DNA from: Oscillospiraceae bacterium
Lineage (GTDB): Bacteria > Bacillota > Clostridia > Oscillospirales > Oscillospiraceae
Assembly (NCBI GenBank): GCA_902774015.1
Contig: CACYHB010000004.1
Span: 210,687-274,686 of the forward strand
Length of the DNA stretch: 64,000 bases
Reading direction: 5' to 3'
Below are positions 1 through 64,000 of this stretch, piece after piece. Below the pieces are notes generated by a model that was not told the DNA's origin, searched no databases, and was given only the letters and a program-made list of their open reading frames with translations. Position 1 is the first letter of the stretch. Each line of letters begins with the position of its first letter. Both the position numbers and the translations under genes were made by a program.

Positions 1-282
1 ACCCTCGCGGTGGGCGACTCTGGCCATAGCCAGATACATGCCGACCTCGGAGCACTCGCCCTCAAAGTTGGAACGCAGCCCGGCGATGATCTCTTCGCGG
101 ACTTCCTCGGGGACCTCATCGGGAAAGACTTTGCCGACGCCGACCACATGCTCGGAAGCCCAGCTCAGCTCCTCAGCCTGAAGGGTGAACTTGGAACCGG
201 GAACCTTGCACACGGGGCATTTTTCGGGGGGCGTATCGCCCTCATGGACGTAGCCGCAGACGGGACATACCCATTTTTTCAT
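1..282 (-). CDS. Rubredoxin-rubrerythrin protein (NADH peroxidase type), C-terminus beyond window
   Basis: The 94 visible residues open with a rubredoxin iron site: CPVCGY at residues 6-11 and CPVC about 12 residues later, the paired CxxC knuckles of an Fe(SCys)4 centre. A helical segment follows with EGECSE-like glutamates, as in the first helix of the rubrerythrin di-iron four-helix bundle. Rubredoxin first and ferritin-like domain second is the 'reverse' rubrerythrin order, usual for NADH-dependent peroxide reductases of anaerobes; cytoplasmic peroxide defence is the expected role. The start at 282 is set by AGGAGG about 11 bases upstream. The di-iron ligands of the rest of the bundle lie outside the window, so activity cannot be judged. 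Confidence 0.85.
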   Translation of the reverse strand, partial: MKKWVCPVCGYVHEGDTPPEKCPVCKVPGSKFTLQAEELSWASEHVVGVGKVFPDEVPEEVREEIIAGLRSNFEGECSEVGMYLAMARVAHREG

Positions 283-380
283 ACGATAGAATCCTCCTGT
301 TTTTGTTATCTTCAGCGTAATCTCGCTTGCCCTCAATGTAGCATGCGAGTCCGTTTTTGTAAAGGGTCTTTGCAAAAAAT

Positions 381-1445
381 TCACGGGTTCAAGCTGTCTT
401 CCCCGGGCCCCTCCGCGAGCTCTTGCAGCGCGGGCGCGGCGGCCTCGCCGAAGAGCCGGATGGCGGCGAGGGCCTCCTGCAGCGTGTTGCCGCTGCTGCC
501 CACCTCGAGGATCAGGGAGCCGCGGGTCAGATGCTGGTTGTAGCGCTGCGGCACCAGGGACACCGGGCGCATCAGCGTGGGATGTCGCATGCTCACACGC
601 TCCTGCAGATACAGCGCCAGCGCCAGGTTTTCCCGCCAGTCCGGGTGGCTCAGGCCGCTCTCGTCCGTGCCGGAGAGCAGCATGATCTGGCTTGCCACGG
701 TGCCCTCCTCCTCGGCCATGGTCTTGTACACCACGCCGTCGGCGCCCAGGGCGTCCCGGTGCAGATCCAGCACCACGGCGATATTCGGGTACTCCGCCAG
801 ATAGCGCTCCACCGCCTCGCCGGAGCGCGTGTAGGAGCCGGTGTAGCTGGGGTAATCGTAGATTTCCCGGTCGTGCAGGACGCGGAGGCCCGCCTGCTCG
901 AAAACGGCCGCCAGCTCGTCCCCCACGCGGATGACGCTGCAGCGCTCGTCGGCGGTGCGGCGGTTGTCGTTGGCCTCGTAGCGGTCCAGCCCCGCCGGGG
1001 TATAGGCCTCGCTGCCGTGGGTGTGCAGGATCAGGATCTGCGGACCCTCGGCGGGCAGGCGCAGCGACGGGCCCCGGCGCAGCAGCTCCTGCGCGTCTAC
1101 GCTGTAGGCCGTCTCGTTTTTGATGGCGAGACCGCCGCGGATGGTGGTCTCCCGGATCTCATCCGGGCTCACCGACTCCATCACGCTCACAAGCGCCGCC
1201 TCTTCGGTCCCGGCGGCCCAGGCGGGCTCGGAGCTCCCGGCGGGGCTGTCCGTCTCTGCGGAGCTGCCCGCAGGCGGAGCGAAGCTCTCCTCCGCGGGTT
1301 CGGGCAGCCCTGCCTCTAAACGCACATTCCGCATCCGCCCCTCCTCGATGGCGGCTGCGGCGCGCTGCCGCAGCGGCGTGCCCGCAAACAGATACAGGCT
1401 CATCAGCGCAAGTCCCAGCGCCGCGAGCCTTCCGGAAAGCCGCAT
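381..1445 (-). CDS. spoIIP: Stage II sporulation protein P (SpoIIP)
   Basis: SpoIIP is the amidase/endopeptidase that, with SpoIID and SpoIIM, thins septal peptidoglycan so that the mother-cell membrane can engulf the forespore. The 354-residue protein has an N-terminal membrane anchor (about residues 7-25), a low-complexity acidic linker to about 80, and the family domain carrying HTHGSEAY (141-148) and DLHRDA (227-232), the conserved metal and catalytic motifs. It ends with the usual RGSLILEVG segment. Length fits the family. It stands alone, divergent from the plus-strand operon starting at 1552. It is direct evidence that the organism sporulates. Confidence 0.93.
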   Translation of the reverse strand: MRLSGRLAALGLALMSLYLFAGTPLRQRAAAAIEEGRMRNVRLEAGLPEPAEESFAPPAGSSAETDSPAGSSEPAWAAGTEEAALVSVMESVSPDEIRETTIRGGLAIKNETAYSVDAQELLRRGPSLRLPAEGPQILILHTHGSEAYTPAGLDRYEANDNRRTADERCSVIRVGDELAAVFEQAGLRVLHDREIYDYPSYTGSYTRSGEAVERYLAEYPNIAVVLDLHRDALGADGVVYKTMAEEEGTVASQIMLLSGTDESGLSHPDWRENLALALYLQERVSMRHPTLMRPVSLVPQRYNQHLTRGSLILEVGSSGNTLQEALAAIRLFGEAAAPALQELAEGPGEDSLNP

Positions 1446-1551
1446 TCACTCACCCCCGGGAGCCATCCTATGCGCCCGGATCCTACGTCATGCCTCCCGC
1501 CTTGCCAAGGGCGCTTTTTCGTGATATATTGACCCCAAAGGAGTGATTCTT

Positions 1552-1803
1552 ATGACCTATTCTTACCGCCCCCGGGGCGTCTGCTCCCAGCGCATGGACA
1601 TTGAACTCAACGGCAGCACCATCGAATCCGTGAAGGTGATCGGCGGCTGCGACGGCAACCTCCAGGGGATTTCCCGCCTCGTGGCCGGCATGGACGTGGA
1701 CGAAGCCATCTCCCGGCTGGAGGGCATCCGCTGCGGCTTCAAGCCCACCTCCTGCCCCGACCAGCTGGCGCAGGCGCTCAAGGCCTGCAAGGCGGAGGCA
1801 TGA
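1552..1803 (+). CDS. TSCPD domain small protein (TIGR03905 type)
   Basis: An 83-residue protein of the short TSCPD family, the module also found at the C-terminus of ribonucleotide reductases. It has GGCDGN in the middle and ends with the family pattern C-G-x-K-x-T-S-C-P-D-Q (GFKPTSCPDQLAQAL), with cysteines placed to bind metal. Free-standing copies are common in Clostridia and have no proven function. ATG 1552 is chosen over an in-frame codon at 1543 because AAAGGAG lies 8 bases upstream. The stop overlaps the next start in an ATGA junction, so it heads a tightly coupled operon with the SleB-like lipoprotein. Confidence 0.85.
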   Translation: MTYSYRPRGVCSQRMDIELNGSTIESVKVIGGCDGNLQGISRLVAGMDVDEAISRLEGIRCGFKPTSCPDQLAQALKACKAEA

Positions 1804-2687
1804 GACGGCTGGCCGCGCTGCTGCTCTGCGTCCTTCTGCTCTCCGGCTGCGCGGCCGCGCCGGAGCGAAACTCTGTGCCGACGGCGGAGCCAGCCGCCCC
1901 ATCGCCGCTGCCCACCGCGCCGGAGCACCCCTATGAGCCGCTGCGGGTCTATCTGGACGGGCTGCTGACGGATCGCGGCTATCTGCGAAACGGTACGGCC
2001 TATCTCGCGCCGGAGACGATCTGCGCCTATTACGGGCTGGCGCACGAGGAGACGGCGGATGCGCAGAACTTTTCCCTGACGCTGCCCGGTCTCACGGTGA
2101 CAGGCAGCCGAAACCTCTCCTGGTTCCTGGCCGACGGGCGTTATCTCTATGCGCCGGACGGCTGGATCGAGGCGGACGGGCGGCTGTATCTGCCTGCGGA
2201 GACGATCGAGCATATCTTCGGCCTGCCTGTGACGCTCTCCGGCGAGCCTCTCCGCGCCGAAGTGGGCAGCACCGGATACCGGCTGCTGCAGGGCGGGGAG
2301 GACTATTACGAGAAGGCCTTCCACGCCGACGATCTGTACTGGCTGGAGCACATCATCTACGCCGAGGCGCACCATGAGTCCCTCGCCTGCCAGATCGGCG
2401 TGGGCAACGTGGTGCTCAACCGTCTCGCGCACCGCGATTTTCCCGGTACGATCACGGGCGTGGTGCTGGACCGGGAGCACACGGTGCAGTTTGAGCCCGT
2501 GGGCTCCGGCGAGGTGGCCGCCGAGCCGGACGAGACGGCAAGGATCGCGGCTCGCCTCTGCCTGGAGGGCTTCAATACCGCGGGCGACAGTCTGTATTTT
2601 GTCAACCCCGCGCGCGGCGACCCGAGCTGGTTCAGCAGCTCCCTGCGTTTCGTCTGCCGCATCGGCCATCTGGACTTTTACCGCTGA
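1800..2687 (+). CDS. Cell wall hydrolase lipoprotein, SleB (Hydrolase_2) domain
   Basis: Predicted lipoprotein: a hydrophobic signal of about 16 residues ends at Cys17 in LLSGC, then a Pro/Ala-rich linker. Residues 48-150 contain repeated short beta segments (VYLDGLLTDRGYLRNGTAYLAPETI and RLYLPAETIEHIFGLP) resembling copper-amine-oxidase-N/stalk repeats. Residues 178-295 are the SleB domain, with the family glutamate in IIYAEA (Glu189), then QIGVGNVVLNR and FP-x-TI. SleB enzymes are lytic transglycosylases acting on spore cortex or cell wall. The lipid anchor suggests a membrane-bound wall-remodelling role; the exact substrate is inference. ATGA overlap with the TSCPD gene. Confidence 0.87.
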   Translation: MRRLAALLLCVLLLSGCAAAPERNSVPTAEPAAPSPLPTAPEHPYEPLRVYLDGLLTDRGYLRNGTAYLAPETICAYYGLAHEETADAQNFSLTLPGLTVTGSRNLSWFLADGRYLYAPDGWIEADGRLYLPAETIEHIFGLPVTLSGEPLRAEVGSTGYRLLQGGEDYYEKAFHADDLYWLEHIIYAEAHHESLACQIGVGNVVLNRLAHRDFPGTITGVVLDREHTVQFEPVGSGEVAAEPDETARIAARLCLEGFNTAGDSLYFVNPARGDPSWFSSSLRFVCRIGHLDFYR

Positions 2688-2723
2688 CGCAGGGGATACC
2701 ACAGCCCCGAGAGGTTACTGCAT

Positions 2724-3437
2724 ATGGCAAACGAACTGGAAAGCATTCTGACAGAGGGCTTCGCGGCCCTCGGTCTGTCCCTGGACGGCGAGGCGCTGGC
2801 GCGCTTTCGCCGCTATTATGAGATCCTGAGCGAAAAAAACCGGGTCATGAATCTGACCGCCATCGAGGGTGAGGCGGATTCCGCCCGGCTCCATTTTCTG
2901 GACTGCGCGGCACTGCTGAACTTCACGGATTTTACCGCGAAGCGCGTCATCGACGTGGGCAGCGGCGCGGGCTTCCCGGGGCTCGTGCTCAAGATCGCGC
3001 GGCCGGAAACGGATCTGACCCTGCTGGACAGTCTGGACAAGCGGGTGAAGTTTCTGCGGGAGACCGGCGCCGATCTGGGCTTTGAGGGCCTGCGCTGCGT
3101 CCACGCCCGTGCGGAGGAGCCCCCGGAGGGCTTCCGCCAGGGCTTTGACATCGTCGTATCCCGGGCGGTGGCACGGCTCAACGTGCTGTGCGAGCTGTGC
3201 CTTCCCTTTGCGAAAACCGGTGGGGTCTTTCTTGCCATGAAAGGCCCCGGCGCCGCCGAAGAGCTCAGCGAGGCCAAAAAGGCCGTCAGGCTTCTGGGCG
3301 GACAGATCGAGCACGTGGAGGAGTACCGGATCCCCGGCACCGATCTGCAGCGCATCGTCATCCGCATCCGCAAGGTTTCCGATACGCCCGCCCGCTATCC
3401 CCGCCGCTGGGCGCAGATCAAGAAGGCGCCGCTATGA
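2724..3437 (+). CDS. rsmG: 16S rRNA (guanine527-N7)-methyltransferase RsmG
   Basis: RsmG methylates G527 of 16S rRNA with S-adenosylmethionine. The 237-residue protein shows FRRYYEIL and KNRVMNLTAI near the N-terminus, HFLD at 57-60, the SAM-binding glycine motif VIDVGSGAGFPG (75-86) and the later SRAVA segment, all characteristic of the GidB/RsmG family. Length is normal. Clostridial rsmG is often near trmE and gidA, but here it sits between a wall hydrolase and a lipoprotein. Its stop overlaps the next gene (ATGA at 3434-3437), so translation is probably coupled. Confidence 0.95.
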   Translation: MANELESILTEGFAALGLSLDGEALARFRRYYEILSEKNRVMNLTAIEGEADSARLHFLDCAALLNFTDFTAKRVIDVGSGAGFPGLVLKIARPETDLTLLDSLDKRVKFLRETGADLGFEGLRCVHARAEEPPEGFRQGFDIVVSRAVARLNVLCELCLPFAKTGGVFLAMKGPGAAEELSEAKKAVRLLGGQIEHVEEYRIPGTDLQRIVIRIRKVSDTPARYPRRWAQIKKAPL

Positions 3438-4492
3438 AAAAGGTCCTGTGCGTCCTTCTCTGCGTTCTGCCGCTGCTGTCGCTCTGTGCCTGCGGAAAGC
3501 GGACGGAGGCGCCGTATTCGGCGGTGGTCTGGTGCGCCTCCGACGATCCGCTGCTGCCGGCGCTGCAGCAGGCGGCGGCAGACTACAACAGGAGCCGGAA
3601 AAGCGGTGTTCTCCCCGTCGTGCTGCGGGAATTTGACGGCGAAGCGGCGCTCCTGAACGCCCTGAACACCGCCCGGCCCGATCTGCTGCTCTGTTCCCAC
3701 ACGCTGGCCTTTCCCCTCTTTGAGGAGGGGCTTCTCAGCGACGCCGGGACGGCGCTGCCTTTCCCCGAGGCCCTGGCCGGGCGCTCGGAGGGCATCGGGA
3801 AATGCATTTTCCCCATCGGCAGCCGCGTGCAGCTGCTGGTGAGCCGCGAGGCGCTCAGCCCGGAGCTGGAAGCGCTCTGCGCCCGCGCCGCAGCCTGCGG
3901 CGGCGAGACGAAAAGCCCCTTCCTCGCCGCGGACAGCTATGCCGATCTGCTGTGTCAGAATCTGCTGGGCAGCGGAGAATTCCACGCAGACCGCAGCCGC
4001 GACTGCTTCAGCGCCGCCTTTCAAAGCGCGTGGAACGCTCTGGCCGAGGCCGCCTTCTCCGGCGGGCTCTATACCGGACCGGAGGCCGCGGCCTCCCTGC
4101 TGCCGGGCGGTATCCCTGCGGTCGCCGCCTTTTCCGACACGATGATCGAAACGGATCCGGAGGGCTTCACCCTCTCGCCGCTGTGCGGGGAGGGCGCGCC
4201 GCTTCTGGCCGATCTGCGCTGTCTCGCGGTGATGACCCATGAGGGACGGCAGCAGCGCGGCACCGCCGCCTTTCTCGCCTGGCTCTTCTCCGGTGAGCGG
4301 GCATGCAGGCTTTCGCTGGACGCGGGTCTGATCCCGGCCCTCCCCGGCGGGCAGCCGGAGGGCAGGCTGGAGGAGCTGCTGCTCTCGCTCTCCTCCCGTG
4401 CGCTGTGGCTGCCGGACGGCGGCAGCGATTTTGTGAAAAACCGCGCGGCCTTTGAGGCTGACTGCCGCGCCGCGCTGGACTTGCTAAAATGA
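3434..4492 (+). CDS. Lipoprotein resembling extracellular solute-binding protein
   Basis: 352 residues. Signal sequence with Lys2-Lys3 and a hydrophobic core ends at a lipobox with Cys20 (LSLCAC). The mature part has features of a class-I type-2 periplasmic binding fold: a strand followed by an Ala-rich helix, AAADYNRS, then DLLLCSHTLAFPLFEEGLL, and a late FLAWLFSGERACRLSLDAGLIPALPG segment like the hinge end of sugar-binding proteins. It overlaps rsmG by 4 bases. No permease or ATPase gene lies nearby, so it either serves a distant ABC transporter or has been repurposed. Start ATG 3434 is the only one giving a signal peptide. Substrate unknown. Confidence 0.72.
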   Translation: MKKVLCVLLCVLPLLSLCACGKRTEAPYSAVVWCASDDPLLPALQQAAADYNRSRKSGVLPVVLREFDGEAALLNALNTARPDLLLCSHTLAFPLFEEGLLSDAGTALPFPEALAGRSEGIGKCIFPIGSRVQLLVSREALSPELEALCARAAACGGETKSPFLAADSYADLLCQNLLGSGEFHADRSRDCFSAAFQSAWNALAEAAFSGGLYTGPEAAASLLPGGIPAVAAFSDTMIETDPEGFTLSPLCGEGAPLLADLRCLAVMTHEGRQQRGTAAFLAWLFSGERACRLSLDAGLIPALPGGQPEGRLEELLLSLSSRALWLPDGGSDFVKNRAAFEADCRAALDLLK

Positions 4493-4543
4493 GTCGTCTG
4501 TGTTAAAATATAAGAGTTCAAAAAAATAAAACGAGGTGTCTTT

Positions 4544-5212
4544 ATGGAAGGCTATCGCGTACTGGAAATCAAGCAGAGCGTTTTTGAAAACAACGACCGG
4601 GAGGCCGACAAGCTGCGCGAGCAGCTCAAGAAGGATCGCACCTTCCTGCTCAATCTGATGAGCTCCCCCGGCTCCGGCAAGACCACCACCCTGAAGGCGA
4701 CCATCGCCGCGCTGAAGGACGAATTCCGTATCGGCGTCATGGAGGCCGACATTGACTCCGACGTGGACGCCGCCACCATCGAAAAGACCGGGGCCAAGGT
4801 CATCCAGCTCCACACCGGCGGCATGTGCCACCTGGACGCGGGCATGACCAGGCAGGGCCTCTTGGGTCTCGGCACCGAGGACATCGACTTCGCGATCCTG
4901 GAGAACATCGGCAACCTGGTCTGCCCTGCGGAGTTCGACACCGGCGCCGTGAAGAACGCCATGATCCTCTCCGTCCCCGAAGGGCATGACAAGCCCCTCA
5001 AGTACCCCCTGATGTTCTCCATCTGCGACGTGCTGCTCATCAACAAGATCGACGTGCTGCCCTATTTCGACTTCGACATGGAGGCGTGCAAAAAGTACGT
5101 CCTGCGCCTGAATCCCAACATGAAGATCATCCCCATCTGCGCCCGCACCGGCGAGGGCATCGACGAATTCGCCCAGTGGCTGCGCGAGCAGATCACCGCG
5201 TGGAACGGCTGA
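4544..5212 (+). CDS. hypB: Hydrogenase/urease nickel incorporation GTPase HypB
   Basis: HypB is a SIMIBI-class GTPase that helps insert nickel into [NiFe]-hydrogenase. The 222-residue protein has Walker A MSSPGSGKTT (39-48), a metal/switch segment with EADIDSDVDAATI, TGGMCHLDAGM (metal-site Cys-His), ENIGNLVCPAEFD, and the guanine-specificity NKID. The poly-histidine N-terminus of some HypB proteins is absent. No hypA, hypC-F or hydrogenase structural gene is in the window, so its target cannot be seen; it could also supply another nickel enzyme. GAGG lies 8 bases before the ATG. It follows the lipoprotein by 51 bases on the same strand. Confidence 0.93.
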   Translation: MEGYRVLEIKQSVFENNDREADKLREQLKKDRTFLLNLMSSPGSGKTTTLKATIAALKDEFRIGVMEADIDSDVDAATIEKTGAKVIQLHTGGMCHLDAGMTRQGLLGLGTEDIDFAILENIGNLVCPAEFDTGAVKNAMILSVPEGHDKPLKYPLMFSICDVLLINKIDVLPYFDFDMEACKKYVLRLNPNMKIIPICARTGEGIDEFAQWLREQITAWNG

Positions 5213-5356
5213 GGGATCCGAAAGCGAGAGGACAGACGGCAAGAGGCTTTTCACACAGGCGCGATTGCCGCCGAAAAAGCGCCTGTCCTTCCCCCGGTTG
5301 CCGCGGCGCTCCTGCTCTGCCCGGAGAAGCTGATACGCTGAACACTTTATGGCGTT

Positions 5357-5385
5357 TTGCCATCCTATAGTCTTGTCATTATGAT
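5357..5385 (+). promoter_or_regulatory. Possible promoter before the TPR-like gene
   Basis: TTGCCA at 5357-5362 and TATGAT at 5380-5385 are separated by 17 bases. If real, transcription would begin only a few bases before ATG 5396, leaving an almost leaderless message, so this is a weak call. Confidence 0.35.
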
Positions 5386-5395
5386 AGAGGTAGAT

Positions 5396-5944
5396 ATGGA
5401 CGAAAGAAAAAACAGCATCTACGCCCAGGCGACGTCCCTGATGCAGGAGGACACGGAGGAGAGTCTGCAGCAGGCCATGGCGCTCTTTGCCTCGATCCGT
5501 GGCTGGCGGGATGCAGACCGGCAGTCTGCCCGCTGCCGCACCAGGCAGAATCGGAAGCTCTGGCAGAAGGAGTATGCCCAGCTGAAGGCGGAGGAGGACC
5601 AGTATACGGCCAGGGTGGCCCGAAGGAAAAAGATCGGAATCATCGCCTTGACAGCCTTGTTGCTGATCGCCGTCGTGACCACCGCCGTATCCCTGCATCG
5701 GTTTTGGCGATACAGCCATGCGGTGGACTGCTTCATGGCCGGGGAATACAAACGGGCGGCGGAAACCTTTCAGGCCATGGATGGTTACAAGGATTCCAGG
5801 CTCAGGGTCTATCATTCCGCCGTGGGCATGTACCGGGTCGGGCAATACGAGGAGGCCCTCTCCTACTTTCTGTGGCTGGACGGTGATTACGACAACGGAT
5901 ATCATATCAAAAGGTGCTACGAGCGCCTGGAAGGAAAGCCGTAA
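5396..5944 (+). CDS. Single-pass membrane protein with TPR-like repeats
   Basis: 182 residues, unknown function. One helix-pair repeat lies in residues 20-47 (EESLQQAMALFASIRGWRDADRQSA). A charged stretch and one membrane segment follow (about 80-100), then two further TPR-like units (106-138 and 140-170) with the MDGYKDS signature common in clostridial membrane TPR proteins. The topology suggests repeats on both sides of the membrane, probably for protein contacts. Start ATG 5396 (MDERK) has GAGG 5 bases upstream; in-frame upstream starts lack a ribosome site. Followed directly by a strong terminator shared with coaX. Confidence 0.7.
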   Translation: MDERKNSIYAQATSLMQEDTEESLQQAMALFASIRGWRDADRQSARCRTRQNRKLWQKEYAQLKAEEDQYTARVARRKKIGIIALTALLLIAVVTTAVSLHRFWRYSHAVDCFMAGEYKRAAETFQAMDGYKDSRLRVYHSAVGMYRVGQYEEALSYFLWLDGDYDNGYHIKRCYERLEGKP

Positions 5945-5950
5945 GGCTGC

Positions 5951-5993
5951 CATCAAAAAAGGAGACGGCAATAACCGTCTCCTTTTTTTGATG
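5951..5993. terminator. Bidirectional intrinsic terminator
   Basis: Stem GGAGACGG/CCGTCTCC, extended by an A-run on the left and a T-run on the right (total stem about 17 bp, loop CAATAA). It separates the converging TPR-like gene and coaX and can serve both strands. Confidence 0.9.
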
Positions 5994-6001
5994 CTTTTTC
6001 G

Positions 6002-6769
6002 TTATTTGTTGTTTTTCTCCCACAGGACCCAGAGGCCCTTGAGCAGCAGATCGTCGTCACAGGCGATCTCGTGGCGGCAGCAGGCGATGATGCCCTGGGC
6101 CAGCCCGCCCGTGGCGATATGAGCGCAGGGATAACCCAACTCCTCCTCCATACGGTCGATCATGCCGTCGATGGCGGCGGCGGTGCCGTAGACCGCGGCG
6201 GAGCGCATGCAGTCCACCGTGTTGGTGCCGATGACCTTTTTGGGGGCCATGATGGAAATATCCGGCAGCAGGCTCGTCCCGGAGGCCAGGGCCGCCATGC
6301 CCAGCTTCACGCCCGGCAGGATCGCGCCGCCGCGGAAGCAGCCGTCCTTATCAATGACCGTGATGGTGGTGGCGGTGCCCAGATCCATGACGATGACCGG
6401 CGCGCCGACGCAGTGCACGGCCGCGACGCCGCCCACTACCAGGTCGCCCGCCACGGTGCCGGGATCGTCCACCCGCAGGTTCAGCCCCGTCTTGACGCCG
6501 GGGCCGACCACCATGCAGTCAAGCCCGGTGACCGCCCTGACGGCGGCGAGCATGGCTCTGTTCACCGGCGGCACCACCGAGGAGTAGATGGCTCCCTCAA
6601 AGCCCGCCGCGTCCACGCCGTAGAGGTCGAAGAGCTGCTTGAGCTTGACGGCGTACTCCGCGTCCGTCTGGTTGACGTCCGTGTGGATACGGACGATGTT
6701 GAGGATCTTGCCGTCCTCGATGCAGCCGAGAACGATGTTGGTATTGCCCACGTCGATGGCGAGGATCAT
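6002..6769 (-). CDS. coaX: Type III pantothenate kinase CoaX
   Basis: CoaX phosphorylates pantothenate with ATP, the first step of coenzyme A synthesis. The 255-residue protein has the ASKHA phosphate motif DVGNTN (6-11), the substrate segment VVGPGVKTGLN, GDLVVGG, and the second phosphate motif MDLGTATT followed by the conserved GGAILPGV loop. Length matches the family. It lies 22 bases downstream of an ECF S component on the same strand, an arrangement that supports pantothenate as the transported vitamin. No biotin operon repressor (BirA) fusion is present. Confidence 0.95.
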   Translation of the reverse strand: MILAIDVGNTNIVLGCIEDGKILNIVRIHTDVNQTDAEYAVKLKQLFDLYGVDAAGFEGAIYSSVVPPVNRAMLAAVRAVTGLDCMVVGPGVKTGLNLRVDDPGTVAGDLVVGGVAAVHCVGAPVIVMDLGTATTITVIDKDGCFRGGAILPGVKLGMAALASGTSLLPDISIMAPKKVIGTNTVDCMRSAAVYGTAAAIDGMIDRMEEELGYPCAHIATGGLAQGIIACCRHEIACDDDLLLKGLWVLWEKNNK

Positions 6770-6791
6770 GGAGCCGCCTCCTTGTCTGTTT

Positions 6792-7376
6792 TCAGTGGTT
6801 GTCCTTCCGGCCGATCTTGATGAGCCGGACGATGACCGGGCTGAGCACGATGTTCACCAGCAGCTCAAACAGGAAGTTCGCGCCGACCAGGCCGAAGATC
6901 ATGTAGTTGCCCACGCTGGGAAAGCCCATCGCGGTGGCCCACTCGGTGATGGTGGGCATAAAAAAGAGCACACAACCCACAAGGAAGATGCCGGTGTTCA
7001 CCACGGGGGCGGCCACGGCGGCGAGGATCACGGCGAGCCAGCCGTTGAGCTTCTCCAGCGCCCGGTACACGAGGCCTGCGCAGAGGCCGGCGAGCGCGCC
7101 TTTCACCAGGACGGTCAGGACCGTCCCCAGGGGATTGACCGCGAGAAAGGCCGCGGCGTCACCGGAGAGGAGCACCACCATGCCGAACACGAAGCCGAGC
7201 CAGGCGCCCGCAAGAGGGCCGTACAGCGCGGCGCCCACGACGATGGGGATCAGGACCAGAGAGATGGAGAAGGGGCCGAAGCGGATAAAGGCTCCCAGAA
7301 ACTGGAGGACGACGACGATGGCGGTAAAAAGCGCCAGCCCCGTCAGGGTGCGGGTCGAAATGCGTTTTGATTCCAT
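6792..7376 (-). CDS. ECF transporter S component, probably for pantothenate
   Basis: 194-residue integral membrane protein with about six membrane helices, small-residue-rich, containing LYGPLAGAWLGFVFGMVVLL, the family's conserved loop between helices. S components bind the vitamin and use a shared EcfA/A'/T module. Substrate is inferred as pantothenate from its operon with coaX (22-base gap). ATG 7376 (MESKR) has AGAAAGGA 7 bases upstream; the longer open frame upstream crosses the promoter. Its own ATPases are not adjacent; the EcfA/T set at 18-21 kb is linked to another S component. Confidence 0.82.
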   Translation of the reverse strand: MESKRISTRTLTGLALFTAIVVVLQFLGAFIRFGPFSISLVLIPIVVGAALYGPLAGAWLGFVFGMVVLLSGDAAAFLAVNPLGTVLTVLVKGALAGLCAGLVYRALEKLNGWLAVILAAVAAPVVNTGIFLVGCVLFFMPTITEWATAMGFPSVGNYMIFGLVGANFLFELLVNIVLSPVIVRLIKIGRKDNH

Positions 7377-7428
7377 ATTCAATTCCTTTCTGCTGTCGCC
7401 CCGGTCCGGCCGGGTGCGGCGCACTGTG

Positions 7429-7457
7429 ATTGTAGTCTCGCAGCCGGACTTTGTCAA
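7429..7457 (-). promoter_or_regulatory. Sigma-A promoter for the ECF-S/coaX operon
   Basis: Read on the minus strand: TTGACA (7457-7452), 17-base spacer, TACAAT (7434-7429). The predicted leader to ATG 7376 is only about 45 bases, too short for a riboswitch. Confidence 0.75.
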
Positions 7458-7558
7458 GCCGCAAGACTTCTTCAGCACCAAACAGGACGAAGAGCGGCGG
7501 AAAATGTTCCCGGGTCCGGACTTCCGCCACGGCGGCTGAATCATTTTTTCTATTCTTC

Positions 7559-7587
7559 TGAAACTTTTTTCCCGGAAGCGGCGTTAT
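7559..7587 (+). promoter_or_regulatory. ECF-sigma-type promoter (TGAAAC / CGTT)
   Basis: TGAAAC at 7559-7564 and CGTTAT at 7582-7587 with a 17-base spacer, in front of the ECF sigma gene. This resembles Bacillus ECF promoters (TGAAAC...CGTA/CGTC), not sigma-A. It suggests autoregulation by the sigma factor encoded at 7615. Confidence 0.6.
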
Positions 7588-7614
7588 TCAGGGTGAAAGG
7601 AGGTGGGTGCAGCG

Positions 7615-8172
7615 ATGCATGACGCGGAGATCGTCGCACTCTACTGGCAGCGCGAGCCGGCGGCCATTGACGAGAGCGCCCGGAAATACGGCGCCTACTG
7701 CCGCAGCATTGCCCGGAACATCCTCAATAACGACGAAGACGCAGAGGAGTGCCTCAACGACACCTGGCTCGGCGCCTGGAACAGCATGCCGGAGCACCGG
7801 CCCGAAAGGCTCGGCCCCTATCTGGGGAAGCTCACCCGCTGGCTGAGTCTCAGCCGGCGTCGGAAGCAGGGCCGGGAAAAGAACGGCGGCGGTGAGGCGG
7901 CCCTTGCGCTGGAGGAGCTGGCCGAGTGCCTGCCCGGCGGGGAGGACACGGAGCGGGAAATCGAGCTCCGGGAGCTTGGCCGCGCCCTCAACCGTTTGCT
8001 GGACGCCATGAGGCCGGAGGAGCGCTCCGTTTTTCTGGCGCGCTACTGGCTCTGCGCGCCCATCGCAGAGATCGCCGCCCGCCACGGCTTTACCCAGGGC
8101 AAGGTCAAGACCATGCTGCGCCGCAGCAGGCTGAAGCTGCAGAAGCAGCTCAGGGAGGAGGGGTATCGATGA
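7615..8172 (+). CDS. ECF-type RNA polymerase sigma factor
   Basis: 185 residues with region 2 in the N-terminal half (ARKYGAYCRSIARNILNNDEDAEECLNDTWLGAWNSMP, the DAEEC-NDT pattern that melts and reads the -10 region) and region 4 in the C-terminal half (MRPEERSVFLARYWLCAPIAEIAARHGFTQGKVKTMLRRSRLKLQKQL, a helix-turn-helix). It lacks regions 1 and 3, as expected for group IV. AGGAGG ends 11 bases before ATG 7615; a GTG at 7603 overlaps that site and is less likely. It overlaps the next gene by ATGA, the usual sigma/anti-sigma arrangement. Confidence 0.92.
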   Translation: MHDAEIVALYWQREPAAIDESARKYGAYCRSIARNILNNDEDAEECLNDTWLGAWNSMPEHRPERLGPYLGKLTRWLSLSRRRKQGREKNGGGEAALALEELAECLPGGEDTEREIELRELGRALNRLLDAMRPEERSVFLARYWLCAPIAEIAARHGFTQGKVKTMLRRSRLKLQKQLREEGYR

Positions 8173-9098
8173 AAACAGAGCGCTTGATGGAGGCTCTCAA
8201 CGACACGAGGGACGATTTCATTGAGGATATGATGCAGACCATGCTGGGGCATGCGAAGACACGCCGTGCGCGGCCGGCGCTGCGCACGCTGCTGCTGGCG
8301 GCGGCGCTGAGTCTGCTGCTGGGCGCCACGGCTTATGCCGCTTATCGCGGCAGCATGGCTCACCGGGAGCCGAGTCCCACGGACAAGCCGGGCTACTTCA
8401 TCACCGATGCGGGCGAGAGCGGAGACGAGACCCTGCAGCTCAACTGGGGCGACGCCGCCATGCTCCTGCATTTTGACACGTCGGACGAGGGCTTCCGCCA
8501 CGCCTTTCGCTTTACCTGGATGCCGGAGGGCACGGAAGCGCCCAACCCGCACGGGATCGTGCCCTTCCTGCCGGACCCGGACATCCCGCGTGAGATCCCG
8601 ATCAACAGCATAGAAGACGTGGAGCGCGCCAAAAATCTGCAGCCCGTGATGGAGCCTGACACGGAAAAGCTCGCGGAGCTGGGCCTTACGCTGGAGGAGG
8701 CGCAGAGCCTGCGGCGCTCGGCGGAATGCTGGCGGGGCGGAGAATTTGCCATGCGCGTCGACCTGATGGACGTCGATATGCTCTTTGGCCACGATCTGGT
8801 GCTGGGCTGGCTGGGCGGCGAGGCGAGCATTGTCCGGGAGGACAGCTTCGGCCCCTGCCAGCGGCTGGAGGTGGAGGTCTCCGCCTGCGAAAAAGATCCG
8901 CAGGCCCTACGCTGTCTCTTCCTCTTTGAGCCGGAGGAGCAGTACCTGATCGCGATGATCGCCGATCCGGCGGTGTTCAGCATGGAAGAGCTGGAACGCA
9001 TCGGGGCGGGGATCGAGGTGCGGACCACATCGTTGAAGATCAAGGCCGATCCCGAACCCGGGATGAACTGGTCCGTGCTCGGTCTGGCGCAAGGCTGA
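8169..9098 (+). CDS. Membrane protein, probable partner/anti-sigma of the upstream ECF sigma
   Basis: 309 residues: a cytoplasmic N-terminal part of about 38 residues (MKTERLMEALNDTRDDFIEDMM), one membrane helix (about 41-58) and an external domain rich in acidic residues. I recognise no zinc anti-sigma (ZAS) motif in the short cytoplasmic segment, so an anti-sigma role rests on position (ATGA overlap with the sigma gene) and topology, not on motif. In related Firmicute ECF loci this position is held by single-pass regulators such as DUF4179 proteins. The external domain could sense an envelope signal. It ends before a strong terminator. Confidence 0.65.
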   Translation: MKTERLMEALNDTRDDFIEDMMQTMLGHAKTRRARPALRTLLLAAALSLLLGATAYAAYRGSMAHREPSPTDKPGYFITDAGESGDETLQLNWGDAAMLLHFDTSDEGFRHAFRFTWMPEGTEAPNPHGIVPFLPDPDIPREIPINSIEDVERAKNLQPVMEPDTEKLAELGLTLEEAQSLRRSAECWRGGEFAMRVDLMDVDMLFGHDLVLGWLGGEASIVREDSFGPCQRLEVEVSACEKDPQALRCLFLFEPEEQYLIAMIADPAVFSMEELERIGAGIEVRTTSLKIKADPEPGMNWSVLGLAQG

Positions 9099-9113
9099 GA
9101 CGGCCCGAAAAGC

Positions 9114-9151
9114 ACAGGCGCCGGGAGCATCTGCTCCCGGCGCCTGTTTTC
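9114..9151. terminator. Intrinsic terminator between converging genes
   Basis: Perfect 16-bp GC-rich stem (9114-9129 with 9132-9147) followed by TTTT. It closes the sigma operon and may also serve the deacetylase gene on the other strand. Confidence 0.88.
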
Positions 9152-9154
9152 CGT

Positions 9155-10600
9155 TCAGTTTGCCACGGGGTGGTGGGCAGGAGGACTCGTCATGTCCAGC
9201 GGCCTGAACACATACCCGTTTTCAAGCCCCCATTCGATGATCTGCCGTACCGCCGCCACGCTGTAATCCTTTACGTCGTGCTGCAGCACCAGGCAGCAGT
9301 CCTTGCCCTCGCAGCCGGCGATGACGTTTTGCAGCACGCCCTCGGTGGTGCGGGTCCGGCCCGCGTCGTCGCTGTCCACGTTCCAGTCGAAATACTGGTA
9401 GCCCATGGTGTTCATGCTCTCCGTCAGGCGCGACATGACCCCTTCGTTGAAGGAGCTGACCGTGTTGGAGCTCCCGCCCGGGAAACGGAAGAGCGTGGTA
9501 TAGCTTCCCGTCTGTTCCCGGACCAGCTCCTCGCAGGCCAGAAAATCCGCATAGTACGCCTCCTCCGAGGCATAAATGCCGTAGTAATCGTGGCTGGCCG
9601 AGTGGACGCAGACACTGTGTCCCTCCCGGAAAGCGCGGCCCACCATGTCAAAATACTCGGGATAGCGGCAGGTCACGAAGAAGCTGGCCTGGACGCCGTA
9701 TTCTGCCAGCACGTCCAGGAGCGCCGCCGTGTGGGGGCCGGGACCGTCGTCGAAGCTGAGGTAGATGGTCTTTTCCTGCGGCTCCGCCGCCGCCGGCAGC
9801 GGGGCCGGTACCACGCGCACATGCCGCGTGACCGTGACGCCGTAGCCCCGGCCGCTGTCGATGCGGTAGACGCGCTCATACTCTCCGCAGTGTTCCGGAT
9901 CCACCTCCCCGGACACCTGCACGGCATAGCTCATGTCGTTTCCCAGCTCGTCCGCGGCGGTGAAACCGGGATCCGTATAGCGCAGCGCGGCAGGGATCTC
10001 CGTCTCGGTGCCCTCCGTGAGGGTGATGATGGGCTTCCCGACGGAAAAGGGGATCTTCCGGGTGACCGTGCTGCGGTTGCCCGCGGCGTCCGTGACCGTG
10101 TAGTCCACGTGGTCGTCCCAGGCTGTGCGCTCCACAAGGGCGGTCAGATCGCCGTCGATATTGTCGAGGGCGCTGTAGCCCTCCTCCTCATAGCCGGCAA
10201 ACCAGGTGGTCACATAGCCCTCCCGGTGCTGAAGCGTGATCACCGGCGCCGTCAGGTCCCGCACATGGACCGTTCGACGGGCGTGCCAGCTTCTGCCTGC
10301 GCGGGTGGCGGTGTATTCGACCGCATAGTCCCCGGGCGTGCTGCAGTCCACCCAGCCCTCGGCGGTGACTGGCAGATCCCGGCCCAGCTCTCCGAAGAGG
10401 CGCCCCTCGCTCACGGCGCGGACGCCGGGCTCCGTATAGAGCGTGCCCACCGGCAGCTCCAGCTCCTGCCCGCCGCTGAAGTGGAAGCGGATATGTCTGG
10501 CGTCCAGCACGAAGAGGACCGCCGCCGCGAGACACAGCGCGTATAGCAGCAGGAACGCGGGAAGCAGCCTGTTTTTGGATTGTTTTCTTTCTTTTTCCAT
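9155..10600 (-). CDS. Membrane-anchored polysaccharide deacetylase with Ig-like repeats
   Basis: 481 residues: membrane anchor (about 11-33), three Ig-like/DUF5011-type beta domains (about 45-265; pattern TEPGV..A, DLTAPVITL, YTVTDAAGNRSTV), then a NodB deacetylase domain from about 275. NodB motif 1 is SFDDGPGPH (282-290; Asp284/Asp285), motif 2 is HSASHD (His333, His337), and motif 3 is RFPGGSSN. Such CE4 enzymes remove N-acetyl groups from peptidoglycan or surface polysaccharide outside the membrane. Start 10600 has AGGAG 7 bases upstream. It stands alone between two terminator/promoter regions. Confidence 0.9.
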   Translation of the reverse strand: MEKERKQSKNRLLPAFLLLYALCLAAAVLFVLDARHIRFHFSGGQELELPVGTLYTEPGVRAVSEGRLFGELGRDLPVTAEGWVDCSTPGDYAVEYTATRAGRSWHARRTVHVRDLTAPVITLQHREGYVTTWFAGYEEEGYSALDNIDGDLTALVERTAWDDHVDYTVTDAAGNRSTVTRKIPFSVGKPIITLTEGTETEIPAALRYTDPGFTAADELGNDMSYAVQVSGEVDPEHCGEYERVYRIDSGRGYGVTVTRHVRVVPAPLPAAAEPQEKTIYLSFDDGPGPHTAALLDVLAEYGVQASFFVTCRYPEYFDMVGRAFREGHSVCVHSASHDYYGIYASEEAYYADFLACEELVREQTGSYTTLFRFPGGSSNTVSSFNEGVMSRLTESMNTMGYQYFDWNVDSDDAGRTRTTEGVLQNVIAGCEGKDCCLVLQHDVKDYSVAAVRQIIEWGLENGYVFRPLDMTSPPAHHPVAN

Positions 10601-10736
10601 CTCTCTGCTCCTGTCTCCTGTCAGTATATTATACACGCTTTTTTGCCCGCGGAAAGGTCTTTTTCCCTCTGACCGGAAAAATCCTTTTTCCCGGCGTTCT
10701 TCTTTCCGCCGGCATATGACAAGTCTTTATCTTTTC

Positions 10737-10765
10737 TTGCGTCGGTGGGGAGAATATGGTATATT
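10737..10765 (+). promoter_or_regulatory. Promoter for glyS operon
   Basis: TTGCGT (10737-10742), 17-base spacer, TATATT (10760-10765). The leader to ATG 10840 is about 70 bases and holds no T-box (no specifier stem and no conserved T-box sequence). Confidence 0.65.
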
Positions 10766-10839
10766 GTGTAGTTGTGAAACGGGGAAGCACCCCGAAATTT
10801 ATCTCCGCGGCAGCCAGCCGCGGGAAAGGAACAGATACT

Positions 10840-12219
10840 ATGAACAACACCGAAAAAACCATGGACAAGATCATCGCTCTCTGCAAGAACCGCGGCTTCA
10901 TCTTCGCCGGCTCCGAGATCTACGGCGGCCTCGCCAACACCTGGGACTACGGCCCTCTCGGCACCCGGCTCAAGAACAACGTCAAGGACGCCTGGCGCAA
11001 AAAGTTCATCCAGGAGCGGCGCAACAGCTTTGAAGTGGACGCCGACATCCTCATGAACCCCCGCGTGTGGGAGGCCAGCGGCCACGTGGCCAGCTTCGCC
11101 GATCCTCTGCTGGACTGCAAGGAGTGCAAAATGCGCTTCCGCGCCGACAACCTGATCGACGACTTTGACCCCGACGCCCACGCCGACGGCATGACCAAGG
11201 AGCAGATGTTCGACTATATCAAGGCCCATCACATCCCCTGCCCCAACTGCGGCAAGCACAACTTCACCGACATCCGCGAGTTTAACCTGATGTTCCAGAC
11301 CTTCCGCGGCGTCACCAACGACGCGAAGTCCATCATCTATCTGCGCCCGGAGAACGCCCAGGGCGAGTACGTGAACTACCCCAACGTGCTGCGCTCCATG
11401 CGCACCAAGCTCCCCTTCTCCATCGGTCAGATCGGCAAAGCCTTCCGCAACGAGATCACCCCGGGCAACTTCACCTTCCGCACCATTGAATTCGAGCAGA
11501 TGGAGTTCCAGACCTTCTGCAAGCCCGGCACCGACACAGAGCTCTACGACTACTTCAAGCAGTTCGGCAAGGAGTTCTTCATGTACCTCGGCCTCCCCGG
11601 GGAGCATCTGCGCTACCACGACCATGAGAAGCTGGCCCACTACGCCAAGGCCGCCTGTGACATCGAGTTCCTCTTCCCCTTCGGCTGGGGCGAGATCAAC
11701 GGCACCCACAACCGCACCGACTTCGACCTGGGCCGTCACCAGGAGTACAGCGGCCAGAAGCTCGAGTACATCGATCCCTTTACCGCCGAGCGCTTTGTAC
11801 CCTATATCATCGAGTCCACCTACGGTCTGGACCGCACGGTGCTGGCTCTGCTGTGCGAGGCCTATGACGAGGAAGTGGTGGACGAGGCCAAGAACGACGT
11901 GCGCGTAGTGCTGCGCCTCAATCCCGCCATCGCTCCCATCAAGGCCGCCGTGCTGCCCCTCTCCAAGAAGCTGGGCGAGCCCGCCATGGCCATCCGCGAC
12001 GAGCTGGCGAAGGACTTCATGGTCGAGTACGACGAGACCGGCTCCATCGGCAAGCGCTACCGCCGCGCCGACGAGATCGGCACCCCCTTCTGCATCACCT
12101 ACGACTTTGACTCCGAGACGGACGGCTGCGTGACCGTGCGCGAGCGTGACAGCATGGAGCAGGTCCGCATCCCCGTCGCCGAGGTCAAGTCCTATATCGC
12201 GGAGCGCGTTAAAGGATGA
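10840..12219 (+). CDS. glyS: Glycyl-tRNA synthetase, single-chain dimeric type
   Basis: Charges tRNA-Gly. The 459-residue protein is the class II alpha2 enzyme, not the GlyQ/GlyS pair. It begins with the family block NRGFIFAGSEIYGGLANTWDYGPLG, carries an insertion with Cys-x2-Cys pairs (CKECKMRF and CPNCGKHNF, possible zinc site), class II motif 2 (FRNEITPGNFTFRTIEFEQME) and a C-terminal anticodon-binding domain (NPAIAPIKAAVLPL onward). ATG 10840 has GGAAAGGA 9 bases upstream; upstream in-frame codons fall in the promoter. It overlaps the next gene by 4 bases (ATGA). Confidence 0.96.
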   Translation: MNNTEKTMDKIIALCKNRGFIFAGSEIYGGLANTWDYGPLGTRLKNNVKDAWRKKFIQERRNSFEVDADILMNPRVWEASGHVASFADPLLDCKECKMRFRADNLIDDFDPDAHADGMTKEQMFDYIKAHHIPCPNCGKHNFTDIREFNLMFQTFRGVTNDAKSIIYLRPENAQGEYVNYPNVLRSMRTKLPFSIGQIGKAFRNEITPGNFTFRTIEFEQMEFQTFCKPGTDTELYDYFKQFGKEFFMYLGLPGEHLRYHDHEKLAHYAKAACDIEFLFPFGWGEINGTHNRTDFDLGRHQEYSGQKLEYIDPFTAERFVPYIIESTYGLDRTVLALLCEAYDEEVVDEAKNDVRVVLRLNPAIAPIKAAVLPLSKKLGEPAMAIRDELAKDFMVEYDETGSIGKRYRRADEIGTPFCITYDFDSETDGCVTVRERDSMEQVRIPVAEVKSYIAERVKG

Positions 12220-14078
12220 CGACCCGCCTGCGCACGGGGGAGATCCTGCGTGCCCGAAGGGCCGCGGAGCTGAGCGACGCAAGGCAGCGGCTGGTTTTCC
12301 GGCTCTGGAACACCGGCTGGCTGCTGCTCAGCTCCCTCGGCATCGCCCTGGCAAGCCTGCTGCTTGCCGTGGGTTCCTTCGGCTTTGAGCTTTTTCTCTC
12401 GTATCTGCACCATCCGCTCCTCCTTCTGCTGAACTGTCTTCCGGTCTTGCTGCTGCAGCTGCTGTTCTACAGCCTGTGCGGCAGGCAGTGGATCGCTTTC
12501 CTGCTGAACGCCGTGATCGTGCTCACGGCCTCTGCGGGCAACCTCTTCAAGCTGCGCTTTCGCTTTGAGCCCTTTCTGTTTTCGGACATGAACGCCATCG
12601 GCGCGGCTCTGGGCGTCGCCCACAACTACGATCTGCGCCCCAACGCGCGGATCCTGGCCGCCATCGCCCTGGCCGCGGCGGGGACGCTCTTCCTCCTCTT
12701 TTTCTGCCGGGGACGGATGCGCCTCCGGGGCCGTATCGTGCTGGCCTTGGCCGTGCTGCTCTCCGTCTGGCCCCTGTGGCGTTTCGCCTACGGGAGCGAG
12801 GCGCTCTACGGCGAGCCGACCCGCAACGAGGACACCATTGACGCCACCGGCGATTCGGAGATCTTCGTGACCAAGGGCTTCGTCTATCCCTTCCTGCACA
12901 GCATCCGTCAGGCGGAGTTCCTGCCGCCCGAAGGCTACGACGCCGAACGCGCCGCCGCGCTTCTGGGGGCCTTTGCGGACGAGGCGATCCCGGCCGACCG
13001 CCGGGTCAACCTGATCGTCTTTCAGCTGGAGAGCTTTCGGGACGTGCGCCTCTGGGGCATCGAGGGCGTCCGGGACGAGGCCTACGCCGTATGGGACGCG
13101 CTGAAGGAAGAGAGTTATCACGGCACGCTGGTGGTCAACAACTACGCCGGCGGGACCGCCAACACGGAGCGTGCCGTTCTGGCCGCGGCCAGAAATGCCC
13201 TCGCCCCCCGCGCCGACACGCCCTCCTACGTGTGGTACCTGCGGGACCAGGGCTATCGCACTCTGGGCAACCACCCCTATTTCCGCTACTACTATGACCG
13301 CGTGACCGTGAATCCCCGGCTCGGCTTCGAAGACTACCGCTATTTTGAGGACTATTATGAGGGCGTATACGGAGAGCCCACCTCCTTTGAAAACAGCGAC
13401 GGCCCCTTCTTCCGGGAAGTGCTGAAACAGTACCGCGAGCTGGAGCAGACGGGAGAGGATCTCTTCTCCTTCAACGTGACCCTCCAGGGGCACTACCCCT
13501 ACCGCACCGACGAGGCCTATTACAGCGGTTTTCTGGACGGGGACTATTCCCAGGAGCTCTTTTTTGCACTGGATAATTACCTTGGCACGGTCCACGACAC
13601 GCAGGAATGCATGGCGGAATTCATCGACGCTCTGCGCGGGGATGAGACGCCGGCAGTGCTGCTCTTCTACGGCGACCACTGCCCCAACATCGGCGACAGC
13701 TCCTACGTGTCCACCGGCCTCGGTGCGGACATGGATCCCTCCACCTACGAGGGCTTTCTGAACATGTACAGCACCGAGTATCTGATCTGGGCAAACGACG
13801 CCGCCCGGGAGAAGCTGGGAAAAGAGATCCGCGGAGAGGGCGAGACCGTCTCCGGCTGCTATCTGATGGATCTGCTCTTTGAGCAGCTCGGATGGAAGGG
13901 CAGCGCCTTCATGCAGTTTGCCCGCGGCGTACGACAGATTCTGCCCGTCGTCAACGCCGGCGGCTTCTATGTGGAAAACGGCGCTTATACCACAGTCCTC
14001 GACGACGAAGGGAAAAGCGCGCTGCGGGATTTTGACGCCGTAACGTTCTATAACGCTTCTCAATGGAGAAATAACTGA
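12216..14078 (+). CDS. LTA-synthase-family membrane sulfatase
   Basis: 620 residues: about five membrane helices in the first 200 residues, then a large external alkaline-phosphatase/sulfatase domain. NLIVFQLESF (metal-binding glutamate) and NNYAGGTANTE, with candidate nucleophile Thr314, match the lipoteichoic acid synthase family; a later FYGDHCP supplies the Asp-His metal ligands. Family members transfer glycerol phosphate from phosphatidylglycerol to glycolipid or glycan, outside the membrane. Whether this one makes LTA, a primer, or modifies another polymer cannot be told from sequence. Translationally coupled to glyS by ATGA overlap, an unusual pairing. Confidence 0.87.
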   Translation: MTTRLRTGEILRARRAAELSDARQRLVFRLWNTGWLLLSSLGIALASLLLAVGSFGFELFLSYLHHPLLLLLNCLPVLLLQLLFYSLCGRQWIAFLLNAVIVLTASAGNLFKLRFRFEPFLFSDMNAIGAALGVAHNYDLRPNARILAAIALAAAGTLFLLFFCRGRMRLRGRIVLALAVLLSVWPLWRFAYGSEALYGEPTRNEDTIDATGDSEIFVTKGFVYPFLHSIRQAEFLPPEGYDAERAAALLGAFADEAIPADRRVNLIVFQLESFRDVRLWGIEGVRDEAYAVWDALKEESYHGTLVVNNYAGGTANTERAVLAAARNALAPRADTPSYVWYLRDQGYRTLGNHPYFRYYYDRVTVNPRLGFEDYRYFEDYYEGVYGEPTSFENSDGPFFREVLKQYRELEQTGEDLFSFNVTLQGHYPYRTDEAYYSGFLDGDYSQELFFALDNYLGTVHDTQECMAEFIDALRGDETPAVLLFYGDHCPNIGDSSYVSTGLGADMDPSTYEGFLNMYSTEYLIWANDAAREKLGKEIRGEGETVSGCYLMDLLFEQLGWKGSAFMQFARGVRQILPVVNAGGFYVENGAYTTVLDDEGKSALRDFDAVTFYNASQWRNN

Positions 14079-14094
14079 AAAGAAGGAACAGGGA

Positions 14095-15978
14095 ATGAAA
14101 AACGGTTTTGTGAAAGTTGCGGCCTGCGCTCCGGTGATCCGGGTCGCCGACGCCGCATACAACGCCTGCCGTGTGATCGAATGCATCCGCGAGGCGGCGG
14201 ACAGGGGCGTGAAGGTGCTGGCCTTCCCGGAGCTTACGCTGACCGGCGTGAGCTGCTATGATCTGTTTGGCCACCGGGTACTGCTGGACGGGGCGAAAAA
14301 AGCCCTGGCAACGGTCGCCGAGGCAACAAAAGGTTTGGATCTGCTGAGCTTTGTGGGTCTGCCGCTGGCCGTGGGCAGCCGGGTGTACAGCGTGGCCGCC
14401 GCCGTCTATGACGGCGAGATCCTCGCGCTGATCCCCCGGGAGAACGTGGAGGGAAGCCCCTTCTCCGCCCCCGCCATGGAGACCCGCTTTGTGAGCGTCG
14501 GCGGCTGTGAGACCGCGCTGGAGAGCAGCGACACGCTCTTCTGCTGCGCTGCTCTGCCCGAGCTGAAGATCGCCGTGGAGCTGGGCGCCGACCGGGACGC
14601 GCTGATGCCGCCCTCGCTGCGTCTGGCCCAGGCCGGCGCCACGCTTCTGGTCCAGATGGCCTCCTTCCCGGAGACCGTCTCCTCCCGGGCTGACGCCGAG
14701 CTGCAGGCCCGTTATGAATCGAAGCACCGGAAGGCCGCCGTGCTGCTGGCCGCCCCCGGCCGGGGCGAGAGCAGCACCGACTACGTATACTCCGGGCTCT
14801 GCCTCGCTGCCGAGAACGGCAAGCTCCTGGCGGCCGAGGAGGGCGAGAACAGCCTCGCCGTCACGGAGATCGACGCGGAGTACCTGGTGAACCTTCGCCG
14901 CGGCTGCAGCGACTTTGAGTTTGAGAGCGACTGCAGCGAGTACGTCTGGGGCGGCGAGGCCGCGGAGACCGCGCTGACCCGCAAGTTCTTCATGCACCCC
15001 CATCTGCCCGGGACCGCGGCGGAGCTGCCCGCCTTTTGTGAGCGCATGCTGGACATCCAGGTGGCCGGGCTTGTCAAGCGCATGGAGTACGCCCGCCTGG
15101 ACCACTGCGTGGTGGGCATCTCCGGCGGCGTGGACTCCACGCTCTGCGTGCTGGTCTGCGCCATGGCGGTGAAGAAGATGGGCCTGCCCTCCACCAACGT
15201 TGTCGCCTGCACGCTGCCCTGCTTCGGCACTTCCAGCCGCACCAAATCCAACGCCATCGTGGTGGCCGAGCAGCTGGGCTGCGAGGTGCGGGTGATCGAC
15301 ATCGGCAAGAGCGTCTACCAGCACTTTGACGACATCGGCCATGCCCACGACGACTATTCCATCGCCTTTGAAAACGCCCAGGCCCGCGAGCGCACCCAGG
15401 TGCTGATGGACATCGCCAACAAGGTCAACGGCCTGGACGTGGGCACCGAGGACCTGAGCGAGTACATCGACGGCTGGTGCACCTACAACGGCGACCACAC
15501 CAGCATGTACGACGTGAATCTGGGGCTGACCAAGACCCAGGTGCGCGCAAACGTCCGGTATCTGGCTGACACCACCGAAGACCGCGTGCTCAAGGCTGCC
15601 CTCTACGACGTGCTGGAGTGCCCGGTCACACCGGAGCTGCTGCCCATCCACGACGACCAGATCGAGCAGAAGAGCGAGGAGGCCGTGGGCTCCTACAGCC
15701 TGCAGGACTTCTTCACCCACTGCATCCTGATCGACGGCTTTACCCCCTCCAAGACCCTGCGGCTGGCAAAGCTGGCCTACGCAAACGAATTTTCCGACGA
15801 GGAGCTCCGCCGCTGGCTCACGAGCTGGTGCAGGCGGCTCTTCTCCCAGCAGTTCAAGCGCAGCTGCCTGATGGACGGCCCGGCTGTGGAGGCTTTCACG
15901 GTCTCCCCGCGCGTGGGCTTCCGGATGCCCTCCGACGGCGAAGCGGCCCTGTTCCTGCAGGAGCTGGACGAAAACTGA
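14095..15978 (+). CDS. nadE: NAD synthase, glutamine-type architecture with degenerate glutaminase domain
   Basis: NadE converts deamido-NAD to NAD. The 627-residue protein has the full two-domain build: an N-terminal nitrilase-fold domain (1-about 270) and a C-terminal synthetase domain with the PP-loop SGGVDS (343-348), TKTQVRANVRYLA and DFFTHCILI. Glu46 of the expected Glu-Lys-Cys triad is present (FPELTLTG). The lysine position reads Arg115, and the motif usually written VEICEDLW reads VELGADRD, leaving Gly164 where the Cys nucleophile should be. The synthetase half looks intact, so ammonia-dependent NAD synthesis is likely. Alignment was by eye. It follows the LTA-synthase-like gene by 16 bases. 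Confidence 0.9.
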   Translation: MKNGFVKVAACAPVIRVADAAYNACRVIECIREAADRGVKVLAFPELTLTGVSCYDLFGHRVLLDGAKKALATVAEATKGLDLLSFVGLPLAVGSRVYSVAAAVYDGEILALIPRENVEGSPFSAPAMETRFVSVGGCETALESSDTLFCCAALPELKIAVELGADRDALMPPSLRLAQAGATLLVQMASFPETVSSRADAELQARYESKHRKAAVLLAAPGRGESSTDYVYSGLCLAAENGKLLAAEEGENSLAVTEIDAEYLVNLRRGCSDFEFESDCSEYVWGGEAAETALTRKFFMHPHLPGTAAELPAFCERMLDIQVAGLVKRMEYARLDHCVVGISGGVDSTLCVLVCAMAVKKMGLPSTNVVACTLPCFGTSSRTKSNAIVVAEQLGCEVRVIDIGKSVYQHFDDIGHAHDDYSIAFENAQARERTQVLMDIANKVNGLDVGTEDLSEYIDGWCTYNGDHTSMYDVNLGLTKTQVRANVRYLADTTEDRVLKAALYDVLECPVTPELLPIHDDQIEQKSEEAVGSYSLQDFFTHCILIDGFTPSKTLRLAKLAYANEFSDEELRRWLTSWCRRLFSQQFKRSCLMDGPAVEAFTVSPRVGFRMPSDGEAALFLQELDEN

Positions 15979-15988
15979 AGCCCCCGAT

Positions 15989-16030
15989 AAGCATCACAGC
16001 CCCGGGCATGAGCCCGGGGCTGTGATGCTT
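15989..16030. terminator. Perfect 18-bp inverted repeat after nadE
   Basis: Arms 15989-16006 and 16013-16030 are exactly complementary around a 6-base loop. No T-run follows on either strand, so it may act as a processing or protection stem as well as a terminator between converging genes. Confidence 0.65.
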
Positions 16031-16053
16031 GTATTCTATGGATATTTCCGGTT

Positions 16054-16671
16054 TTACAGTTCCCGTTTCTCGTAGATTTTAACGGCGATCATCCAGGAGA
16101 GGCCGAACACCGCGGCAGCCGCCAGAGGCAGCGCCCACATTCCGAGGCCCGCGATCTCCCCGCTCAGGTTTGAGAGGGAGCTTGCGCCGATCACGCCCAG
16201 CATCACCACCACGGCGATGAAGAGGTAATAGACGATGCGGCCCTTTTCCACGCCCCAGCGGAGGGTGACGGGGATCATCACGGCGGGGGCCAGCAGGCCC
16301 ACCGCGGGGAGCGTGCAGGCAAGCTGCAGGAGTCCTTCCTTGCCGCCCTTCGGCAGCAGCACCGCCGCCTGGACGCCGAGCGTCAGCAGATACATCCCCA
16401 GGAAGCACAGTAGCGTCATCACATAGCGCTCGTCGACGACGGTTTTGCGGGAGATGGGCATGGTATCGCAGAGGCTGTTCCAGCCGTCACGCTCCTCATA
16501 GGAGATAAGCGTCACAGGCAGAATGCCCGCAAAGAGCACCGGGTAGACCACGAAGAAATAGTTCTGCTGCTGCGCCACCGCGCTGACCGCCAGGAAAATC
16601 CCGCTCATCACCAGCAGCGAGCGCCCGTATTTCCAGATCATGTACAGATCCTTCTGAATCAGGCCTTTCAT
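16054..16671 (-). CDS. ABC-2 type permease (YtrC/D-like)
   Basis: 205-residue membrane protein with about six helices. MKGLIQKDLYMIWKYGRSLL at the start and SYEERDGWNSLCDTMPISRKTVVDERY in the middle match the ABC2_membrane_5 group of permeases paired with YtrB-type ATPases. It overlaps the ATPase gene by 4 bases and is the last gene of a GntR-ATPase-permease operon. Substrate is unknown; related loci respond to envelope-active compounds. Confidence 0.83.
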   Translation of the reverse strand: MKGLIQKDLYMIWKYGRSLLVMSGIFLAVSAVAQQQNYFFVVYPVLFAGILPVTLISYEERDGWNSLCDTMPISRKTVVDERYVMTLLCFLGMYLLTLGVQAAVLLPKGGKEGLLQLACTLPAVGLLAPAVMIPVTLRWGVEKGRIVYYLFIAVVVMLGVIGASSLSNLSGEIAGLGMWALPLAAAAVFGLSWMIAVKIYEKREL

Positions 16672-17510
16672 TGTTCTCCCTCCTTCACCATCAGGATAAA
16701 CAGATCCTCAATGCTTACCGGCTCCATCGCGAGGGCGGCCGGAGCCCTGTCCCGCCGCACGATGGCGGTGACGCCGTAGGGTGTAGAGCGGTGCCCGATG
16801 ACCGCGCCGCGGTCCAGCGCGGCGAAGTCGGTTTTTGAAAGCTGCACCAGCCCGTACTGTTCGCGCAGCGCGTCCTTTTCCTCACACAGGAGGAGCCGTC
16901 CCTTGTGCAGGAAGGCCACGTAGTCGCAGATCTTTTCGAGATCGCTCACGATATGGGAGGAGATGAGCACCGCGTGGTCCTCCTCTCTGGTAAAGTCCGA
17001 AAAGATCTCCACCACCTCGTCGCGCACCACGGGGTCGAGACCCGAGGTGGCCTCGTCCAGCACCAGCAGCTTCGGATGGTGGCTCAGCGCCACGGCGATG
17101 GCCAGCTTCATCTTCATGCCGCGGGACATTTCGCTGTAGGGCTTGTTTGCCGGCAGCGAGAGCTTCTGCAGATAGCCCCGGTAGACCGCCGCGTCCCAGT
17201 TTTTATAGATCCCTGCCATGACCTTTCCCAGCTGCCCGGCGTCGAGGCAGGAGGGCAGGCCCCCCTCGTCCAGCACCACGCCGATGTCCTCCCGGACCGG
17301 GGCAAAGTTTTTGCCGTTGTCCCGCCCCAGCACGCGGATGCTGCCGGCGTCCGTCCGGATCATGCCCAGGATGGACTTGATCGTGGTGGATTTGCCGGCG
17401 CCGTTTTCCCCGATCAGGCCCAGGATGCAGCCCTGGGGCAGATCCAGATCCAGGCTCAGGTCAAAGCCCGGATAGCGTTTTTCCAGTCCCCGAATCTCAA
17501 TGGCGTTCAT
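16668..17510 (-). CDS. ABC transporter ATP-binding protein
   Basis: 280 residues with Walker A GENGAGKSTT (34-43), Q-loop region, a variant signature MSRGMKMKLAIA in place of the usual LSGGQ, Walker B LLVLDEAT and an H-loop serine-histidine (ISSHIV). The MSRGMKMK signature is typical of the exporter ATPases of YtrB type. It powers the adjacent ABC-2 permease. Overlaps both operon neighbours by 4 bases, implying tight stoichiometry. Confidence 0.9.
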   Translation of the reverse strand: MNAIEIRGLEKRYPGFDLSLDLDLPQGCILGLIGENGAGKSTTIKSILGMIRTDAGSIRVLGRDNGKNFAPVREDIGVVLDEGGLPSCLDAGQLGKVMAGIYKNWDAAVYRGYLQKLSLPANKPYSEMSRGMKMKLAIAVALSHHPKLLVLDEATSGLDPVVRDEVVEIFSDFTREEDHAVLISSHIVSDLEKICDYVAFLHKGRLLLCEEKDALREQYGLVQLSKTDFAALDRGAVIGHRSTPYGVTAIVRRDRAPAALAMEPVSIEDLFILMVKEGEQ

Positions 17511-17881
17511 GTGTCGTCCTCCAGCGTGTCATAATACTGCATGATTTCTTCCCGGCTCAGGCCGCAGCGCCGGGCCAGCTCCCGCAGCGCCAGCAGATGC
17601 TCCTCCATCTGCCGCAGGTACTCCTCCCGCAGCAGCTGCTCGTTGCGGGCCGCCACAAAGCTCCCCTTTCCGGGCAGCGTATAGATATAGCCCGCCGCCT
17701 CCAGCTCCTCGTAGGCACGCTTGGTGGTGATCACGCTGATGCGCAGATCCTTTGCAAGCGTCCGGATCGAGGGCAGCGGCGAGTCCTCCGGCAGCGCGCC
17801 CGAAAAGATCTGCCCGCGGATCTGGTCGAAGATCTGCTCGTAGATGGGTGCGCCGCTTCGGTTGTCGATCAAGATGGTCAT
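17507..17881 (-). CDS. GntR-family regulator, YtrA subfamily
   Basis: 124 residues: an N-terminal winged helix (APIYEQIFDQIRGQIFSGALPEDSPLPSIRTLAKDLRISVITTKRAYEELEAAGYIYTLPGKGSFVA) and a short C-terminal helix region (about 75-124) for dimerisation in place of a large effector domain; this is the YtrA plan. First gene of the ABC operon it probably controls. An inverted repeat with GTGTA/TACAC arms sits over its own promoter, consistent with autorepression. Confidence 0.92.
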   Translation of the reverse strand: MTILIDNRSGAPIYEQIFDQIRGQIFSGALPEDSPLPSIRTLAKDLRISVITTKRAYEELEAAGYIYTLPGKGSFVAARNEQLLREEYLRQMEEHLLALRELARRCGLSREEIMQYYDTLEDDT

Positions 17882-17900
17882 CTGTGCTCTCCGTTCATAC

Positions 17901-17942
17901 TGTGTATGTCTTATATATACACTATACCCGCTTCCATGTCAA
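17901..17942 (-). promoter_or_regulatory. Promoter and YtrA-type operator of the GntR-ABC operon
   Basis: Minus strand: TTGACA (17942-17937), 17-base spacer, TATATA (17919-17914), a near-perfect sigma-A promoter. An inverted repeat, AGTGTA and TACACA separated by 11 bases (17923-17901), covers the -10 and start region. It resembles the AGTGTA/TACACT operator known for YtrA. Bound regulator would block RNA polymerase. Confidence 0.72.
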
Positions 17943-17960
17943 GGCTTTTTTCGGAATCTC

Positions 17961-17988
17961 TTGACTTCACGGGAAACGCTGTTATAAT
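17961..17988 (+). promoter_or_regulatory. Promoter for the ECF transporter operon
   Basis: TTGACT (17961-17966), 16-base spacer, TATAAT (17983-17988). The leader is about 40 bases, so no riboswitch fits. Confidence 0.75.
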
Positions 17989-18036
17989 TTTGCTTGAATC
18001 AATCCCATTTTATGGAGTCAGAAGGAGTGGATTTCC

Positions 18037-18588
18037 ATGAAAAAATCTCCCGTGACCACCATTGTGGCCATCGGCATCGGCGCCGCCCTGTTCTTCGTGC
18101 TGGGCCGCTTTGTCGCCATCCCGAGTCCCGTTCCCAACACCAACATCTCCCTGCAGTACGGTCTGCTGGCCTTTATGGCCGCCCTCTTTGGTCCCGTGGC
18201 CGGCGCTCTGATCGGCTTCATCGGCCATGCTCTCATTGACTTCAGCTACGGCTGGGGCATTTGGTGGAGCTGGGTCGTGGCCTCCGCCGTGTTCGGCTGC
18301 CTGGTCGGGCTGGTGGCAAAGCGCATCAAGCTGGCCGAGGGCGAGTTCGGGAAGAAGGACATCCTCCGTTTTAATCTCTATCAGCTGGTGAGCCATATCA
18401 TCGCCTGGGGTCTGGTCGCCCCCGCGCTGGACATCCTGTTCTATGCCGAGCCGGCCAACAAGGTCTTTGTCCAGGGTCTGGTGGGCGGCATTTCCAACAT
18501 CGTCACCACCGCCATCGTGGGTACGCTCCTCTGTATCGCCTATGCGGCCACCAAGCCCAGGCAGGGCAGCCTGAAAGAAGAAGAATGA
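18037..18588 (+). CDS. ECF transporter S component, UPF0397 family
   Basis: 183 residues, five to six membrane helices. The opening VVAIGIGAALFFVLGRFVAIPSPVPNTNISLQYGLLAF-type block (residues 8-50 here) and GPVAGALIGFIGHALIDFSYG-WWSWV are the hallmark of UPF0397, an S-component family sometimes annotated as riboflavin-specific without firm proof. First gene of the operon followed by the fused ATPase and EcfT. AAGGAG lies 9 bases before ATG 18037. The vitamin carried is not shown by the sequence. Confidence 0.87.
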   Translation: MKKSPVTTIVAIGIGAALFFVLGRFVAIPSPVPNTNISLQYGLLAFMAALFGPVAGALIGFIGHALIDFSYGWGIWWSWVVASAVFGCLVGLVAKRIKLAEGEFGKKDILRFNLYQLVSHIIAWGLVAPALDILFYAEPANKVFVQGLVGGISNIVTTAIVGTLLCIAYAATKPRQGSLKEEE

Positions 18589-18596
18589 GCCAAAAC

Positions 18597-18620
18597 GGGC
18601 GGCCGGCATGGCCGCCCCTT
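18597..18620 (+). terminator. Hairpin inside the ECF operon
   Basis: 8-bp stem GGGCGGCC/GGCCGCCC with a 5-base loop, followed by CTTTCCTTT. Lying between the S-component gene and the ATPase gene, it may reduce read-through so that S is made in excess over the A-A'-T module. Confidence 0.5.
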
Positions 18621-18637
18621 TCCTTTCGGAGAATCCT

Positions 18638-20350
18638 ATGAACGATCCCATCATTGAATTCGAGCACTTCGGCTTTCAATACAACGCCCAGGCGGAACCC
18701 ACCCTGCACGACATCTGCCTGACGGTCCGCAAGGGGGAGAAGGTCCTGATCGCAGGCCCCTCCGGCTGCGGCAAAAGCACCCTGGCTCACTGCATCAACG
18801 GCCTGATCCCCTTCTCCTACCGGGGCAGCATGAGCGGGAGCCTGCGCATCGCCGGGAAGGAAACGAAAGAGCAGAGCATCTTTGAGATCTCCCGCCACGT
18901 GGGTACGGTCCTGCAGGATCAGGACGGCCAGTTCATCGGCCTGACCGTAGCCGAGGACATCGCCTTCTCCCTGGAAAACGACTGCGTGCAGGAGCCGGAG
19001 CTTCACGACCGGGTCCGCAGGGCCGCCGCCCTGGTGGACGTGGAGAACCATCTGCTCCACGCGCCGAACGAACTCTCCGGCGGGCAGAAGCAGCGGGTGA
19101 GCCTGGCAGGCGTGCTGGTGAACCACGTGGACGTGCTGCTCTTCGACGAGCCGCTGGCCAACCTGGACCCGGCCACGGGCAAATCCGCCATCGAGCTCAT
19201 TGAGGAGGCCCGGCAGCAGACCGGCGCCGCCGTACTCATCATTGAGCACCGACTGGAGGACGTGCTGCACCGGGACGTGGACCGGATCATCCTCATGGGC
19301 GAGGGCCGCATCCTGGCGGACGCCTCGCCGGACGAGCTGCTCTCCGGCACCTGGCTGCGTGACTCCGGCATCCGCGAGCCCCTGTATCTGACCGCGCTGA
19401 AATACGCGGGGGTATCCGTGACGCCCGCCATGCAGCCCCGCAGCATCCGGAGCCTGCAGCTCAGCGAGGACGACAGGGCGAAAGTGCGCGCATGGTTTGC
19501 CGCAGCGCCGCCCGCGCGGCAGGAGCCGGCGCGGCCGCCGCTGCTGGAGGCGGAGGACCTGCACTTTTCCTATCCCGGCAAGAGCCATGAGACGCTCAAG
19601 GGCGTCTCCGTCCGGGTAGGGAAAGGCGAGCTGCTGGCCATCGTGGGCCGCAACGGCGCGGGCAAATCCACCTTCTCCAAGCTGGTCTGCGGCTTCGAGA
19701 CACAGCAGAGCGGCTCTCTGTGCTTTCAGGGGGAGGACATGGCTTCGCTCTCCATCAAGGAGCGGGCCGACCGCATCGGCTACGTGATGCAGAACCCCAA
19801 CCAGATGATCTCCAAGGTCATGATCTATGACGAGGTGGCGCTGGGTCTGCGTTCCCGCGGCGTCTCCGAGGAGGAGATCCGCCCCCGGGTGGAGGATACG
19901 CTGAAGGTCTGCGGGCTCTGGCCCTTTCGCAACTGGCCGGTCTCGGCCCTGAGCTTCGGGCAGAAAAAACGCGTGACCATCGCCGCGATCCTGGTGCTGG
20001 AGCCGGAGATGATCATTCTCGACGAGCCCACCGCCGGGCAGGATTACCGCCATTATACCGAGATCATGGAGTTCCTGCTGACCCTGCAGAAGCGGGGCAT
20101 CAGCGTGGCCATGATCACCCACGACATGCATCTGATGCTGGAATATGCCGAGCGTGCCGTGGTCTTCAACCGCGGCAGCATCCTCGCGGACACGGACTGC
20201 GCCGCCGTGCTGACAAATGCAGAGATCATACGCGAGGCAAACCTCAAGGAGACGAGTCTTTACGCCCTCGCGCAGCTCTGCGGCGTCGAGGACGGACGGG
20301 CTTTCGTGCGCCGCTTCATCGACTTCGAGCGGCGGGAGGTGCGGCCATGA
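18638..20350 (+). CDS. ECF transporter ATPase, two fused ATP-binding domains (EcfA-EcfA', YkoD-like)
   Basis: 570 residues made of two ABC domains. Domain 1: Walker A GPSGCGKST (40-48), signature LSGGQKQRVSLAG, Walker B VLLFDEP. Domain 2: Walker A GRNGAGKST (337-345), signature variant LSFGQKKRVTIAA, Walker B MIILDEP. Most ECF systems use separate EcfA and EcfA'; the fusion is the YkoD/CbiO-tandem form. It energises the UPF0397 S component, with EcfT as coupler. ATG 18638 has GGAG 7 bases before it. ATGA overlap with ecfT. Confidence 0.93.
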   Translation: MNDPIIEFEHFGFQYNAQAEPTLHDICLTVRKGEKVLIAGPSGCGKSTLAHCINGLIPFSYRGSMSGSLRIAGKETKEQSIFEISRHVGTVLQDQDGQFIGLTVAEDIAFSLENDCVQEPELHDRVRRAAALVDVENHLLHAPNELSGGQKQRVSLAGVLVNHVDVLLFDEPLANLDPATGKSAIELIEEARQQTGAAVLIIEHRLEDVLHRDVDRIILMGEGRILADASPDELLSGTWLRDSGIREPLYLTALKYAGVSVTPAMQPRSIRSLQLSEDDRAKVRAWFAAAPPARQEPARPPLLEAEDLHFSYPGKSHETLKGVSVRVGKGELLAIVGRNGAGKSTFSKLVCGFETQQSGSLCFQGEDMASLSIKERADRIGYVMQNPNQMISKVMIYDEVALGLRSRGVSEEEIRPRVEDTLKVCGLWPFRNWPVSALSFGQKKRVTIAAILVLEPEMIILDEPTAGQDYRHYTEIMEFLLTLQKRGISVAMITHDMHLMLEYAERAVVFNRGSILADTDCAAVLTNAEIIREANLKETSLYALAQLCGVEDGRAFVRRFIDFERREVRP

Positions 20351-21174
20351 CCAATCTCTTCAACTACATTGACCGGCCCTCCCCCATCCACCGCCTTACC
20401 GGCGCCACCAAGCTGGTGTGCGTGCTGCTGTGGAGCTTCGCGGCCATGACTACCTATGACACAAGACTTCTGGTGCTGCTGGTGCTTTTGAGCCTGCTCC
20501 TGTTCCGTCTCTCCAAAATCCGAATTTCCGACGTGAGCTTCATGCTGGGCTTCACGGCGGTGTTCATGGTCCTCAACAACGTGCTGGTCTTTGTCTTTTC
20601 GCCCCAGCACGGCGTGAGCCTCTACGGGACGAAGCACGTGCTCTTCTCCCTGGGCGGAAACTACGTCGTTACGAAAGAGCAGCTCTTCTATCACCTGAAC
20701 CTGTTTCTCAAGTATCTGGCCTCCATCCCCATCGTGCTGCTATTTGTCTGCACTACCAACCCCAGCGAATTCGCCGCCTCTCTCAACCGCATCGGCGTCA
20801 AATACACGGTGGCCTACTCGGTCTCTCTCGCGCTCCGATACATCCCCGATATTCAGCGGGAATACCGGGAGATCTCGCAGGCCCAGCAGGCCCGCGGCAT
20901 TGAGATGAGCAAGAAAGAGAATCTGATCCGGCGCCTCCGAAGCGCCAGCGCCATCCTCATCCCGCTGATCCTCTCCAGCATGGACCGCATCGAGGTCATC
21001 TCCAACGCCATGGAGCTGCGCTGCTTCGGAAAGAACAAAAAGCGCAGCTGGTACATGGCCCGGCCCTTCACCCGCTGGGACTGTCTGTCCATGGCGGGCA
21101 GCGCCCTGCTCCTGGCCGCGGCCCTGCTCCTCAATTATTTCAACGGCAGCCGCTTCTGGAACCCGTTCGTATGA
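20347..21174 (+). CDS. ecfT: ECF transporter transmembrane coupling protein EcfT
   Basis: 275 residues with about five membrane helices and the CbiQ/EcfT cytoplasmic coupling region, including the arginine-rich helices that insert in the ATPases (SKKENLIRRLRSASAILIPLILSSMDRIEVISNAMELRCFG; the Ala-Arg-Gly motif appears as QQARGIEM). Third gene of the S-AA'-T operon. The A-x-E-L-R-C-F-G segment is typical of the family. Length is normal. Confidence 0.93.
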   Translation: MTNLFNYIDRPSPIHRLTGATKLVCVLLWSFAAMTTYDTRLLVLLVLLSLLLFRLSKIRISDVSFMLGFTAVFMVLNNVLVFVFSPQHGVSLYGTKHVLFSLGGNYVVTKEQLFYHLNLFLKYLASIPIVLLFVCTTNPSEFAASLNRIGVKYTVAYSVSLALRYIPDIQREYREISQAQQARGIEMSKKENLIRRLRSASAILIPLILSSMDRIEVISNAMELRCFGKNKKRSWYMARPFTRWDCLSMAGSALLLAAALLLNYFNGSRFWNPFV

Positions 21175-21225
21175 GGGACCGGCTTCACGTCGCAGGATGA
21201 CAGGAACGGCATTGTATGAACAGCA

Positions 21226-21258
21226 AAGAATCCCCGCGGGTATCATGCGGGGATTCTT
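21226..21258 (+). terminator. Hairpin downstream of ecfT
   Basis: 12-bp stem (21226-21237 with 21247-21258) with a 9-base loop. A second hairpin, CCGCTTCGAA/TTCGAAGCGG, follows at 21264-21298. Neither has a long T-run; the real end is probably the terminator at 21317. Confidence 0.55.
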
Positions 21259-21316
21259 CACACCCGCTTCGAAGCCCAGCGCAGCGGGTTCGAAGCGGAA
21301 AGGAAAAACAAGGCAG

Positions 21317-21360
21317 ACGGACAAACAGGCCGCCCTTTCGGGCGGCCTGTTTGTCCGTTT
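21317..21360. terminator. Strong bidirectional terminator, ecfT/proS
   Basis: Perfect 19-bp stem (21317-21335 with 21340-21358), 4-base loop TTTC, with T-rich flank on the plus side and AAACAAGG/CCTTGTTTT on the other. It separates the converging ECF operon and proS. Confidence 0.88.
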
Positions 21361-21375
21361 ATTCCGTTTTTTACG

Positions 21376-22812
21376 TCAGTACGCGACGCCCCAGAAGATC
21401 ATCTTCCCGGCGGGTCTGCCGCAGCAGGCGCAAACGTCGCTCAGCTTCTCCTGCTCAAAGGGCAGGCAGCGGGAGGACATGCCGGCCTCTTCCTTCATCT
21501 TCTGTTCGCACGCGACGTCGCCGCACCACATGGTCTTGATAAAGCCGCCCTTCTCCTCCTGAAGCTTTTTGGCCTCTTCCACGGAGAATGCGGGCCAGCA
21601 GTGCTCTTCCAGATTGATCTTCGCCTTCTCGTACAGGCCCTTCTGCACCAGCTCGAGCTGGGCTTTCGCGGCCTCCTCCAGCTCCGCGAGCCGGATCACG
21701 GTCTTTTCGCCGTCGTTGCGGCGCACCAGGACGCACTGGCCGTTTTCAATGTCGCGCGGGCCGATCTCCACACGGAGGGGCACTCCCTTCATCTCATACT
21801 GGGCGCACTTCCAGCCCATGGAGTTGTCGGAGTCGTCCATCTGCACGCGCAGTCCCGCGGCGGCCAGGCGCTCCTTCAGCGCGGAGGCGGCCTCCAGCAC
21901 GCCGGGCTTGTGCTGGGCAACCGGCAGGATGATGACCTGGATGGGGGCAATCTGCGGAGGCAGGACCAGACCGTTGTTGTCGCCGTGGGCCATGATGACC
22001 GCGCCGATCATGCGCGTCGTGGAGCCCCAGGAGGTTTGGAACGGGTACTGCAGCTTGTTGTCCCGGCCGGTAAAGGTCACGCCGTAGGCGCGGGAGAACT
22101 TATCTCCAAAGTAGTGGGAGGTGGCGCCCTGCAGGGCCTTGTGGTCCTTCATCATGCACTCCACCGTATAGGTGGCCTCGGCGCCGGCAAACTTCTCCTT
22201 CTCGGTCTTGCGGCCCTTCACCACGGGGATGGCCAGCACCTTTTCATAGAAGTCGGCATAGCAGTTGAGCTGCTGCTCGGTCTCCGCCATGGCCTCCTCG
22301 GCGGTCTCATGGATGGTGTGGCCCTCCTGCCACCAGAACTCACGGGAGCGCAGGAAGGGGCGGGTCGTCTTTTCCCAGCGGATGACGGAGCACCACTGGT
22401 TATACAGCATGGGCAGCTCCCGGTAGGAGTGCAGCACGCGGGACCAGTGATCGCAGAACATGGTCTCGGAGGTGGGGCGGAAGGCCAGGCGCTCCTCCAG
22501 CTCCTCGCTGCCGCCCTGGGTGACCCAGGCGCACTCCGGCGCGAAGCCGTTGACCAGCTCGCCCTCTTTTTTCAGCAGGCTCTCGGGGATCAGCACCGGC
22601 ATCGCCACGTTCTGGTGCCCGGTCTTTTTGAATTCCCCGTCCATGATCCGCTGCATATTTTCCCAAATGGCATAGCCGTAAGGGCGCAGGATCGTAAAGC
22701 CCTTCACGGAAGCATACTCCACCAGCTCCGCCTTGCGGCAGATGTCCGTATACCATTGGGCGAAGTCCACCTCCATATCGGTGATCTGCTCCACTTTTTT
22801 CTCTTTCGCCAT
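21376..22812 (-). CDS. proS: Prolyl-tRNA synthetase, archaeal/eukaryotic-like type
   Basis: Charges tRNA-Pro. The 478-residue class II enzyme has RPTSETMFCDHW, the motif 2 region IRWEKTTRPFLRSREFWWQEGHT, and motif 3 near TTRMIGAVIMAHGD, then an anticodon domain and a C-terminal zinc-like tail with spaced cysteines (CGDVACEQKMKEE...CLPFEQE...CACCGRP). It lacks the INS editing domain of the bacterial ProS type, as is normal for this subgroup. It stands alone under its own promoter; no T-box leader is present (leader about 25-40 bases). Confidence 0.95.
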   Translation of the reverse strand: MAKEKKVEQITDMEVDFAQWYTDICRKAELVEYASVKGFTILRPYGYAIWENMQRIMDGEFKKTGHQNVAMPVLIPESLLKKEGELVNGFAPECAWVTQGGSEELEERLAFRPTSETMFCDHWSRVLHSYRELPMLYNQWCSVIRWEKTTRPFLRSREFWWQEGHTIHETAEEAMAETEQQLNCYADFYEKVLAIPVVKGRKTEKEKFAGAEATYTVECMMKDHKALQGATSHYFGDKFSRAYGVTFTGRDNKLQYPFQTSWGSTTRMIGAVIMAHGDNNGLVLPPQIAPIQVIILPVAQHKPGVLEAASALKERLAAAGLRVQMDDSDNSMGWKCAQYEMKGVPLRVEIGPRDIENGQCVLVRRNDGEKTVIRLAELEEAAKAQLELVQKGLYEKAKINLEEHCWPAFSVEEAKKLQEEKGGFIKTMWCGDVACEQKMKEEAGMSSRCLPFEQEKLSDVCACCGRPAGKMIFWGVAY

Positions 22813-22851
22813 AACGAATCCTCTCTTTCGCCGAAATTTTCAGCTCTTAGT

Positions 22852-22880
22852 ATTTTATAGTGTGGTCATGGGCTTGTCAA
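22852..22880 (-). promoter_or_regulatory. Promoter for proS
   Basis: Minus strand: TTGACA (22880-22875), 17-base spacer, TAAAAT (22857-22852). Confidence 0.72.
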
Positions 22881-22924
22881 TAGCTTAAAAAAATGACAAA
22901 TTGTAACATTTTTGTGAAAAAGCC

Positions 22925-22953
22925 TTGACCTGCGGCCCGGAAATGGCTATAAT
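22925..22953 (+). promoter_or_regulatory. Promoter for the HAAS-type membrane protein operon
   Basis: TTGACC (22925-22930), 17-base spacer, TATAAT (22948-22953). Transcription should start near 22960. This matters because the only in-frame ATG upstream of the gene (22943) lies inside the promoter and cannot be used. Confidence 0.78.
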
Positions 22954-23016
22954 AGCTCCGCGCACCCATGTGCGCCCGGATTACTGCGCCGTTTTTTCGG
23001 CCGGTAATGTTTACAC

Positions 23017-23032
23017 GGAGGTGAACGTCATC
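23017..23032 (+). promoter_or_regulatory. Ribosome site GGAGGTGA placed for an AUC start codon
   Basis: GGAGGTGA (23017-23024) is an 8-base match to the anti-Shine-Dalgarno. The codon 8 bases after its GGAGG core is ATC (23030-23032), in frame with the gene. In-frame GTG 23021 overlaps the site and is not usable; GTG 22970 has no ribosome site; the first downstream ATG is 23078, 56 bases past the core. Confidence 0.62.
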
Positions 23033-23998
23033 AACAAGCAGAAATTTCTTGCGGAGCTTGGCAAGCTTCTGACTTTCATGTATGAGGAAGACCGTCAGAG
23101 CGCTCTGGCCATGTACAGCAAGATGTTTGACGATACGGACAGCGAGGAGGCTCTGATCCAGTTTCTCGGATCGCCCACCCGCCAGGCCGTAGTCGTTGCC
23201 CGGGCCTATAACGCCCGCGTGCGGAAGCTGCAGGTGGAGTCCCAGTCCCGCGAGGAGGACGGCGGCATTCCCGAGGCGGCGCCGGACTTTGTGCTGGCGA
23301 TCGACAAGCTGTATCAACAGTTCATTCCCGAGCACAGTGAGCAGAACCGCATCATGGACGACCAGTTCTCCCTCTTCGAGGACATGGGTCATCCCGCTGA
23401 CGACGGTCTTGACGCGGTCTATCCCGTGCTGGAGCTGAGCACGGCCCAGGAAGACGGGGCAGAGGACGTCCGGGCGATCGAGAGCGCTCCCGAAGCTGCC
23501 CCGGAGGAAGAAGCTGCCGCCGACGAGGTCGACTCTTTTCTGGAAGGCTTCCGCATCCCGGACGATGCCATGGAGGATCCCGCGGATGAGGAGATCGAAG
23601 AGGTTTCCGTGCCTGTCGAGGTGCAGAGCGAGACCTTCGCCTACGTGGACAGCGAAGCGGCGCGCAAGCCCCGGGTCTTTCTGCTGATCCTGTTCGTTCT
23701 GCTCGCCGTTCCCGTCACGCTCATCGGCCTTGTGCTGCTGCTGATCCCCACGCTTCTGTGTCTGGCACTGGCCGCCGCGGCCATCGTTGCCGGCGCCGCG
23801 CTGGCCGCCGCCGCGTTCGGAGGCTTCAAGATCCTGGCAGACTTTCTGCTGCTTTTCGGCTCGGCTGTGATCCTGCTGGCTCTGGGACTCCTGTTCCTCT
23901 GGCTTTTCGTCTGGTTCATCGGCGGGGCGATCGCCGGAATGATCGCCGGCGTCATCGAACTCGGCAGGCAGTGGTGCTATAAGGAGGTGGCGGCATGA
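23030..23998 (+). CDS. HAAS/DUF1700-like membrane protein, probable AUC start
   Basis: 322 residues if begun at ATC 23030, giving MNKQKFLAELGKLLTFMYEE. The first 75 residues fit the HAAS (DUF1700-like) helical module, with the closing GSPTRQAVVVARAY like the usual GSP-x-x-hA pattern. A long acidic linker (about 140-210) leads to four or five membrane helices (about 215-315) rich in Leu/Ala. HAAS proteins often accompany PadR or ECF regulators and are thought to pass signals by protein contact; function here is unknown. It overlaps the next gene by ATGA and sits upstream of a MarR regulator. Confidence 0.75.
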   Translation: MNKQKFLAELGKLLTFMYEEDRQSALAMYSKMFDDTDSEEALIQFLGSPTRQAVVVARAYNARVRKLQVESQSREEDGGIPEAAPDFVLAIDKLYQQFIPEHSEQNRIMDDQFSLFEDMGHPADDGLDAVYPVLELSTAQEDGAEDVRAIESAPEAAPEEEAAADEVDSFLEGFRIPDDAMEDPADEEIEEVSVPVEVQSETFAYVDSEAARKPRVFLLILFVLLAVPVTLIGLVLLLIPTLLCLALAAAAIVAGAALAAAAFGGFKILADFLLLFGSAVILLALGLLFLWLFVWFIGGAIAGMIAGVIELGRQWCYKEVAA

Positions 23999-24216
23999 AG
24001 AAAGCAGGTCGTGTGGTTCTCATTATCGTGCTGGCCGCCGTGCTGCTCGGCGCGGTCTGCGTCGGCGTCGGTCTGATGACCGGGGCGGACGCCATGCGCG
24101 TTTACTCCACGCTGGACGAGCGATACAGCATCGGCGCCTATCAGGAGGCCTATACCCAGTACGCCGGCCAGGTGATCGACGTGGTGAAGGAGGCTTGGGA
24201 GAATCCTGTCGCCTGA
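23995..24216 (+). CDS. Small membrane protein, unknown function
   Basis: 73 residues: MKKAGRVV, a single hydrophobic helix (about 8-27), then an external or cytoplasmic tail (ADAMRVYSTLDERYSIGAYQEAYTQYAGQVIDVV) with predicted helices. GGAGG 8 bases before ATG 23995. Overlaps the HAAS-type gene by 4 bases and so is probably its partner. I do not recognise the family. Confidence 0.65.
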   Translation: MKKAGRVVLIIVLAAVLLGAVCVGVGLMTGADAMRVYSTLDERYSIGAYQEAYTQYAGQVIDVVKEAWENPVA

Positions 24217-24233
24217 GGGGCTCCCGAAAGGAT

Positions 24234-24659
24234 ATGGATAAGAAATACGATGCGCTCAAGCTGGAAAACCAGCTCTGCTTCCCGCTCTATGCCTGCTCCC
24301 GCGAGGTCATCAAGCTCTACAAGCCCTTTCTGGACGAGCTGGATCTGACCTACACCCAGTACATCGCCATGATGGTGCTCTGGGAGCACAAGTCCGTGAC
24401 GGTCAAGGAGCTGGGCCAGTATCTCTTCCTGGATTCCGGCACGCTGACGCCGCTGCTCAAGAAAATGGAGGGCAAGGGCCTCATCAGCCGCAAACGCGAC
24501 CAGGAGGACGAACGCAGCCTGATCGTGAGCCTGACCGAAGAGGGCGAGGCCATGAAGGAGAAGGCGCTGGAGGTGCCGGTCAAAATGGCCCGGTGTGTGC
24601 GCCTGGAGCCGGAGGAGGCGCAGGAGCTCTACCGTCTTCTGTACAAGCTGCTCCGATAA
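24234..24659 (+). CDS. MarR-family regulator, OhrR-like
   Basis: 141 residues with a winged helix (LTYTQYIAMMVLWEHKSVTVKELGQYLFLDSGTLTPLLKKMEGKGLISRKRDQEDERSLIVSLTEEGEA). The N-terminal LENQLCFPLYACSRE places a cysteine at the OhrR peroxide-sensing position (Cys15-type). Thus oxidation of this Cys by organic peroxide probably releases DNA. Typical OhrR genes neighbour ohr; none is visible here, so the target may lie elsewhere. Start 24234 (MDKKYD) gives family length, although AAAGG is very close (2 bases) to the ATG. Strong terminator follows. Confidence 0.88.
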   Translation: MDKKYDALKLENQLCFPLYACSREVIKLYKPFLDELDLTYTQYIAMMVLWEHKSVTVKELGQYLFLDSGTLTPLLKKMEGKGLISRKRDQEDERSLIVSLTEEGEAMKEKALEVPVKMARCVRLEPEEAQELYRLLYKLLR

Positions 24660-24673
24660 TCGAATCAAGTCTG

Positions 24674-24708
24674 ACTCCCCGTGTTTTCACAACACGGGGA
24701 GTTTTTTT
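24674..24708 (+). terminator. Intrinsic terminator after the MarR gene
   Basis: 12-bp stem ACTCCCCGTGTT/AACACGGGGAGT (24674-24685 with 24691-24702) followed by seven T. Confidence 0.93.
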
Positions 24709-24745
24709 GGCTTTTTCACAGTTATTCAATAAAGATAGCATACGC

Positions 24746-25387
24746 ATGCGCCCCCCTATCTTTCTTTTCGGTACTTGCCCGAAAAGAAAGACAGCGCCGC
24801 GCCCGGTGTAAGAAAGAAAAGGGCGCTTAGCAGATCGGGGAACACAAGGTCTGAGCGTGGGTCGCCGCCGTCCGAATGTTGGCATGCCTGGTGCGCCCGG
24901 GTGTTCGCTGCCGCTATGCAGTGCAGATCGGGACGCTCAAAAGCACGTCCCGGCGGCTCGAAAAGGTAAATCTTGCTTGTAGGGGACGGCGTCCTCGACG
25001 GCCCGCAGTTATTTACCCGGAGAGCCGCGGTTTGGAGTGTGCGGCAGTCTATGTCAGGAGTACTGGGGAGCGGCAGCGGTATGCGGAGCCGCCAGCCAAG
25101 CGTTCCTGCTTTAGCGGCGACCCCCGATCTCCCCTTAGACTCCCCGCTTCCGTGAGGAGTCCAGAGGAATTGCGGGCCGCAGCTGCCGGTGGCAGAGGCA
25201 GGCGGCACGGCATTTCCGCAGCCGTGCCATTGGCGGGCCGTCGTGAAACAGGCCAGGGAATGGCATTTGCGGCAAGGTGGGCGACAGAACCGTTTCTTTC
25301 CGCGAACAGGGAAGAAATGGTTCTTGATACGCGCAGCCTCCCACTCTGAGCATCTGTGGAAAAACCTATACGTTTTTCCACAGATGC
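24746..25387 (+). repeat. Structured dispersed element, copy A (candidate noncoding RNA)
   Basis: The 700-base gap between the MarR terminator and the AI-2E gene holds no convincing gene. It is one copy of an element seen again at 51164-51713. The first 145 bases of the two copies differ at about 12 positions. Order of parts: 12-bp hairpin (24760-24771 with 24779-24790), 6-bp GCGCCC/GGGCGC hairpin (24799-24826), a variable middle, GACTCC/GGAGTC hairpin (25138-25161), an A-only insert of about 100 bases with a GGCACGGC/GCCGTGCC hairpin (25204-25228), a long tail hairpin (25286-25324) and a 16-bp end hairpin (25350-25387) with an A-rich left and T-rich right arm. One-base indels between copies break every shared reading frame, so it is not coding. 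Confidence 0.72.
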
Positions 25388-26436
25388 ACCACGCCTTTGT
25401 CGTTGAGCTGGCTCAAAACCGCCAGCAGCACCGGAGCCAGCAGCATCCCGCCCACGCCGCAGACCCGCCATCCCACGTAGATCGCCAGCAGCGAGGCGAG
25501 GGGACTCAGACCGATCTGATCGCCCAGAAGACGCGCCTGCAGGCAGTTTCGGACCACATTCACCGCCGCCCAGCAGCCCACGAGGCCGATGGCCTGCCCT
25601 CCTCTGCCCAGCATGGCGCTGCCGGCCGCCCAAGGCAGCAGCACCGTCCCCGTGCCGAAGACGGGCAGCGCGTCCACCAGCGCGCTCAGCGCGGCCAGCG
25701 CCGGAGCGCCGCGAAAGCCCATCAGCCAAAAGGCCAGCAGCAGCTCCAGGAAGGTCAGGCCCATCAGAATCAGCTGCGTCCGCAGCAGGCCGCCGAAGCC
25801 CGCCTTCAGGTCCCGGCCGAGGCCGCTCAAACGGCGGCGCAGCCCATCCGGCAGCTGCGCCGAGAGAAAAGCGGTACTTCCGGGATAGCCCGCCGAGAGG
25901 AAATAGGTACCGAGTCCCGCCGTCACGGTGAAGAGCAGTACGTCGGGTCCGCTCCGGGCGGCCTTTCTCACGGCGCCGAGCAGCCGCTGGGACAGCTGCA
26001 GCGGCAGCGCGGTCAGCGCCTGGCTCAGACTCTCGAGCGCAGCGTCCAGATAGGCTGTCAGCTCCTCCGGCGCGCCGGCTGCGAGATGCAGGAGCTTTTC
26101 CTCCAGTCCGGCCGCCCCGGCAGCCAGCGCGCCCATAAGAGCGGGAAGCTCGCCGCCCAGCCGCGACGCGCCCGTCAGGCACCAGCCTCCCAGCGCCGTA
26201 AGCGCCCAGATCAGCACACCCAGGAGCGCCAGCGTGAGAACCGCGGCGGAAAAGCCCCGCCGCCAGCCGCGGCGCGTCAGAGCGCCGACCGCCGGCTCCA
26301 TCAGCGCCGCCAGCGCAAAAGCAATGAGAAAAGGCGCGAGCCAGGGCAGCAGAAAGCGCAGGGTGATCCACAGCCCCAACACCGTCCCCAGCGCGGAGAG
26401 GAGGCCGCGCAGCCCTTTCCTTGCAGCGTCCGACAT
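25366..26436 (-). CDS. AI-2E family permease (YtvI-like)
   Basis: 356 residues, about eight membrane helices arranged as in the AI-2E/UPF0118 family: paired N-terminal helices, a long amphipathic middle (about 95-170), the conserved GFRGAPALAALSALVDALPVFGTGTVLLPWA segment and the last pair with a Val/Leu-rich C-terminus. Sporulating Firmicutes carry a member called YtvI; others export autoinducers or act as Na+/H+ exchangers. The substrate cannot be assigned. ATG 26436 (MSDAARKG) has GGAGG 8 bases upstream. The stop codon lies inside the loop of the hairpin ending repeat copy A. Confidence 0.85.
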   Translation of the reverse strand: MSDAARKGLRGLLSALGTVLGLWITLRFLLPWLAPFLIAFALAALMEPAVGALTRRGWRRGFSAAVLTLALLGVLIWALTALGGWCLTGASRLGGELPALMGALAAGAAGLEEKLLHLAAGAPEELTAYLDAALESLSQALTALPLQLSQRLLGAVRKAARSGPDVLLFTVTAGLGTYFLSAGYPGSTAFLSAQLPDGLRRRLSGLGRDLKAGFGGLLRTQLILMGLTFLELLLAFWLMGFRGAPALAALSALVDALPVFGTGTVLLPWAAGSAMLGRGGQAIGLVGCWAAVNVVRNCLQARLLGDQIGLSPLASLLAIYVGWRVCGVGGMLLAPVLLAVLSQLNDKGVVHLWKNV

Positions 26437-26468
26437 GCTCCTCACCTCCCGTTCTTTCTTACCCCCTT

Positions 26469-26496
26469 TTGTCATCTTTTATTCCCGCCGTATACA
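26469..26496 (+). promoter_or_regulatory. Promoter for the aspartokinase gene
   Basis: TTGTCA (26469-26474), 16-base spacer, TATACA (26491-26496), about 40 bases before the start. Too short a leader for a lysine riboswitch. Confidence 0.68.
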
Positions 26497-26535
26497 ATGG
26501 AGTGGACGCATGCTGCGTCCGGGAGGAAAAAACGC

Positions 26536-27504
26536 ATGTTGCTTGTACAAAAATTCGGCGGCAGTTCTCTGGCCGATCCCGAGCGGCTGCGGCGGGCCGC
26601 CGGGATCGTTCTCGCCGCCCGGGAAACGGGCTGCCGCCTTGTCGTTGTGGTCTCTGCCGCCGGCGACAGCACCGACGACCTGATCGCACTGGCCCACGCG
26701 ATCGACCCCGCGCCGCCGCTGCGGGAGATGGACGCTCTCATCAGCACCGGCGAACAGCAGTCCGCCGCTCTGATGGCCATTCAGCTGAACCGTCTGGGCG
26801 CGCCCGCGCGCTCCTTTTCCGGCTGGCAGGCCGGTATCAGCACCGACGAAAGCCATGGCAGCGCAAAGATCCGCCGCATAGCGCCGCGGCGGCTGCAGGA
26901 GGCGCTGGACGCCGGGCTGATCGCCGTCACGGCGGGCTTTCAGGGCCTGACGGAGACGGGCGACGTAAGTACGCTGGGCCGCGGCGGCTCGGACACCACT
27001 GCGGTGGCTCTGGCTGCGGCCTTGGGCGCTGACCGCTGCGAGATCTATACCGACGTGGACGGCATCTTCACCGCAGACCCGCGGCAGGTCCCCGGGGCGC
27101 GGCAGCTGGAGGTCATAGACAGCCGGGATATGCTGGCCCTCGCCGAGGGCGGCTCCCAGGTCCTGCACCCGGAGTCTGTGCGCCTCGCCATGGAAAACCA
27201 GGTGGATCTGCGCCTGCTCTCCTCCTTCCGCCCCGGCCCCGGTACCCGGGTGCGGCGGCTGTCGCAGAAGCAGCGCCCGGCCCTCGCAGGCGTGACCTGC
27301 GACCGGGCGCAGAGCGCCGTGACCGTCGTGGGGCGCGCTGCGGACGCAGGGCTGCTGCCAAAGCTGCGCGCGATGCTGGCAGATCTTGAGATCCCTGCTG
27401 CGCACGCGGAAGTCCGCGAGAACGCGCTCTGCCTGCGCGTGCCGCCGGATAAGCTGAACGAGGCTCTGCAGCGGCTGCACAGCCTCGTTCTGGAATCCCT
27501 GTAA
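26536..27504 (+). CDS. lysC: Aspartokinase with a single ACT domain
   Basis: Phosphorylates aspartate at the head of the lysine/threonine/methionine pathway. 322 residues: kinase domain with KFGGSS (6-11), VVVSA, TGEQQSAALMAIQLN, STLGRGGSDTTAVALAAAL and YTDVDGIFTADPR. After GSQVLHPESV the usual 160-residue regulatory part is cut to about 80: LAGVTCDRAQ joins directly to SAVTVVGRAADAGLLPKL, which matches the second ACT domain. The first ACT, which normally binds lysine, is missing. GGGAGG lies 9 bases before ATG 26536. The open frame continues upstream but without a start in context. Confidence 0.92.
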   Translation: MLLVQKFGGSSLADPERLRRAAGIVLAARETGCRLVVVVSAAGDSTDDLIALAHAIDPAPPLREMDALISTGEQQSAALMAIQLNRLGAPARSFSGWQAGISTDESHGSAKIRRIAPRRLQEALDAGLIAVTAGFQGLTETGDVSTLGRGGSDTTAVALAAALGADRCEIYTDVDGIFTADPRQVPGARQLEVIDSRDMLALAEGGSQVLHPESVRLAMENQVDLRLLSSFRPGPGTRVRRLSQKQRPALAGVTCDRAQSAVTVVGRAADAGLLPKLRAMLADLEIPAAHAEVRENALCLRVPPDKLNEALQRLHSLVLESL

Positions 27505-27507
27505 AAA

Positions 27508-27536
27508 CATCCGGGCGGCCGAAAGCCGCCCGGATG
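27508..27536 (-). terminator. Intrinsic terminator for the PurN-like gene
   Basis: 12-bp stem (27508-27519 with 27525-27536). On the minus strand it is followed by TTTTTAC; on the plus strand no T-run follows, though it may still protect the lysC message. Confidence 0.82.
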
Positions 27537-27576
27537 CAAGTCTCATCTCCTGATCGTCCGCGCAAACGCGCGGGCT

Positions 27577-28206
27577 CTATTCTTCTTTTTCTTCCGGCTT
27601 GATGACGACCCGCTTGCCGCGGATCTGGAGTCTGCCCGCGCAGTACAGCGAGACAGCCTCGTTCAGGAGCTTCCGTTCGCACTCCTGCTCCACGCGCTGC
27701 CCCAGGCTCTCCGGCGTGTCCTCCGGCCGGACCTCCACGGCCTTCTGCAGGATGATGCCGCCCACGCCGCCGTCGCCGTCGGCAAAATAGGCCGTGGCCC
27801 CGGTGACCTTGACGCCGCGCTCCAGTACCGCGCGGTTCACGTCCCCCTCCTGCCCGTCAAAGGCCGGATAAAGGGCGGGAACGGTACCGATGATACGGTT
27901 TCTGAACTGATAGGGGATCACGCCCAGAGGCCGCCCGTAATCAGCCAGGATCACAAGCTCGATGTCCATGTCCTTGAGCTTGTTGGCCATTGCCATGCTG
28001 TGGCTCGTATTGGTAGGGAAAAGCTCCGGGTCCACCACGAAGGCGGGCGCACCGGCGTTCAGCGCGCGCTTCATGGCATAGCAATCCCGCTGGGGGCAGA
28101 TGACGGCCACCAGTTCGATGTTCGCTATCTCATTGAAATACAGCGCGTCCAGGAAGGCCTGCAGCTTGGTGCCTTCACCGGATGCAAGGACCGCCGCTCT
28201 CACCAT
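27577..28206 (-). CDS. PurN-like formyltransferase homologue lacking catalytic residues
   Basis: 209 residues with the PurN fold: VLASGEGTKLQAFLDALYF at the start (PRPP-type loop, normally SGNGSNLQ), MDIELVILADYGRPL, and GVKVTGATAYFADGDGGVGGIILQKAVEV. PurN adds a formyl group to GAR in purine synthesis using Asn106, His108 and Asp144 (E. coli numbering). Here the NIHPS site reads GTVPA (Gly107, Val109) and the Asp144 position reads Gly147. All three catalytic residues are therefore absent by hand alignment, so GAR transformylase activity is unlikely. It may bind nucleotides or folate as a regulator. No pur genes are nearby. Confidence 0.8.
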   Translation of the reverse strand: MVRAAVLASGEGTKLQAFLDALYFNEIANIELVAVICPQRDCYAMKRALNAGAPAFVVDPELFPTNTSHSMAMANKLKDMDIELVILADYGRPLGVIPYQFRNRIIGTVPALYPAFDGQEGDVNRAVLERGVKVTGATAYFADGDGGVGGIILQKAVEVRPEDTPESLGQRVEQECERKLLNEAVSLYCAGRLQIRGKRVVIKPEEKEE

Positions 28207-28226
28207 TACGTTCTCCTCAATAACAC

Positions 28227-28321
28227 TTGTCTGCCGTAAAAAATCAGGCTATAATATCCATATATTGACGCATTGCATAAGAATGCTTATACATTATACT
28301 TGATTCGATACAAAGGGTCAA
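28227..28321. promoter_or_regulatory. Overlapping divergent promoters (PurN-like / phosphatase-GNAT operon)
   Basis: Plus strand has two good promoters: TTGTCT (28227-28232)/TATAAT (28250-28255) and TTGACG (28265-28270)/TATACA (28288-28293), both with 17-base spacers. Minus strand has TTGACC (28321-28316)/TATAAT (28298-28293), also 17. The second plus promoter and the minus promoter share the base at 28293, so they cannot easily fire together. Confidence 0.7.
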
Positions 28322-28368
28322 GAAAATCCGGAATATGTACAGAATTTCATCAATCAGGAGTCAAAAGC

Positions 28369-29496
28369 ATGACAGAAATATATCTCATCCGGCATGCGCA
28401 GGCGGAGGGCAACCGCTACCACATGATGCAGGGGCACTGGGACGGCGGTGTGACGGCGCTGGGGCGGCGGCAGATCGAGGCGCTGGCGCAGCGCTTCCGC
28501 GCCATCCCCGTGGACGCCGTGTACGCAAGCGACCTGTACCGGGCGCTTGTCACCGCGGAGGCGGTCGCCTGCCGGGGCGGACTCCCTGTCCGGCCTGTGA
28601 AGGCCCTGCGGGAGATCAACGTTGGCCCCTGGGAGGGGAAGTTCTTCGGGGATCTGAAGCACAGCTCCCCCGAGGCCATCGAGAGCTTTCTGCACGACCC
28701 CGATCACTGGAGTCTGGAGGGCGCCGAGACCTATGCGCAGGTGACGGCCCGGGCCATGTCCGCGCTGAAGGAGATCGCACGAGCCAACGAGGGGCGGCGC
28801 GTGGCCGTGGTGAGCCACGGGATCACGATCCGCTGCCTTCTGTCTCAGATCCTGGGCATCACGCTGCAGCAGACGCGGCAGCTGCCCATTGCGGGAAACA
28901 CCGCGGTGTCTCTGCTGCGCTGGGAGGACGGGCGCTTTCTCGCCGAATATATCAGCGACGATTCCCACCTGGACGAGAGCTGCCGCGTCGACTGGCGCAG
29001 GGCCGGGGATCTGCGCGCGGAGCCCCTGGACACGAAGTGCGGCCGCGGCTATTACGAACGCTGCTACGCCGACGCCTGGGTATTTGCCCACGGTGATCTG
29101 AGCGGCTTTGCGCCCGAGCCGTATTTTGACGCGGCGCGGGGTCATCAGCGGGCGCTGCCCGGGTCCGTGCTGCGCTTCTACGATGAGGACAGGAGCGCCG
29201 GCCTTTTGGATCTGGACCCGCTGCGGGGCAGCCACGCAGGCTACGGGTGGATAAGCTTCCTGTATCTGGAGCCGGAATATCGGGGACGGGGCTGCGGCGT
29301 ACAGCTGCTGGCAAGGGCCTATTCTCTCTTTCGCAGTCAGGGGCGGCGCTCCGTCCGGCTGCACGTGGCGCAGGACAACCGGACCGCCCGCGCCTTTTAT
29401 CAGCGCGAGGGCTTCCGGCAGATCGGCCGGGAGACGGGCGGAGGCGCACGGCTGCTTTTGATGGAGAAAAGGCTGGGGGTGCGGGACGATGCCTGA
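28369..29496 (+). CDS. Histidine phosphatase-GNAT acetyltransferase fusion
   Basis: 375 residues. Residues 1-205 are a histidine (phosphoglycerate-mutase type) phosphatase: LIRHAQAEGN with Arg8-His9, DLYRALVTAEA, INVGPWEGK and VVSHGITIR for the second histidine. Residues about 230-370 are a GNAT acetyltransferase: LEPEYRGRGCGVQLL acetyl-CoA loop and DNRTARAFYQREGFRQIG. The two activities on one chain suggest a small metabolite or cofactor is dephosphorylated and acetylated in turn, which is inference. CAGGAG 8 bases before ATG 28369. Overlaps the next gene by 8 bases. Confidence 0.88.
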   Translation: MTEIYLIRHAQAEGNRYHMMQGHWDGGVTALGRRQIEALAQRFRAIPVDAVYASDLYRALVTAEAVACRGGLPVRPVKALREINVGPWEGKFFGDLKHSSPEAIESFLHDPDHWSLEGAETYAQVTARAMSALKEIARANEGRRVAVVSHGITIRCLLSQILGITLQQTRQLPIAGNTAVSLLRWEDGRFLAEYISDDSHLDESCRVDWRRAGDLRAEPLDTKCGRGYYERCYADAWVFAHGDLSGFAPEPYFDAARGHQRALPGSVLRFYDEDRSAGLLDLDPLRGSHAGYGWISFLYLEPEYRGRGCGVQLLARAYSLFRSQGRRSVRLHVAQDNRTARAFYQREGFRQIGRETGGGARLLLMEKRLGVRDDA

Positions 29497-30589
29497 AAAG
29501 AGAGCGCGCATCGAAAAGCTGGCGATCGAGGAAGGCCGCCGCATTCTGGTGGTGTCCGACATCCACGGAAACGTGCCTTATCTGGAGGGTGTGCTGCGAA
29601 AAGCGGGCTTTTCCGACCGGGACATGCTGATCATCGACGGCGATTTTCTGGAAAAAGGCAGCGAGAGCCTGCGCACGCTCCACATCGTGATGGAACTCTG
29701 CCGCCGCGGGAACACCCGCGCGATCCTCGGCAACTGCGACGAGTGGTCCGCGCTTTTTGAGCCCGGCTGGCCGGAGCGGGGCGACGAGCAGGTGCTGCGT
29801 TACATGCTCTGGCGCAAGAGCGGCCTGCTGTGGGACATGTGCAACGCCTGCGGCATCGACCCCTTTGAGCTGGAGGACTTCCGCGAGGCCAAGGAGACTC
29901 TGTACCGCCGCTGCCGGGAGGAGTTTGCCTTTCTCTCCTCCCTTCCCCACGCCATTGAGACGGAAAACTTCATCTTCGCCCATGCATCCGTGCAGCCGGG
30001 AAAGCCGCTGGCTGAGCACAGCGCCGACGAGCTCAACCACTGCGACAGCTTTCTCACCCGGGGCTGGCGCTTTGACAAATGGGTCATCGTAGGCCACTGG
30101 CCCGTGGTGCTCTACGGGCAGGACCGGGTCTGCGCGGACCCCATCGTGGACCGGGAAAAGAAGATCGTCAGCATCGACGGCGGCTGCGTCCTCAAGGACG
30201 ACGGGCAGCTCAACTGCCTCATCATCCCCCACCGGGACAGCGAGGACTTCGGCTTCGTTGCCTACGACCCCTTCCCGGAGCGCATCGCCCTGGACGATCA
30301 GGAAGCAAGCGCAGAATCTTACTACGTCCGATGGGGCGACAGCCGGGTGCGCGTCCTGCGGCGCGGGGAGGAATTCTCCCGCTGCCGCCATGAGCGCACC
30401 GGCTACGAGCTGGACATCCTCACAAAATACCTCTTCACCGACAACGAGGTGACCGACTGCAACGACTGCACGGACTATGCGCTGCCCGTGAAGGCTGGCG
30501 ACCGGCTGCGCATCGTGGAGGAGACGAGCCGGGGCGTTTTTGCCAAGCTGGGCGGCCTTTCCGGCTGGTATTACGGAGGATTGAAATGA
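29489..30589 (+). CDS. Calcineurin-like metallophosphoesterase
   Basis: 366 residues with the dimetal phosphoesterase signature: SDIHGN (23-28), DGDFLEKG (50-57), GNCDEW (81-86), a later FAHASV and GHWPV histidine. The GNCD variation on GNHD/E is known in bacterial members. After about residue 270 a C-terminal beta-rich part (YYVRWGDSRVRVLRRGEEF...VKAGDRLRIVEETSRGVFAKLGGLSGWYYGG) resembles an SH3-like wall-binding or substrate module. Overlaps the phosphatase-GNAT gene by 8 bases and DUF1294 by 4. Substrate unknown; the co-transcription suggests phosphorylated small molecules. Confidence 0.83.
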   Translation: MPEKRARIEKLAIEEGRRILVVSDIHGNVPYLEGVLRKAGFSDRDMLIIDGDFLEKGSESLRTLHIVMELCRRGNTRAILGNCDEWSALFEPGWPERGDEQVLRYMLWRKSGLLWDMCNACGIDPFELEDFREAKETLYRRCREEFAFLSSLPHAIETENFIFAHASVQPGKPLAEHSADELNHCDSFLTRGWRFDKWVIVGHWPVVLYGQDRVCADPIVDREKKIVSIDGGCVLKDDGQLNCLIIPHRDSEDFGFVAYDPFPERIALDDQEASAESYYVRWGDSRVRVLRRGEEFSRCRHERTGYELDILTKYLFTDNEVTDCNDCTDYALPVKAGDRLRIVEETSRGVFAKLGGLSGWYYGGLK

Positions 30590-30879
30590 CGCTGATTGCC
30601 GTTCTTTGTCTGCTCATCGCCCTCATGAGCCTCGTGAGCTTTGCCGCCATGGGCGTGGACAAGCGCGCGGCGCGGCAGGGCGCCCGGCGCATCCCGGAAA
30701 AGCGCCTTTTTCTCTTCGCAGCGCTGGGCGGCGCTCTCGGCGCGCTGTTCGGGATGTACCTCTTTCATCACAAGACGCGGCACTGGTATTTCGTACTGGG
30801 CTTCTGGGCCCTGTTTCTTCTGCAGTGCGCGCTGCTCGTCTACGTCTCGCTGTTTCTGAAAGAGCCGCTCCCCGGCTGA
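30586..30879 (+). CDS. DUF1294 membrane protein
   Basis: 97 residues, three to four membrane helices. MGVDKRAARQGARRIPEKRLFLFAALGGALGALFGMYLFHHKTRH-WYF matches DUF1294, with the conserved D-K-x-x-A and R-I-P-E motifs and the H-K-T pair. Function is unknown. ATGA overlap with the metallophosphoesterase gene; the next gene starts 87 bases later. Confidence 0.88.
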   Translation: MTLIAVLCLLIALMSLVSFAAMGVDKRAARQGARRIPEKRLFLFAALGGALGALFGMYLFHHKTRHWYFVLGFWALFLLQCALLVYVSLFLKEPLPG

Positions 30880-30966
30880 GAATTGCCGGGCCTGGGGCGA
30901 TTTCTTTACCCTGCGCAGATGGAATACTTTGGAAACCAGGAAAAATAAAGGGAAAGGAGAACCCGC

Positions 30967-33543
30967 ATGGAGCACAACAACACCCGCATCAGCACCGGGA
31001 TCTCCGGGCTGGACGTCTCGCTGGACGCGCTGCGCGCCGGAGACATTGTCGCCTGGCAGATGGAGAGCATCGGCGATTACGTGTATGTCGCCACCCGCTT
31101 TGTCACCGACGAGGCGCTCACGGGCCGCCGCATCGTCTATCTTCGCTTCGGAGACCACGAGGAACTGATCCCTACCCGGGCGCTTGAGGCTCGCGGCGTC
31201 AACATCAAAAAATACCGCCTCGACCCCTCGGTGGGCTTTGAGACCTTCGCCGTACAGGTGCACAAGATCATCTCCTCGGAGGCGGCAGACAGTTTTTTCC
31301 TCTTCGACTGCATCTCCGAGCTGCAGAAGTACTGGTTCTCCGACTCGATGGTCTGCAACTTTTTCGTGCTGACCAGCAAGTTCATCCGGGAACGGGGCGC
31401 GCTGTGCTACGTGGCGCTGCGCTATGAACGGCACACCTATGATACGATCTCGCGCATCCGCCTGGCCACCTCCGTGCTGCTGAACATCCGCACCATGAAC
31501 GGGCAGACGTTTATTCTCCCGGTCAAGGCACAGGGCCGGCGCTCGCCGCAGATGTACTTCCCGCTTCGCGTCCACGGCACACACTGCGAGGTCGTCACCT
31601 CCTCCTCCGACACCTACGCGATCTTTGACATTTTCACCCAGACCGGTGAAAAGCGCGACTGCTGGGACAGTATGTTCGACTCTGTCGATCCCGATCACCC
31701 CGAGCCTTCCGACCCGGACGGCGTGATGCTCAAGGAGAATATCATGAAGTGCCTGCTCGGCCTGGAGCCGCAGCGGCTGGAGCTCTGCCGGAAGTATTTC
31801 TCCGTGCGCGATCTGATGGACATCAAGCGCCGGGAGATCGGTACCGGCTGCATCGGCGGCAAATCCGTGGGCATGCTGCTGGCCCGCCATATTATCCGGG
31901 ACCGGGACCCCGAGCTCTACGCCCGGCGCATCGAGCCGCACGATTCCTACTTCATCGGCGCGGATGTGTTCTACACCTACGCCGTGCAGTGCGGCATCTG
32001 GGAGCTGCGTACCCAGATGTCCGAGCCGCAGGACTATATCCGCTTCTCCCCCGAGATGCGGGAGCGGCTGCTGAACGGGAAGTTCATGCCCTCGATCCGG
32101 GATCAGTTCGTCTCCATGCTGGAATACTTCGGCCAGTCGCCGATCATCGTGCGCTCCAGCTCCCTGCTGGAGGACGGTATCGGCAATGCTTTCGCCGGCA
32201 AGTACGAGAGCGTGTTCTGCCCCAATCAGGGGACTCTCGAGGAACGCTATCAGGACTTTGAAAACGCGGTGCGCACGGTCTACGCCAGCACGGTCAGCCT
32301 CGACGCCTACCGCTACCGCGCCGACAGGAACCTCCTCGACCGCGACGAGCAGATGGCGCTGCTCGTCATGCGCGTCAGCGGCGACTGCCACGGGGACTAC
32401 TATTATCCCCACATCGCCGGCGTCGGCCATTCGGTCAACCTCTACGTCAACGGCGCAGAGGCTGCGGCCAACAACAAGGGCATGCTGCGCCTCGTCTTCG
32501 GTATGGGCACCAGGGCCGTGGACCGGGAAGCGGACGACTACGCCCGCTTCATCCGGCTGGACAATCCCGCCGCACCGCCCATGGTGGCCTACGGCGACGA
32601 GTACCGCTACTCCCAGCATCTTGTGGACGTGATCGATCTGAAAAACAACCGTTTCTCCGCCATTCCAGCTGAGAGCATCGCCAAGCGGGACCTGCGCACC
32701 GACGCAAAGCTCTTCTTCGACCCGGACACGGCCACCGCCGCGCGCTATCAGGAGCTCGGCCTCTACGGCGAGCCCGTGCCGGACATCCTGGGCTTCTCCA
32801 GGCTGCTGCGGCGGACGGATTTTCCCGCAACCATGGAGCGCATCATGCGCCTCGTCTCGGAGACCTACGCTTATCCGGTGGACGTCGAGTACGCCTGCAA
32901 TTTCACGCCCCAGGGCGAATACCGCGTGAATCTCCTCCAGTGCCGCACCATCCAGACGAACGGGCTGGGTCAGGCGGGCGTCGTGCCCAAGGTCCGGGAT
33001 TTCTTCTGGCGCATCCGAGGCAACTTCATGGGCGGCAACGCGGCCATCCCCGTGCGCTGGGCGGTGTTCGTGAAGGTGGAAGAATACCTTGCGCTGCCCG
33101 AGGGGCGCAAATACGCCGTGGCGCGGAAGGTCGGCGAACTCAACCGCCTGCTCGCCGGGAAGGGCGCCATCCTCATCGGCCCGGGCCGCTGGGGCACCAC
33201 CACGCCCAGTCTCGGCGTGCCGGTGAACTTCTCGGAGATCAACCGCTTTGTCTGCATGTGCGAGCTGGCCTACAGCTCCCACGGGCTGCGGCCGGAGCTG
33301 AGCTACGGCAGCCATTTCTTCCAGGACCTGGTGGAGGCCGGCATCTTCTACACCGCGATCTATCAGGGGGAGGCAGGCTGTGAATTCGACGAGGCGCTCT
33401 TCGACCGCTGCCCCGACCGCTATCGGGAGCTGAGCGGCGACGGGAGTCTGGAGGGTGTGATCCGGGTCTGCGACCTGGGAGAGCCGGGAGCCATCCTGTA
33501 CGCGGAGGTGGCGAGCCAGGACTGCTTCCTCGGCGCGCTGTAG
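30967..33543 (+). CDS. KaiC-like (P-loop-less) domain fused to PEP-synthase-type ATP-grasp domain
   Basis: 858 residues. The first 230 begin STGISGLDVSLDALRAGDIVAWQ, the pattern of KaiC/RadA ATPases, but where those have GxxGxGKT this has MESIGDYVY, so the P-loop is absent; FLFDCISELQKYW then resembles a Walker B strand. The rest is a PPDK/PEP-synthase N-terminal ATP-grasp: GGKSVGMLLARH (Lys299), SPIIVRSSSLLEDG, AGKYESVF, and FTPQGEYRVNLLQCRTIQ. The phosphohistidine swivel and the PEP/pyruvate barrel are missing. It may phosphorylate or activate a small molecule with ATP; the KaiC-like part may be a binding or oligomerisation domain. GGAAAGGAG precedes ATG 30967. Confidence 0.82.
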   Translation: MEHNNTRISTGISGLDVSLDALRAGDIVAWQMESIGDYVYVATRFVTDEALTGRRIVYLRFGDHEELIPTRALEARGVNIKKYRLDPSVGFETFAVQVHKIISSEAADSFFLFDCISELQKYWFSDSMVCNFFVLTSKFIRERGALCYVALRYERHTYDTISRIRLATSVLLNIRTMNGQTFILPVKAQGRRSPQMYFPLRVHGTHCEVVTSSSDTYAIFDIFTQTGEKRDCWDSMFDSVDPDHPEPSDPDGVMLKENIMKCLLGLEPQRLELCRKYFSVRDLMDIKRREIGTGCIGGKSVGMLLARHIIRDRDPELYARRIEPHDSYFIGADVFYTYAVQCGIWELRTQMSEPQDYIRFSPEMRERLLNGKFMPSIRDQFVSMLEYFGQSPIIVRSSSLLEDGIGNAFAGKYESVFCPNQGTLEERYQDFENAVRTVYASTVSLDAYRYRADRNLLDRDEQMALLVMRVSGDCHGDYYYPHIAGVGHSVNLYVNGAEAAANNKGMLRLVFGMGTRAVDREADDYARFIRLDNPAAPPMVAYGDEYRYSQHLVDVIDLKNNRFSAIPAESIAKRDLRTDAKLFFDPDTATAARYQELGLYGEPVPDILGFSRLLRRTDFPATMERIMRLVSETYAYPVDVEYACNFTPQGEYRVNLLQCRTIQTNGLGQAGVVPKVRDFFWRIRGNFMGGNAAIPVRWAVFVKVEEYLALPEGRKYAVARKVGELNRLLAGKGAILIGPGRWGTTTPSLGVPVNFSEINRFVCMCELAYSSHGLRPELSYGSHFFQDLVEAGIFYTAIYQGEAGCEFDEALFDRCPDRYRELSGDGSLEGVIRVCDLGEPGAILYAEVASQDCFLGAL

Positions 33544-33565
33544 GCTGCGGGATCATAGGGAGTTT

Positions 33566-33689
33566 GCGGGCGGCCAGGGGCCGCCCGCTCAAGGTGTCGA
33601 CACCTTGAGCATCAAAAATGAGAACTTCCGAAAAAGTTCTCATTTTTGAGTATATCAAGCGCGAGAGGGAATAACCAATCCCCTCTCGC
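33566..33689. repeat. Run of four hairpins after the PEP-synthase-like gene
   Basis: In order: 10-bp stem with 3-base loop (33566-33588); perfect 22-base palindrome centred on GTCGAC (33588-33609); perfect 16-bp stem with loop CCGAAA (33612-33649); 9-bp stem (33661-33689). The first hairpin shares GGGCGGCC and AGGGGCCGCCCGC with the terminator at 33742, as if the inner three had been inserted in a duplicated terminator. Confidence 0.7.
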
Positions 33690-33741
33690 CCTCTCCCCAT
33701 GCGGAACCAACATCTGCCGCGTGGATTTGTCTATAGTCTGA

Positions 33742-33775
33742 GGGCGGCCTGCCAGGGGCCGCCCGCTTCTTTTTG
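33742..33775 (+). terminator. Terminator GGGCGGCC/GGCCGCCC with T-run
   Basis: Stem 33742-33749 with 33757-33764, followed by GCTTCTTTTTG. Near copy of the hairpin at 33566. Confidence 0.7.
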
Positions 33776-33776
33776 A

Positions 33777-33805
33777 TTGCATTCTCCCCCGGATGGCAGT
33801 ATAAT
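33777..33805 (+). promoter_or_regulatory. Promoter for the surface-glycan operon
   Basis: TTGCAT (33777-33782), 17-base spacer, TATAAT (33800-33805), 30 bases before ATG 33836. Confidence 0.72.
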
Positions 33806-33835
33806 AATTTGAATTATTATGGGCGGGAGGCGGCC

Positions 33836-34810
33836 ATGGAGATCAAGGTGTCGGTTTTGTGCACGGCCTATCAGCACGAAGCTTATATCCGCGACGCGTT
33901 GGAGAGCTTTGTCACCCAGCAGACAGACTTTCCCTTTGAAGTCCTGGTCAGCGACGACGCCTCCACCGACGGCACCGCCGCCGTCATCCGGGAATATGCG
34001 GAGAAGTATCCGCAGATCGTCCGGCCCTTCCTGCTGGAGGAAAATCACTACTCCCGGGGGATCAACCTCTACGATGCGGTCCTCTTCCCCGCCGCCCGCG
34101 GGCAGTATCTGGCCGCCTGCGAGGGGGACGACTGCTGGACAGACCCCACGAAGCTCCAGCGGCAGGCGGACTTTCTGGACGCGCACCCGGCGTATTCCGC
34201 CTGCGTACACAATACCGTCGCTCACCTCAGCGACGCAAGCGCCCCGGACCGGATCCTCTTCGAGCAGTCCGGCGATCGGGACATTCCCTTTTCTCAGGTC
34301 CTGCGCGGCATGTCCCACGCTTTTCACACCAGCTCCATCATGGCGCGGCGGGAGTTCATCGTAAACCCGCCGGATTTTCGCAACGTGGCTTTCTCCTACG
34401 GCTTTACCGACTACGCCGTGGGCCTGTGGCTGACGATGAACGGCAAGGTCCGCTTTCTCGACCGGCCCATGTCCCTTTACCGCATCGGCAGCAACCCCAG
34501 CGCCTGGAGCAGCGGCGTCGGCAGAAACTACGCCAAGCTCCGCCGCTTCATCCGGGGCGAGCTGGCCATGCTCCGGGCCCTGAAACCCCACGCGGACGCG
34601 GAACAGAACCGCCTTGTGGATGAGGTCATCCTGGAGCGGGAATACGAGCTTCTCTACATTGAAGGACGGGTAGACGAGATGGTGCGCCCGCCCTACAGGG
34701 AAATCCACCGCCGCATGGGCTTCTCCCGCCGGGTGAGCACCGCACTCAAGCGGGCTTTCCCCCATCTGCACCGGTGGTATCGGAAACGCAAAGGATTTAT
34801 TGATGGATAA
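33836..34810 (+). CDS. Family 2 glycosyltransferase
   Basis: 324 residues, GT-A fold. MEIKVSVLCTAYQHEAYIRDALES and VLVSDDASTDGTA give the nucleotide-binding Asp40-Asp41 pair, and ACEGDDCW (Asp98-Asp99) is the DXD-type metal site. It transfers a sugar from a nucleotide sugar to a lipid-linked or glycan acceptor at the cytoplasmic face. First gene of a five-gene operon; overlaps the flippase by 8 bases. GGGAGG is 6 bases upstream of ATG 33836. Sugar and acceptor not predictable. Confidence 0.9.
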   Translation: MEIKVSVLCTAYQHEAYIRDALESFVTQQTDFPFEVLVSDDASTDGTAAVIREYAEKYPQIVRPFLLEENHYSRGINLYDAVLFPAARGQYLAACEGDDCWTDPTKLQRQADFLDAHPAYSACVHNTVAHLSDASAPDRILFEQSGDRDIPFSQVLRGMSHAFHTSSIMARREFIVNPPDFRNVAFSYGFTDYAVGLWLTMNGKVRFLDRPMSLYRIGSNPSAWSSGVGRNYAKLRRFIRGELAMLRALKPHADAEQNRLVDEVILEREYELLYIEGRVDEMVRPPYREIHRRMGFSRRVSTALKRAFPHLHRWYRKRKGFIDG

Positions 34811-36263
34811 CAGAGCCAAAGTCGTCTCCAACTTGATATGGCGTTTCTTTGAGCGCTGCGGGGCGCAGCTCGTCTCCTTCGCCGTGACGGTCGTGCTCGC
34901 CCGGATTTTGGATCCGGCGGAGTACGGGCCGATCGCCAAGGTGGCGGTCTTCACCTCCATCCTCCTGGTCTTTGTGGACAGCGGCATGGCCAACGCCCTC
35001 ATTCAGAAAAAAGATCCGGACGATCTGGACTTCTCCTCGGTCTTCTGGTTCAACCTGAGCTTCGGCACGCTCCTTTACCTGCTGCTGTTCCTCTTCGCGC
35101 CGCTGATCGCCGGCATGTACCGCAACCCGGATCTCACGCCCATTCTGCGTGTGCTGGGGCTGACGCTGGTGGTAGCGGGTGTGAAGAACGTGCAGCAGGC
35201 CTACGTGTCCAAGACGCTGCAGTTCAAGCGCTTCTTTTTCGCCACTCTGGGGGGAACGCTGTTTTCCGCCGCCCTCGGCATCACGATGGCCCTGCTCGGC
35301 TTCGGCGTCTGGGCGCTGGTGGCCCAGCAGCTGTCAAACGTCACGGTCAACACCGTGATCCTCTGGTTCACCGTCGGCTGGCGGCCGAAAAAGCTCTTTT
35401 CTCTCGAGCGGCTCAAGGGCCTCCTCTCCTACGGCTGGAAGCTCCTCGGTGCCCAGCTGCTGGACACAGTATATCTGAAGATCTACCCCCTCGTGATCGG
35501 TGTGCGCTACACCGATGAGGACCTGGCCTTCTTCGACCGGGGCAACCATCTGCCGAATCTGGTGGTGGAGAACATCAACTACTCCATCGACAGCGTGCTG
35601 CTGCCGGTGCTGTCCGACGAGCAGGACCGGCGGGACCGCCTGCGGGAGATGACCCGCCGGGCCATCCGCACCAGCAGCTACGTGATGATGCCGCTGATGG
35701 CGGGCCTCGCCGTCTGCGCCGAGCCGCTGATCCGGCTGCTGCTGACGGAAAAGTGGCTCCCCTGCGTACCCTTCATGCAGGTGTTCTGCGTGTACTACGC
35801 CTTTTTCCCGCTGCACACCGCCAATCTCAACGCCATCAAGGCCGTCGGCCGCAGCGACGTGTTCCTGCGGCTGGAGCTCATCAAGAAGCTGCTGGAGACC
35901 GCTGTTCTGGTCCTCACCGTGCGCATCGGCGTTTTCGCCATGGCCCTGGGCCAGCTCTTCTGCGGCGTGGCCTCCCTGCTCATCAACGCCTGGCCCAACC
36001 GGCGGCTTCTCAGCTACCCCTACCGTCAGCAGCTGCGGGACGTGCTGCCAGTGCTGCTTCTCAGCCTGGTGATGGCCGCCTTCGTCTGGCCCGTCTCCCT
36101 GCTGGGGCTGCCCGATCTGCTCACGCTTCTGGTGCAGATCCCGCTGGGCGCGGCGGTCTACGTGCTGGGCTCCCGGCTTTTGAAGCTGGACAGCTTCGAG
36201 CTGATCCTCTCCATGCTCAATAAAATCCTGCGCCGCGGCGGCAAGGAGGAAGCCAATGGCTGA
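34803..36263 (+). CDS. Polysaccharide flippase (Wzx / MATE-like, lipopolysaccharide biosynthesis)
   Basis: 486 residues, 12-14 membrane helices. FFERCGAQLVSFAVTVVLARILDPAEYG at the N-terminus and FDRGNHLPNLVVENINYSIDSVLLPVLS in the middle are typical of the Wzx-like COG2244 flippases that move undecaprenyl-linked oligosaccharide across the membrane. ATG 34803 is used in preference to TTG 34800 (AAAGGA upstream). Overlaps the glycosyltransferase by 8 and the ATP-grasp gene by 8 bases. No Wzy polymerase or ligase is in the operon. Confidence 0.9.
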   Translation: MDNRAKVVSNLIWRFFERCGAQLVSFAVTVVLARILDPAEYGPIAKVAVFTSILLVFVDSGMANALIQKKDPDDLDFSSVFWFNLSFGTLLYLLLFLFAPLIAGMYRNPDLTPILRVLGLTLVVAGVKNVQQAYVSKTLQFKRFFFATLGGTLFSAALGITMALLGFGVWALVAQQLSNVTVNTVILWFTVGWRPKKLFSLERLKGLLSYGWKLLGAQLLDTVYLKIYPLVIGVRYTDEDLAFFDRGNHLPNLVVENINYSIDSVLLPVLSDEQDRRDRLREMTRRAIRTSSYVMMPLMAGLAVCAEPLIRLLLTEKWLPCVPFMQVFCVYYAFFPLHTANLNAIKAVGRSDVFLRLELIKKLLETAVLVLTVRIGVFAMALGQLFCGVASLLINAWPNRRLLSYPYRQQLRDVLPVLLLSLVMAAFVWPVSLLGLPDLLTLLVQIPLGAAVYVLGSRLLKLDSFELILSMLNKILRRGGKEEANG

Positions 36264-37542
36264 AAAATTCAACGTTCTGGTCTTTCCCGCGGGGACGGAG
36301 ATCGCCTTTGAGATCCACCAGGCCCTGCGCTACTCCAAATTCGTGCGCCTCTTCGGCGCCACAAGCGTCCCCTGCCACGCCGAGTTCGTGTTCGCCCGCT
36401 GCTTCGACGGGCTCCCCTTTGCGGACGATCCCGGTCTTGTGGAGGCCCTCAACCGCATCATCGACGAAAACGGCATCGACTACGTCTATCCCGCCCACGA
36501 CAGCGCCCTGCTGGCCCTGACCCGGGCGCAGAAGGAGCTGCACGCCGAGGTCATCACCTCCGACCCCGAGACGGTGGAGATCTGCCGGGACAAGAACAAA
36601 ACCTACGCGCATCTAGCCGGGGCGGACTATCTGCCGCTGAGCTGGCATACAGCGGAAGAGGTCCCGGGCTATCCGGTCTTTCTCAAGCCCGCCGTGGGCC
36701 AGGGTGCCCAGGGGGCAAGGCGCGTTGACAGCAGAGAGGCTCTGGAGGAGGCGCTGCGGGACGGCACGGACTACGCCATCTGCGAATACCTGCCGGGCGA
36801 GGAGTTCACCGTGGACTGCTTTACCGACCGGCACGGGGCGCTGCGCCTCGTCTCTCCCCGCAGCCGGGACCGCATCCGCGCCGGCATCGCCGTGCGCACC
36901 CGGCCCTTTGCGGCGGACGCGAGGGTGCAGGCGATCGCGGAGGATCTGAACCGCCGCTTTTCCTTCAACGGCGCCTGGTTTTTCCAGCTCAAGCAGAACG
37001 CCGCCGGCGACTGCCGGCTGATGGAAGCCGCGCCCCGCATCGCCGGCACCATGGGCGCGACCCGCAACCTGGGCTGCAACCTGCCGCTGCTGACCCTCTA
37101 CAACCACTGGGGCTATGACGTGCAGCTGCTTGTCAACGGCAACCGGGAGCTTCTCGACCGGGCCTTTGTCAGCCGCTTTGTGACCGACATTGCCTATAAA
37201 AACGTGTACGTGGATTTTGACGACACGCTCATCGTGGACGGGAAAGTCAACACCGAGCTGATGGGCTTTCTCTATCAGGCGCGAAACGCCGGGAAAAAGA
37301 TTTTTCTGCTCTCCCGTCACGACACGGAGCTTCTGCCCGATCTGGAGCGCTATGCCGTCTCCCCGGCCCTCTTCACCGAGATCCGGCGCATCGCTCCCGG
37401 AGAGGACAAGGTTCCGTTTATCAAGCCGGATTCCATCTTTATCGACGACTCCTTCGCCGAACGCAGGCGGGTAAAGGAGGCTCTCGGCATCCCCGTGTTC
37501 GATCTGGACATGGTGGAAAGCCTGCTGGATTGGAGAATGTAA
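36256..37542 (+). CDS. ATP-grasp ligase fused to HAD-type phosphatase
   Basis: 428 residues. The first 300 are a carbamoyl-phosphate-synthase-like ATP-grasp: YVYPAHDSALLAL, YPVFLKPAVGQGAQGARRV nucleotide loop, GEEFTVDCFTDRHG and LMEAAPRIAGTMGATRNLG for the metal and acceptor. From 318 it is a HAD phosphatase: DFDDTL (Asp320, Asp322), motif II SR, and motif IV FIDDSFAERR. ATP-grasp enzymes in glycan clusters link amino acids or acids to sugars by amide bonds; the HAD part could remove a phosphate from the same product, which is inference. Ends one base before the DegT gene starts. Confidence 0.85.
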   Translation: MAEKFNVLVFPAGTEIAFEIHQALRYSKFVRLFGATSVPCHAEFVFARCFDGLPFADDPGLVEALNRIIDENGIDYVYPAHDSALLALTRAQKELHAEVITSDPETVEICRDKNKTYAHLAGADYLPLSWHTAEEVPGYPVFLKPAVGQGAQGARRVDSREALEEALRDGTDYAICEYLPGEEFTVDCFTDRHGALRLVSPRSRDRIRAGIAVRTRPFAADARVQAIAEDLNRRFSFNGAWFFQLKQNAAGDCRLMEAAPRIAGTMGATRNLGCNLPLLTLYNHWGYDVQLLVNGNRELLDRAFVSRFVTDIAYKNVYVDFDDTLIVDGKVNTELMGFLYQARNAGKKIFLLSRHDTELLPDLERYAVSPALFTEIRRIAPGEDKVPFIKPDSIFIDDSFAERRRVKEALGIPVFDLDMVESLLDWRM

Positions 37543-38640
37543 ATGTCTGTTATAAACGTGACCCGCTCGTCCATGCCGGATTTCGAGGAATACTGCGCGG
37601 AGATCCGCGAGCTCTGGGACAGCCACTGGCTGACCAACATGGGCGTCAAGCACAGAACGCTGGAGGCGCAGCTGCAAAGCTACCTCGGCTGTGAATATCT
37701 GACGCTCTTCACCAACGGCCATCTGGCGCTGGAGAACGTGATCGAGGCTTTCGATCTGCATGGGGAGATCATCACCACGCCCTTCACCTTTGCCTCCACC
37801 ACGCACGCCATCGTGCGCTGCGGCTGCACGCCGGTGTTCTGCGACATTGACCCGGAGAGCTTCACCATGGACCCCGGAAAGATCGAAGCGCTCATTACCG
37901 AAAACACCGTCGCTATTCTGCCCGTGCACGTCTACGGGAATCTCTGCGACGTGGACGCCATCGACGCCATTGCAAAAAAGCACGGCCTGCCCGTCATCTA
38001 CGATGCGGCCCACGCCTTCGCTGTGGAGCGAAACGGCGTCAGCGCCGCGAACTTCGGCGATGCGGCCATGTTCTCCTTCCACGCCACCAAGGTCTTCAAC
38101 ACCATCGAGGGCGGGGCGGTCTGCGTTCGGAACGCGCAGATGCTGCAGCGGCTGTGCGATCTGAAGAACTTCGGCATCCATGGGCCGGAATCCACTCCCT
38201 TCGTGGGCGGCAACGCCAAGATGAACGAGTTCTGCGCCGCCATGGGCATCTGCAACCTGCGGCATCTGGACGGGGAGATCGAGAAACGCAGAGCCGTTGC
38301 CGAGCGCTATGACGCCGCGCTCTCCGGCGTGCCCGGTCTGCGCATCAACCGCGTCCCCGCGGGCGTGCGCTTCAACTACGCCTATTACCCCGTGGTCTTC
38401 GACGGCTGCAAATACAGCCGGGATGAGGTCTTTGACCTGCTGGCCGAAAAGGACATCATTGCCCGCAAGTATTTTTATCCGCTCACGAACGCCTTTGAAT
38501 GCTACCACGGCAGGCACGGCTTCGACCCCGCAGCCACGCCCGTGGCCGCCCATATCGCCGACCGGGTGCTGACTCTGCCGATGTACGCCGATCTCTCCCC
38601 GGAGGTCGTGGACACCATCTGCGAGACGATCCTGCGATAA
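37543..38640 (+). CDS. DegT/DnrJ/EryC1/StrS aminotransferase
   Basis: 365 residues, PLP enzyme of the sugar aminotransferase family. TPFTFASTTHAIVRCGCTPVFCDID, IYDAAHAFAV (PLP ring Asp), and FSFHATKVFNTIEGG with Lys183 as the Schiff-base lysine. These enzymes amine-transfer to a 4-keto or 3-keto nucleotide sugar, or dehydrate it. In this operon it likely makes the amino sugar to be decorated by the neighbouring ATP-grasp enzyme or transferred by the GT. Begins directly after the previous stop; GGAG lies 9 bases upstream. Substrate unknown. Confidence 0.92.
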   Translation: MSVINVTRSSMPDFEEYCAEIRELWDSHWLTNMGVKHRTLEAQLQSYLGCEYLTLFTNGHLALENVIEAFDLHGEIITTPFTFASTTHAIVRCGCTPVFCDIDPESFTMDPGKIEALITENTVAILPVHVYGNLCDVDAIDAIAKKHGLPVIYDAAHAFAVERNGVSAANFGDAAMFSFHATKVFNTIEGGAVCVRNAQMLQRLCDLKNFGIHGPESTPFVGGNAKMNEFCAAMGICNLRHLDGEIEKRRAVAERYDAALSGVPGLRINRVPAGVRFNYAYYPVVFDGCKYSRDEVFDLLAEKDIIARKYFYPLTNAFECYHGRHGFDPAATPVAAHIADRVLTLPMYADLSPEVVDTICETILR

Positions 38641-38652
38641 GGAGTCCTGTCC

Positions 38653-40260
38653 ATGCGCCCGATACTGAAAAACAAGCTCTATCTCTATTTGACCGAGTTT
38701 TTTGCCGGCATGTCCGTCATGGCGGTGGAGCTGGGCGCGAGCCGCCTGCTCGCCCCCTATTTCAGCTCCTCCCAGATCGTTTGGACCATCATCATCGGCA
38801 CCATCATGATTGCCATGGCCCTCGGCAATCTCTACGGCGGCCGCACGGCCGACCGGGATCCGAACCCGGATAGGCTCTACCGCCGCATCCTGATCGCGGC
38901 GGTGTGGATCGCGCTGATCCCCGTGCTGGGCAAGTACGTGATCCTCGGCGTCTCCGCCCTGCTCATCTTCTCGGTGAACACCAATTACCTGATATGGGCC
39001 GCCTTTGCCGCCTGTATGGTGATTTTCGTCTACCCCCTGTTCCTGCTGGGCACGGTGACGCCCTCCCTCGCCAAATACACCATGGAGAACCTGGAGGACA
39101 ACGCCCGTATCGTCGGCACGCTGGGCGCGGCCAACACCGTCGGCAGCATCATCGGCACCTTCGTGCCGACCTTCGTGACCATCCCCGCCGCAGGCACCTC
39201 CGTCACCTTCCTGATCTTTTCCGGCATCCTGCTGCTGCTGGCATTGCTGTACTTTTTCAGCGGCAGGGGGAAGAAGGGCGGCGCGATCGCGGCGATTGTC
39301 CTCTTTGTGATGAGCAGCCTGCTAGGCTGGCGCTCCAACTTCGCCTTCTGGAAGGACGATCTCGTCTACGAGGGTGAATCCGTATACAACTATCTGCAGG
39401 TGGAGGAGACGGAGGACGACGTGATCCTCTCCACCAACGTCCTTTTCGGCGTGCAGTCCATCCTGCCCAAAAACGCCCGCTTCACCGGCATGTATTACGA
39501 CTACGCCATGGCGGCCCCCTACATGGCCGGCGCGGCGGAAAAGCAGGCGGCCGGAGAGGCGCTGGATCTTCTGGTCCTGGGCATGGGCAGCGGCACCTAC
39601 GGCAGCCAGTGCGCCGCCTGTCTCCCGGGCCTCCGGGTGGATGGCGTGGAGATCGACGGGAAGATCACCTTTCTTGCCCGAAAGTTCTTTGCCATGCCGG
39701 CGGAGCTGCCCGTGGCCGAATATGACGGGCGCGCCTTTCTCAACGCCGTGGACACGAAGTACGACGTCATCATGGTGGACGCCTATCAGGATATCACGAT
39801 CCCCTTCCAGATGGCTTCCGTGGAGTTTTTCACGCTGGTGCGGGAGCATTTGAAGGACGACGGCGTGATGGTCGTGAACATGAACATGCGCGGCGCCGGG
39901 GAAGGCAGCATCAACCAGTATCTGGCCGACACGATCTCGGCGGTTTTTCCCGCGGTCTGGACGGCGGACGTGCCCCGCAACACCAACCGGGAGCTCTTCG
40001 CCTCGCAGAACACGGAGCTTATTGAGCGGCTGGAGCGGAACGTCGAGCGGATCGAGGACGGGGAGCTGCGCGGTCTGCTGACGCGTGTTCAGAGCGGGCT
40101 GACGCGGTATGAGGCCGGGCCCTACCGGATGACCGACGACAAGGCGCCGGTGGAGCTTCTGAGCATGCGCGTGATCGACGAGCTGATCCGGGACGAGGTG
40201 GCGTACTACAAGGCCGTTTACGAACAGTACGGCCTGGAGGGCGTCATCGGGAGCCTGTAA
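38653..40260 (+). CDS. Membrane protein with spermidine-synthase-like domain (fused MFS/SpeE type)
   Basis: 535 residues: seven to eight membrane helices in the first 220, opening with FFAGMSVMAVELGASRLLAPYF, the signature of the fused MFS/spermidine-synthase family, then a Rossmann domain with LDLLVLGMGSGTYGSQ (SAM-type glycine loop), DGVEIDGKI and YDGRAFLN...YDVIMVDAY. Fused forms have not been shown to make polyamine in many cases. Last gene of the operon, after which a strong terminator stands. Whether it aminopropylates a glycan or acts separately is not shown. Confidence 0.86.
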   Translation: MRPILKNKLYLYLTEFFAGMSVMAVELGASRLLAPYFSSSQIVWTIIIGTIMIAMALGNLYGGRTADRDPNPDRLYRRILIAAVWIALIPVLGKYVILGVSALLIFSVNTNYLIWAAFAACMVIFVYPLFLLGTVTPSLAKYTMENLEDNARIVGTLGAANTVGSIIGTFVPTFVTIPAAGTSVTFLIFSGILLLLALLYFFSGRGKKGGAIAAIVLFVMSSLLGWRSNFAFWKDDLVYEGESVYNYLQVEETEDDVILSTNVLFGVQSILPKNARFTGMYYDYAMAAPYMAGAAEKQAAGEALDLLVLGMGSGTYGSQCAACLPGLRVDGVEIDGKITFLARKFFAMPAELPVAEYDGRAFLNAVDTKYDVIMVDAYQDITIPFQMASVEFFTLVREHLKDDGVMVVNMNMRGAGEGSINQYLADTISAVFPAVWTADVPRNTNRELFASQNTELIERLERNVERIEDGELRGLLTRVQSGLTRYEAGPYRMTDDKAPVELLSMRVIDELIRDEVAYYKAVYEQYGLEGVIGSL

Positions 40261-40262
40261 GC

Positions 40263-40300
40263 GTGGTCAGTGGCCAGTGATTGGTGGTCAGTGATTGGTA
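40263..40300 (+). repeat. CAGTG-type short dispersed repeat, plus orientation
   Basis: GTGGTCAGTG and CCAGTGATTG-like units in tandem directly after the SpeE-like stop codon. An inverted relative begins at 40386, and related sequence lies at 49218-49290. Confidence 0.7.
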
Positions 40301-40305
40301 AAATG

Positions 40306-40351
40306 AAAAAGAGAACGGATTGCAATATTTCAGCAATCCGTTCTCTTTTTT
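40306..40351. terminator. Bidirectional terminator, SpeE-like gene / psuK
   Basis: Perfect 18-bp stem (40306-40323 with 40333-40350) with A-run and T-run arms; serves both converging genes. Confidence 0.92.
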
Positions 40352-40382
40352 CAGCCTTTCAAACACAATAATAGTACGCTTC

Positions 40383-41288
40383 TCACGGATCACTGACAAC
40401 TGCCCACTGACCACTCAGCTCCGCCAGGGCGGGGTTGTTCGCCTCCATGCTCTCGCAGGTGAGGGCGCCGGCCCTGAGCGCAAAGCGCAGGCTGTCTTCC
40501 AGGCTGAGTCCGTGCACGTCCGCCCAGCAGAGAGCCGCGGTCACCGCGTCGCCCGCGCCGGTGGTATTCAGCACCCGGGCCCGTTCACAGGGGAGATTGA
40601 GCAGCCGATTCCCTTCCGCCGCGAGCATGCCCTGGGCTCCCATGCTCAGGAACACCCGCTCCACCCCGGCTTTCAGCAGGGCGCGGGCCGCCGCTTCGGG
40701 GTCCGGCTCTCCGGTCAGCGCCTCCGCCTCCAGGGCGTTGGGCTTGATACAGCGCAGCCGGGGCAGGATGCCCAGCAGGCGCGGTGCCTTGCCGGTGGAA
40801 ACAGGGTCCGCGCAGAGGGGCGCCGTCACGTGCGCTGCCAGGTATTCGAGCGTCTCCGCCTCCAGGTTCGCGTCCAGCACCACGGCCCGGGCGGCGTTCA
40901 GCGCCTCCAGCCGGGCGGCGATCACGGCGGGGGTGATGCGCGCCGTGACCTCCATGTCCGCCACGGCCAGCTCCATGTCCCCGTGCTCGTCGGTGATGTA
41001 CAGATAGGTGGAGCTGTTCTCCTCTTCGGCGCGCAGGCACAGGGAGGTGTCGATCCCGATCCCGGCGCAGCTTTGCAGCAGCAGCTTCCCGTACTCATCG
41101 CCGCCCACGGCGCTCAGAAGCTGCACCTTCTGCCCCAGCAGGCGCAGGTTGTGGGCGATGTTGCGGCCCACGCCGCCGGCGCGCAGGCTGACTCTGCCGG
41201 GATTGGAGTCCTTCAGCACGGGCCGTCTGAACGGGCGGCCGCAGATGTCCACATTCATGCCGCCCACGACGGCGATATAGTCTTTCAT
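40383..41288 (-). CDS. psuK: Pseudouridine kinase (PfkB family)
   Basis: 301 residues. It matches E. coli PsuK across its length: VVGGMNVDICG, DSNPGRVSLRAGGVGRNIAHNL (38-43 GGVGRN), LLSAVGGDEYG, CIKPNALEAEALTG and the catalytic NTTGAGDAV. PsuK phosphorylates pseudouridine to feed uracil recovery by PsuG. No psuG is in the window. The last ten residues (SGQWAVVSDP) are encoded by the CAGTG-type repeat, so the C-terminus has been replaced or extended by it. Start 41288 has GGGGAG 6 bases upstream. Confidence 0.88.
   Translation of the reverse strand: MKDYIAVVGGMNVDICGRPFRRPVLKDSNPGRVSLRAGGVGRNIAHNLRLLGQKVQLLSAVGGDEYGKLLLQSCAGIGIDTSLCLRAEEENSSTYLYITDEHGDMELAVADMEVTARITPAVIAARLEALNAARAVVLDANLEAETLEYLAAHVTAPLCADPVSTGKAPRLLGILPRLRCIKPNALEAEALTGEPDPEAAARALLKAGVERVFLSMGAQGMLAAEGNRLLNLPCERARVLNTTGAGDAVTAALCWADVHGLSLEDSLRFALRAGALTCESMEANNPALAELSGQWAVVSDP
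40386..40423 (-). repeat. CAGTG-type short dispersed repeat, minus orientation, in psuK end
   Basis: On the minus strand reads GAGTGGTCAGTGGGCAGTTG and onward; together with 40263-40300 it forms an imperfect inverted pair around the shared terminator. It supplies the last codons of psuK. Confidence 0.7.
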
Positions 41289-41321
41289 TTCCGTCTCCCC
41301 AAAAAAGTCATCCATAGCGAA

Positions 41322-41361
41322 GCGAAGGATCTCAAGCTCTGTTCGGGCTGAGATCCTTCGC
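41322..41361 (-). terminator. 13-bp hairpin between psuK and glgP
   Basis: GCGAAGGATCTCA (41322-41334) pairs with 41349-41361. Flanked by TCATCC and AGGATGA, it looks like a palindromic GAAGGATC-type dispersed repeat that may work as the glgP terminator. Confidence 0.65.
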
Positions 41362-41389
41362 CGCTTTGCTTCTCAGGATGATTGTTGAA

Positions 41390-43789
41390 TCACATCACGT
41401 GCCAGATGTTTTTGGCGTACTCCTCGATAGCGCGGTCGGCCGCGAAGATGCCGCTCTGGGCGGTGTTCATGATGGCCAGCCGGGCGCGCTCCTCATCGTC
41501 GCGGATGCGGTCGTACAGGCGGGTCTGGCAGTCGGCATAGGCGCGATAGTCCGCGATCAGCATGTACTGGTCGCCGCCGTAGAGCAGGTTGGAGACCAGG
41601 TCGGAGTAGCTCTTGCCGTCCCGGAAGCCCTCGCGGAAGCGGTTCATGATGCGCATGATCTCGCCGTCGCACTGGGCCATGCCGTTGGGATCGTAGCCGT
41701 GGCGGCGCCAGTTGGCGATCTCGTCGGTATGCAGGCCGAAGAGGAACATGTTCTCGTCACCGAGGCGCTCGAACATCTCCACGTTTGCGCCGTCCAGGGT
41801 GCCGATGGTCACGGCGCCGTTCATCATCAGCTTCATGCAGCCGGTGCCGGAGGCTTCCTTGCCGGCCGTGGAGATCTGCTCGGAGACCTGGGCCGCGGGC
41901 ACGATGGCCTCGGCCGCGGAGACGCGGTAGTTCTCCACAAAGCAGATCTGCAGCTTGCCCTTGCAGGCGGGATCGTTGTTGATGTCGTCCGCCATGGACA
42001 GGAGCAGCTCGATGATGCGCTTGGCCACGCGGTAGCCCGCGGCGGCCTTGGCGCCGAAGACGAAGGTGCGGGGCACGAAGTCCCGGTCGGGATCGTCGTG
42101 CAGCTGCATCTGCAGGCTCGCGATGCGCATGGCGCACAGCAGCTGGCGCTTGTACTCGTGCAGACGCTTGACCTGCACGTCGATGATGCCGTCGGTGTCC
42201 AGGATCTGCCCCTGGTTGCGCTTGACGAAGGCGGCGAGCGCCTTCTTGTTGTCCTCCTTGATGGCGTTGACGCGCTCGAGCACCGCCTTGTCGCCGGCAA
42301 AGGCGGCAAAGTTGATGAGTTCCTCGGGCTTGAGCAGGTAACCGTCGCCGATGGTGTCGCACAGCAGCTTATGCAGGCCCGGGTTGATCTGGGCCAGCCA
42401 GCGGCGGTGGTCGATGCCGTTGGTGACGTGGGTGAAGCGGTCGGGGCGCAGGGTGTAAATGTCGTGGAACAGGTCGTCCTTCAGGATCTCGCCGTGGAGA
42501 CGGGAGACGCCGTTGACCTGATAGCAGGCGGCAAGACACATGTTCGCCATATGTACCTGCCCGTCGCGGATGATGAGGTTGCGGCCCACGCGCTCGTCCC
42601 AGTTGAAGTTGTAGACCAGGTAATCGCACCAGCGGCGGTTGATCTCGCACATGATCTCCCACAGGCGGGGCAGCAGCTGCTGCATCAGCTCCTGGGGCCA
42701 CTTCTCCAGGGCTTCGCTCATGACGGTGTGGTTGGTGTAGGCCACGCTCGCCTTGACGATGTTCCAGGCCTCATCCCATCCCATGCCGTACTCGTCCATG
42801 AAGATACGCATCAACTCGGGGATGATGAGGGTGGGGTGGGTGTCGTTGATCTGGATGGTGTGGTGCTTGGCGAAGGAACGGATGTCGCCCCACTTGCGGA
42901 TGTGCTTTCTCACCACGTCCTGCGCGGTGGCGGAGACGAAGAAATACTGCTGCTTGAGGCGCAGGGTCTTGCCCTCAATATGGTCGTCCGCGGGATAGAG
43001 GACCTTGGTGATGACCTCGGCCATGGTGCGCTGCTCCATGCTGCGCACGTACTCGCCCTCGGAGAACAGGTACATATCCAGGAAGTTGGGGCTTTCGGAA
43101 TCCCAGAGGCGAAGCGTGTTGATCTGCTTGCCCTCGTAGCCCGCGATCAGCATGTCGCGCGGGATGGCAATGACCGCGTCATAGCCGGTATGCTCGGCGT
43201 GGTAGCGGCCGTAGTTGTCCCAGCGGGGAGAGATCTGACCGCCGAAGCGGACCTCCACCGCGTCCTCATAGCGGGGGACCAGCCAGCTCTCCGAGGCGGT
43301 GCGCCAGTTGTCGGCGACCTCGGTCTGCCTGCCGTCCTTGAACTTCTGCTTGAAGATGCCCAGCTCATAGCAGATGGAGTAGCCGGTGCCCTCCAGGCCC
43401 AGCGTCGCCATGCTGTCCATATAGCAGGCGGCGAGCCGCCCGAGGCCTCCGTTGCCGAGGCCGGCGTCCGGCTCTTCTTCAAAAATGTCCACTGCGCTGC
43501 GGCCCATGTCCTCCAGGGCGCCGACAAGCGCTTCGCCGATGCCCAGGTTGAAGGCGTTCTTCATCAGGCTGCGTCCCATCAGGAACTCCATCGACATATA
43601 GTGAACTTCCTTCTCGGCACGCCGGGGATCCTCGGCCGTCAGGAAACGGCTCATGATCTCGCGGATCACCATGGCCGTGGAGCGGAAAATCTGCTCGTCG
43701 GTAGCGGCGGCGCCGGTCGTGGCAAAATAGGCGCAGAGCTTATCTTCAATGGCGCTGCGCATCTCGTCGCGGGAAATCTGTCCAATCAT
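41390..43789 (-). CDS. glgP: Glycogen/alpha-glucan phosphorylase
   Basis: Releases glucose-1-phosphate from glycogen. 799 residues, standard length, with GNGGLGRLAACYMDSMATL (phosphate/glucan site), the middle HPTLIIPELMRI region, and the PLP-site segment SGTGCMKLMMNGAVTIGTLDGANVEM carrying the lysine. Start 43789 (MIGQIS) has GGAGG 11 bases upstream; the in-frame ATG 43807 overlaps that site. Last of the glgC-glgD-glgP order on the minus strand, so storage and breakdown are co-arranged. glgA and glgB are outside. Confidence 0.95.
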   Translation of the reverse strand: MIGQISRDEMRSAIEDKLCAYFATTGAAATDEQIFRSTAMVIREIMSRFLTAEDPRRAEKEVHYMSMEFLMGRSLMKNAFNLGIGEALVGALEDMGRSAVDIFEEEPDAGLGNGGLGRLAACYMDSMATLGLEGTGYSICYELGIFKQKFKDGRQTEVADNWRTASESWLVPRYEDAVEVRFGGQISPRWDNYGRYHAEHTGYDAVIAIPRDMLIAGYEGKQINTLRLWDSESPNFLDMYLFSEGEYVRSMEQRTMAEVITKVLYPADDHIEGKTLRLKQQYFFVSATAQDVVRKHIRKWGDIRSFAKHHTIQINDTHPTLIIPELMRIFMDEYGMGWDEAWNIVKASVAYTNHTVMSEALEKWPQELMQQLLPRLWEIMCEINRRWCDYLVYNFNWDERVGRNLIIRDGQVHMANMCLAACYQVNGVSRLHGEILKDDLFHDIYTLRPDRFTHVTNGIDHRRWLAQINPGLHKLLCDTIGDGYLLKPEELINFAAFAGDKAVLERVNAIKEDNKKALAAFVKRNQGQILDTDGIIDVQVKRLHEYKRQLLCAMRIASLQMQLHDDPDRDFVPRTFVFGAKAAAGYRVAKRIIELLLSMADDINNDPACKGKLQICFVENYRVSAAEAIVPAAQVSEQISTAGKEASGTGCMKLMMNGAVTIGTLDGANVEMFERLGDENMFLFGLHTDEIANWRRHGYDPNGMAQCDGEIMRIMNRFREGFRDGKSYSDLVSNLLYGGDQYMLIADYRAYADCQTRLYDRIRDDEERARLAIMNTAQSGIFAADRAIEEYAKNIWHVM

Positions 43790-43822
43790 ACAGGGAAATA
43801 CCTCCATAGGTTATTGTTTTGC

Positions 43823-43893
43823 TGCAGGGGTGACCTTCGCGGCCGATGGTTCGGGCAAGGATGCCGCGGCCGGCCGCAAGGGTCGCCCCTGCA
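43823..43893. repeat. Imperfect 23-bp inverted repeat between glgD and glgP
   Basis: TGCAGGGGTGACC...GCGGCCG (43823-43845) pairs with CGGCCGC...GTCGCCCCTGCA (43871-43893). The TGCAGGGGCGACC arms resemble a common TAGGGGCG-type palindromic repeat; it could also lower read-through to glgP. Confidence 0.62.
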
Positions 43894-43924
43894 TGCCGAA
43901 AGACATGCAGGGGATTGAGGATGA

Positions 43925-45037
43925 TCAGATCTTGGTGCCCTTGGGAACGACCAGCGGGAGCTTCTCGTTGCCGGCAAGGAGGGTCCCCTCGGAGAAGGAG
44001 GTGTCCTTATCGGCGATAACGTAGTTCAGCTGCACGTTCTGCCCGGCGACGCCGCCGCGCATCACGATGCAGTTTTTGAGCTTGGCGCCCTTGGCGATGC
44101 GGGCCCCGGAGAAGACGATGCAGTTCTCCACCTCGCCCTCGATGCGGCAGTTGTCCGCGATGAGGCAGTTGCGGGTGACGGCGCTCTCGCCGTAGTAGGT
44201 GCTCACGTACTCGTGGATCTTGGTGCGCACGGGGCGCTCCGCCGGGAAGACCTCGCGGCGCAGCTTCGGATCCAGCATATCCTTGTTGGCGCGGTAGAAC
44301 TCCTCCACCGAGCGGATGGCGTTGGCATAGCCGTGGTGGACGTAGACGTCCATTTTGCCGCCGGCGGAGAGGAAGAGGTTCAGCGCGTCCTTGTGGAAGG
44401 CGTACAGGTTCATGGCCTGGCAGCGATCCATCAGCTCCAGCAGGGTCTTCTTGTGGATGATATAGGCCTCCAGACCGGGCAGGCCCTCGCCGTCGCTGCG
44501 GCGGTAGAGGTCGATGCGGCGGACGTAGCCGTCGGGTCCGACGATAAAGCGGTGGTGGGTGCCCATGGGCGTGTTCACGCCGCAGATGGCGGTGATGTCG
44601 GAGTCGCTGGCCTCATGGACGCGGATGGCGGCGTCCAGGTCGATATTGGCGACCATGCTGCCCAGCATCAGGACCACGTGCTTCTGGGGGATGTCGCGGA
44701 TATACGTGGAGACCGCGTTCAGAGCCTCGATGGTGCCGACGTAGTTGCCGGTGTGGTACTCGGGCAGGCCGAAGGGCGGCAGCATACGCAGGCCGCCGGT
44801 GGCGCGGGACATATCCCAGGCCTTGCCGCTGCCCAGATGGTCGAGCAGGGACTGATAGTTGCGCTGCATGATGACGCCGCAGTCCAGGATGCCGGCGTTG
44901 CGCATGGAAGACAGGGGGAAGTCGATCAGGCGGTATCTGCCGCAGAAGGGCAGAGACGCGGCGCTGCGGGCGCTGACGAGCTCACGCAGTTCGGGTGCGG
45001 ACTGATACGCAAAGATAATACCGTGATAGTTTCTCAT
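43925..45037 (-). CDS. glgD: Glucose-1-phosphate adenylyltransferase regulatory subunit GlgD
   Basis: 370 residues, GlgC-like but degenerate at the N-terminus: HGIIFAYQSAPELRELVSARSAASLPFCGRYRLIDFPLSSMRNAGI keeps the fold while the GGxGxRL nucleotide loop is lost. The C-terminal left-handed beta helix repeats are present (NCRIEGEVENCIVFSGARIAKGAKLKNCIV). In Firmicutes GlgD forms a complex with GlgC and raises its activity. Only 3 bases separate it from glgC. Confidence 0.94.
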   Translation of the reverse strand: MRNYHGIIFAYQSAPELRELVSARSAASLPFCGRYRLIDFPLSSMRNAGILDCGVIMQRNYQSLLDHLGSGKAWDMSRATGGLRMLPPFGLPEYHTGNYVGTIEALNAVSTYIRDIPQKHVVLMLGSMVANIDLDAAIRVHEASDSDITAICGVNTPMGTHHRFIVGPDGYVRRIDLYRRSDGEGLPGLEAYIIHKKTLLELMDRCQAMNLYAFHKDALNLFLSAGGKMDVYVHHGYANAIRSVEEFYRANKDMLDPKLRREVFPAERPVRTKIHEYVSTYYGESAVTRNCLIADNCRIEGEVENCIVFSGARIAKGAKLKNCIVMRGGVAGQNVQLNYVIADKDTSFSEGTLLAGNEKLPLVVPKGTKI

Positions 45038-45040
45038 GGC

Positions 45041-46234
<1,194 letters not shown>

Positions 46235-46304
46235 AAGCAGCCTCCTTATATATTTTTAAAAATATAACTTCTCTTTTGTGCTTTCCCGGCAGGGAAAAAA
46301 CGGA

Positions 46305-46892
46305 TCAATTATACAGGTTCATGGTGCGCTCGGCGCCGTTTTTGATATAGCACTGCACCGCTTCGGCCGCGCGCCGGGCGGCTTTGGCCATGTCCTCGGC
46401 ATCCTGGTTTTTGAAGGAGGAGAGGACCCAGTCCGCCATATCGTAATCCGGGTGGGGCGGCGCGCCCACGCCGATGCGGATGCGCGGGAAGCTCTCGGTG
46501 CCGAGGCTGGCGATGATGCTCTTGAGCCCGTTGTGCCCGCCGGCGGAGCCCTTGGCGCGCACGCGCAGCTTCCCGATGGGCAGGCTCACCTCGTCTGACA
46601 CGACGAGAACGTGCTCGGGCGGGATCTTATAATATTTCACGGCCTGGCTCACCGCATCGCCGGAGAGGTTCATATAGGTCTGGGGTTTCATGAGCATGAC
46701 CTTTTCCCCTTCCAGCTCAAGTGTGGCGGTCAGGGCGCGGAAGCGGGCGCGGCTGATGGCGACGCCTTTGTCCTTCGCCAGCGCGTCCCCGGCCATAAAG
46801 CCCGCGTTGTGCCGCGTGCCCTCATAGCGGGGCCCGGGGTTGCCGAGGAAAACGACGAGCCATGTGACGCCGCCGGATGGAGAAAACAGCAT
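46305..46892 (-). CDS. pth: Peptidyl-tRNA hydrolase
   Basis: Frees tRNA from peptidyl-tRNA that drops off the ribosome. 195 residues: VVFLGNPGPRYEGTRHNAGFM gives Asn18 and the catalytic His28; MLMKPQTYMNLSG carries the second Asn; VVSDEVSLPIGKLRVRAKGSAGGHNGLKSI is the Asp/His part. The N-terminal nine residues (MLFSPSGGV) are a little longer than usual. It starts one base after the prs stop, with no strong ribosome site (GAGAACTGAG), so translation is probably coupled to prs. Confidence 0.94.
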   Translation of the reverse strand: MLFSPSGGVTWLVVFLGNPGPRYEGTRHNAGFMAGDALAKDKGVAISRARFRALTATLELEGEKVMLMKPQTYMNLSGDAVSQAVKYYKIPPEHVLVVSDEVSLPIGKLRVRAKGSAGGHNGLKSIIASLGTESFPRIRIGVGAPPHPDYDMADWVLSSFKNQDAEDMAKAARRAAEAVQCYIKNGAERTMNLYN

Positions 46893-46893
46893 C

Positions 46894-47859
46894 TCAGTTC
46901 TCGAACATGTTCGCGATGGAGACTTCCTCGTAGATCCTGCGGATCGCCTCGGCGAAAACGGAGGCGGTGGAGAGGTAGTGGATCCTGTCGCAGACGGGCT
47001 TGTCGGCGGGATAGGGGATGGTGTCCAGCAGCAGCAGCTCGTTGATGCAGGAATTCTCGATGCGCTCGATGGCGGGGCCGGAGAGCACGCCGTGGGTCGC
47101 GCAGGCAAAGACTTCCTTCGCGCCGCCGATCTCCTTGATGGCCTTGGCCGCGCCGCAGAGGGAGCCGGCAGTATCCACGATGTCGTCCAGCAGGATGCAG
47201 GTCTTGCCCTCCACGTTGCCGATGATGTTCATGACCTCGGACTGGTTGGCGCGCTCGCGGCGCTTGTCCACGATGGCCATGTTCACACCCAGCTTCATGG
47301 AGAAGTTGCGGGCGCGGGCGGTGCTGCCCACGTCGGGGGAGACGACCATCACGTCCTCGTTGCCCTTGCCGAAGCGGCGGACGTAGTGCTTGACGAAAAG
47401 GTTGCCGCCCATGAGGTTGTCCACGGGAATATCGAAGAAGCCCTGGATCTGGGCAGCGTGCAGGTCCATGGTGAGCACGCGGTCGGCGCCGGCGGCGGTG
47501 ATGAGGTTCGCCACCAGCTTTGCGGAGATGGGATCGCGGCTCTTGGCCTTGCGGTCCTGTCTGGCATAGCCGAAGTAGGGGATGACCGCGGTGATGCGGC
47601 CGGCGGAAGCACGGCGCATGGCGTCGCACATGATCAAAAGCTCCATCAAACTGTCGTTGACGGGCTTGCAGGTGGACTGTACAATAAACACGTCTTTGCC
47701 GCGAACCGGTTCATAAACAGAGATCGAGCACTCGCCGTCGGCGAACTGGGCGACGCTCGCGTTTCCCAGCGTCATATATAGCTCGGAGCAGATGTTCTTT
47801 GCCAGCTCGGGGTTGGAATTACCGGTGAAGACCTTTATTTCCTTTCCGTGTGAAATCAT
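46894..47859 (-). CDS. prs: Ribose-phosphate pyrophosphokinase
   Basis: Makes PRPP from ribose-5-phosphate and ATP. 321 residues with GECSISVYEPVRGKDVFIVQST, the ATP loop FGYARQDRKAKSRDPISAKL, MDLHAAQIQGFFDIPVDNL, and the PRPP-binding LLDDIVDTAGSL. Start 47859 (MISHGKEI) has GGAGG 9 bases upstream; upstream in-frame ATG 47913 has no ribosome site. Coupled with pth in the common Firmicute prs-pth order. Confidence 0.96.
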   Translation of the reverse strand: MISHGKEIKVFTGNSNPELAKNICSELYMTLGNASVAQFADGECSISVYEPVRGKDVFIVQSTCKPVNDSLMELLIMCDAMRRASAGRITAVIPYFGYARQDRKAKSRDPISAKLVANLITAAGADRVLTMDLHAAQIQGFFDIPVDNLMGGNLFVKHYVRRFGKGNEDVMVVSPDVGSTARARNFSMKLGVNMAIVDKRRERANQSEVMNIIGNVEGKTCILLDDIVDTAGSLCGAAKAIKEIGGAKEVFACATHGVLSGPAIERIENSCINELLLLDTIPYPADKPVCDRIHYLSTASVFAEAIRRIYEEVSIANMFEN

Positions 47860-47986
47860 TCTCTCTTTCCTCCGTATCGTCTTCAGTGGAGATACTCTAC
47901 TACAGCTATCCACTATATCATATTTTTGTGTTCTTGGGAAGAGGAAGCTTTGAATACAAAACGCTGAAATCGGGAGAAAAAATACA

Positions 47987-48015
47987 TTTACAATCCGATC
48001 GATTTTGTATATAAT
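47987..48015 (+). promoter_or_regulatory. Promoter for prfB
   Basis: TTTACA (47987-47992), 17-base spacer, TATAAT (48010-48015). The leader of about 90 bases can fold a GGCAA...TTGCC hairpin. Confidence 0.75.
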
Positions 48016-48109
48016 AGATATCTAGCGGCAAAAAAGCCCTTTGGGCTGTTGCCGGGCGTTTTCCGCCGCGGGCAATGCTTTGTCACATTGATTAAGGAGA
48101 ATCCTGTAT

Positions 48110-49216
48110 ATGCTGGAATTTGAAGAATACAAGGCCAGGCTCAGCGCCGCGAAGCCCGCGCTGGAGCTGCTGCAGGGAGCTTTGAAGCTGGAGAGCGCCC
48201 GTAAGGAGATCGAGGAGCTGGAGGCTGCCAGCGAGCGCGACGGCTTCTGGAACGATGTGGAAAACTCCCAGAAGGTGCAGAAGCGCCTGAAAACGCTCAA
48301 GGCCAAAGTGGAAAACTACGAGAAGCTCTGCGCCGCCTGGGACGATATGGCCGTCATGTGCGAAATGGCCATCGAGGAGAACGACGACTCCATGCTTGAG
48401 GAACTCAAGAGCGAGTTCGATCGCTTTTCCGAGAACGTGGAATCCACCCGTCTCTCCACGCTGCTGACCGGCGAATACGACGCCAACAACGCGATCCTCA
48501 CCTTCCACGCCGGCGCCGGCGGCACCGAGGCGCAGGACTGGGCTTCCATGCTCTACCGCATGTACAACATGTGGGCCGAGCGCCACGGCTACAAGGTGAA
48601 GGTCATGGACTATCTGGACGGGGACGAGGCCGGGCTCAAGTCCGCCACCATCATGATCGAGGGCGACAACGCCTACGGCTTTCTCAAGAGCGAACACGGC
48701 ATTCACCGGCTGGTGCGCGTCTCCCCCTTCGACGCGGCGGGCCGGCGCCACACCTCCTTCGCCGCGGTGGAGGTCATGCCCGAGATCACCGACAACAGCG
48801 AGATCGAGCTGCGGGACGACGACATTGAGATGCAGGTCTACCGCTCCTCCGGCGCGGGCGGCCAGAAGGTCAACAAGACCTCCTCCGCCGTGAGACTGAT
48901 CCACAAGCCCACGGGCATCGTCGTCTCCTCCCAGGTGGAGCGCAGCCACTTCCAGAACCTGGAGAACTGCAAGAACATGCTGCGTGCGCGTCTGGCGGAG
49001 ATCAAGGAGCGCGAGCACCTGGAGAAGATCAGCGATATCAAGGGTGTGCAGATGAAGATCGAATGGGGCAGCCAGATCCGCTCCTACGTCTTTATGCCCT
49101 ATCAGCTCGTGAAGGATCACCGCACAGAGTACGAAAACGGCAACATCCAGAACGTGATGGACGGCGATCTGGACGGTTTTATCAACGCTTTCCTGTCCAT
49201 GAAGGCGTCGAATTAA
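48110..49216 (+). CDS. prfB: Peptide chain release factor 2
   Basis: Reads UGA and UAA stop codons and releases the peptide. 368 residues in one frame: coiled N-terminal domain (LLQGALKLESARKEIEELEAASE), anticodon-like SPF tripeptide in RVSPFDAAGRRHTSF, and GGQ at 250-252 (SSGAGGQKVNKTSSAVRL) for the peptidyl-transferase centre. The usual prfB +1 frameshift near codon 25 (CUU UGA) is absent; the frame is open from the start. GGAG 9 bases before ATG 48110. Own promoter, divergent from prs. Confidence 0.95.
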   Translation: MLEFEEYKARLSAAKPALELLQGALKLESARKEIEELEAASERDGFWNDVENSQKVQKRLKTLKAKVENYEKLCAAWDDMAVMCEMAIEENDDSMLEELKSEFDRFSENVESTRLSTLLTGEYDANNAILTFHAGAGGTEAQDWASMLYRMYNMWAERHGYKVKVMDYLDGDEAGLKSATIMIEGDNAYGFLKSEHGIHRLVRVSPFDAAGRRHTSFAAVEVMPEITDNSEIELRDDDIEMQVYRSSGAGGQKVNKTSSAVRLIHKPTGIVVSSQVERSHFQNLENCKNMLRARLAEIKEREHLEKISDIKGVQMKIEWGSQIRSYVFMPYQLVKDHRTEYENGNIQNVMDGDLDGFINAFLSMKASN

Positions 49217-49217
49217 G

Positions 49218-49290
49218 TGTTCAGTGAATAGTGATCAGTGGTCAGTAATGTTTTTACTGGCCACTTTTCACTGCCCGCTGCCCAGCGGCC
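49218..49290. repeat. CAGTG-type dispersed repeat pair after prfB
   Basis: GTTCAGTGAATAGTGATCAG and onward (49218-49248) with an inverted counterpart ACTGGCCAC...CAGCGGCCACTG (49256-49294). Same family as 40263 and 40386; it lies directly after a stop codon in each case. Confidence 0.62.
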
Positions 49291-49297
49291 ACTGTCA

Positions 49298-49360
49298 TCA
49301 CCGCTGGCTGGGGCCGGGGTCGCAGTCGCCGAAGATCAGATCGTCAATGTCAAAATCCAT
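49298..49360 (-). CDS. Probable 20-residue acidic peptide
   Basis: Encodes MDFDIDDLIFGDCDPGPSQR. AAAGGGAGGG lies 7 bases before ATG 49360, a much better ribosome site than chance would give. Composition: seven Asp of the first fourteen with an amphipathic IDDLIF core and one Cys. It stands opposite to the two flanking genes, between prfB and the foldase gene. No database memory of a family. It might be a small regulator or chance; conservation would decide. Confidence 0.42.
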   Translation of the reverse strand: MDFDIDDLIFGDCDPGPSQR

Positions 49361-49421
49361 CGAAATCCCTCCCTTTGTTTTGCAGCATGGAACAATTCTA
49401 TGCGCCTCTTTCTATAATATG

Positions 49422-49452
49422 TCTTGCAAGACAAAAAGGTTTGCGTTATAAT
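49422..49452 (+). promoter_or_regulatory. Promoter for the foldase gene with a palindrome over the -35
   Basis: TTGCAA (49424-49429), 17-base spacer, TATAAT (49447-49452). The -35 is the centre of the perfect 12-base palindrome GTCTTGCAAGAC (49422-49433), a possible operator. Confidence 0.68.
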
Positions 49453-49514
49453 ATTCAGGCTTTCTTGCAGCATATCGCATTTTTGGAAAAAACACGAAAA
49501 AAGGACGAAATGAC

Positions 49515-51062
49515 ATGAGCGCATCGACAGATAAGAAAAACCGTCAGGCCGCCCGCGCAGCCGGTACGGACAAGAAGACCCTCGCCGCGCAGGAAGCGGC
49601 AAAGAAGCAGGCTCAGAGCAAGCGCCGCTGGACGATCGGCGTCATTGCGGCAGTCGTGCTGATCGCCGCCATCCTGGTGCTCAACACCGGCATCCTCTAC
49701 AAGAGCACCACCGCGCTGAACGTCGGCAGCCACAGTCTCAGCCCCGCCGAGCTCAATTACTTCTATGGCAACGAATACCGCAATCTGGTCAGCTCCTACG
49801 GCAACTACGCCGCCGCCATGGGCCTCAACACCAGCACCGACATCACCGGTCTGCGCGAACAGGACTGCCCCATGCTGGAGGACGGCACCTGGCGCGATTA
49901 TTTCCTGAATCTGGCCGAGCAGGATGCCGCACAGACCTTCGCTTTGAAGGACTACGCCGCCGAGCAGGGCATTACCCTGACCGAGGAGGAGATCGCCCAG
50001 GTGGAGTCCTCCTTTGATGGACTTGACGAGTATGCGAAGGGTCAGGGCTTTTCCGGCGCCAACGCGCTGCTTGCCATGAACTACGGCAAGGGCGTCAATA
50101 AGAGCATCGTACGCCAGGCCGGGCTGGACAGCCAGCTGGCCAGCAAGGCCTATAACCACGCCGTTGAAAACTTCGTCGTCACCGATGAGGAGAAGGCGCA
50201 GTACTACGCCGATCTCAACGGCTCCCGCGATCTGTTTGACTATCTGGTATACGACGTGAAGGGCGCTGTGGAAGAGGGCGCCGAGGCCGCCACCGAGCAG
50301 GCTCTGATGGAGGCCCGCGCAACCGCCGAGGCCATCTCCGCCGCCTATCAGGACGGCGATGATATTGAGGACATCACCGAGCGCTTCGAGGCCGCTGTGG
50401 ATTCCCAGACCGGCGAGACCGGCACGGAAAAGCCCACGCTGCGCCGCCGCATCACCGGCAGCGGCCTGACCGCCGATTACAGCCCCTGGCTCATGGGCGA
50501 CCGCACCGAGGGCGACGTGACCGTGATCGCCGATTCCGACAACAGCGGCACTTCCGTGCTGGTGTTCCTCTCCCGCGACGATAACCACTACGCCACCGCC
50601 AACGTGCGCCATATCCTGGTGAAGGCCGAGGCGGACGCGGACGGCAATTACACGGACGAGGCCAAGGCCGCGGCCAAAGCCCGCGCCGAGGAGATCCTGG
50701 CCGAGTACGAGGCCGGCGAGAAGACCGAGGCGAGCTTTGCCGCCCTGGCGGAGCAGTACTCCGAGGACGCAGGCTCCAACACGAACGGCGGCCTGTATGA
50801 GAACGTGCCCAAGGGACAGATGGTGGAAGAGTTCGAGGCTTTCTGTTTTGCCGGCCATAAGCCGGGCGACACCGCCATCGTTTACGGTGAGAGCGGCAGC
50901 TATGCGGGCTACCACGTGATGTATTACGTGGGCGAGGGCGATCTTTACAGCAACGTCATCGCCGAAAACGCCATCCGCAGCGATAACGCCAGTGCCTGGC
51001 TGACCGATCTGCTGCTCCCCTACAATCCGGCCGAGACTTTCTGGACCCGTCTGGTCGGCTGA
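49515..51062 (+). CDS. Membrane-anchored peptidyl-prolyl isomerase, PrsA/SurA-like
   Basis: 515 residues: a basic Ala/Lys-rich N-terminal cytoplasmic part (1-38), one membrane helix (about 40-58), a SurA_N-like helical region (60-260) and a parvulin-type rotamase domain (about 355-450: NVRHILVKAEADADGNY, FAALAEQYSEDAGSNTNGGLYENVPKGQMVEEFEAF). It helps fold exported proteins outside the membrane. There is no lipobox, unlike classical PrsA, so it is held by an uncleaved helix. Followed by a strong terminator, then repeat copy B. Confidence 0.86.
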   Translation: MSASTDKKNRQAARAAGTDKKTLAAQEAAKKQAQSKRRWTIGVIAAVVLIAAILVLNTGILYKSTTALNVGSHSLSPAELNYFYGNEYRNLVSSYGNYAAAMGLNTSTDITGLREQDCPMLEDGTWRDYFLNLAEQDAAQTFALKDYAAEQGITLTEEEIAQVESSFDGLDEYAKGQGFSGANALLAMNYGKGVNKSIVRQAGLDSQLASKAYNHAVENFVVTDEEKAQYYADLNGSRDLFDYLVYDVKGAVEEGAEAATEQALMEARATAEAISAAYQDGDDIEDITERFEAAVDSQTGETGTEKPTLRRRITGSGLTADYSPWLMGDRTEGDVTVIADSDNSGTSVLVFLSRDDNHYATANVRHILVKAEADADGNYTDEAKAAAKARAEEILAEYEAGEKTEASFAALAEQYSEDAGSNTNGGLYENVPKGQMVEEFEAFCFAGHKPGDTAIVYGESGSYAGYHVMYYVGEGDLYSNVIAENAIRSDNASAWLTDLLLPYNPAETFWTRLVG

Positions 51063-51075
51063 TTCCGAACGCAGC

Positions 51076-51108
51076 GCAGCTGCCCCCATGGGGGCAGCTG
51101 CTTTTTTT
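51076..51108 (+). terminator. Terminator after the foldase gene
   Basis: 12-bp stem GCAGCTGCCCCC/GGGGGCAGCTGC (51076-51087 with 51090-51101), then seven T. Confidence 0.93.
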
Positions 51109-51163
51109 CTTTCTCATAAGTATACTATTATCTCCAACATGTTCAGAGAGACGACTCTGCATG

Positions 51164-51713
51164 ATGCGCCCCCCTGTCTTTCTTTTCGGTTCTTGCCCGA
51201 AAAGAAAGACTGCGCCGCGCCCGGTGTAAGAAAGAAAAGGGCGCTTGTCAGAATGGGCAGCATAAGGTCTGATCGCGGGTCGCCGCCGTCCGAATGTTGG
51301 CATGCCAGGTTGCCCCGGGTGTCCGCTGCCGCTATGCTGTACAGCACGAGCGCTTGGAAAATCACCTCCCGGCGGCTCGGCTCTCGGCAGTCACGCTTGC
51401 TGGGACCGGCGTCCCCGACCGCCCGCAGTGATCCACCCGACGAGCCGCGGCTGGGAGCGGGCAGCTGTCTTCGTCAGAAGTGCCGGGGAGCGGCAGCGGT
51501 ATGCGGAGCCACTAACCACGCGTCTCTGCATCCGCGGCGACCCCGGATCTGCCCTTAGACTCCCCTCTTATTCGAGGGGTCAAGGGGATTCTTCCCCTTG
51601 TTGCCTTTCTTTGGCATCAAAAACCGTTTCTTTCCCCAATGGGAAAGAAATGGGTTTTGCTTTGCGCAGCTTACCGCCTTTGAGCGGTCGAGAAAAAAAG
51701 TATAGTTTTTTTC
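51164..51713 (+). repeat. Structured dispersed element, copy B (candidate noncoding RNA)
   Basis: Second copy of the element at 24746; it lies in a 754-base gap without a convincing gene, just after a terminator, as copy A does. It has the same 5' hairpins (CTTTCTTTTCGG with CCGAAAAGAAAG; GCGCCC with GGGCGC), then CCCCTC/GAGGGG at the place of GACTCC/GGAGTC in A, the tail hairpin (51620-51658) and an end hairpin GAAAAAAA/TTTTTTTC (51692-51713). In the tail hairpin A has G25287-C25323 where B has A51621-T51657, a compensatory change. The 100-base insert of A is missing, and CAAGGGG/CCCCTTG (51581-51600) stands instead. Confidence 0.72.
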
Positions 51714-51716
51714 GCG

Positions 51717-51742
51717 GGCCCCGGGAACCTTTTCCCGGGGCC
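51717..51742 (+). terminator. 10-bp GC hairpin after repeat copy B
   Basis: GGCCCCGGGA (51717-51726) with TCCCGGGGCC (51733-51742). It follows the T-run closing copy B, so may be a second termination stem. Confidence 0.6.
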
Positions 51743-51816
51743 TGCGTCTCATTTCTCAAGGACCGGTGCTTTCGGGCGCCGATCATACAAAAATGGACAA
51801 CAGGGAGGTTTCTCTC

Positions 51817-52818
51817 ATGAAAAAGATCGTATCGCTGCTGCTTGTTCTGCTGCTGGCGCTCTCGCTTTGCGCCTGCGGCAGCCGGAGCCCGAAGGACGCA
51901 GCACAGGCGTCCTCGGCCTCGACATCCTACTATGCCGACTATGACGCCGCGGAAGCCGCAGTCTATGCGGAGGAGCCCGCCGCCGGCTTCGCCATGAGCA
52001 ACGCCGCCGCCAAGACCGAGGGCGGGAGCGACAGGGAAGACACGCCGGACGGAAACCCGGAAAAGATCATCTACTCCGCGGACGTGACCGTGGAGACCAC
52101 CGATTTTGACGGCAGCCTGGCCAAAATCGAGGAGCTGCTGGCATCCTGCGGCGGCTGGGTGGAGTCCAGCAGCGTCAACGGCGCGAACTTCTACCAGAAG
52201 TCGCGTGGCTACGGCGGCACGCGCAGCGCCAGCTTCACCCTGCGCATCCCCAGCGACCGCTTCGACGCGCTGATGAACTCCCTCTCTTCCCTCGGCAATG
52301 TTCCCTACACCCATACCTATACCGAAAACGTCACCAGCCAGTACTACGACACCGAGGCCCACATGAAGGCCTACCAGACCCAGGAGGCCCGACTGCTGGA
52401 GATGATGGAGAAGGCCGAGACCGTGGAGGACATCGTGATCCTGGAGGATCGCCTCACCGAGCTGCGCTGGCACATCGAGTCCCTGCAGTCCACGCTCAAA
52501 AACTGGGACCGCCGGGTCAGCTACAGCAGCGTCTCCCTGAGCCTGCAGGAGGTGCAGGAGTACACCCCCGAGGCGGAGATCCGCCTCAGCTACGGCCAGC
52601 GCCTCTGGCGCAGCCTGAAGGACGGCCTGACAGGCGTGGCGGTATTCTTTGAAGAGCTGCTGATCTGGTTCGTCGGCGCGCTGCCCACGCTGGTCATCCT
52701 GGCCGCGCTGGTGCTGATCCTGCGGCTGCCGGTGAAAAAGGCACTCGCCCGCCGCCGGGAAAAGAAAGCGGAAAAGAAGGCCGAAAAGAAAGCCGCCGCT
52801 GCATCGAAAGCAGAGTAA
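51817..52818 (+). CDS. DUF4349 lipoprotein
   Basis: 333 residues. Signal ends at lipobox Cys20 (LSLCAC), then a Ser/Ala/acidic linker to about 85. The DUF4349 domain runs from about 87 (KIIYSADVTVETTDFDGSLAKIEELLASCGGWVESSSV) through a beta part (TLRIPSDRFDALMNSL) and a coiled coil (about 185-235, KAYQTQEARLLEMMEKAETVEDIVILEDRLTELRWHIESLQSTL). One membrane helix (about 285-308) and a Lys/Glu-rich tail follow. So it is anchored at both ends, an envelope protein of unknown role. GGGAGG 8 bases before ATG 51817. Confidence 0.87.
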   Translation: MKKIVSLLLVLLLALSLCACGSRSPKDAAQASSASTSYYADYDAAEAAVYAEEPAAGFAMSNAAAKTEGGSDREDTPDGNPEKIIYSADVTVETTDFDGSLAKIEELLASCGGWVESSSVNGANFYQKSRGYGGTRSASFTLRIPSDRFDALMNSLSSLGNVPYTHTYTENVTSQYYDTEAHMKAYQTQEARLLEMMEKAETVEDIVILEDRLTELRWHIESLQSTLKNWDRRVSYSSVSLSLQEVQEYTPEAEIRLSYGQRLWRSLKDGLTGVAVFFEELLIWFVGALPTLVILAALVLILRLPVKKALARRREKKAEKKAEKKAAAASKAE

Positions 52819-52836
52819 ACAAGTCAACGGAAGCAT

Positions 52837-52872
52837 ACGGCAGAGCCCCGATCGGGCTCTGCCGTGTTTTTT
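52837..52872 (+). terminator. Terminator after the DUF4349 gene
   Basis: 12-bp stem ACGGCAGAGCCC/GGGCTCTGCCGT (52837-52848 with 52854-52865), followed by GTTTTTT. Confidence 0.93.
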
Positions 52873-52998
52873 ACCCGGTTTTTTCCCTGCGCCGGTCCCG
52901 ACAGCCGCGCAGCCCGGCTGCAGGCTTCAGCTTTTATGCAATATGGCCAATTATTCCCTTGAATTAATGTGGGAATTCTCAATTATACAGCCATCCTG

Positions 52999-53027
52999 TT
53001 TACAATTATTTAACACCATGATATATT
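52999..53027 (+). promoter_or_regulatory. Promoter for the GH3 operon
   Basis: TTTACA (52999-53004), 17-base spacer, TATATT (53022-53027). The 274-base gap before the gene is AT-rich at 52930-53035, unlike its surroundings. Confidence 0.65.
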
Positions 53028-53092
53028 TATTATAACTGCCGAACGGCCCTTGCGCCGCGCGCGGAAAGACAAATCGGAAAAGGAGGAACACA

Positions 53093-56000
53093 ATGAAAAA
53101 ACCCAAATTGGGCCTGAGACGCGGTCTTGCGGTTTTACTGGCTTCCCTGCTTGTGCTGAGCCTGTATGCCACCGGGATCGCCCAGGCCAACGCAGGCAAG
53201 ATCAACTCCTTCCTCGGCACCACCAGCTACAAGGTGGAGAAGACCGGTGAAGGCGGCGACGGTATCTATTTCGAGTCCGAGTTCGGCTCCCTGAAAGAGG
53301 TCATTGACGCCAAGGAGGCCCTTGCCGTCGAGATCTCCCAGGAAGGCTCCGTCCTGTTCAAGAACGACGGTGCCCTGCCCCTGAGCACCAGCGAGAAGGT
53401 CACCATCTGGGGCCTGAACAGCCTGGCGCCCACCTTCGGCGGTCTGATCGGCTCCACGGTCTCCGTCAACTATGAAGCCGGCCAGCAGACGATCACCCTG
53501 ATCGACGCCATGAAGGACCGCGGCTTCTCCCTCAATGAGGATATGCTCGCCCTCTACCAGAGCGACGTAGCCTCTGCCTTCTACCGCAAGGCAGCCTTCT
53601 TCGGCCAGGAGGTCCCCGGCCACAGCCTGATCCCCGTGTTCTGGCCCATGTTTGAGACCGCCGACAGCTACATCATCGGCGAGCTGCCCGCCGACAAGTA
53701 CGATGAGGATGTTCTCGCCTCCGCGAAGGACACCACCGCCGTCGTCTTCCTCTCCCGCGACAGCTCCGAGGCCTCCGACTACGCGGTCAGCACCATGAAG
53801 GACCCCAACGGCGACAACTTTGAGCGTCCGCTGGGCCTGTCTGACAACGAGCGCGCCATGATCGAGCTGGCAAAGGCCAACTCCAACGGCAAGGTCGTCG
53901 TCGTCCTCAACGCCGACGTGACCATGGAGATCGAAGAGCTCAAGCAGGATCCCGGCATCTCCGCCATCCTGTGGGCCGGTCTCCCCGGCGCCTACGGCTT
54001 CTACGGCGTGGCTGACGTGCTCTGCGGCAACGTGAACCCCTCCGGCCACATCGCCGACACCTACGCTGTCAACTCCACCTCCGCCCCCGCCATGCAGAAC
54101 TTCGGTCTGTTCTTCTACACCAACGAGGGCATCGACCCGGGAACCGACAAGGGCAACTGGTACATTGTGGAGAACGAGGGCATCTACGTCGGCTACAAGT
54201 ACTATGAGACCCGTTACGAGGACGCCGTCCTCGGCCAGGGCAACGCCGATTCCGACGCCGGCTCCTTCGCTTCCGGCGGCGCCTGGGATTACGCCAAGGA
54301 GGTCTCCTACCCCTTCGGCTACGGCAAGTCCTACACCACCTTCGTGCAGGCGCTCGAGAGCGTTGACTTCAACATCGGCGGCGAGAGCAAGGCCGTTGTG
54401 AAGGTCACCAACACCGGCGACGTCGCCGGCAAGAGTGCCGTGCAGCTTTACGTCCAGTCTCCCTACACCCAGGGCGGGCTGGAGAAGGCCGCCATCCAGC
54501 TGGTCGGCTTCGGCAAGACCGGTGTTCTGGAGCCCGGCGCTTCCGAGACCGTTACCGTTGACTTTGACGCCCGCTATGTGGCCAGCTATGACGAGAACGT
54601 CGTCAAGGCCGACGGCACCCAGGGCGCCTGGGTCCTCGATTCCGGCGACTACTACTTCGCCGTCGGCAACGGCGCCCACGAGGCTCTGAACAACGTGCTG
54701 GCCGTCAAGACCGGCAGCACCGACAACCTGGTCGCCGTCAATGACGACGAGGTCATCAGCGAGGCCGCCGTGCAGAAGGTCTCCGTCGGCTCCAAGGACG
54801 TGGAGACCTACTCCGTCGGCGTGCAGAACCAGCTGCAGAACGGCGACCTGAACAAGCTCCTGCCCGGCTCCGTCGAGTACTTCACCCGCTCCGACTGGAG
54901 CAAGGGCTGGGGCGGCGTCTGGGGCATCGAGGCCACCGAGGAAATGCTCGTCGGCCTGAAGAACCAAAACTATGAGCTCACCGAGAACGGCGAGGGTCTG
55001 GTCTGGGGCGCCGACAACGGCATGCGCCTGGTCGATATGATCATCACCGACGACAACGGCGACTACGTCGGCACCGTCGCGCTGGACGATCCTCTGTGGG
55101 ATACCCTGCTGGAGAACGTCACGCTGGAGGAAGCCGTCAACTTCATGGAGAAGGCCGGCGACAACTTCGATCCCATCGACTCCATCGGCCTGCACTCCGT
55201 CGCCATCTATGACGGCCCCATCGGCTTTGTGTCCGACCAGCTGCCCAACTACGCCGCCATGTGGACCAAGAGCGAGGCTGACGAGCCCACCTACGTGGCC
55301 GAGACCGACGAGTACGCCACCTGGACCATGCCCGTCATGCCCACCGAGCCTGTCGTGGCCGCCACCTTCAACAAGGAGCTGGTGGAGCGCGAGGGTCAGC
55401 TCTTCGGCGAGGACTCCCTGTGGGCCAACGCCTCCTCCCTGTTCGGACCCGGTCTGAACAACCACCGCGCCACCTACTGCTCCCGCAACCATGAGTACTA
55501 CTCCGAGGACTCCATGCTCACAAACATCATGGGCGTTGCCGTCTGCAAGGGCGGTCAGAGCAAGGGCCTGATGATGGAGCCGAAGCACTTCGCGCTCAAC
55601 CATCAGGAGGCCAACCGCTCCGGCACCTCCACCTTCATCACCGAGCAGGGCGCCCGTGAGATGGAGCTGAGAGGCTTCCAGGGCTGCCTGTCCGGCAACT
55701 ACGCCCAGGGCGTCATGACCGCCTTCAACCGTCTGGGCACTGTCTACTCCGGCGCGCACCGCGGCCTCGTGACCGAGATCCTGCGCAACGAATGGGGCTA
55801 CACCGGCTATGTCGTCACCGACATGATCAACGGCCCCGAGTACATGAACTGGCGTGACGTGACCTTCGCCGGCGGCGGCGGATGCCTGACCTCCACGGCC
55901 TATCAGGAATCTGCGATCGGCTCCCCCACCTCTGCCGACAATATGAAGCTGATCCAGAAGGACACTGCCTTCCAGCGTGAACTCAAGCAGATGCTCAAGT

Positions 56001-56182
56001 ACGATCTGTACACCTTCGCCAACTGCAACACCATGAACGGTGTGACCAGCGACACCCGCGTGGTTCCCGTTACCCCGTGGTGGGAGGCTACGCTGAAGGG
56101 TCTGGACGTCGGCTTCGGCGTACTGACCGCTCTGGCGGTCGTGCTGTACGTCCTGCCGCTTCTCAAGAAGAAAGAACAGTAA
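53093..56182 (+). CDS. Membrane-anchored GH3 protein with permuted domain order
   Basis: 1029 residues. N-terminal membrane helix (about 12-30); then the alpha/beta-sandwich domain (VEISQEGSVLFKNDGALPLSTSEKVTIWGLNS; ISAILWAGLPGAYGFYGVADVLCGNVNPSGHIADTY) and fibronectin-III-like part (SYPFGYGKSYTTF to about 560); only then the TIM-barrel domain, with LMMEPKHFALNHQEANRSG (Lys831-His832) and candidate nucleophile Asp910 in GYVVTDMI. A C-terminal helix (about 1003-1022) ends in KKKEQ. Usual GH3 enzymes have the barrel first; the reversed order is known in some ruminococcal beta-glucosidases. Likely a beta-glycosidase on the cell surface; the sugar is not predictable. AAAAGGAGG before ATG 53093. 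Confidence 0.88.
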   Translation: MKKPKLGLRRGLAVLLASLLVLSLYATGIAQANAGKINSFLGTTSYKVEKTGEGGDGIYFESEFGSLKEVIDAKEALAVEISQEGSVLFKNDGALPLSTSEKVTIWGLNSLAPTFGGLIGSTVSVNYEAGQQTITLIDAMKDRGFSLNEDMLALYQSDVASAFYRKAAFFGQEVPGHSLIPVFWPMFETADSYIIGELPADKYDEDVLASAKDTTAVVFLSRDSSEASDYAVSTMKDPNGDNFERPLGLSDNERAMIELAKANSNGKVVVVLNADVTMEIEELKQDPGISAILWAGLPGAYGFYGVADVLCGNVNPSGHIADTYAVNSTSAPAMQNFGLFFYTNEGIDPGTDKGNWYIVENEGIYVGYKYYETRYEDAVLGQGNADSDAGSFASGGAWDYAKEVSYPFGYGKSYTTFVQALESVDFNIGGESKAVVKVTNTGDVAGKSAVQLYVQSPYTQGGLEKAAIQLVGFGKTGVLEPGASETVTVDFDARYVASYDENVVKADGTQGAWVLDSGDYYFAVGNGAHEALNNVLAVKTGSTDNLVAVNDDEVISEAAVQKVSVGSKDVETYSVGVQNQLQNGDLNKLLPGSVEYFTRSDWSKGWGGVWGIEATEEMLVGLKNQNYELTENGEGLVWGADNGMRLVDMIITDDNGDYVGTVALDDPLWDTLLENVTLEEAVNFMEKAGDNFDPIDSIGLHSVAIYDGPIGFVSDQLPNYAAMWTKSEADEPTYVAETDEYATWTMPVMPTEPVVAATFNKELVEREGQLFGEDSLWANASSLFGPGLNNHRATYCSRNHEYYSEDSMLTNIMGVAVCKGGQSKGLMMEPKHFALNHQEANRSGTSTFITEQGAREMELRGFQGCLSGNYAQGVMTAFNRLGTVYSGAHRGLVTEILRNEWGYTGYVVTDMINGPEYMNWRDVTFAGGGGCLTSTAYQESAIGSPTSADNMKLIQKDTAFQRELKQMLKYDLYTFANCNTMNGVTSDTRVVPVTPWWEATLKGLDVGFGVLTALAVVLYVLPLLKKKEQ

Positions 56183-56195
56183 GGAGGACATGGAA

Positions 56196-56585
56196 ATGAA
56201 GAAAACATCCTTTGGTTTTTACCTGATCGCCCTCTCCACTGTCCTTGCGATCGTCGGCCTGGTGCTGTATAAGAACGCGCTGGTCAAGACCGACCAGGTC
56301 AACACCTTCCTGATCCTGGCCATCGTCGCCGGCGCCTGCGCCGTCATCGCAGCGATCGCCCTGGGCAAGGAGATCGCCAATGTTCTGGCCGCGGCCCACG
56401 TCATCCTGATGATGGCGGCCGTCGCCGTCTCCATCGGACCCATGGTCAACGATATCGGTCTGGCTTACGCCGGTCTGAACCAGTGGTCCGCGATCATCCC
56501 CTATTTCCAGTTTGCCGGTGTGACCTGCGTCGGCTGGCTTCTCAGCCTGATCGCCTCCTTTGCGGGCATCGTGAAGAAGGCCTGA
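56196..56585 (+). CDS. Four-helix small membrane protein, partner of the GH3 protein
   Basis: 129 residues with four membrane helices (SFGFYLIALSTVLAIVGLVLY; VNTFLILAIVAGACAVIAAIAL; VLAAAHVILMMAAVAVSIGPM; YFQFAGVTCVGWLLSLIASFAGIV). Begins 13 bases after the GH3 stop; AGGAGG is 8 bases before ATG 56196, a better spacing than for ATG 56190. Co-transcribed with the GH3 gene under one terminator. I do not recognise the family; it may hold the GH3 protein or move its product. Confidence 0.75.
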   Translation: MKKTSFGFYLIALSTVLAIVGLVLYKNALVKTDQVNTFLILAIVAGACAVIAAIALGKEIANVLAAAHVILMMAAVAVSIGPMVNDIGLAYAGLNQWSAIIPYFQFAGVTCVGWLLSLIASFAGIVKKA

Positions 56586-56607
56586 TCGAAAAACAACGCA
56601 AACCCAC

Positions 56608-56640
56608 AAGGGCGGCGGCAAAAATGCCGCCGCCCTTTCC
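56608..56640 (+). terminator. Terminator of the GH3 operon
   Basis: 13-bp stem AAGGGCGGCGGCA/TGCCGCCGCCCTT (56608-56620 with 56625-56637), loop AAAA, then TTCCTTTTG. Confidence 0.85.
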
Positions 56641-56699
56641 TTTTGCGGATCCTTATGCTAAAATTGTTTCAGCCGCCATCTGCGGCCTGAGGTGATGAC

Positions 56700-57983
56700 A
56701 TGAAAAAGAATCAGCGGGAATTATGCGATGTTCTGGATCTGGCGGCTCTGGTGATGATCGCCGCGGGCGGCGTCTGGAACGTATGGAGCTATCTGCGGCT
56801 CGGCACCCCGGAGGCGACGGTGACGCTGCTTATCATCCAGACGCTCTTTGCGCTGCTTGCCTTTGCCGCCTGGCAGGGCCGCATGCCCTGGCTGAACCTG
56901 CCGGTGGCAGTCTTCGGCTTCGTGCTGGCCTTCACCACCAACTATGCCGAGACGACGGCCTTCAACTGGGTCTTCTGGCTGCAGACAGCAGCCGCCGGAG
57001 CCGCGGCCATCCTGGGGACGGTGCTTCTGCTCGTGAAGAAACGGCGTCACCGCTGCATCCCCCGGTCAGCTCTCCTGCTCTTCGCGCTTCTCTGCGCCGC
57101 ATCGCTCTGCGTCTGGCGCGGCTGGTCCGCCCACGACCGGGCGCTGACCGGGCTTGCCCGGCACACGGTATGGGAGGTGCCCGCGCAGTTTGACAGCGTG
57201 GACTGCGCCCAGCCCGGCACGGTAGTGGAGCTGATATACGACACGAAGGCCTACGGGACCGACGGGCGGGAGCTGCAGAAGCGGGCCCTGGTTTATCTGC
57301 CCTACGGCTACGACGAGGCAAAGCAGTATAACATCCTCTACCTGATGCACGGCACCGGGGACGATGAAAACTACTGGCTTCGCACCAATCCCAACAACAA
57401 GACCATGCTGGACAACCTGATCGCCTGCGGGCAGATCGACCCCCTCATCGTCGTCACACCCACCTTCTATGTGGAGGACGACTTCAGGGACACGGGTCTG
57501 GATCCGCTGACCTATTCCTTCCGTGAAGAGCTGAGGAACGACCTGATGGTCGCTGCGGAGAGCAAATACGCCACCTTCGCCGAGAGCGTCGACGACGCCG
57601 GCTTTGCCGCCTCCCGGGAGCACCGTGCCTTCGCGGGCCTCTCCCGCGGCGCGGTGACCACCTTCCACTCCGCCTTCTGCGGGAGTCTCGATTACTTTGC
57701 CTGGTTCGGCGCCTTCAGCGGCAGCCGCACCGACGCGGACTACTTCCGCGAGCACATCCAGAGCGAGGATTTCGCGGCTCTGCCCATCCGCTACCTCTAT
57801 GTCACGAGCGGCGTCTTCGACTTCGCGCTGCCCCGCCAGTGCCAGGACGTGGACGGTCTGATGGCCCTGGAGCCGCGGCTTGTAAGCGGCGTAAACACAG
57901 ACTTTGACGTGTTCCCCATGCGCTACCATTCCATCGGCAACTGGCATCTGGCGCTGTACAATCTGCTGCAGCGCATCTTCTGA
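56700..57983 (+). CDS. Membrane-anchored esterase (esterase D / feruloyl-esterase-like)
   Basis: 427 residues: four membrane helices in the first 145, then an external alpha/beta hydrolase of the putative-esterase family: VYLPYGYDEAKQYNILYLMHGTGDDENYWL (oxyanion region), PLIVVTPTFYVEDDF, GLSRGAVTT with nucleophile Ser315, and the late His in RYHSIGNWHLAL. Related domains remove ferulate or acetate from plant xylan, as in XynZ. Anchoring in the membrane next to a GH3 protein suggests surface glycan use, inference only. GAGGTGA 5 bases before ATG 56700. Confidence 0.85.
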   Translation: MKKNQRELCDVLDLAALVMIAAGGVWNVWSYLRLGTPEATVTLLIIQTLFALLAFAAWQGRMPWLNLPVAVFGFVLAFTTNYAETTAFNWVFWLQTAAAGAAAILGTVLLLVKKRRHRCIPRSALLLFALLCAASLCVWRGWSAHDRALTGLARHTVWEVPAQFDSVDCAQPGTVVELIYDTKAYGTDGRELQKRALVYLPYGYDEAKQYNILYLMHGTGDDENYWLRTNPNNKTMLDNLIACGQIDPLIVVTPTFYVEDDFRDTGLDPLTYSFREELRNDLMVAAESKYATFAESVDDAGFAASREHRAFAGLSRGAVTTFHSAFCGSLDYFAWFGAFSGSRTDADYFREHIQSEDFAALPIRYLYVTSGVFDFALPRQCQDVDGLMALEPRLVSGVNTDFDVFPMRYHSIGNWHLALYNLLQRIF

Positions 57984-57997
57984 GGGAGGCGATCATC

Positions 57998-58879
57998 ATG
58001 GCAGTTCACATTCTGGAAAACAACGTCCTGCGGCTTCGTGTAGCCGACCGGGGTGCGGAGCTGAGCTCCGTCTATGACAAGGAGCTTTCCGCCGAGCGGC
58101 TCTGGGGCGCGGACCCCGCGGTATGGAACCGGCACGCCCCCATCCTCTTCCCCTTTGTGGGCCGCGTCGTCGGCGGCAAATACCGCATCGGCGAGAGAGA
58201 ATACGAGATGAAGACCCAGCACGGTTTTGCCCGCGATCTGGACTTTGAATGCGTGGAGGAGACGGCGGACTCTCTCAGCCAGCTGCTCTGCGCCGACGAA
58301 AAGACGAAGGCGCTCTACCCCTTTGACTTCCGGCTGCTGGTGCGCCACCGGCTTGACGCGGAAAACGCCCGTCTGCTGCACATCGAGTGGGAAGTGCGCA
58401 ACGCGGGCGAGGAGACCATGTTCTACTCTATCGGCGGGCATCCGGGCTTTCTGCCGCCCGCGGGCGTGAACAAGGAGGACTGTCTGATCGGCTTCCCCGG
58501 GCGGGACAGGCTGCGCTATTTCGGCGCAAGCCCCGCCGGCTTCGGCCTGCCGGACGGGGAGAAAACGCTGTCTCTCCGGGACAGCTGCGCCCCCTACGCC
58601 GCCGACGTGCCGGAGACCTGGATCTTCGAGGGCCAGCGGATCGACAGGGTGCAGATCCTCCGCCCGGAGGGCATTCCCTGGGTGACTCTGCACTGCGGCG
58701 AATTCCCGATCCTCGCGGTCTGGGCCAATTCCGCCGGCCCCTTTCTCTGTCTGGAGCCCTGGTTCGGGCGCTGTGACGACGAGGGCTTCACGGGCGAACT
58801 CTCCGAAAAGCCCTATGTGGAGCGGCTCGGCCCCGGCGAGGCAAAGGAGATCCATTACAGCATTGAATTTCATGCTTGA
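57998..58879 (+). CDS. Aldose 1-epimerase family protein (LacX-like)
   Basis: 293 residues, galactose-mutarotase fold. MAVHILENNVLRLRVADRGAELSSVYDKELSAE, APILFPFVGRVVGGKYRIGEREYEMKTQHGFARDLDFE and SIGGHPGFLPP (the catalytic His region) match the LacX/YphB-like subfamily; a late EPWFGRCD segment belongs to the sugar pocket. It interconverts sugar anomers or hexose-6-phosphate anomers. Follows the esterase by 14 bases and precedes the macro-domain-like gene by 12, so all three are likely co-transcribed. Confidence 0.9.
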   Translation: MAVHILENNVLRLRVADRGAELSSVYDKELSAERLWGADPAVWNRHAPILFPFVGRVVGGKYRIGEREYEMKTQHGFARDLDFECVEETADSLSQLLCADEKTKALYPFDFRLLVRHRLDAENARLLHIEWEVRNAGEETMFYSIGGHPGFLPPAGVNKEDCLIGFPGRDRLRYFGASPAGFGLPDGEKTLSLRDSCAPYAADVPETWIFEGQRIDRVQILRPEGIPWVTLHCGEFPILAVWANSAGPFLCLEPWFGRCDDEGFTGELSEKPYVERLGPGEAKEIHYSIEFHA

Positions 58880-58891
58880 GCGGAGGCCGCC

Positions 58892-59599
58892 ATGTCCTAT
58901 ATCGTTACAAGAGAGGATATTCTGAGCCTTGAGGCCGACGCGGCCGTGCTGGGCGTCGAGGTCTCCCTCACCGCCACGGACGCGCCCTCCTTCCGCCGTC
59001 TCAGCGAGGCGGGCGGGGATGCTCTGTGGGACGCCATCCGCCGGACGGGCTTTCTCCCGGTGGGGAGCTGCGCCGTGACGGAGGCGGGGATCCTGCCCTT
59101 CCGTCAGCTGCTTCTTTGCGCCTCGCCCATGTGGATCGAGGGGAAATCCAACGAGCTGCTGATCCTGCACCGCTGTTATCAGAACCTCTTCGCCCTGGCG
59201 AAGGAGCTGGGCCTCGAGAGCCTCGTCACACCCTTTCTCTCCGCCAACTACTACCGTTTCCCCCGCGACGAGGCGGTGCGCATCGCGCTCGTGGAGGCGG
59301 AGAATACGGAGCTGCGGGTGATTTTTGCTGCCGACAGCGAGGAGCTGCTCGCCCTGAGCCGCTCGAAATTCCGCAAGCCGCAGATCGTCTCCTACATCGG
59401 CTGGTACCGGGATCACGCCATCTTTGAACTGGACGACGGGCACTTCGTGCGCGTCGATCTGCGGCCCGAACGGCGGGACGTGGCGCCGATCCCCTACTTC
59501 GAGGCCTGCTACCGGGTCGGCAACAACCCTCTGCAGGAGCCGCTGAGCGGGACGGAAATCGAAAGACTCAAGCAGATCTACGCCGAGACGGACTGGTAA
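58892..59599 (+). CDS. Macro-domain-like protein
   Basis: 235 residues. The first 150 fit a macro (ADP-ribose binding) domain: LEADAAVLGVEVSLTA (usual ADAIVNAAN reads ADAAVLGVE), EAGGDALWDAIRRTGFLPVGSCAVTEAGILPFRQLLLCASP (the GGG loop and P-x-G-x-A strand), CYQNLFALAKELGLESLVTPFLSANYYRFPRDEAVRIALVEAEN. The Asn that lines the catalytic site is replaced by Gly/Val, so de-ADP-ribosylation is doubtful. A C-terminal part (160-235) is unassigned. Last gene of the epimerase operon. GCGGAGG precedes ATG 58892. Confidence 0.7.
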   Translation: MSYIVTREDILSLEADAAVLGVEVSLTATDAPSFRRLSEAGGDALWDAIRRTGFLPVGSCAVTEAGILPFRQLLLCASPMWIEGKSNELLILHRCYQNLFALAKELGLESLVTPFLSANYYRFPRDEAVRIALVEAENTELRVIFAADSEELLALSRSKFRKPQIVSYIGWYRDHAIFELDDGHFVRVDLRPERRDVAPIPYFEACYRVGNNPLQEPLSGTEIERLKQIYAETDW

Positions 59600-59701
59600 T
59601 ACTAAACCCTAATAAGAAGACAAAGATTTGCGAGATGGATTTGTACCAGACGAGGTTCCTTCCGCAGAGCATAATGGAGATATATGGTCAAATCCAGGGC
59701 T

Positions 59702-59727
59702 CCCATCAAAGCATCTGCTTTGATGGG
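59702..59727. repeat. 12-bp hairpin CCCATCAAAGCA/TGCTTTGATGGG
   Basis: Perfect arms 59702-59713 and 59716-59727 with a 2-base centre. Confidence 0.75.
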
Positions 59728-59855
59728 AAGAGGAGGCGCAGCGGAGGGAGCAAGGTTTCGTGACGCTTCACGGAAGCGAGACGATCCGGAACTTGCGCCG
59801 ACGAAACGCGCTATGGCAAGTGTTTTGGCATGGCGGAATTGATCCTCCAACCATT

Positions 59856-59929
59856 CCGTAGGGGCGGCTATCAGCCGCCCGCGCAGACTTCGTACTGGCT
59901 CGGCGGGCGGCTGATAGCCGCCCCTACGG
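59856..59929. repeat. Perfect 27-bp inverted repeat (TAGGGGCGGC family)
   Basis: Arms 59856-59882 and 59903-59929 are exactly complementary around a 20-base loop; each arm is also self-complementary (GGCGGCTATCAGCCGCC). Resembles a mobile palindromic intergenic repeat. Confidence 0.85.
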
Positions 59930-59960
59930 CGTTCAAATCGGATTCTCTCAACAATACTGC

Positions 59961-60006
59961 AAGAGCGCACAACCACCGCCGACAGGTGGTGAGTAAGTGC
60001 GCTCTT
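59961..60006 (+). terminator. Nested hairpin with T-rich tail
   Basis: AAGAGCGCAC (59961-59970) with GTGCGCTCTT (59997-60006) around ACCACC/GGTGGT, followed by GGCTTTTCT. Possible end of the epimerase operon transcript. Confidence 0.6.
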
Positions 60007-60164
60007 GGCTTTTCTACCGCTTCGAATCATGTAAGAATTGTCTGTTTCAGGGAATTAGAAGTCATTATATTTGAAAAGAATATTGTAAAAAAATAAAATC
60101 GGAAATAGTAAAAGCCTGCGAAAGAAGCCACCTGTCAGTAAAACTAAGAAGAGCAGTACCTCAA

Positions 60165-60917
60165 TCATAATATGCTCCTGTATGAAGCGGTTAAGACGAT
60201 TTCGCCTCGCTCATTACTTGCAATGTCTGCCCATTCCAAAATCGCAGCCAAAGCGAATACAGGATCAAAAACCGAATTTCCTGTTTTCTTTCCCGCATAG
60301 TTATAGGCAATTGCACCGACGACAGTCGTTTCATCACATTCCGGTTCCCCAAGGCGGTAGTTGCGACCGTTTCCCTTTCGAGCTCTCCCGTTATTTGCTA
60401 AGAGCAGTTCAACAATCACATCAAATACTTCAAAATGGTAAGGAGGCGTTATGGGGAGTTTGTCGCAAATAAATGCTTGCCCATCAGGGGATATAGCTAC
60501 TTCACAAGGCAAGCCCCTCGCGGTATGGACAACAGTTCGGCCACCACAGGCTATTAATTTAGCTCGGATAATATCGGATGCTTTATGGCTGCTTTCGTCG
60601 TATGTCCAGTTCGTCATGTCAAGTTCCTCTTTGTTTTCGTCTGCGGAGGCCTTTTCTTCAATGCCCAGCTGAACCAACAGTTCACCAAGGCGTTTTTTTG
60701 CCGTTGGATAGGAGATCTGCATATTCGCTTGAACTGCGCTCAAATTACCTCTGCTTTTCAGAAAAGAGTACAGGAAGGCGGTTTGATCTTCAGATAGGCT
60801 GTCAAAGGGGTTCATCTCAAACTCTCCCCTCAATTCCATTTTACAATTTGGACAAAGCAAAGAGGATATCATAAGGTCGTTATTGCATACCGGGCAGTGT
60901 TTTATTTTTTTTGGCAT
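60165..60917 (-). CDS. DUF2089 family protein, low GC
   Basis: 250 residues. N-terminal zinc ribbon HCPVCNNDL...LLCPNCKMEL (two CxxC pairs), then the DUF2089 helix-turn-helix-like part (FEMNPFDSLSEDQTAFLYSFLKSRGNLSAVQANMQISYPTAKKRLGELLVQLG). The C-terminal 130 residues (DESSHKASDIIRAKLIACGGRTVVHTARGLP...) are an extra domain I do not recognise, longer than plain DUF2089. Likely a DNA-binding regulator. The gene is about 45 percent GC in a sampled line, far below the neighbours. Start 60917 has AGAGGTGAT just upstream. Signs of recent transfer. Confidence 0.8.
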   Translation of the reverse strand: MPKKIKHCPVCNNDLMISSLLCPNCKMELRGEFEMNPFDSLSEDQTAFLYSFLKSRGNLSAVQANMQISYPTAKKRLGELLVQLGIEEKASADENKEELDMTNWTYDESSHKASDIIRAKLIACGGRTVVHTARGLPCEVAISPDGQAFICDKLPITPPYHFEVFDVIVELLLANNGRARKGNGRNYRLGEPECDETTVVGAIAYNYAGKKTGNSVFDPVFALAAILEWADIASNERGEIVLTASYRSIL

Positions 60918-60936
60918 ATCAATCACCTCTGTGTGC

Positions 60937-60965
60937 AGAATAACGCATCGCGGTCTGTCTGTCAA
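60937..60965 (-). promoter_or_regulatory. Promoter for the DUF2089 gene
   Basis: Minus strand: TTGACA (60965-60960), 17-base spacer, TATTCT (60942-60937). The message would start very near ATG 60917. Confidence 0.75.
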
Positions 60966-61042
60966 TATAGATTTTTGATTTTTTATATCTAATTTAATTT
61001 TGATTTTTTGTTTTCTTATTCCTTTTAACGGCAAAAATCAAA

Positions 61043-61073
61043 AACAGCAGGGCTGTTTTGTCGCCCTGCTGTT
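61043..61073 (-). terminator. Second hairpin downstream of rsmE
   Basis: 11-bp stem AACAGCAGGGC/GCCCTGCTGTT; on the minus strand it is followed by TTTTTGATTTTTG. Apart from this, the 61221 hairpin and the promoter, I see nothing else in the 363-base gap 60918-61280. Confidence 0.7.
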
Positions 61074-61220
61074 CGATATCAACCTGTTCCGCCGTATCAC
61101 TTTACCGCAAATGAGCCGCAGTCATGGTTTGTTTCGTGAGGATTAATTCCCACTTTACAAAAAATCTGGCGCAAATCCAGCCGCAAAGATTGTCTGATTT
61201 CTATTAGGCTTTAGTATAAC

Positions 61221-61260
61221 AAAAGGCTTTCTCAAAACAGCGGTTTTGAGAAAGCCTTTT
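61221..61260. terminator. Terminator of rsmE
   Basis: Perfect 18-bp stem AAAAGGCTTTCTCAAAAC/GTTTTGAGAAAGCCTTTT with loop AGCG; T-runs on both sides. Confidence 0.93.
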
Positions 61261-61280
61261 TCTTGTCCTATGAACAGCGC

Positions 61281-62012
61281 TCAGCTCAGGTTCCCCGTGG
61301 CGTACATCAGGGCTGTCAGCGCTACCACCGGCGCCGTCTCGCAGCGCAGGATGCGCTCACCCATGGAGCAGACGTGCAGCCCGGCGATCTGCGCCAGCTT
61401 CGCCTCAAACTCCGCGAAGCCGCCCTCGGGACCGGTGACGACGGCGGCGGTGGCAATGCCGCGGTTGGCGTCCAGCACCTCGTTGAGCTTCTCCCGCTCG
61501 CCGGTCTCGTACATGAAGAGGGCCAGATCCGTATGGACGGCCTCATTGAGCGCGTCGGCGAAATTGCCGGCCCAGCCCACCTCGGGGATGATACCCCGGC
61601 CGGACTGCTTGGCGGCCTCCTCGGCGATGCGCTGCCAGCGGTCGATCTTCTTCTCCGGCGTCTCGGGCCGCGCGACGCAGCGTTCGGACTGGAAAAACAG
61701 GATCCGCGCAGCGCCGGCCTCCACGGACTTCTGGATGATATAATCCGTCCGGTCGCCCTTGGGCAGGCCGCAGAGCACGGTCACCTTCACGCTGGGCTCC
61801 GCCGTGCAGGGAACGACTTCGACAACCTCCAGCTCGGCCTCGTCCTTCTCCGCGCGCACCAGGCGGCACTTATAGTCCGTTCCCTGGGTGTCGCAGATGG
61901 TCACGTCCTCTCCCGGACGGATGCGCAGCACCCGCACATGCTCCGCGTCCCTGCCGCGGATGATCGCCGTGCCGCCCTGAAGATTGGTCCCGGCCATAAA
62001 GAATCTCGCCAT
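61281..62012 (-). CDS. rsmE: 16S rRNA (uracil1498-N3)-methyltransferase RsmE
   Basis: Methylates U1498 of 16S rRNA. 243 residues: an N-terminal PUA-like part (GTAIIRGRDAEHVRVLRIRPGEDVTICDTQG) and a SPOUT knot domain with GLPKGDRTDYIIQKSVEAGAARILFFQSERCVA, RWQRIAEEAAKQSGRGIIPEV and VVTGPEGGFAEFE, the SAM-binding knot. Normal length. Single gene with its own terminator; AGGTGG precedes ATG 62012. Confidence 0.95.
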   Translation of the reverse strand: MARFFMAGTNLQGGTAIIRGRDAEHVRVLRIRPGEDVTICDTQGTDYKCRLVRAEKDEAELEVVEVVPCTAEPSVKVTVLCGLPKGDRTDYIIQKSVEAGAARILFFQSERCVARPETPEKKIDRWQRIAEEAAKQSGRGIIPEVGWAGNFADALNEAVHTDLALFMYETGEREKLNEVLDANRGIATAAVVTGPEGGFAEFEAKLAQIAGLHVCSMGERILRCETAPVVALTALMYATGNLS

Positions 62013-62107
62013 AATCCACCTCTCGGTCCGTGAAAATCATGATCCGTACGGTATATTATCGCACATCTTTCGGCCCTTTGCAATAGGCTGGCCTGAGGTG
62101 ATTTTCA

Positions 62108-62323
62108 ATGGAAGACCGGGAAATCGCGCGCAGGCTCCGCAGCTTTGAAGCCGTGTGGCAGCGCGTTCACGGGGAAGGGGCGCAGGCTCCCGCAGAGGCG
62201 AAGCCCCCGCTGATGCCGCGCCGACAAGGCAGACGCAGCTGCGGCGGCCCCCGGAGCTGCGTCTGCGTTTCCGAGCGAAAACAGGACGGCCGAAGGCGCC
62301 CTCAAAGCGCAGATACTCCTTGA
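62108..62323 (+). pseudogene. Possible remnant of a truncated gene
   Basis: A start with a strong ribosome site (TGAGGTGATTTTCA before ATG 62108) encodes MEDREIARRLRSFEAVWQRV and about 20 more sensible residues. After about residue 42 the sequence turns to Arg/Ser/Cys-rich peptide reading through a terminator hairpin (62229-62266). It looks like the first part of a helical protein whose middle was deleted, leaving start and terminator. A genuine 71-residue peptide is not excluded. Confidence 0.4.
62229..62270 (+). terminator. Terminator within the gene remnant
   Basis: 12-bp stem GCAGACGCAGCT (62229-62240) with AGCTGCGTCTGC (62255-62266), then GTTT. Confidence 0.65.
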
Positions 62324-62347
62324 CCGGGCCGGAAAAAAGACTATAAT
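62320..62347 (+). promoter_or_regulatory. Promoter for the AAA ATPase gene
   Basis: TTGACC (62320-62325), 16-base spacer, TATAAT (62342-62347), 34 bases before ATG 62381. Confidence 0.75.
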
Positions 62348-62380
62348 AGTGCCAGAAACAAAAGACAGGAGAAAAACGAC

Positions 62381-63841
62381 ATGCCTACGACCTGGAACCG
62401 CTCCCCCGAGGAGTTTCACAAGATTTATCTGGCCAATACCGACGCTTTCTATCGCGTGGGCAACGCGGGGCTCGCCAAGGAGCTGGACGATTTCATGACC
62501 AAATGCGCCCTCTCCCTCTGGAGCCGGGCCGGCAGCATCAACGAGCGCCATGTGGCCATGGCGAACCAGATCTATTCCCGCACCCAGCCCCAGCCCAAAT
62601 GGCTGCTGTGGAGTCTCACCAGCGCCGCCTGTGAGGAGGACGCTTTTCTGCCCCCGGTGTTCTTCTGGAACATGGCCGAGAGCGACGCCCGGCGCGGCAG
62701 CGAGACCTCCCGCACCTTTATCCGCATGCTCACGAACATCCTGCTGTATCTGGCCGCGGTGGACGACGACGTGACCTACAGTGAGGCCGCCTTCATCACC
62801 GAATGCACCGACCGGCTCACCGCCATCTGTGACACCACGGGTGTGCGCAAGAGCCGCGAGGGGCTCAATCCGCTGGATTATGTGACCAGCGGGGAGCCCA
62901 GCTTCCAGGACAAGCACAAGGTGCAGGTACAGACCTCCGGCGGCGAGCAGCCCAGGGAGGCCGCCCCGGTCGAGGAAAAGAAGCCCAGCTTCGAGGAGCT
63001 CATGGAGCAGCTGGAGGATCTGGTGGGCCTGGAGGAGGTCAAAAAGGACGTCAAGAACCTGATGAACCTCGTAAAGGTACGCAAGCTGCGGCAGGAAAAC
63101 GACCTGCCTGTGCCGCCCATGAGCCTGCACATGGTCTTTCTCGGCAACCCCGGCACCGGCAAGACCACCGTCGCCCGACTTGTCTCCGGGCTTTACGCCG
63201 CCATCGGCGTTCTGTCCAAGGGGCAGCTGGTGGAGGTGGACCGCTCCGGTCTGGTGGCAGGCTACGTGGGTCAGACCGCGCTCAAGACCCAGGAGGTCAT
63301 CAAGTCCGCGCTGGGCGGCGTCCTGTTTATCGACGAGGCCTACTCCCTCTCCTCCGGCGGCGAGAACGACTTCGGCCGTGAGGCCATCGAGACCATCCTC
63401 AAGGCGATGGAGGACCACCGGGACGATCTGATCGTCATCGTCGCGGGCTACACCGGGCCCATGGAGACCTTCATGACCTCCAACCCCGGTCTGGAGTCCC
63501 GCTTCAACAAGTATTTCTTCTTCCCGGACTACAACGGTGAGCAGCTCATGGCCATCTTCCGCAAGCAGTGCCAGAAGAACAGCTATACCATGAGCGAGGA
63601 AGCCGAGAAGGCCGCCGTAGAGCTCTTTACCAAGCTCTATGAGGAGCGCAACGAGAATTTCGGCAACGGCCGCGACGTGCGCAACTGCTTTGAGGACATG
63701 ATCGTGCGCCAGTCCAACCGCGTGGCCGCCATGGAAGCTCCCACCAAGGAAGATCTGATGACCGTTCTGCCCGAGGATCTGAGCGAGCCTGAGGAAGATG
63801 AAGGGGCGGAAGAAGAGGCCGGCGAACAGAGCAAGGCCTGA
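62381..63841 (+). CDS. CbxX/SpoVK-type AAA ATPase
   Basis: 486 residues. The first 200 are a helical domain (SPEEFHKIYLANTDAFYRVGNAGLAKELDDFMTK; LYLAAVDDDVTYSEAAFI, like a TerB-type fold). Residues 210-460 are an AAA domain of the CbxX/CfqX family: LVGLEEVKKDVKNLMNLVKVRKLRQ, Walker A FLGNPGTGKTT (Lys261), RSGLVAGYVGQTALKTQEVI pore region, Walker B GGVLFIDEAYSL, NPGLESRFNKYF arginine finger. Relatives act as Rubisco activase (CbbX) or in sporulation (SpoVK). An acidic tail ends the protein. GGAG 9 bases before ATG 62381; terminator after. Confidence 0.9.
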   Translation: MPTTWNRSPEEFHKIYLANTDAFYRVGNAGLAKELDDFMTKCALSLWSRAGSINERHVAMANQIYSRTQPQPKWLLWSLTSAACEEDAFLPPVFFWNMAESDARRGSETSRTFIRMLTNILLYLAAVDDDVTYSEAAFITECTDRLTAICDTTGVRKSREGLNPLDYVTSGEPSFQDKHKVQVQTSGGEQPREAAPVEEKKPSFEELMEQLEDLVGLEEVKKDVKNLMNLVKVRKLRQENDLPVPPMSLHMVFLGNPGTGKTTVARLVSGLYAAIGVLSKGQLVEVDRSGLVAGYVGQTALKTQEVIKSALGGVLFIDEAYSLSSGGENDFGREAIETILKAMEDHRDDLIVIVAGYTGPMETFMTSNPGLESRFNKYFFFPDYNGEQLMAIFRKQCQKNSYTMSEEAEKAAVELFTKLYEERNENFGNGRDVRNCFEDMIVRQSNRVAAMEAPTKEDLMTVLPEDLSEPEEDEGAEEEAGEQSKA

Positions 63842-63873
63842 ACGCACTCCCTTTTCCCGATCCGAAATCACTG

Positions 63874-63902
63874 CGGCGCCCGCGCATCATGCGCGGGCGC
63901 CG
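63874..63902 (+). terminator. Terminator after the AAA ATPase gene
   Basis: Perfect 13-bp GC-rich stem (63874-63886 with 63890-63902), 3-base loop, no T-run. The last 98 bases of the window (63903-64000) hold no recognisable gene. Confidence 0.65.
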
Positions 63903-64000
63903 TGAGACTGTCAAAGAACTACGCTGAAAGCACAACAAACAGAGCAGCGGGGGAGCTCGAGGGGGCAAGGCCCGCCTCGAGTACAATAACCCGCCGTCCG

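Follow-up and report, generated by a model that had tools for sequence, protein, structure and literature searches.

REP/BIME repeats, which go with RAYT, are hairpins in inverted pairs that lie between genes in a mosaic arrangement, and RUP and Correia are TA-type MITEs linked to IS630-like transposases, the ends of Correia being of the TATA type. According to PMC10969869, prokaryotic MITEs are characterised by terminal inverted repeats (TIRs), target duplications (TSDs) in the younger copies, small size, absence of a transposase gene, many copies and a related autonomous element with the same ends, and they are typically, hence not strictly by definition, shorter than 500 bp and AT-rich. According to PMC3049150, the BOX elements of Streptococcus pneumoniae (boxA/B/C) are modular and bounded by TIRs, produce TSDs when they insert, can form stem-loops and are 67–637 bp long; PMC10969869 describes them as clustering with other repeats, within which they also lie inserted. 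The same sources give a length of ~107 bp for RUP (PMC3049150) and 204 bp for Correia (PMC10969869).

Here we analyse a repeat family represented by copies A and B in the window, the whole 64,000-nt stretch of DNA under study (62.2% GC). Set against the MITE description of PMC10969869, the family has TIRs (17 of 47 end pairs), small size, many copies and no Pfam transposase in its longest frame, whereas A and B both exceed 500 bp and are not AT-rich (Table 1). Like BOX elements as described in those sources, it is modular, TIR-bounded and stem-loop forming, a likeness of description without sequence comparison, but its ends are interchangeable and its core carries strongly conserved blocks. 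With RUP and Correia it shares small size, intergenic position, many copies, TIR boundaries and TA/TATA-type ends; unlike these repeats at the lengths quoted, it spans ~350–930 bp, and the genome from which the window comes (the source genome) has no DDE_3 gene. Its hairpins in inverted pairs, intergenic position and mosaic build resemble REP/BIME, whereas it has long inverted repeats with TATA ends, and these ends were not found beside the Y1 genes examined.

Results

An earlier note on the window had described A and B as two copies of a structured element and had preferred an independently transcribed structured RNA to a non-autonomous repeat. The A/B repeat is real but was misread. Over the first 145 bases, 132 are identical (91%, close to the ~90 percent first given), and in the stretch that follows 217 of 272 aligned bases are identical, with 14 gap positions. 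The exchange of G25287/C25323 for A51621/T51657 was confirmed at these positions, and the differing bases of the middle hairpin were located in A (GACTCC at 25138, GGAGTC at 25156) and in B (CCCCTC at 51562, GAGGGG at 51574). The count of two did not hold. Copy A as a query gave 77 matches in the source genome (2.78 Mb, 88 contigs). Sorted by hand, these make up 40 loci of a single element family, with A and B among them; the count is rough in both directions, with 40 of 70 first-look candidates scored, loci at contig ends that may be halves of one copy, two copies in the single locus L034 and only an internal module at L065. Contigs begin or end in or beside copies at L037, L039, L059, L060, L066, L067 and L068, so the family probably breaks the assembly, leaving the copy number unsure.

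Copies also occur in relatives. The left end of B matched 23 of 102 genomes of the genus, and the core matched 21 of 102, in many cases over the ~30 bases of a nested repeat alone; core matches longer than 100 bases were confined to the source genome and G113, G084, G067, G092 and G079. The core is thus spread more narrowly than the ends. When 511 bases of one copy (L031) were compared with 394 genomes of the order, two candidates being scored per genome, long matches occurred in the source genome only, and 11 other genomes gave short matches of at most 47 bits. Three MAGs labelled Ruminococcaceae or Eubacteriales together contained five exact occurrences of the left-hairpin pattern. Judged on titles and abstract openings, no publication was recognised as describing this family, which weakly suggests that it is unpublished.

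The element boundaries differ from those first assumed, as the true left end lies ~43 bases outside the earlier start, and the TIRs that had been reported absent lie beyond that start. The outer stretch of the left end is conserved, starting with TATA and finishing with CTGCGTA, and its inverted counterpart follows the right hairpin. In a test of the outer 50 bases of 47 end pairs from the source and related genomes (135 of 139 ends anchored, 94 of those paired), the mean inverted-repeat score was 16.4, the controls being lower at 11.2 (shuffled sequences), 11.3 (the adjoining 50 bases on the outside) and 12.0 (direct orientation). Singly, 17 of the 47 pairs reached p≤0.05, with ~2 expected, and the other 30 were not significant; A gave a borderline p of 0.045. 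TATA stands at one fixed distance from an anchor motif in 8 of 60 left ends and 8 of 40 right ends carrying that motif, which is present in 60 of 66 left and 40 of 53 right ends, and a single TATA is common to adjoining copies at L034 and L059. At the family level, the elements therefore have degenerate terminal inverted repeats ending in TATA. Among 49 end pairs no more than 1200 bp apart, the span is 349–934 bp.

Table 1. Parts of copies A and B, in window coordinates.
Feature	Position	Strand	Basis or remark
Copy B, whole element	51121..51704	+	584 bp, 58.6% GC; ends TATAC...GTATA; G113 has the flanks without the element
B left terminal inverted repeat	51121..51165	+	End model; TIR test: family significant, B by itself p 0.135
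B left end hairpin and flank	51166..51220	+	Fold, covariation
B inner A-rich repeat, AAGAAAGAAAAGGGCGCTT	51228..51246	+	Identical in A
B foldback core	51255..51565	+	Long arms 51255-51286 / 51534-51565
B core conserved blocks	51280, 51371, 51442, 51488, 51552	+	Alignment
B right end hairpin	51618..51660	+	End alignment, fold
B right terminal inverted repeat, ending AAAAAAAGTATA	51661..51704	+	End alignment
Copy A, whole element	24712..25370	+	~660 bp, 59.3% GC; left boundary degenerate, unsure by ~10 bases
A left end hairpin and flank	24748..24802	+	Fold, covariation
A inner A-rich repeat	24810..24828	+	Same as in B
A foldback core	24836..25146	+	Blocks at 24862, 24904, 24952, 25022, 25068, 25110, 25132
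REP-like GTAG plus hairpin, nested in A core	24979..25003	+	Pattern match; gapped in L036, L045, L046, L047, L048
Optional module	25166..25285	+	In A and some others (e.g. L037, L042, L043); lacking in B
A right end hairpin	25286..25324	+	Fold
A right terminal inverted repeat	25325..25370	+	TATAG in it provides the TAG stop for the minus-strand AI-2E transporter gene
Host coding DNA beyond the element (final codons of the AI-2E transporter gene)	25371..25387	-	Complementary to the element's end

Comparison with related genomes revealed empty sites. At the A locus of G084 and G073, the terminator directly adjoins the end of the AI-2E transporter gene, with no element between them. Hairpins with a T run do precede both copies (24673–24703 and 51076–51101), as the earlier note had it, and both lie outside the element. 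In the source genome, the end of A supplies the TAG stop of the transporter gene (25366–25368), and 25369–25387 are codons of that gene on the minus strand. The complementarity of the end hairpin with its TATA loop is likewise genuine, two 19-base arms (25350–25387) being 95% complementary, but the hairpin does not belong to the element as such: it joins the right repeat to host coding DNA, which forms its right arm, and here the right end of A departs from the other copies. This altered end most likely arose by template-switch correction of a quasi-palindrome, and the predicted hairpin may act as a bidirectional terminator.

At the A locus, G113 carries an element in the opposite orientation (L166, G113:C26:12400-14800), the end of which likewise gives the TAG stop. 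We considered whether L166 is A inverted in place and rejected this, as its core is 66% identical to A versus 73.5% to L047 and 72–74% to four other G113 copies. The tree places A in a well supported group of 18 rows that includes 14 other copies of the source genome and none of G113; the remaining three rows come from G067 and G092, and four copies of the source genome, L047 among them, stay outside. An independent insertion therefore fits better, and by sequence similarity and tree the spot was probably hit twice; the site after the transporter gene is possibly an insertion hot spot, used in two species in opposite orientations.

The B locus is empty in G113, G067, G092 and G114, the site being too diverged for base-level work. 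A closer view came from L058, which is empty in G113, G084 and G073 and lies before the start of a gene that is conserved throughout the genus. The empty site reads AAGTATAATCC in G113 and AAAGTATACCC in G084, and the filled site in the source genome reads AAAAGTATA-element-CCTATA-CTCC, such that the one TATA of the empty site has become a TATA at both junctions while the flanking gene starts were kept. For this one locus (the A and B sites being too diverged), target duplications of 2 and 4 bases are indistinguishable because the element ends contain TA themselves. The L058 element (~1425-1909 of G000:C11) lies between a TATAAT-like stretch, noticed by eye, and the start codon of the conserved gene, where the mRNA may carry a folded leader of ~480 bases.

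The family also exchanges parts. Most elements combine a left with a right end; left-left elements occur at L182 and L220, and right-right elements at L034, L037, L048 and, weakly (37 bits), at L045. Part of the core stands reversed beside right ends at L034, L041, L051, L055 and L056, and also at L037 and L043, with a module in between. The core model matches its own reverse complement, for example with 31 bits in B and 39 bits in L037, and the inner A-rich repeat of B lies near the points that join core pieces in either orientation. These arrangements make each element a pair of related inverted arms between which parts are exchanged.

A REP-like repeat made of GTAG and a hairpin (GTAGGGG..GTC..GAC..CC) lies within the core of A and of several other copies. 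The pattern occurs in 37 of 403 loci, also at L263, L266, L294, L391, L394, L399 and others, with L283, L287, L290 and L294 outside the genus. It showed no link to Y1 genes (3 of 50 Y1 loci versus 34 of 353 others). The longest open frame within the elements has 201 aa, and the Pfam scan, which covered this frame (~200 residues) and one of 139 aa, gave no match for its ~200 residues. In G076 and G088 the longest elements occupy comparable positions (L211 1253-1672 and L212 1264-1683, minus strand) and enclose the 139-aa frame, which looks by eye like a small membrane protein and had nothing credible in Pfam (best E 0.04); it is possibly cargo.

Taken together, the family-level inverted repeats, the empty sites, the TATA at both L058 junctions, the interchangeable ends and the ~40 loci lead us to conclude that A and B very probably belong to a family of non-autonomous, MITE-like transposable elements, best read as hairpin-ended, modular and directed to TA/TATA targets. 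The non-autonomous repeat that the earlier note had held as its alternative is thus supported by the number of loci, the inverted repeats, the TA/TATA insertion and the empty sites.

The RNA explanation treats the family as a multi-copy noncoding RNA gene, read from left to right into a transcript in which the core helices are folded and the ends serve as processing signals or terminators. Its attraction lies in conserved core blocks that form nested helices, in very stable folding and in the right end hairpin of B (51624–51653), which, as had been noted, scores as terminator-like and does so in both directions (six terminator-like sites in 51000–51830 versus 1.1 expected). Against it, B folds equally well on both strands (z relative to shuffles: −6.9, plus strand; −7.6, minus strand), pointing to palindromic DNA rather than one RNA. 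A search around A and B detected no sigma-70-like site, and Rfam gave zero families at the gathering score across the whole window and, at a relaxed threshold in 24600–25500, three weak hits (best E 0.054) and nothing credible.

Covariation proved to be present in the left hairpin and no better than shuffles in the core. For 19 copies and 41 predicted pairs of the core, the value was 0.100 versus 0.097 after shuffling (124 of 500 shuffles as high), and 96.8% of cells were paired versus 96.5%, the main helices hardly varying. For the left hairpin (20 of 77 left ends, hand-chosen, 19 distinct), it was 0.105 versus 0.036, with 12 cells changed on both sides versus 4.4, neither reached in any of 500 shuffles; two of the five measures, pairs changed on both sides (3 versus 2.5) and pair types (4 versus 3.9), were not above shuffles. 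RNA helices normally pass through G-U. Among the 20 copies, no one-sided standard change occurred, and the changes are Watson–Crick swaps, as expected of a DNA palindrome corrected as a unit, so that the covariation of the left hairpin is equally expected of a DNA palindrome.

In a wider count of 51 distinct left hairpins, 8 G-T and 23 A-C cells occur, most of them next to the loop or at the base of the stem. With both ends read from outside to inside, odd pairs amounted to 47 A-C and 17 G-U (the sum of three classes over 88 distinct hairpins, positions beside the stem included), a balance from which no one transcript benefits at both ends. Within the core, the minor cells at Watson–Crick pairs favoured the plus strand, with 75 G-U and 27 A-C in the plus-strand structure versus 23 and 33 in that of the minus strand, and the pair table as a whole held 91 G-U and 21 A-C cells, 56 of the G-U cells standing in two columns in which G-U is commonest. 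This wobble bias does no more than hint at a plus-strand RNA, because the cells share ancestry and are not independent. A hand count of the predicted helices P1–P3 (excluding P4 and columns 83–262) gave 16 G-U and 9 A-C, not clearly biased. Moreover, with arms swapped or duplicated, no fixed RNA sequence is kept, and relatives have empty sites. The structured RNA preferred in the earlier note is left unsupported by promoter, Rfam and core covariation alike; it is improbable that the element is a dedicated RNA gene, whether with its ends as processing signals or as terminators.

To find a mobilising enzyme, we searched three transposase families. DDE_3 (IS630) is absent from the source genome; 17 of the 102 genomes in the genus contain it, and only four of these 17 (G082, G083, G076 and G088) have the left end. 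DDE_Tnp_1 occurs in 40 of 102 genomes, with one in the source genome, and Y1_Tnp in 56 of 102, with four matches in the source genome, the weaker of which may be RAYT-like. End models applied to 54 DDE loci (20 of 23 DDE_3 matches and 33 of 82 DDE_Tnp_1 matches, one taken twice) returned nothing convincing, with best E values of 0.017 and 0.046 in two sets, and at 50 Y1 loci, a part of the Y1 matches, none reached E≤0.01. The loci examined for all three candidate partners thus lacked element ends. Two IS630-family matches in the genus (L240 and L244) are surrounded by inverted repeats, TATACTATTCTTC and TACTAATTTTC, that resemble the element start TATACTATTATCTC by eye over the first 9–12 bases, a likeness short enough to be chance, whereas the whole ends do not match.

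The four Y1_Tnp matches of the source genome, the presence of that family in over half of the genus and the inverted pairs of hairpins near both ends would suit a REP/BIME-like element mobilised by a RAYT (Y1) single-strand transposase. This is highly improbable in view of the 50 Y1 loci and of the TATA inverted repeats and TA/TATA insertion; REPs are not known to have these two features. A passive family of long palindromes, spread by recombination or template switching alone with no transposase, would accommodate the arm swapping, the complementarity of A's altered right end to its host flank and the lack of a partner in the families searched, but is highly improbable given the inverted repeats at the ends and L058, with its TATA at both junctions, its empty site and the flanking gene starts kept.

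The interior of the element is conserved in blocks. In an alignment of 59 rows (the 19 of alignment A1 plus 40 added pieces), 71 block columns had a mean pairwise identity of 0.88 versus 0.57 in the other 225, and between the source genome and other genomes the values were 0.87 for the blocks and 0.54 for the remaining columns. The blocks were hand-picked after viewing the alignment; a window test independent of that choice gave a best 9-column window of 0.951, above all 1000 column shuffles (maximum 0.943). From this pattern of identity, it seems likeliest that something reads the conserved blocks.

Discussion

Our analysis favours a MITE-like element family whose arm comprises, from outside to inside, a TATA-ended inverted repeat of ~45 bases, a stem-loop, the A-rich inner repeat and part of the foldback core. 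A transposase supplied in trans would recognise both ends, cut next to TA and insert the DNA into A/T-rich intergenic spots; a Tc1/mariner- or IS630-like enzyme, although none was found in the source genome, would fit the TATA ends best. Template switching within the palindromes would keep the hairpins matched and swap the arms, and transcriptional effects of the element, bidirectional termination among them, would be incidental. The anatomy appears to work like that of BOX/RUP/Correia-type repeats, a resemblance that stops short of showing membership among IS630-derived elements.

Conservation of internal blocks is not needed by a plain MITE and counts against this reading, and swappable arms together with a conserved interior are unusual for elements of this kind. 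We therefore mention, as a tentative and rather unlikely idea, a two-armed class of mobile element in which the arms would be swappable modules and the blocks would be read by trans-acting machinery, either as repeated subterminal protein sites or as a structured plus-strand RNA required for mobilisation. If true, this would be a transposon with a functional interior that is free of genes.

The very probable MITE-like nature of the family turns a candidate RNA into mobile DNA occupying dozens of sites in a genus that has received little study. It also advises caution, since DNA palindromes also covary and compensatory changes by themselves are therefore no proof of an RNA. The missing transposase offers a concrete target, and the interchangeable arms and conserved interior offer a way to study how repeats without genes stay mobile.
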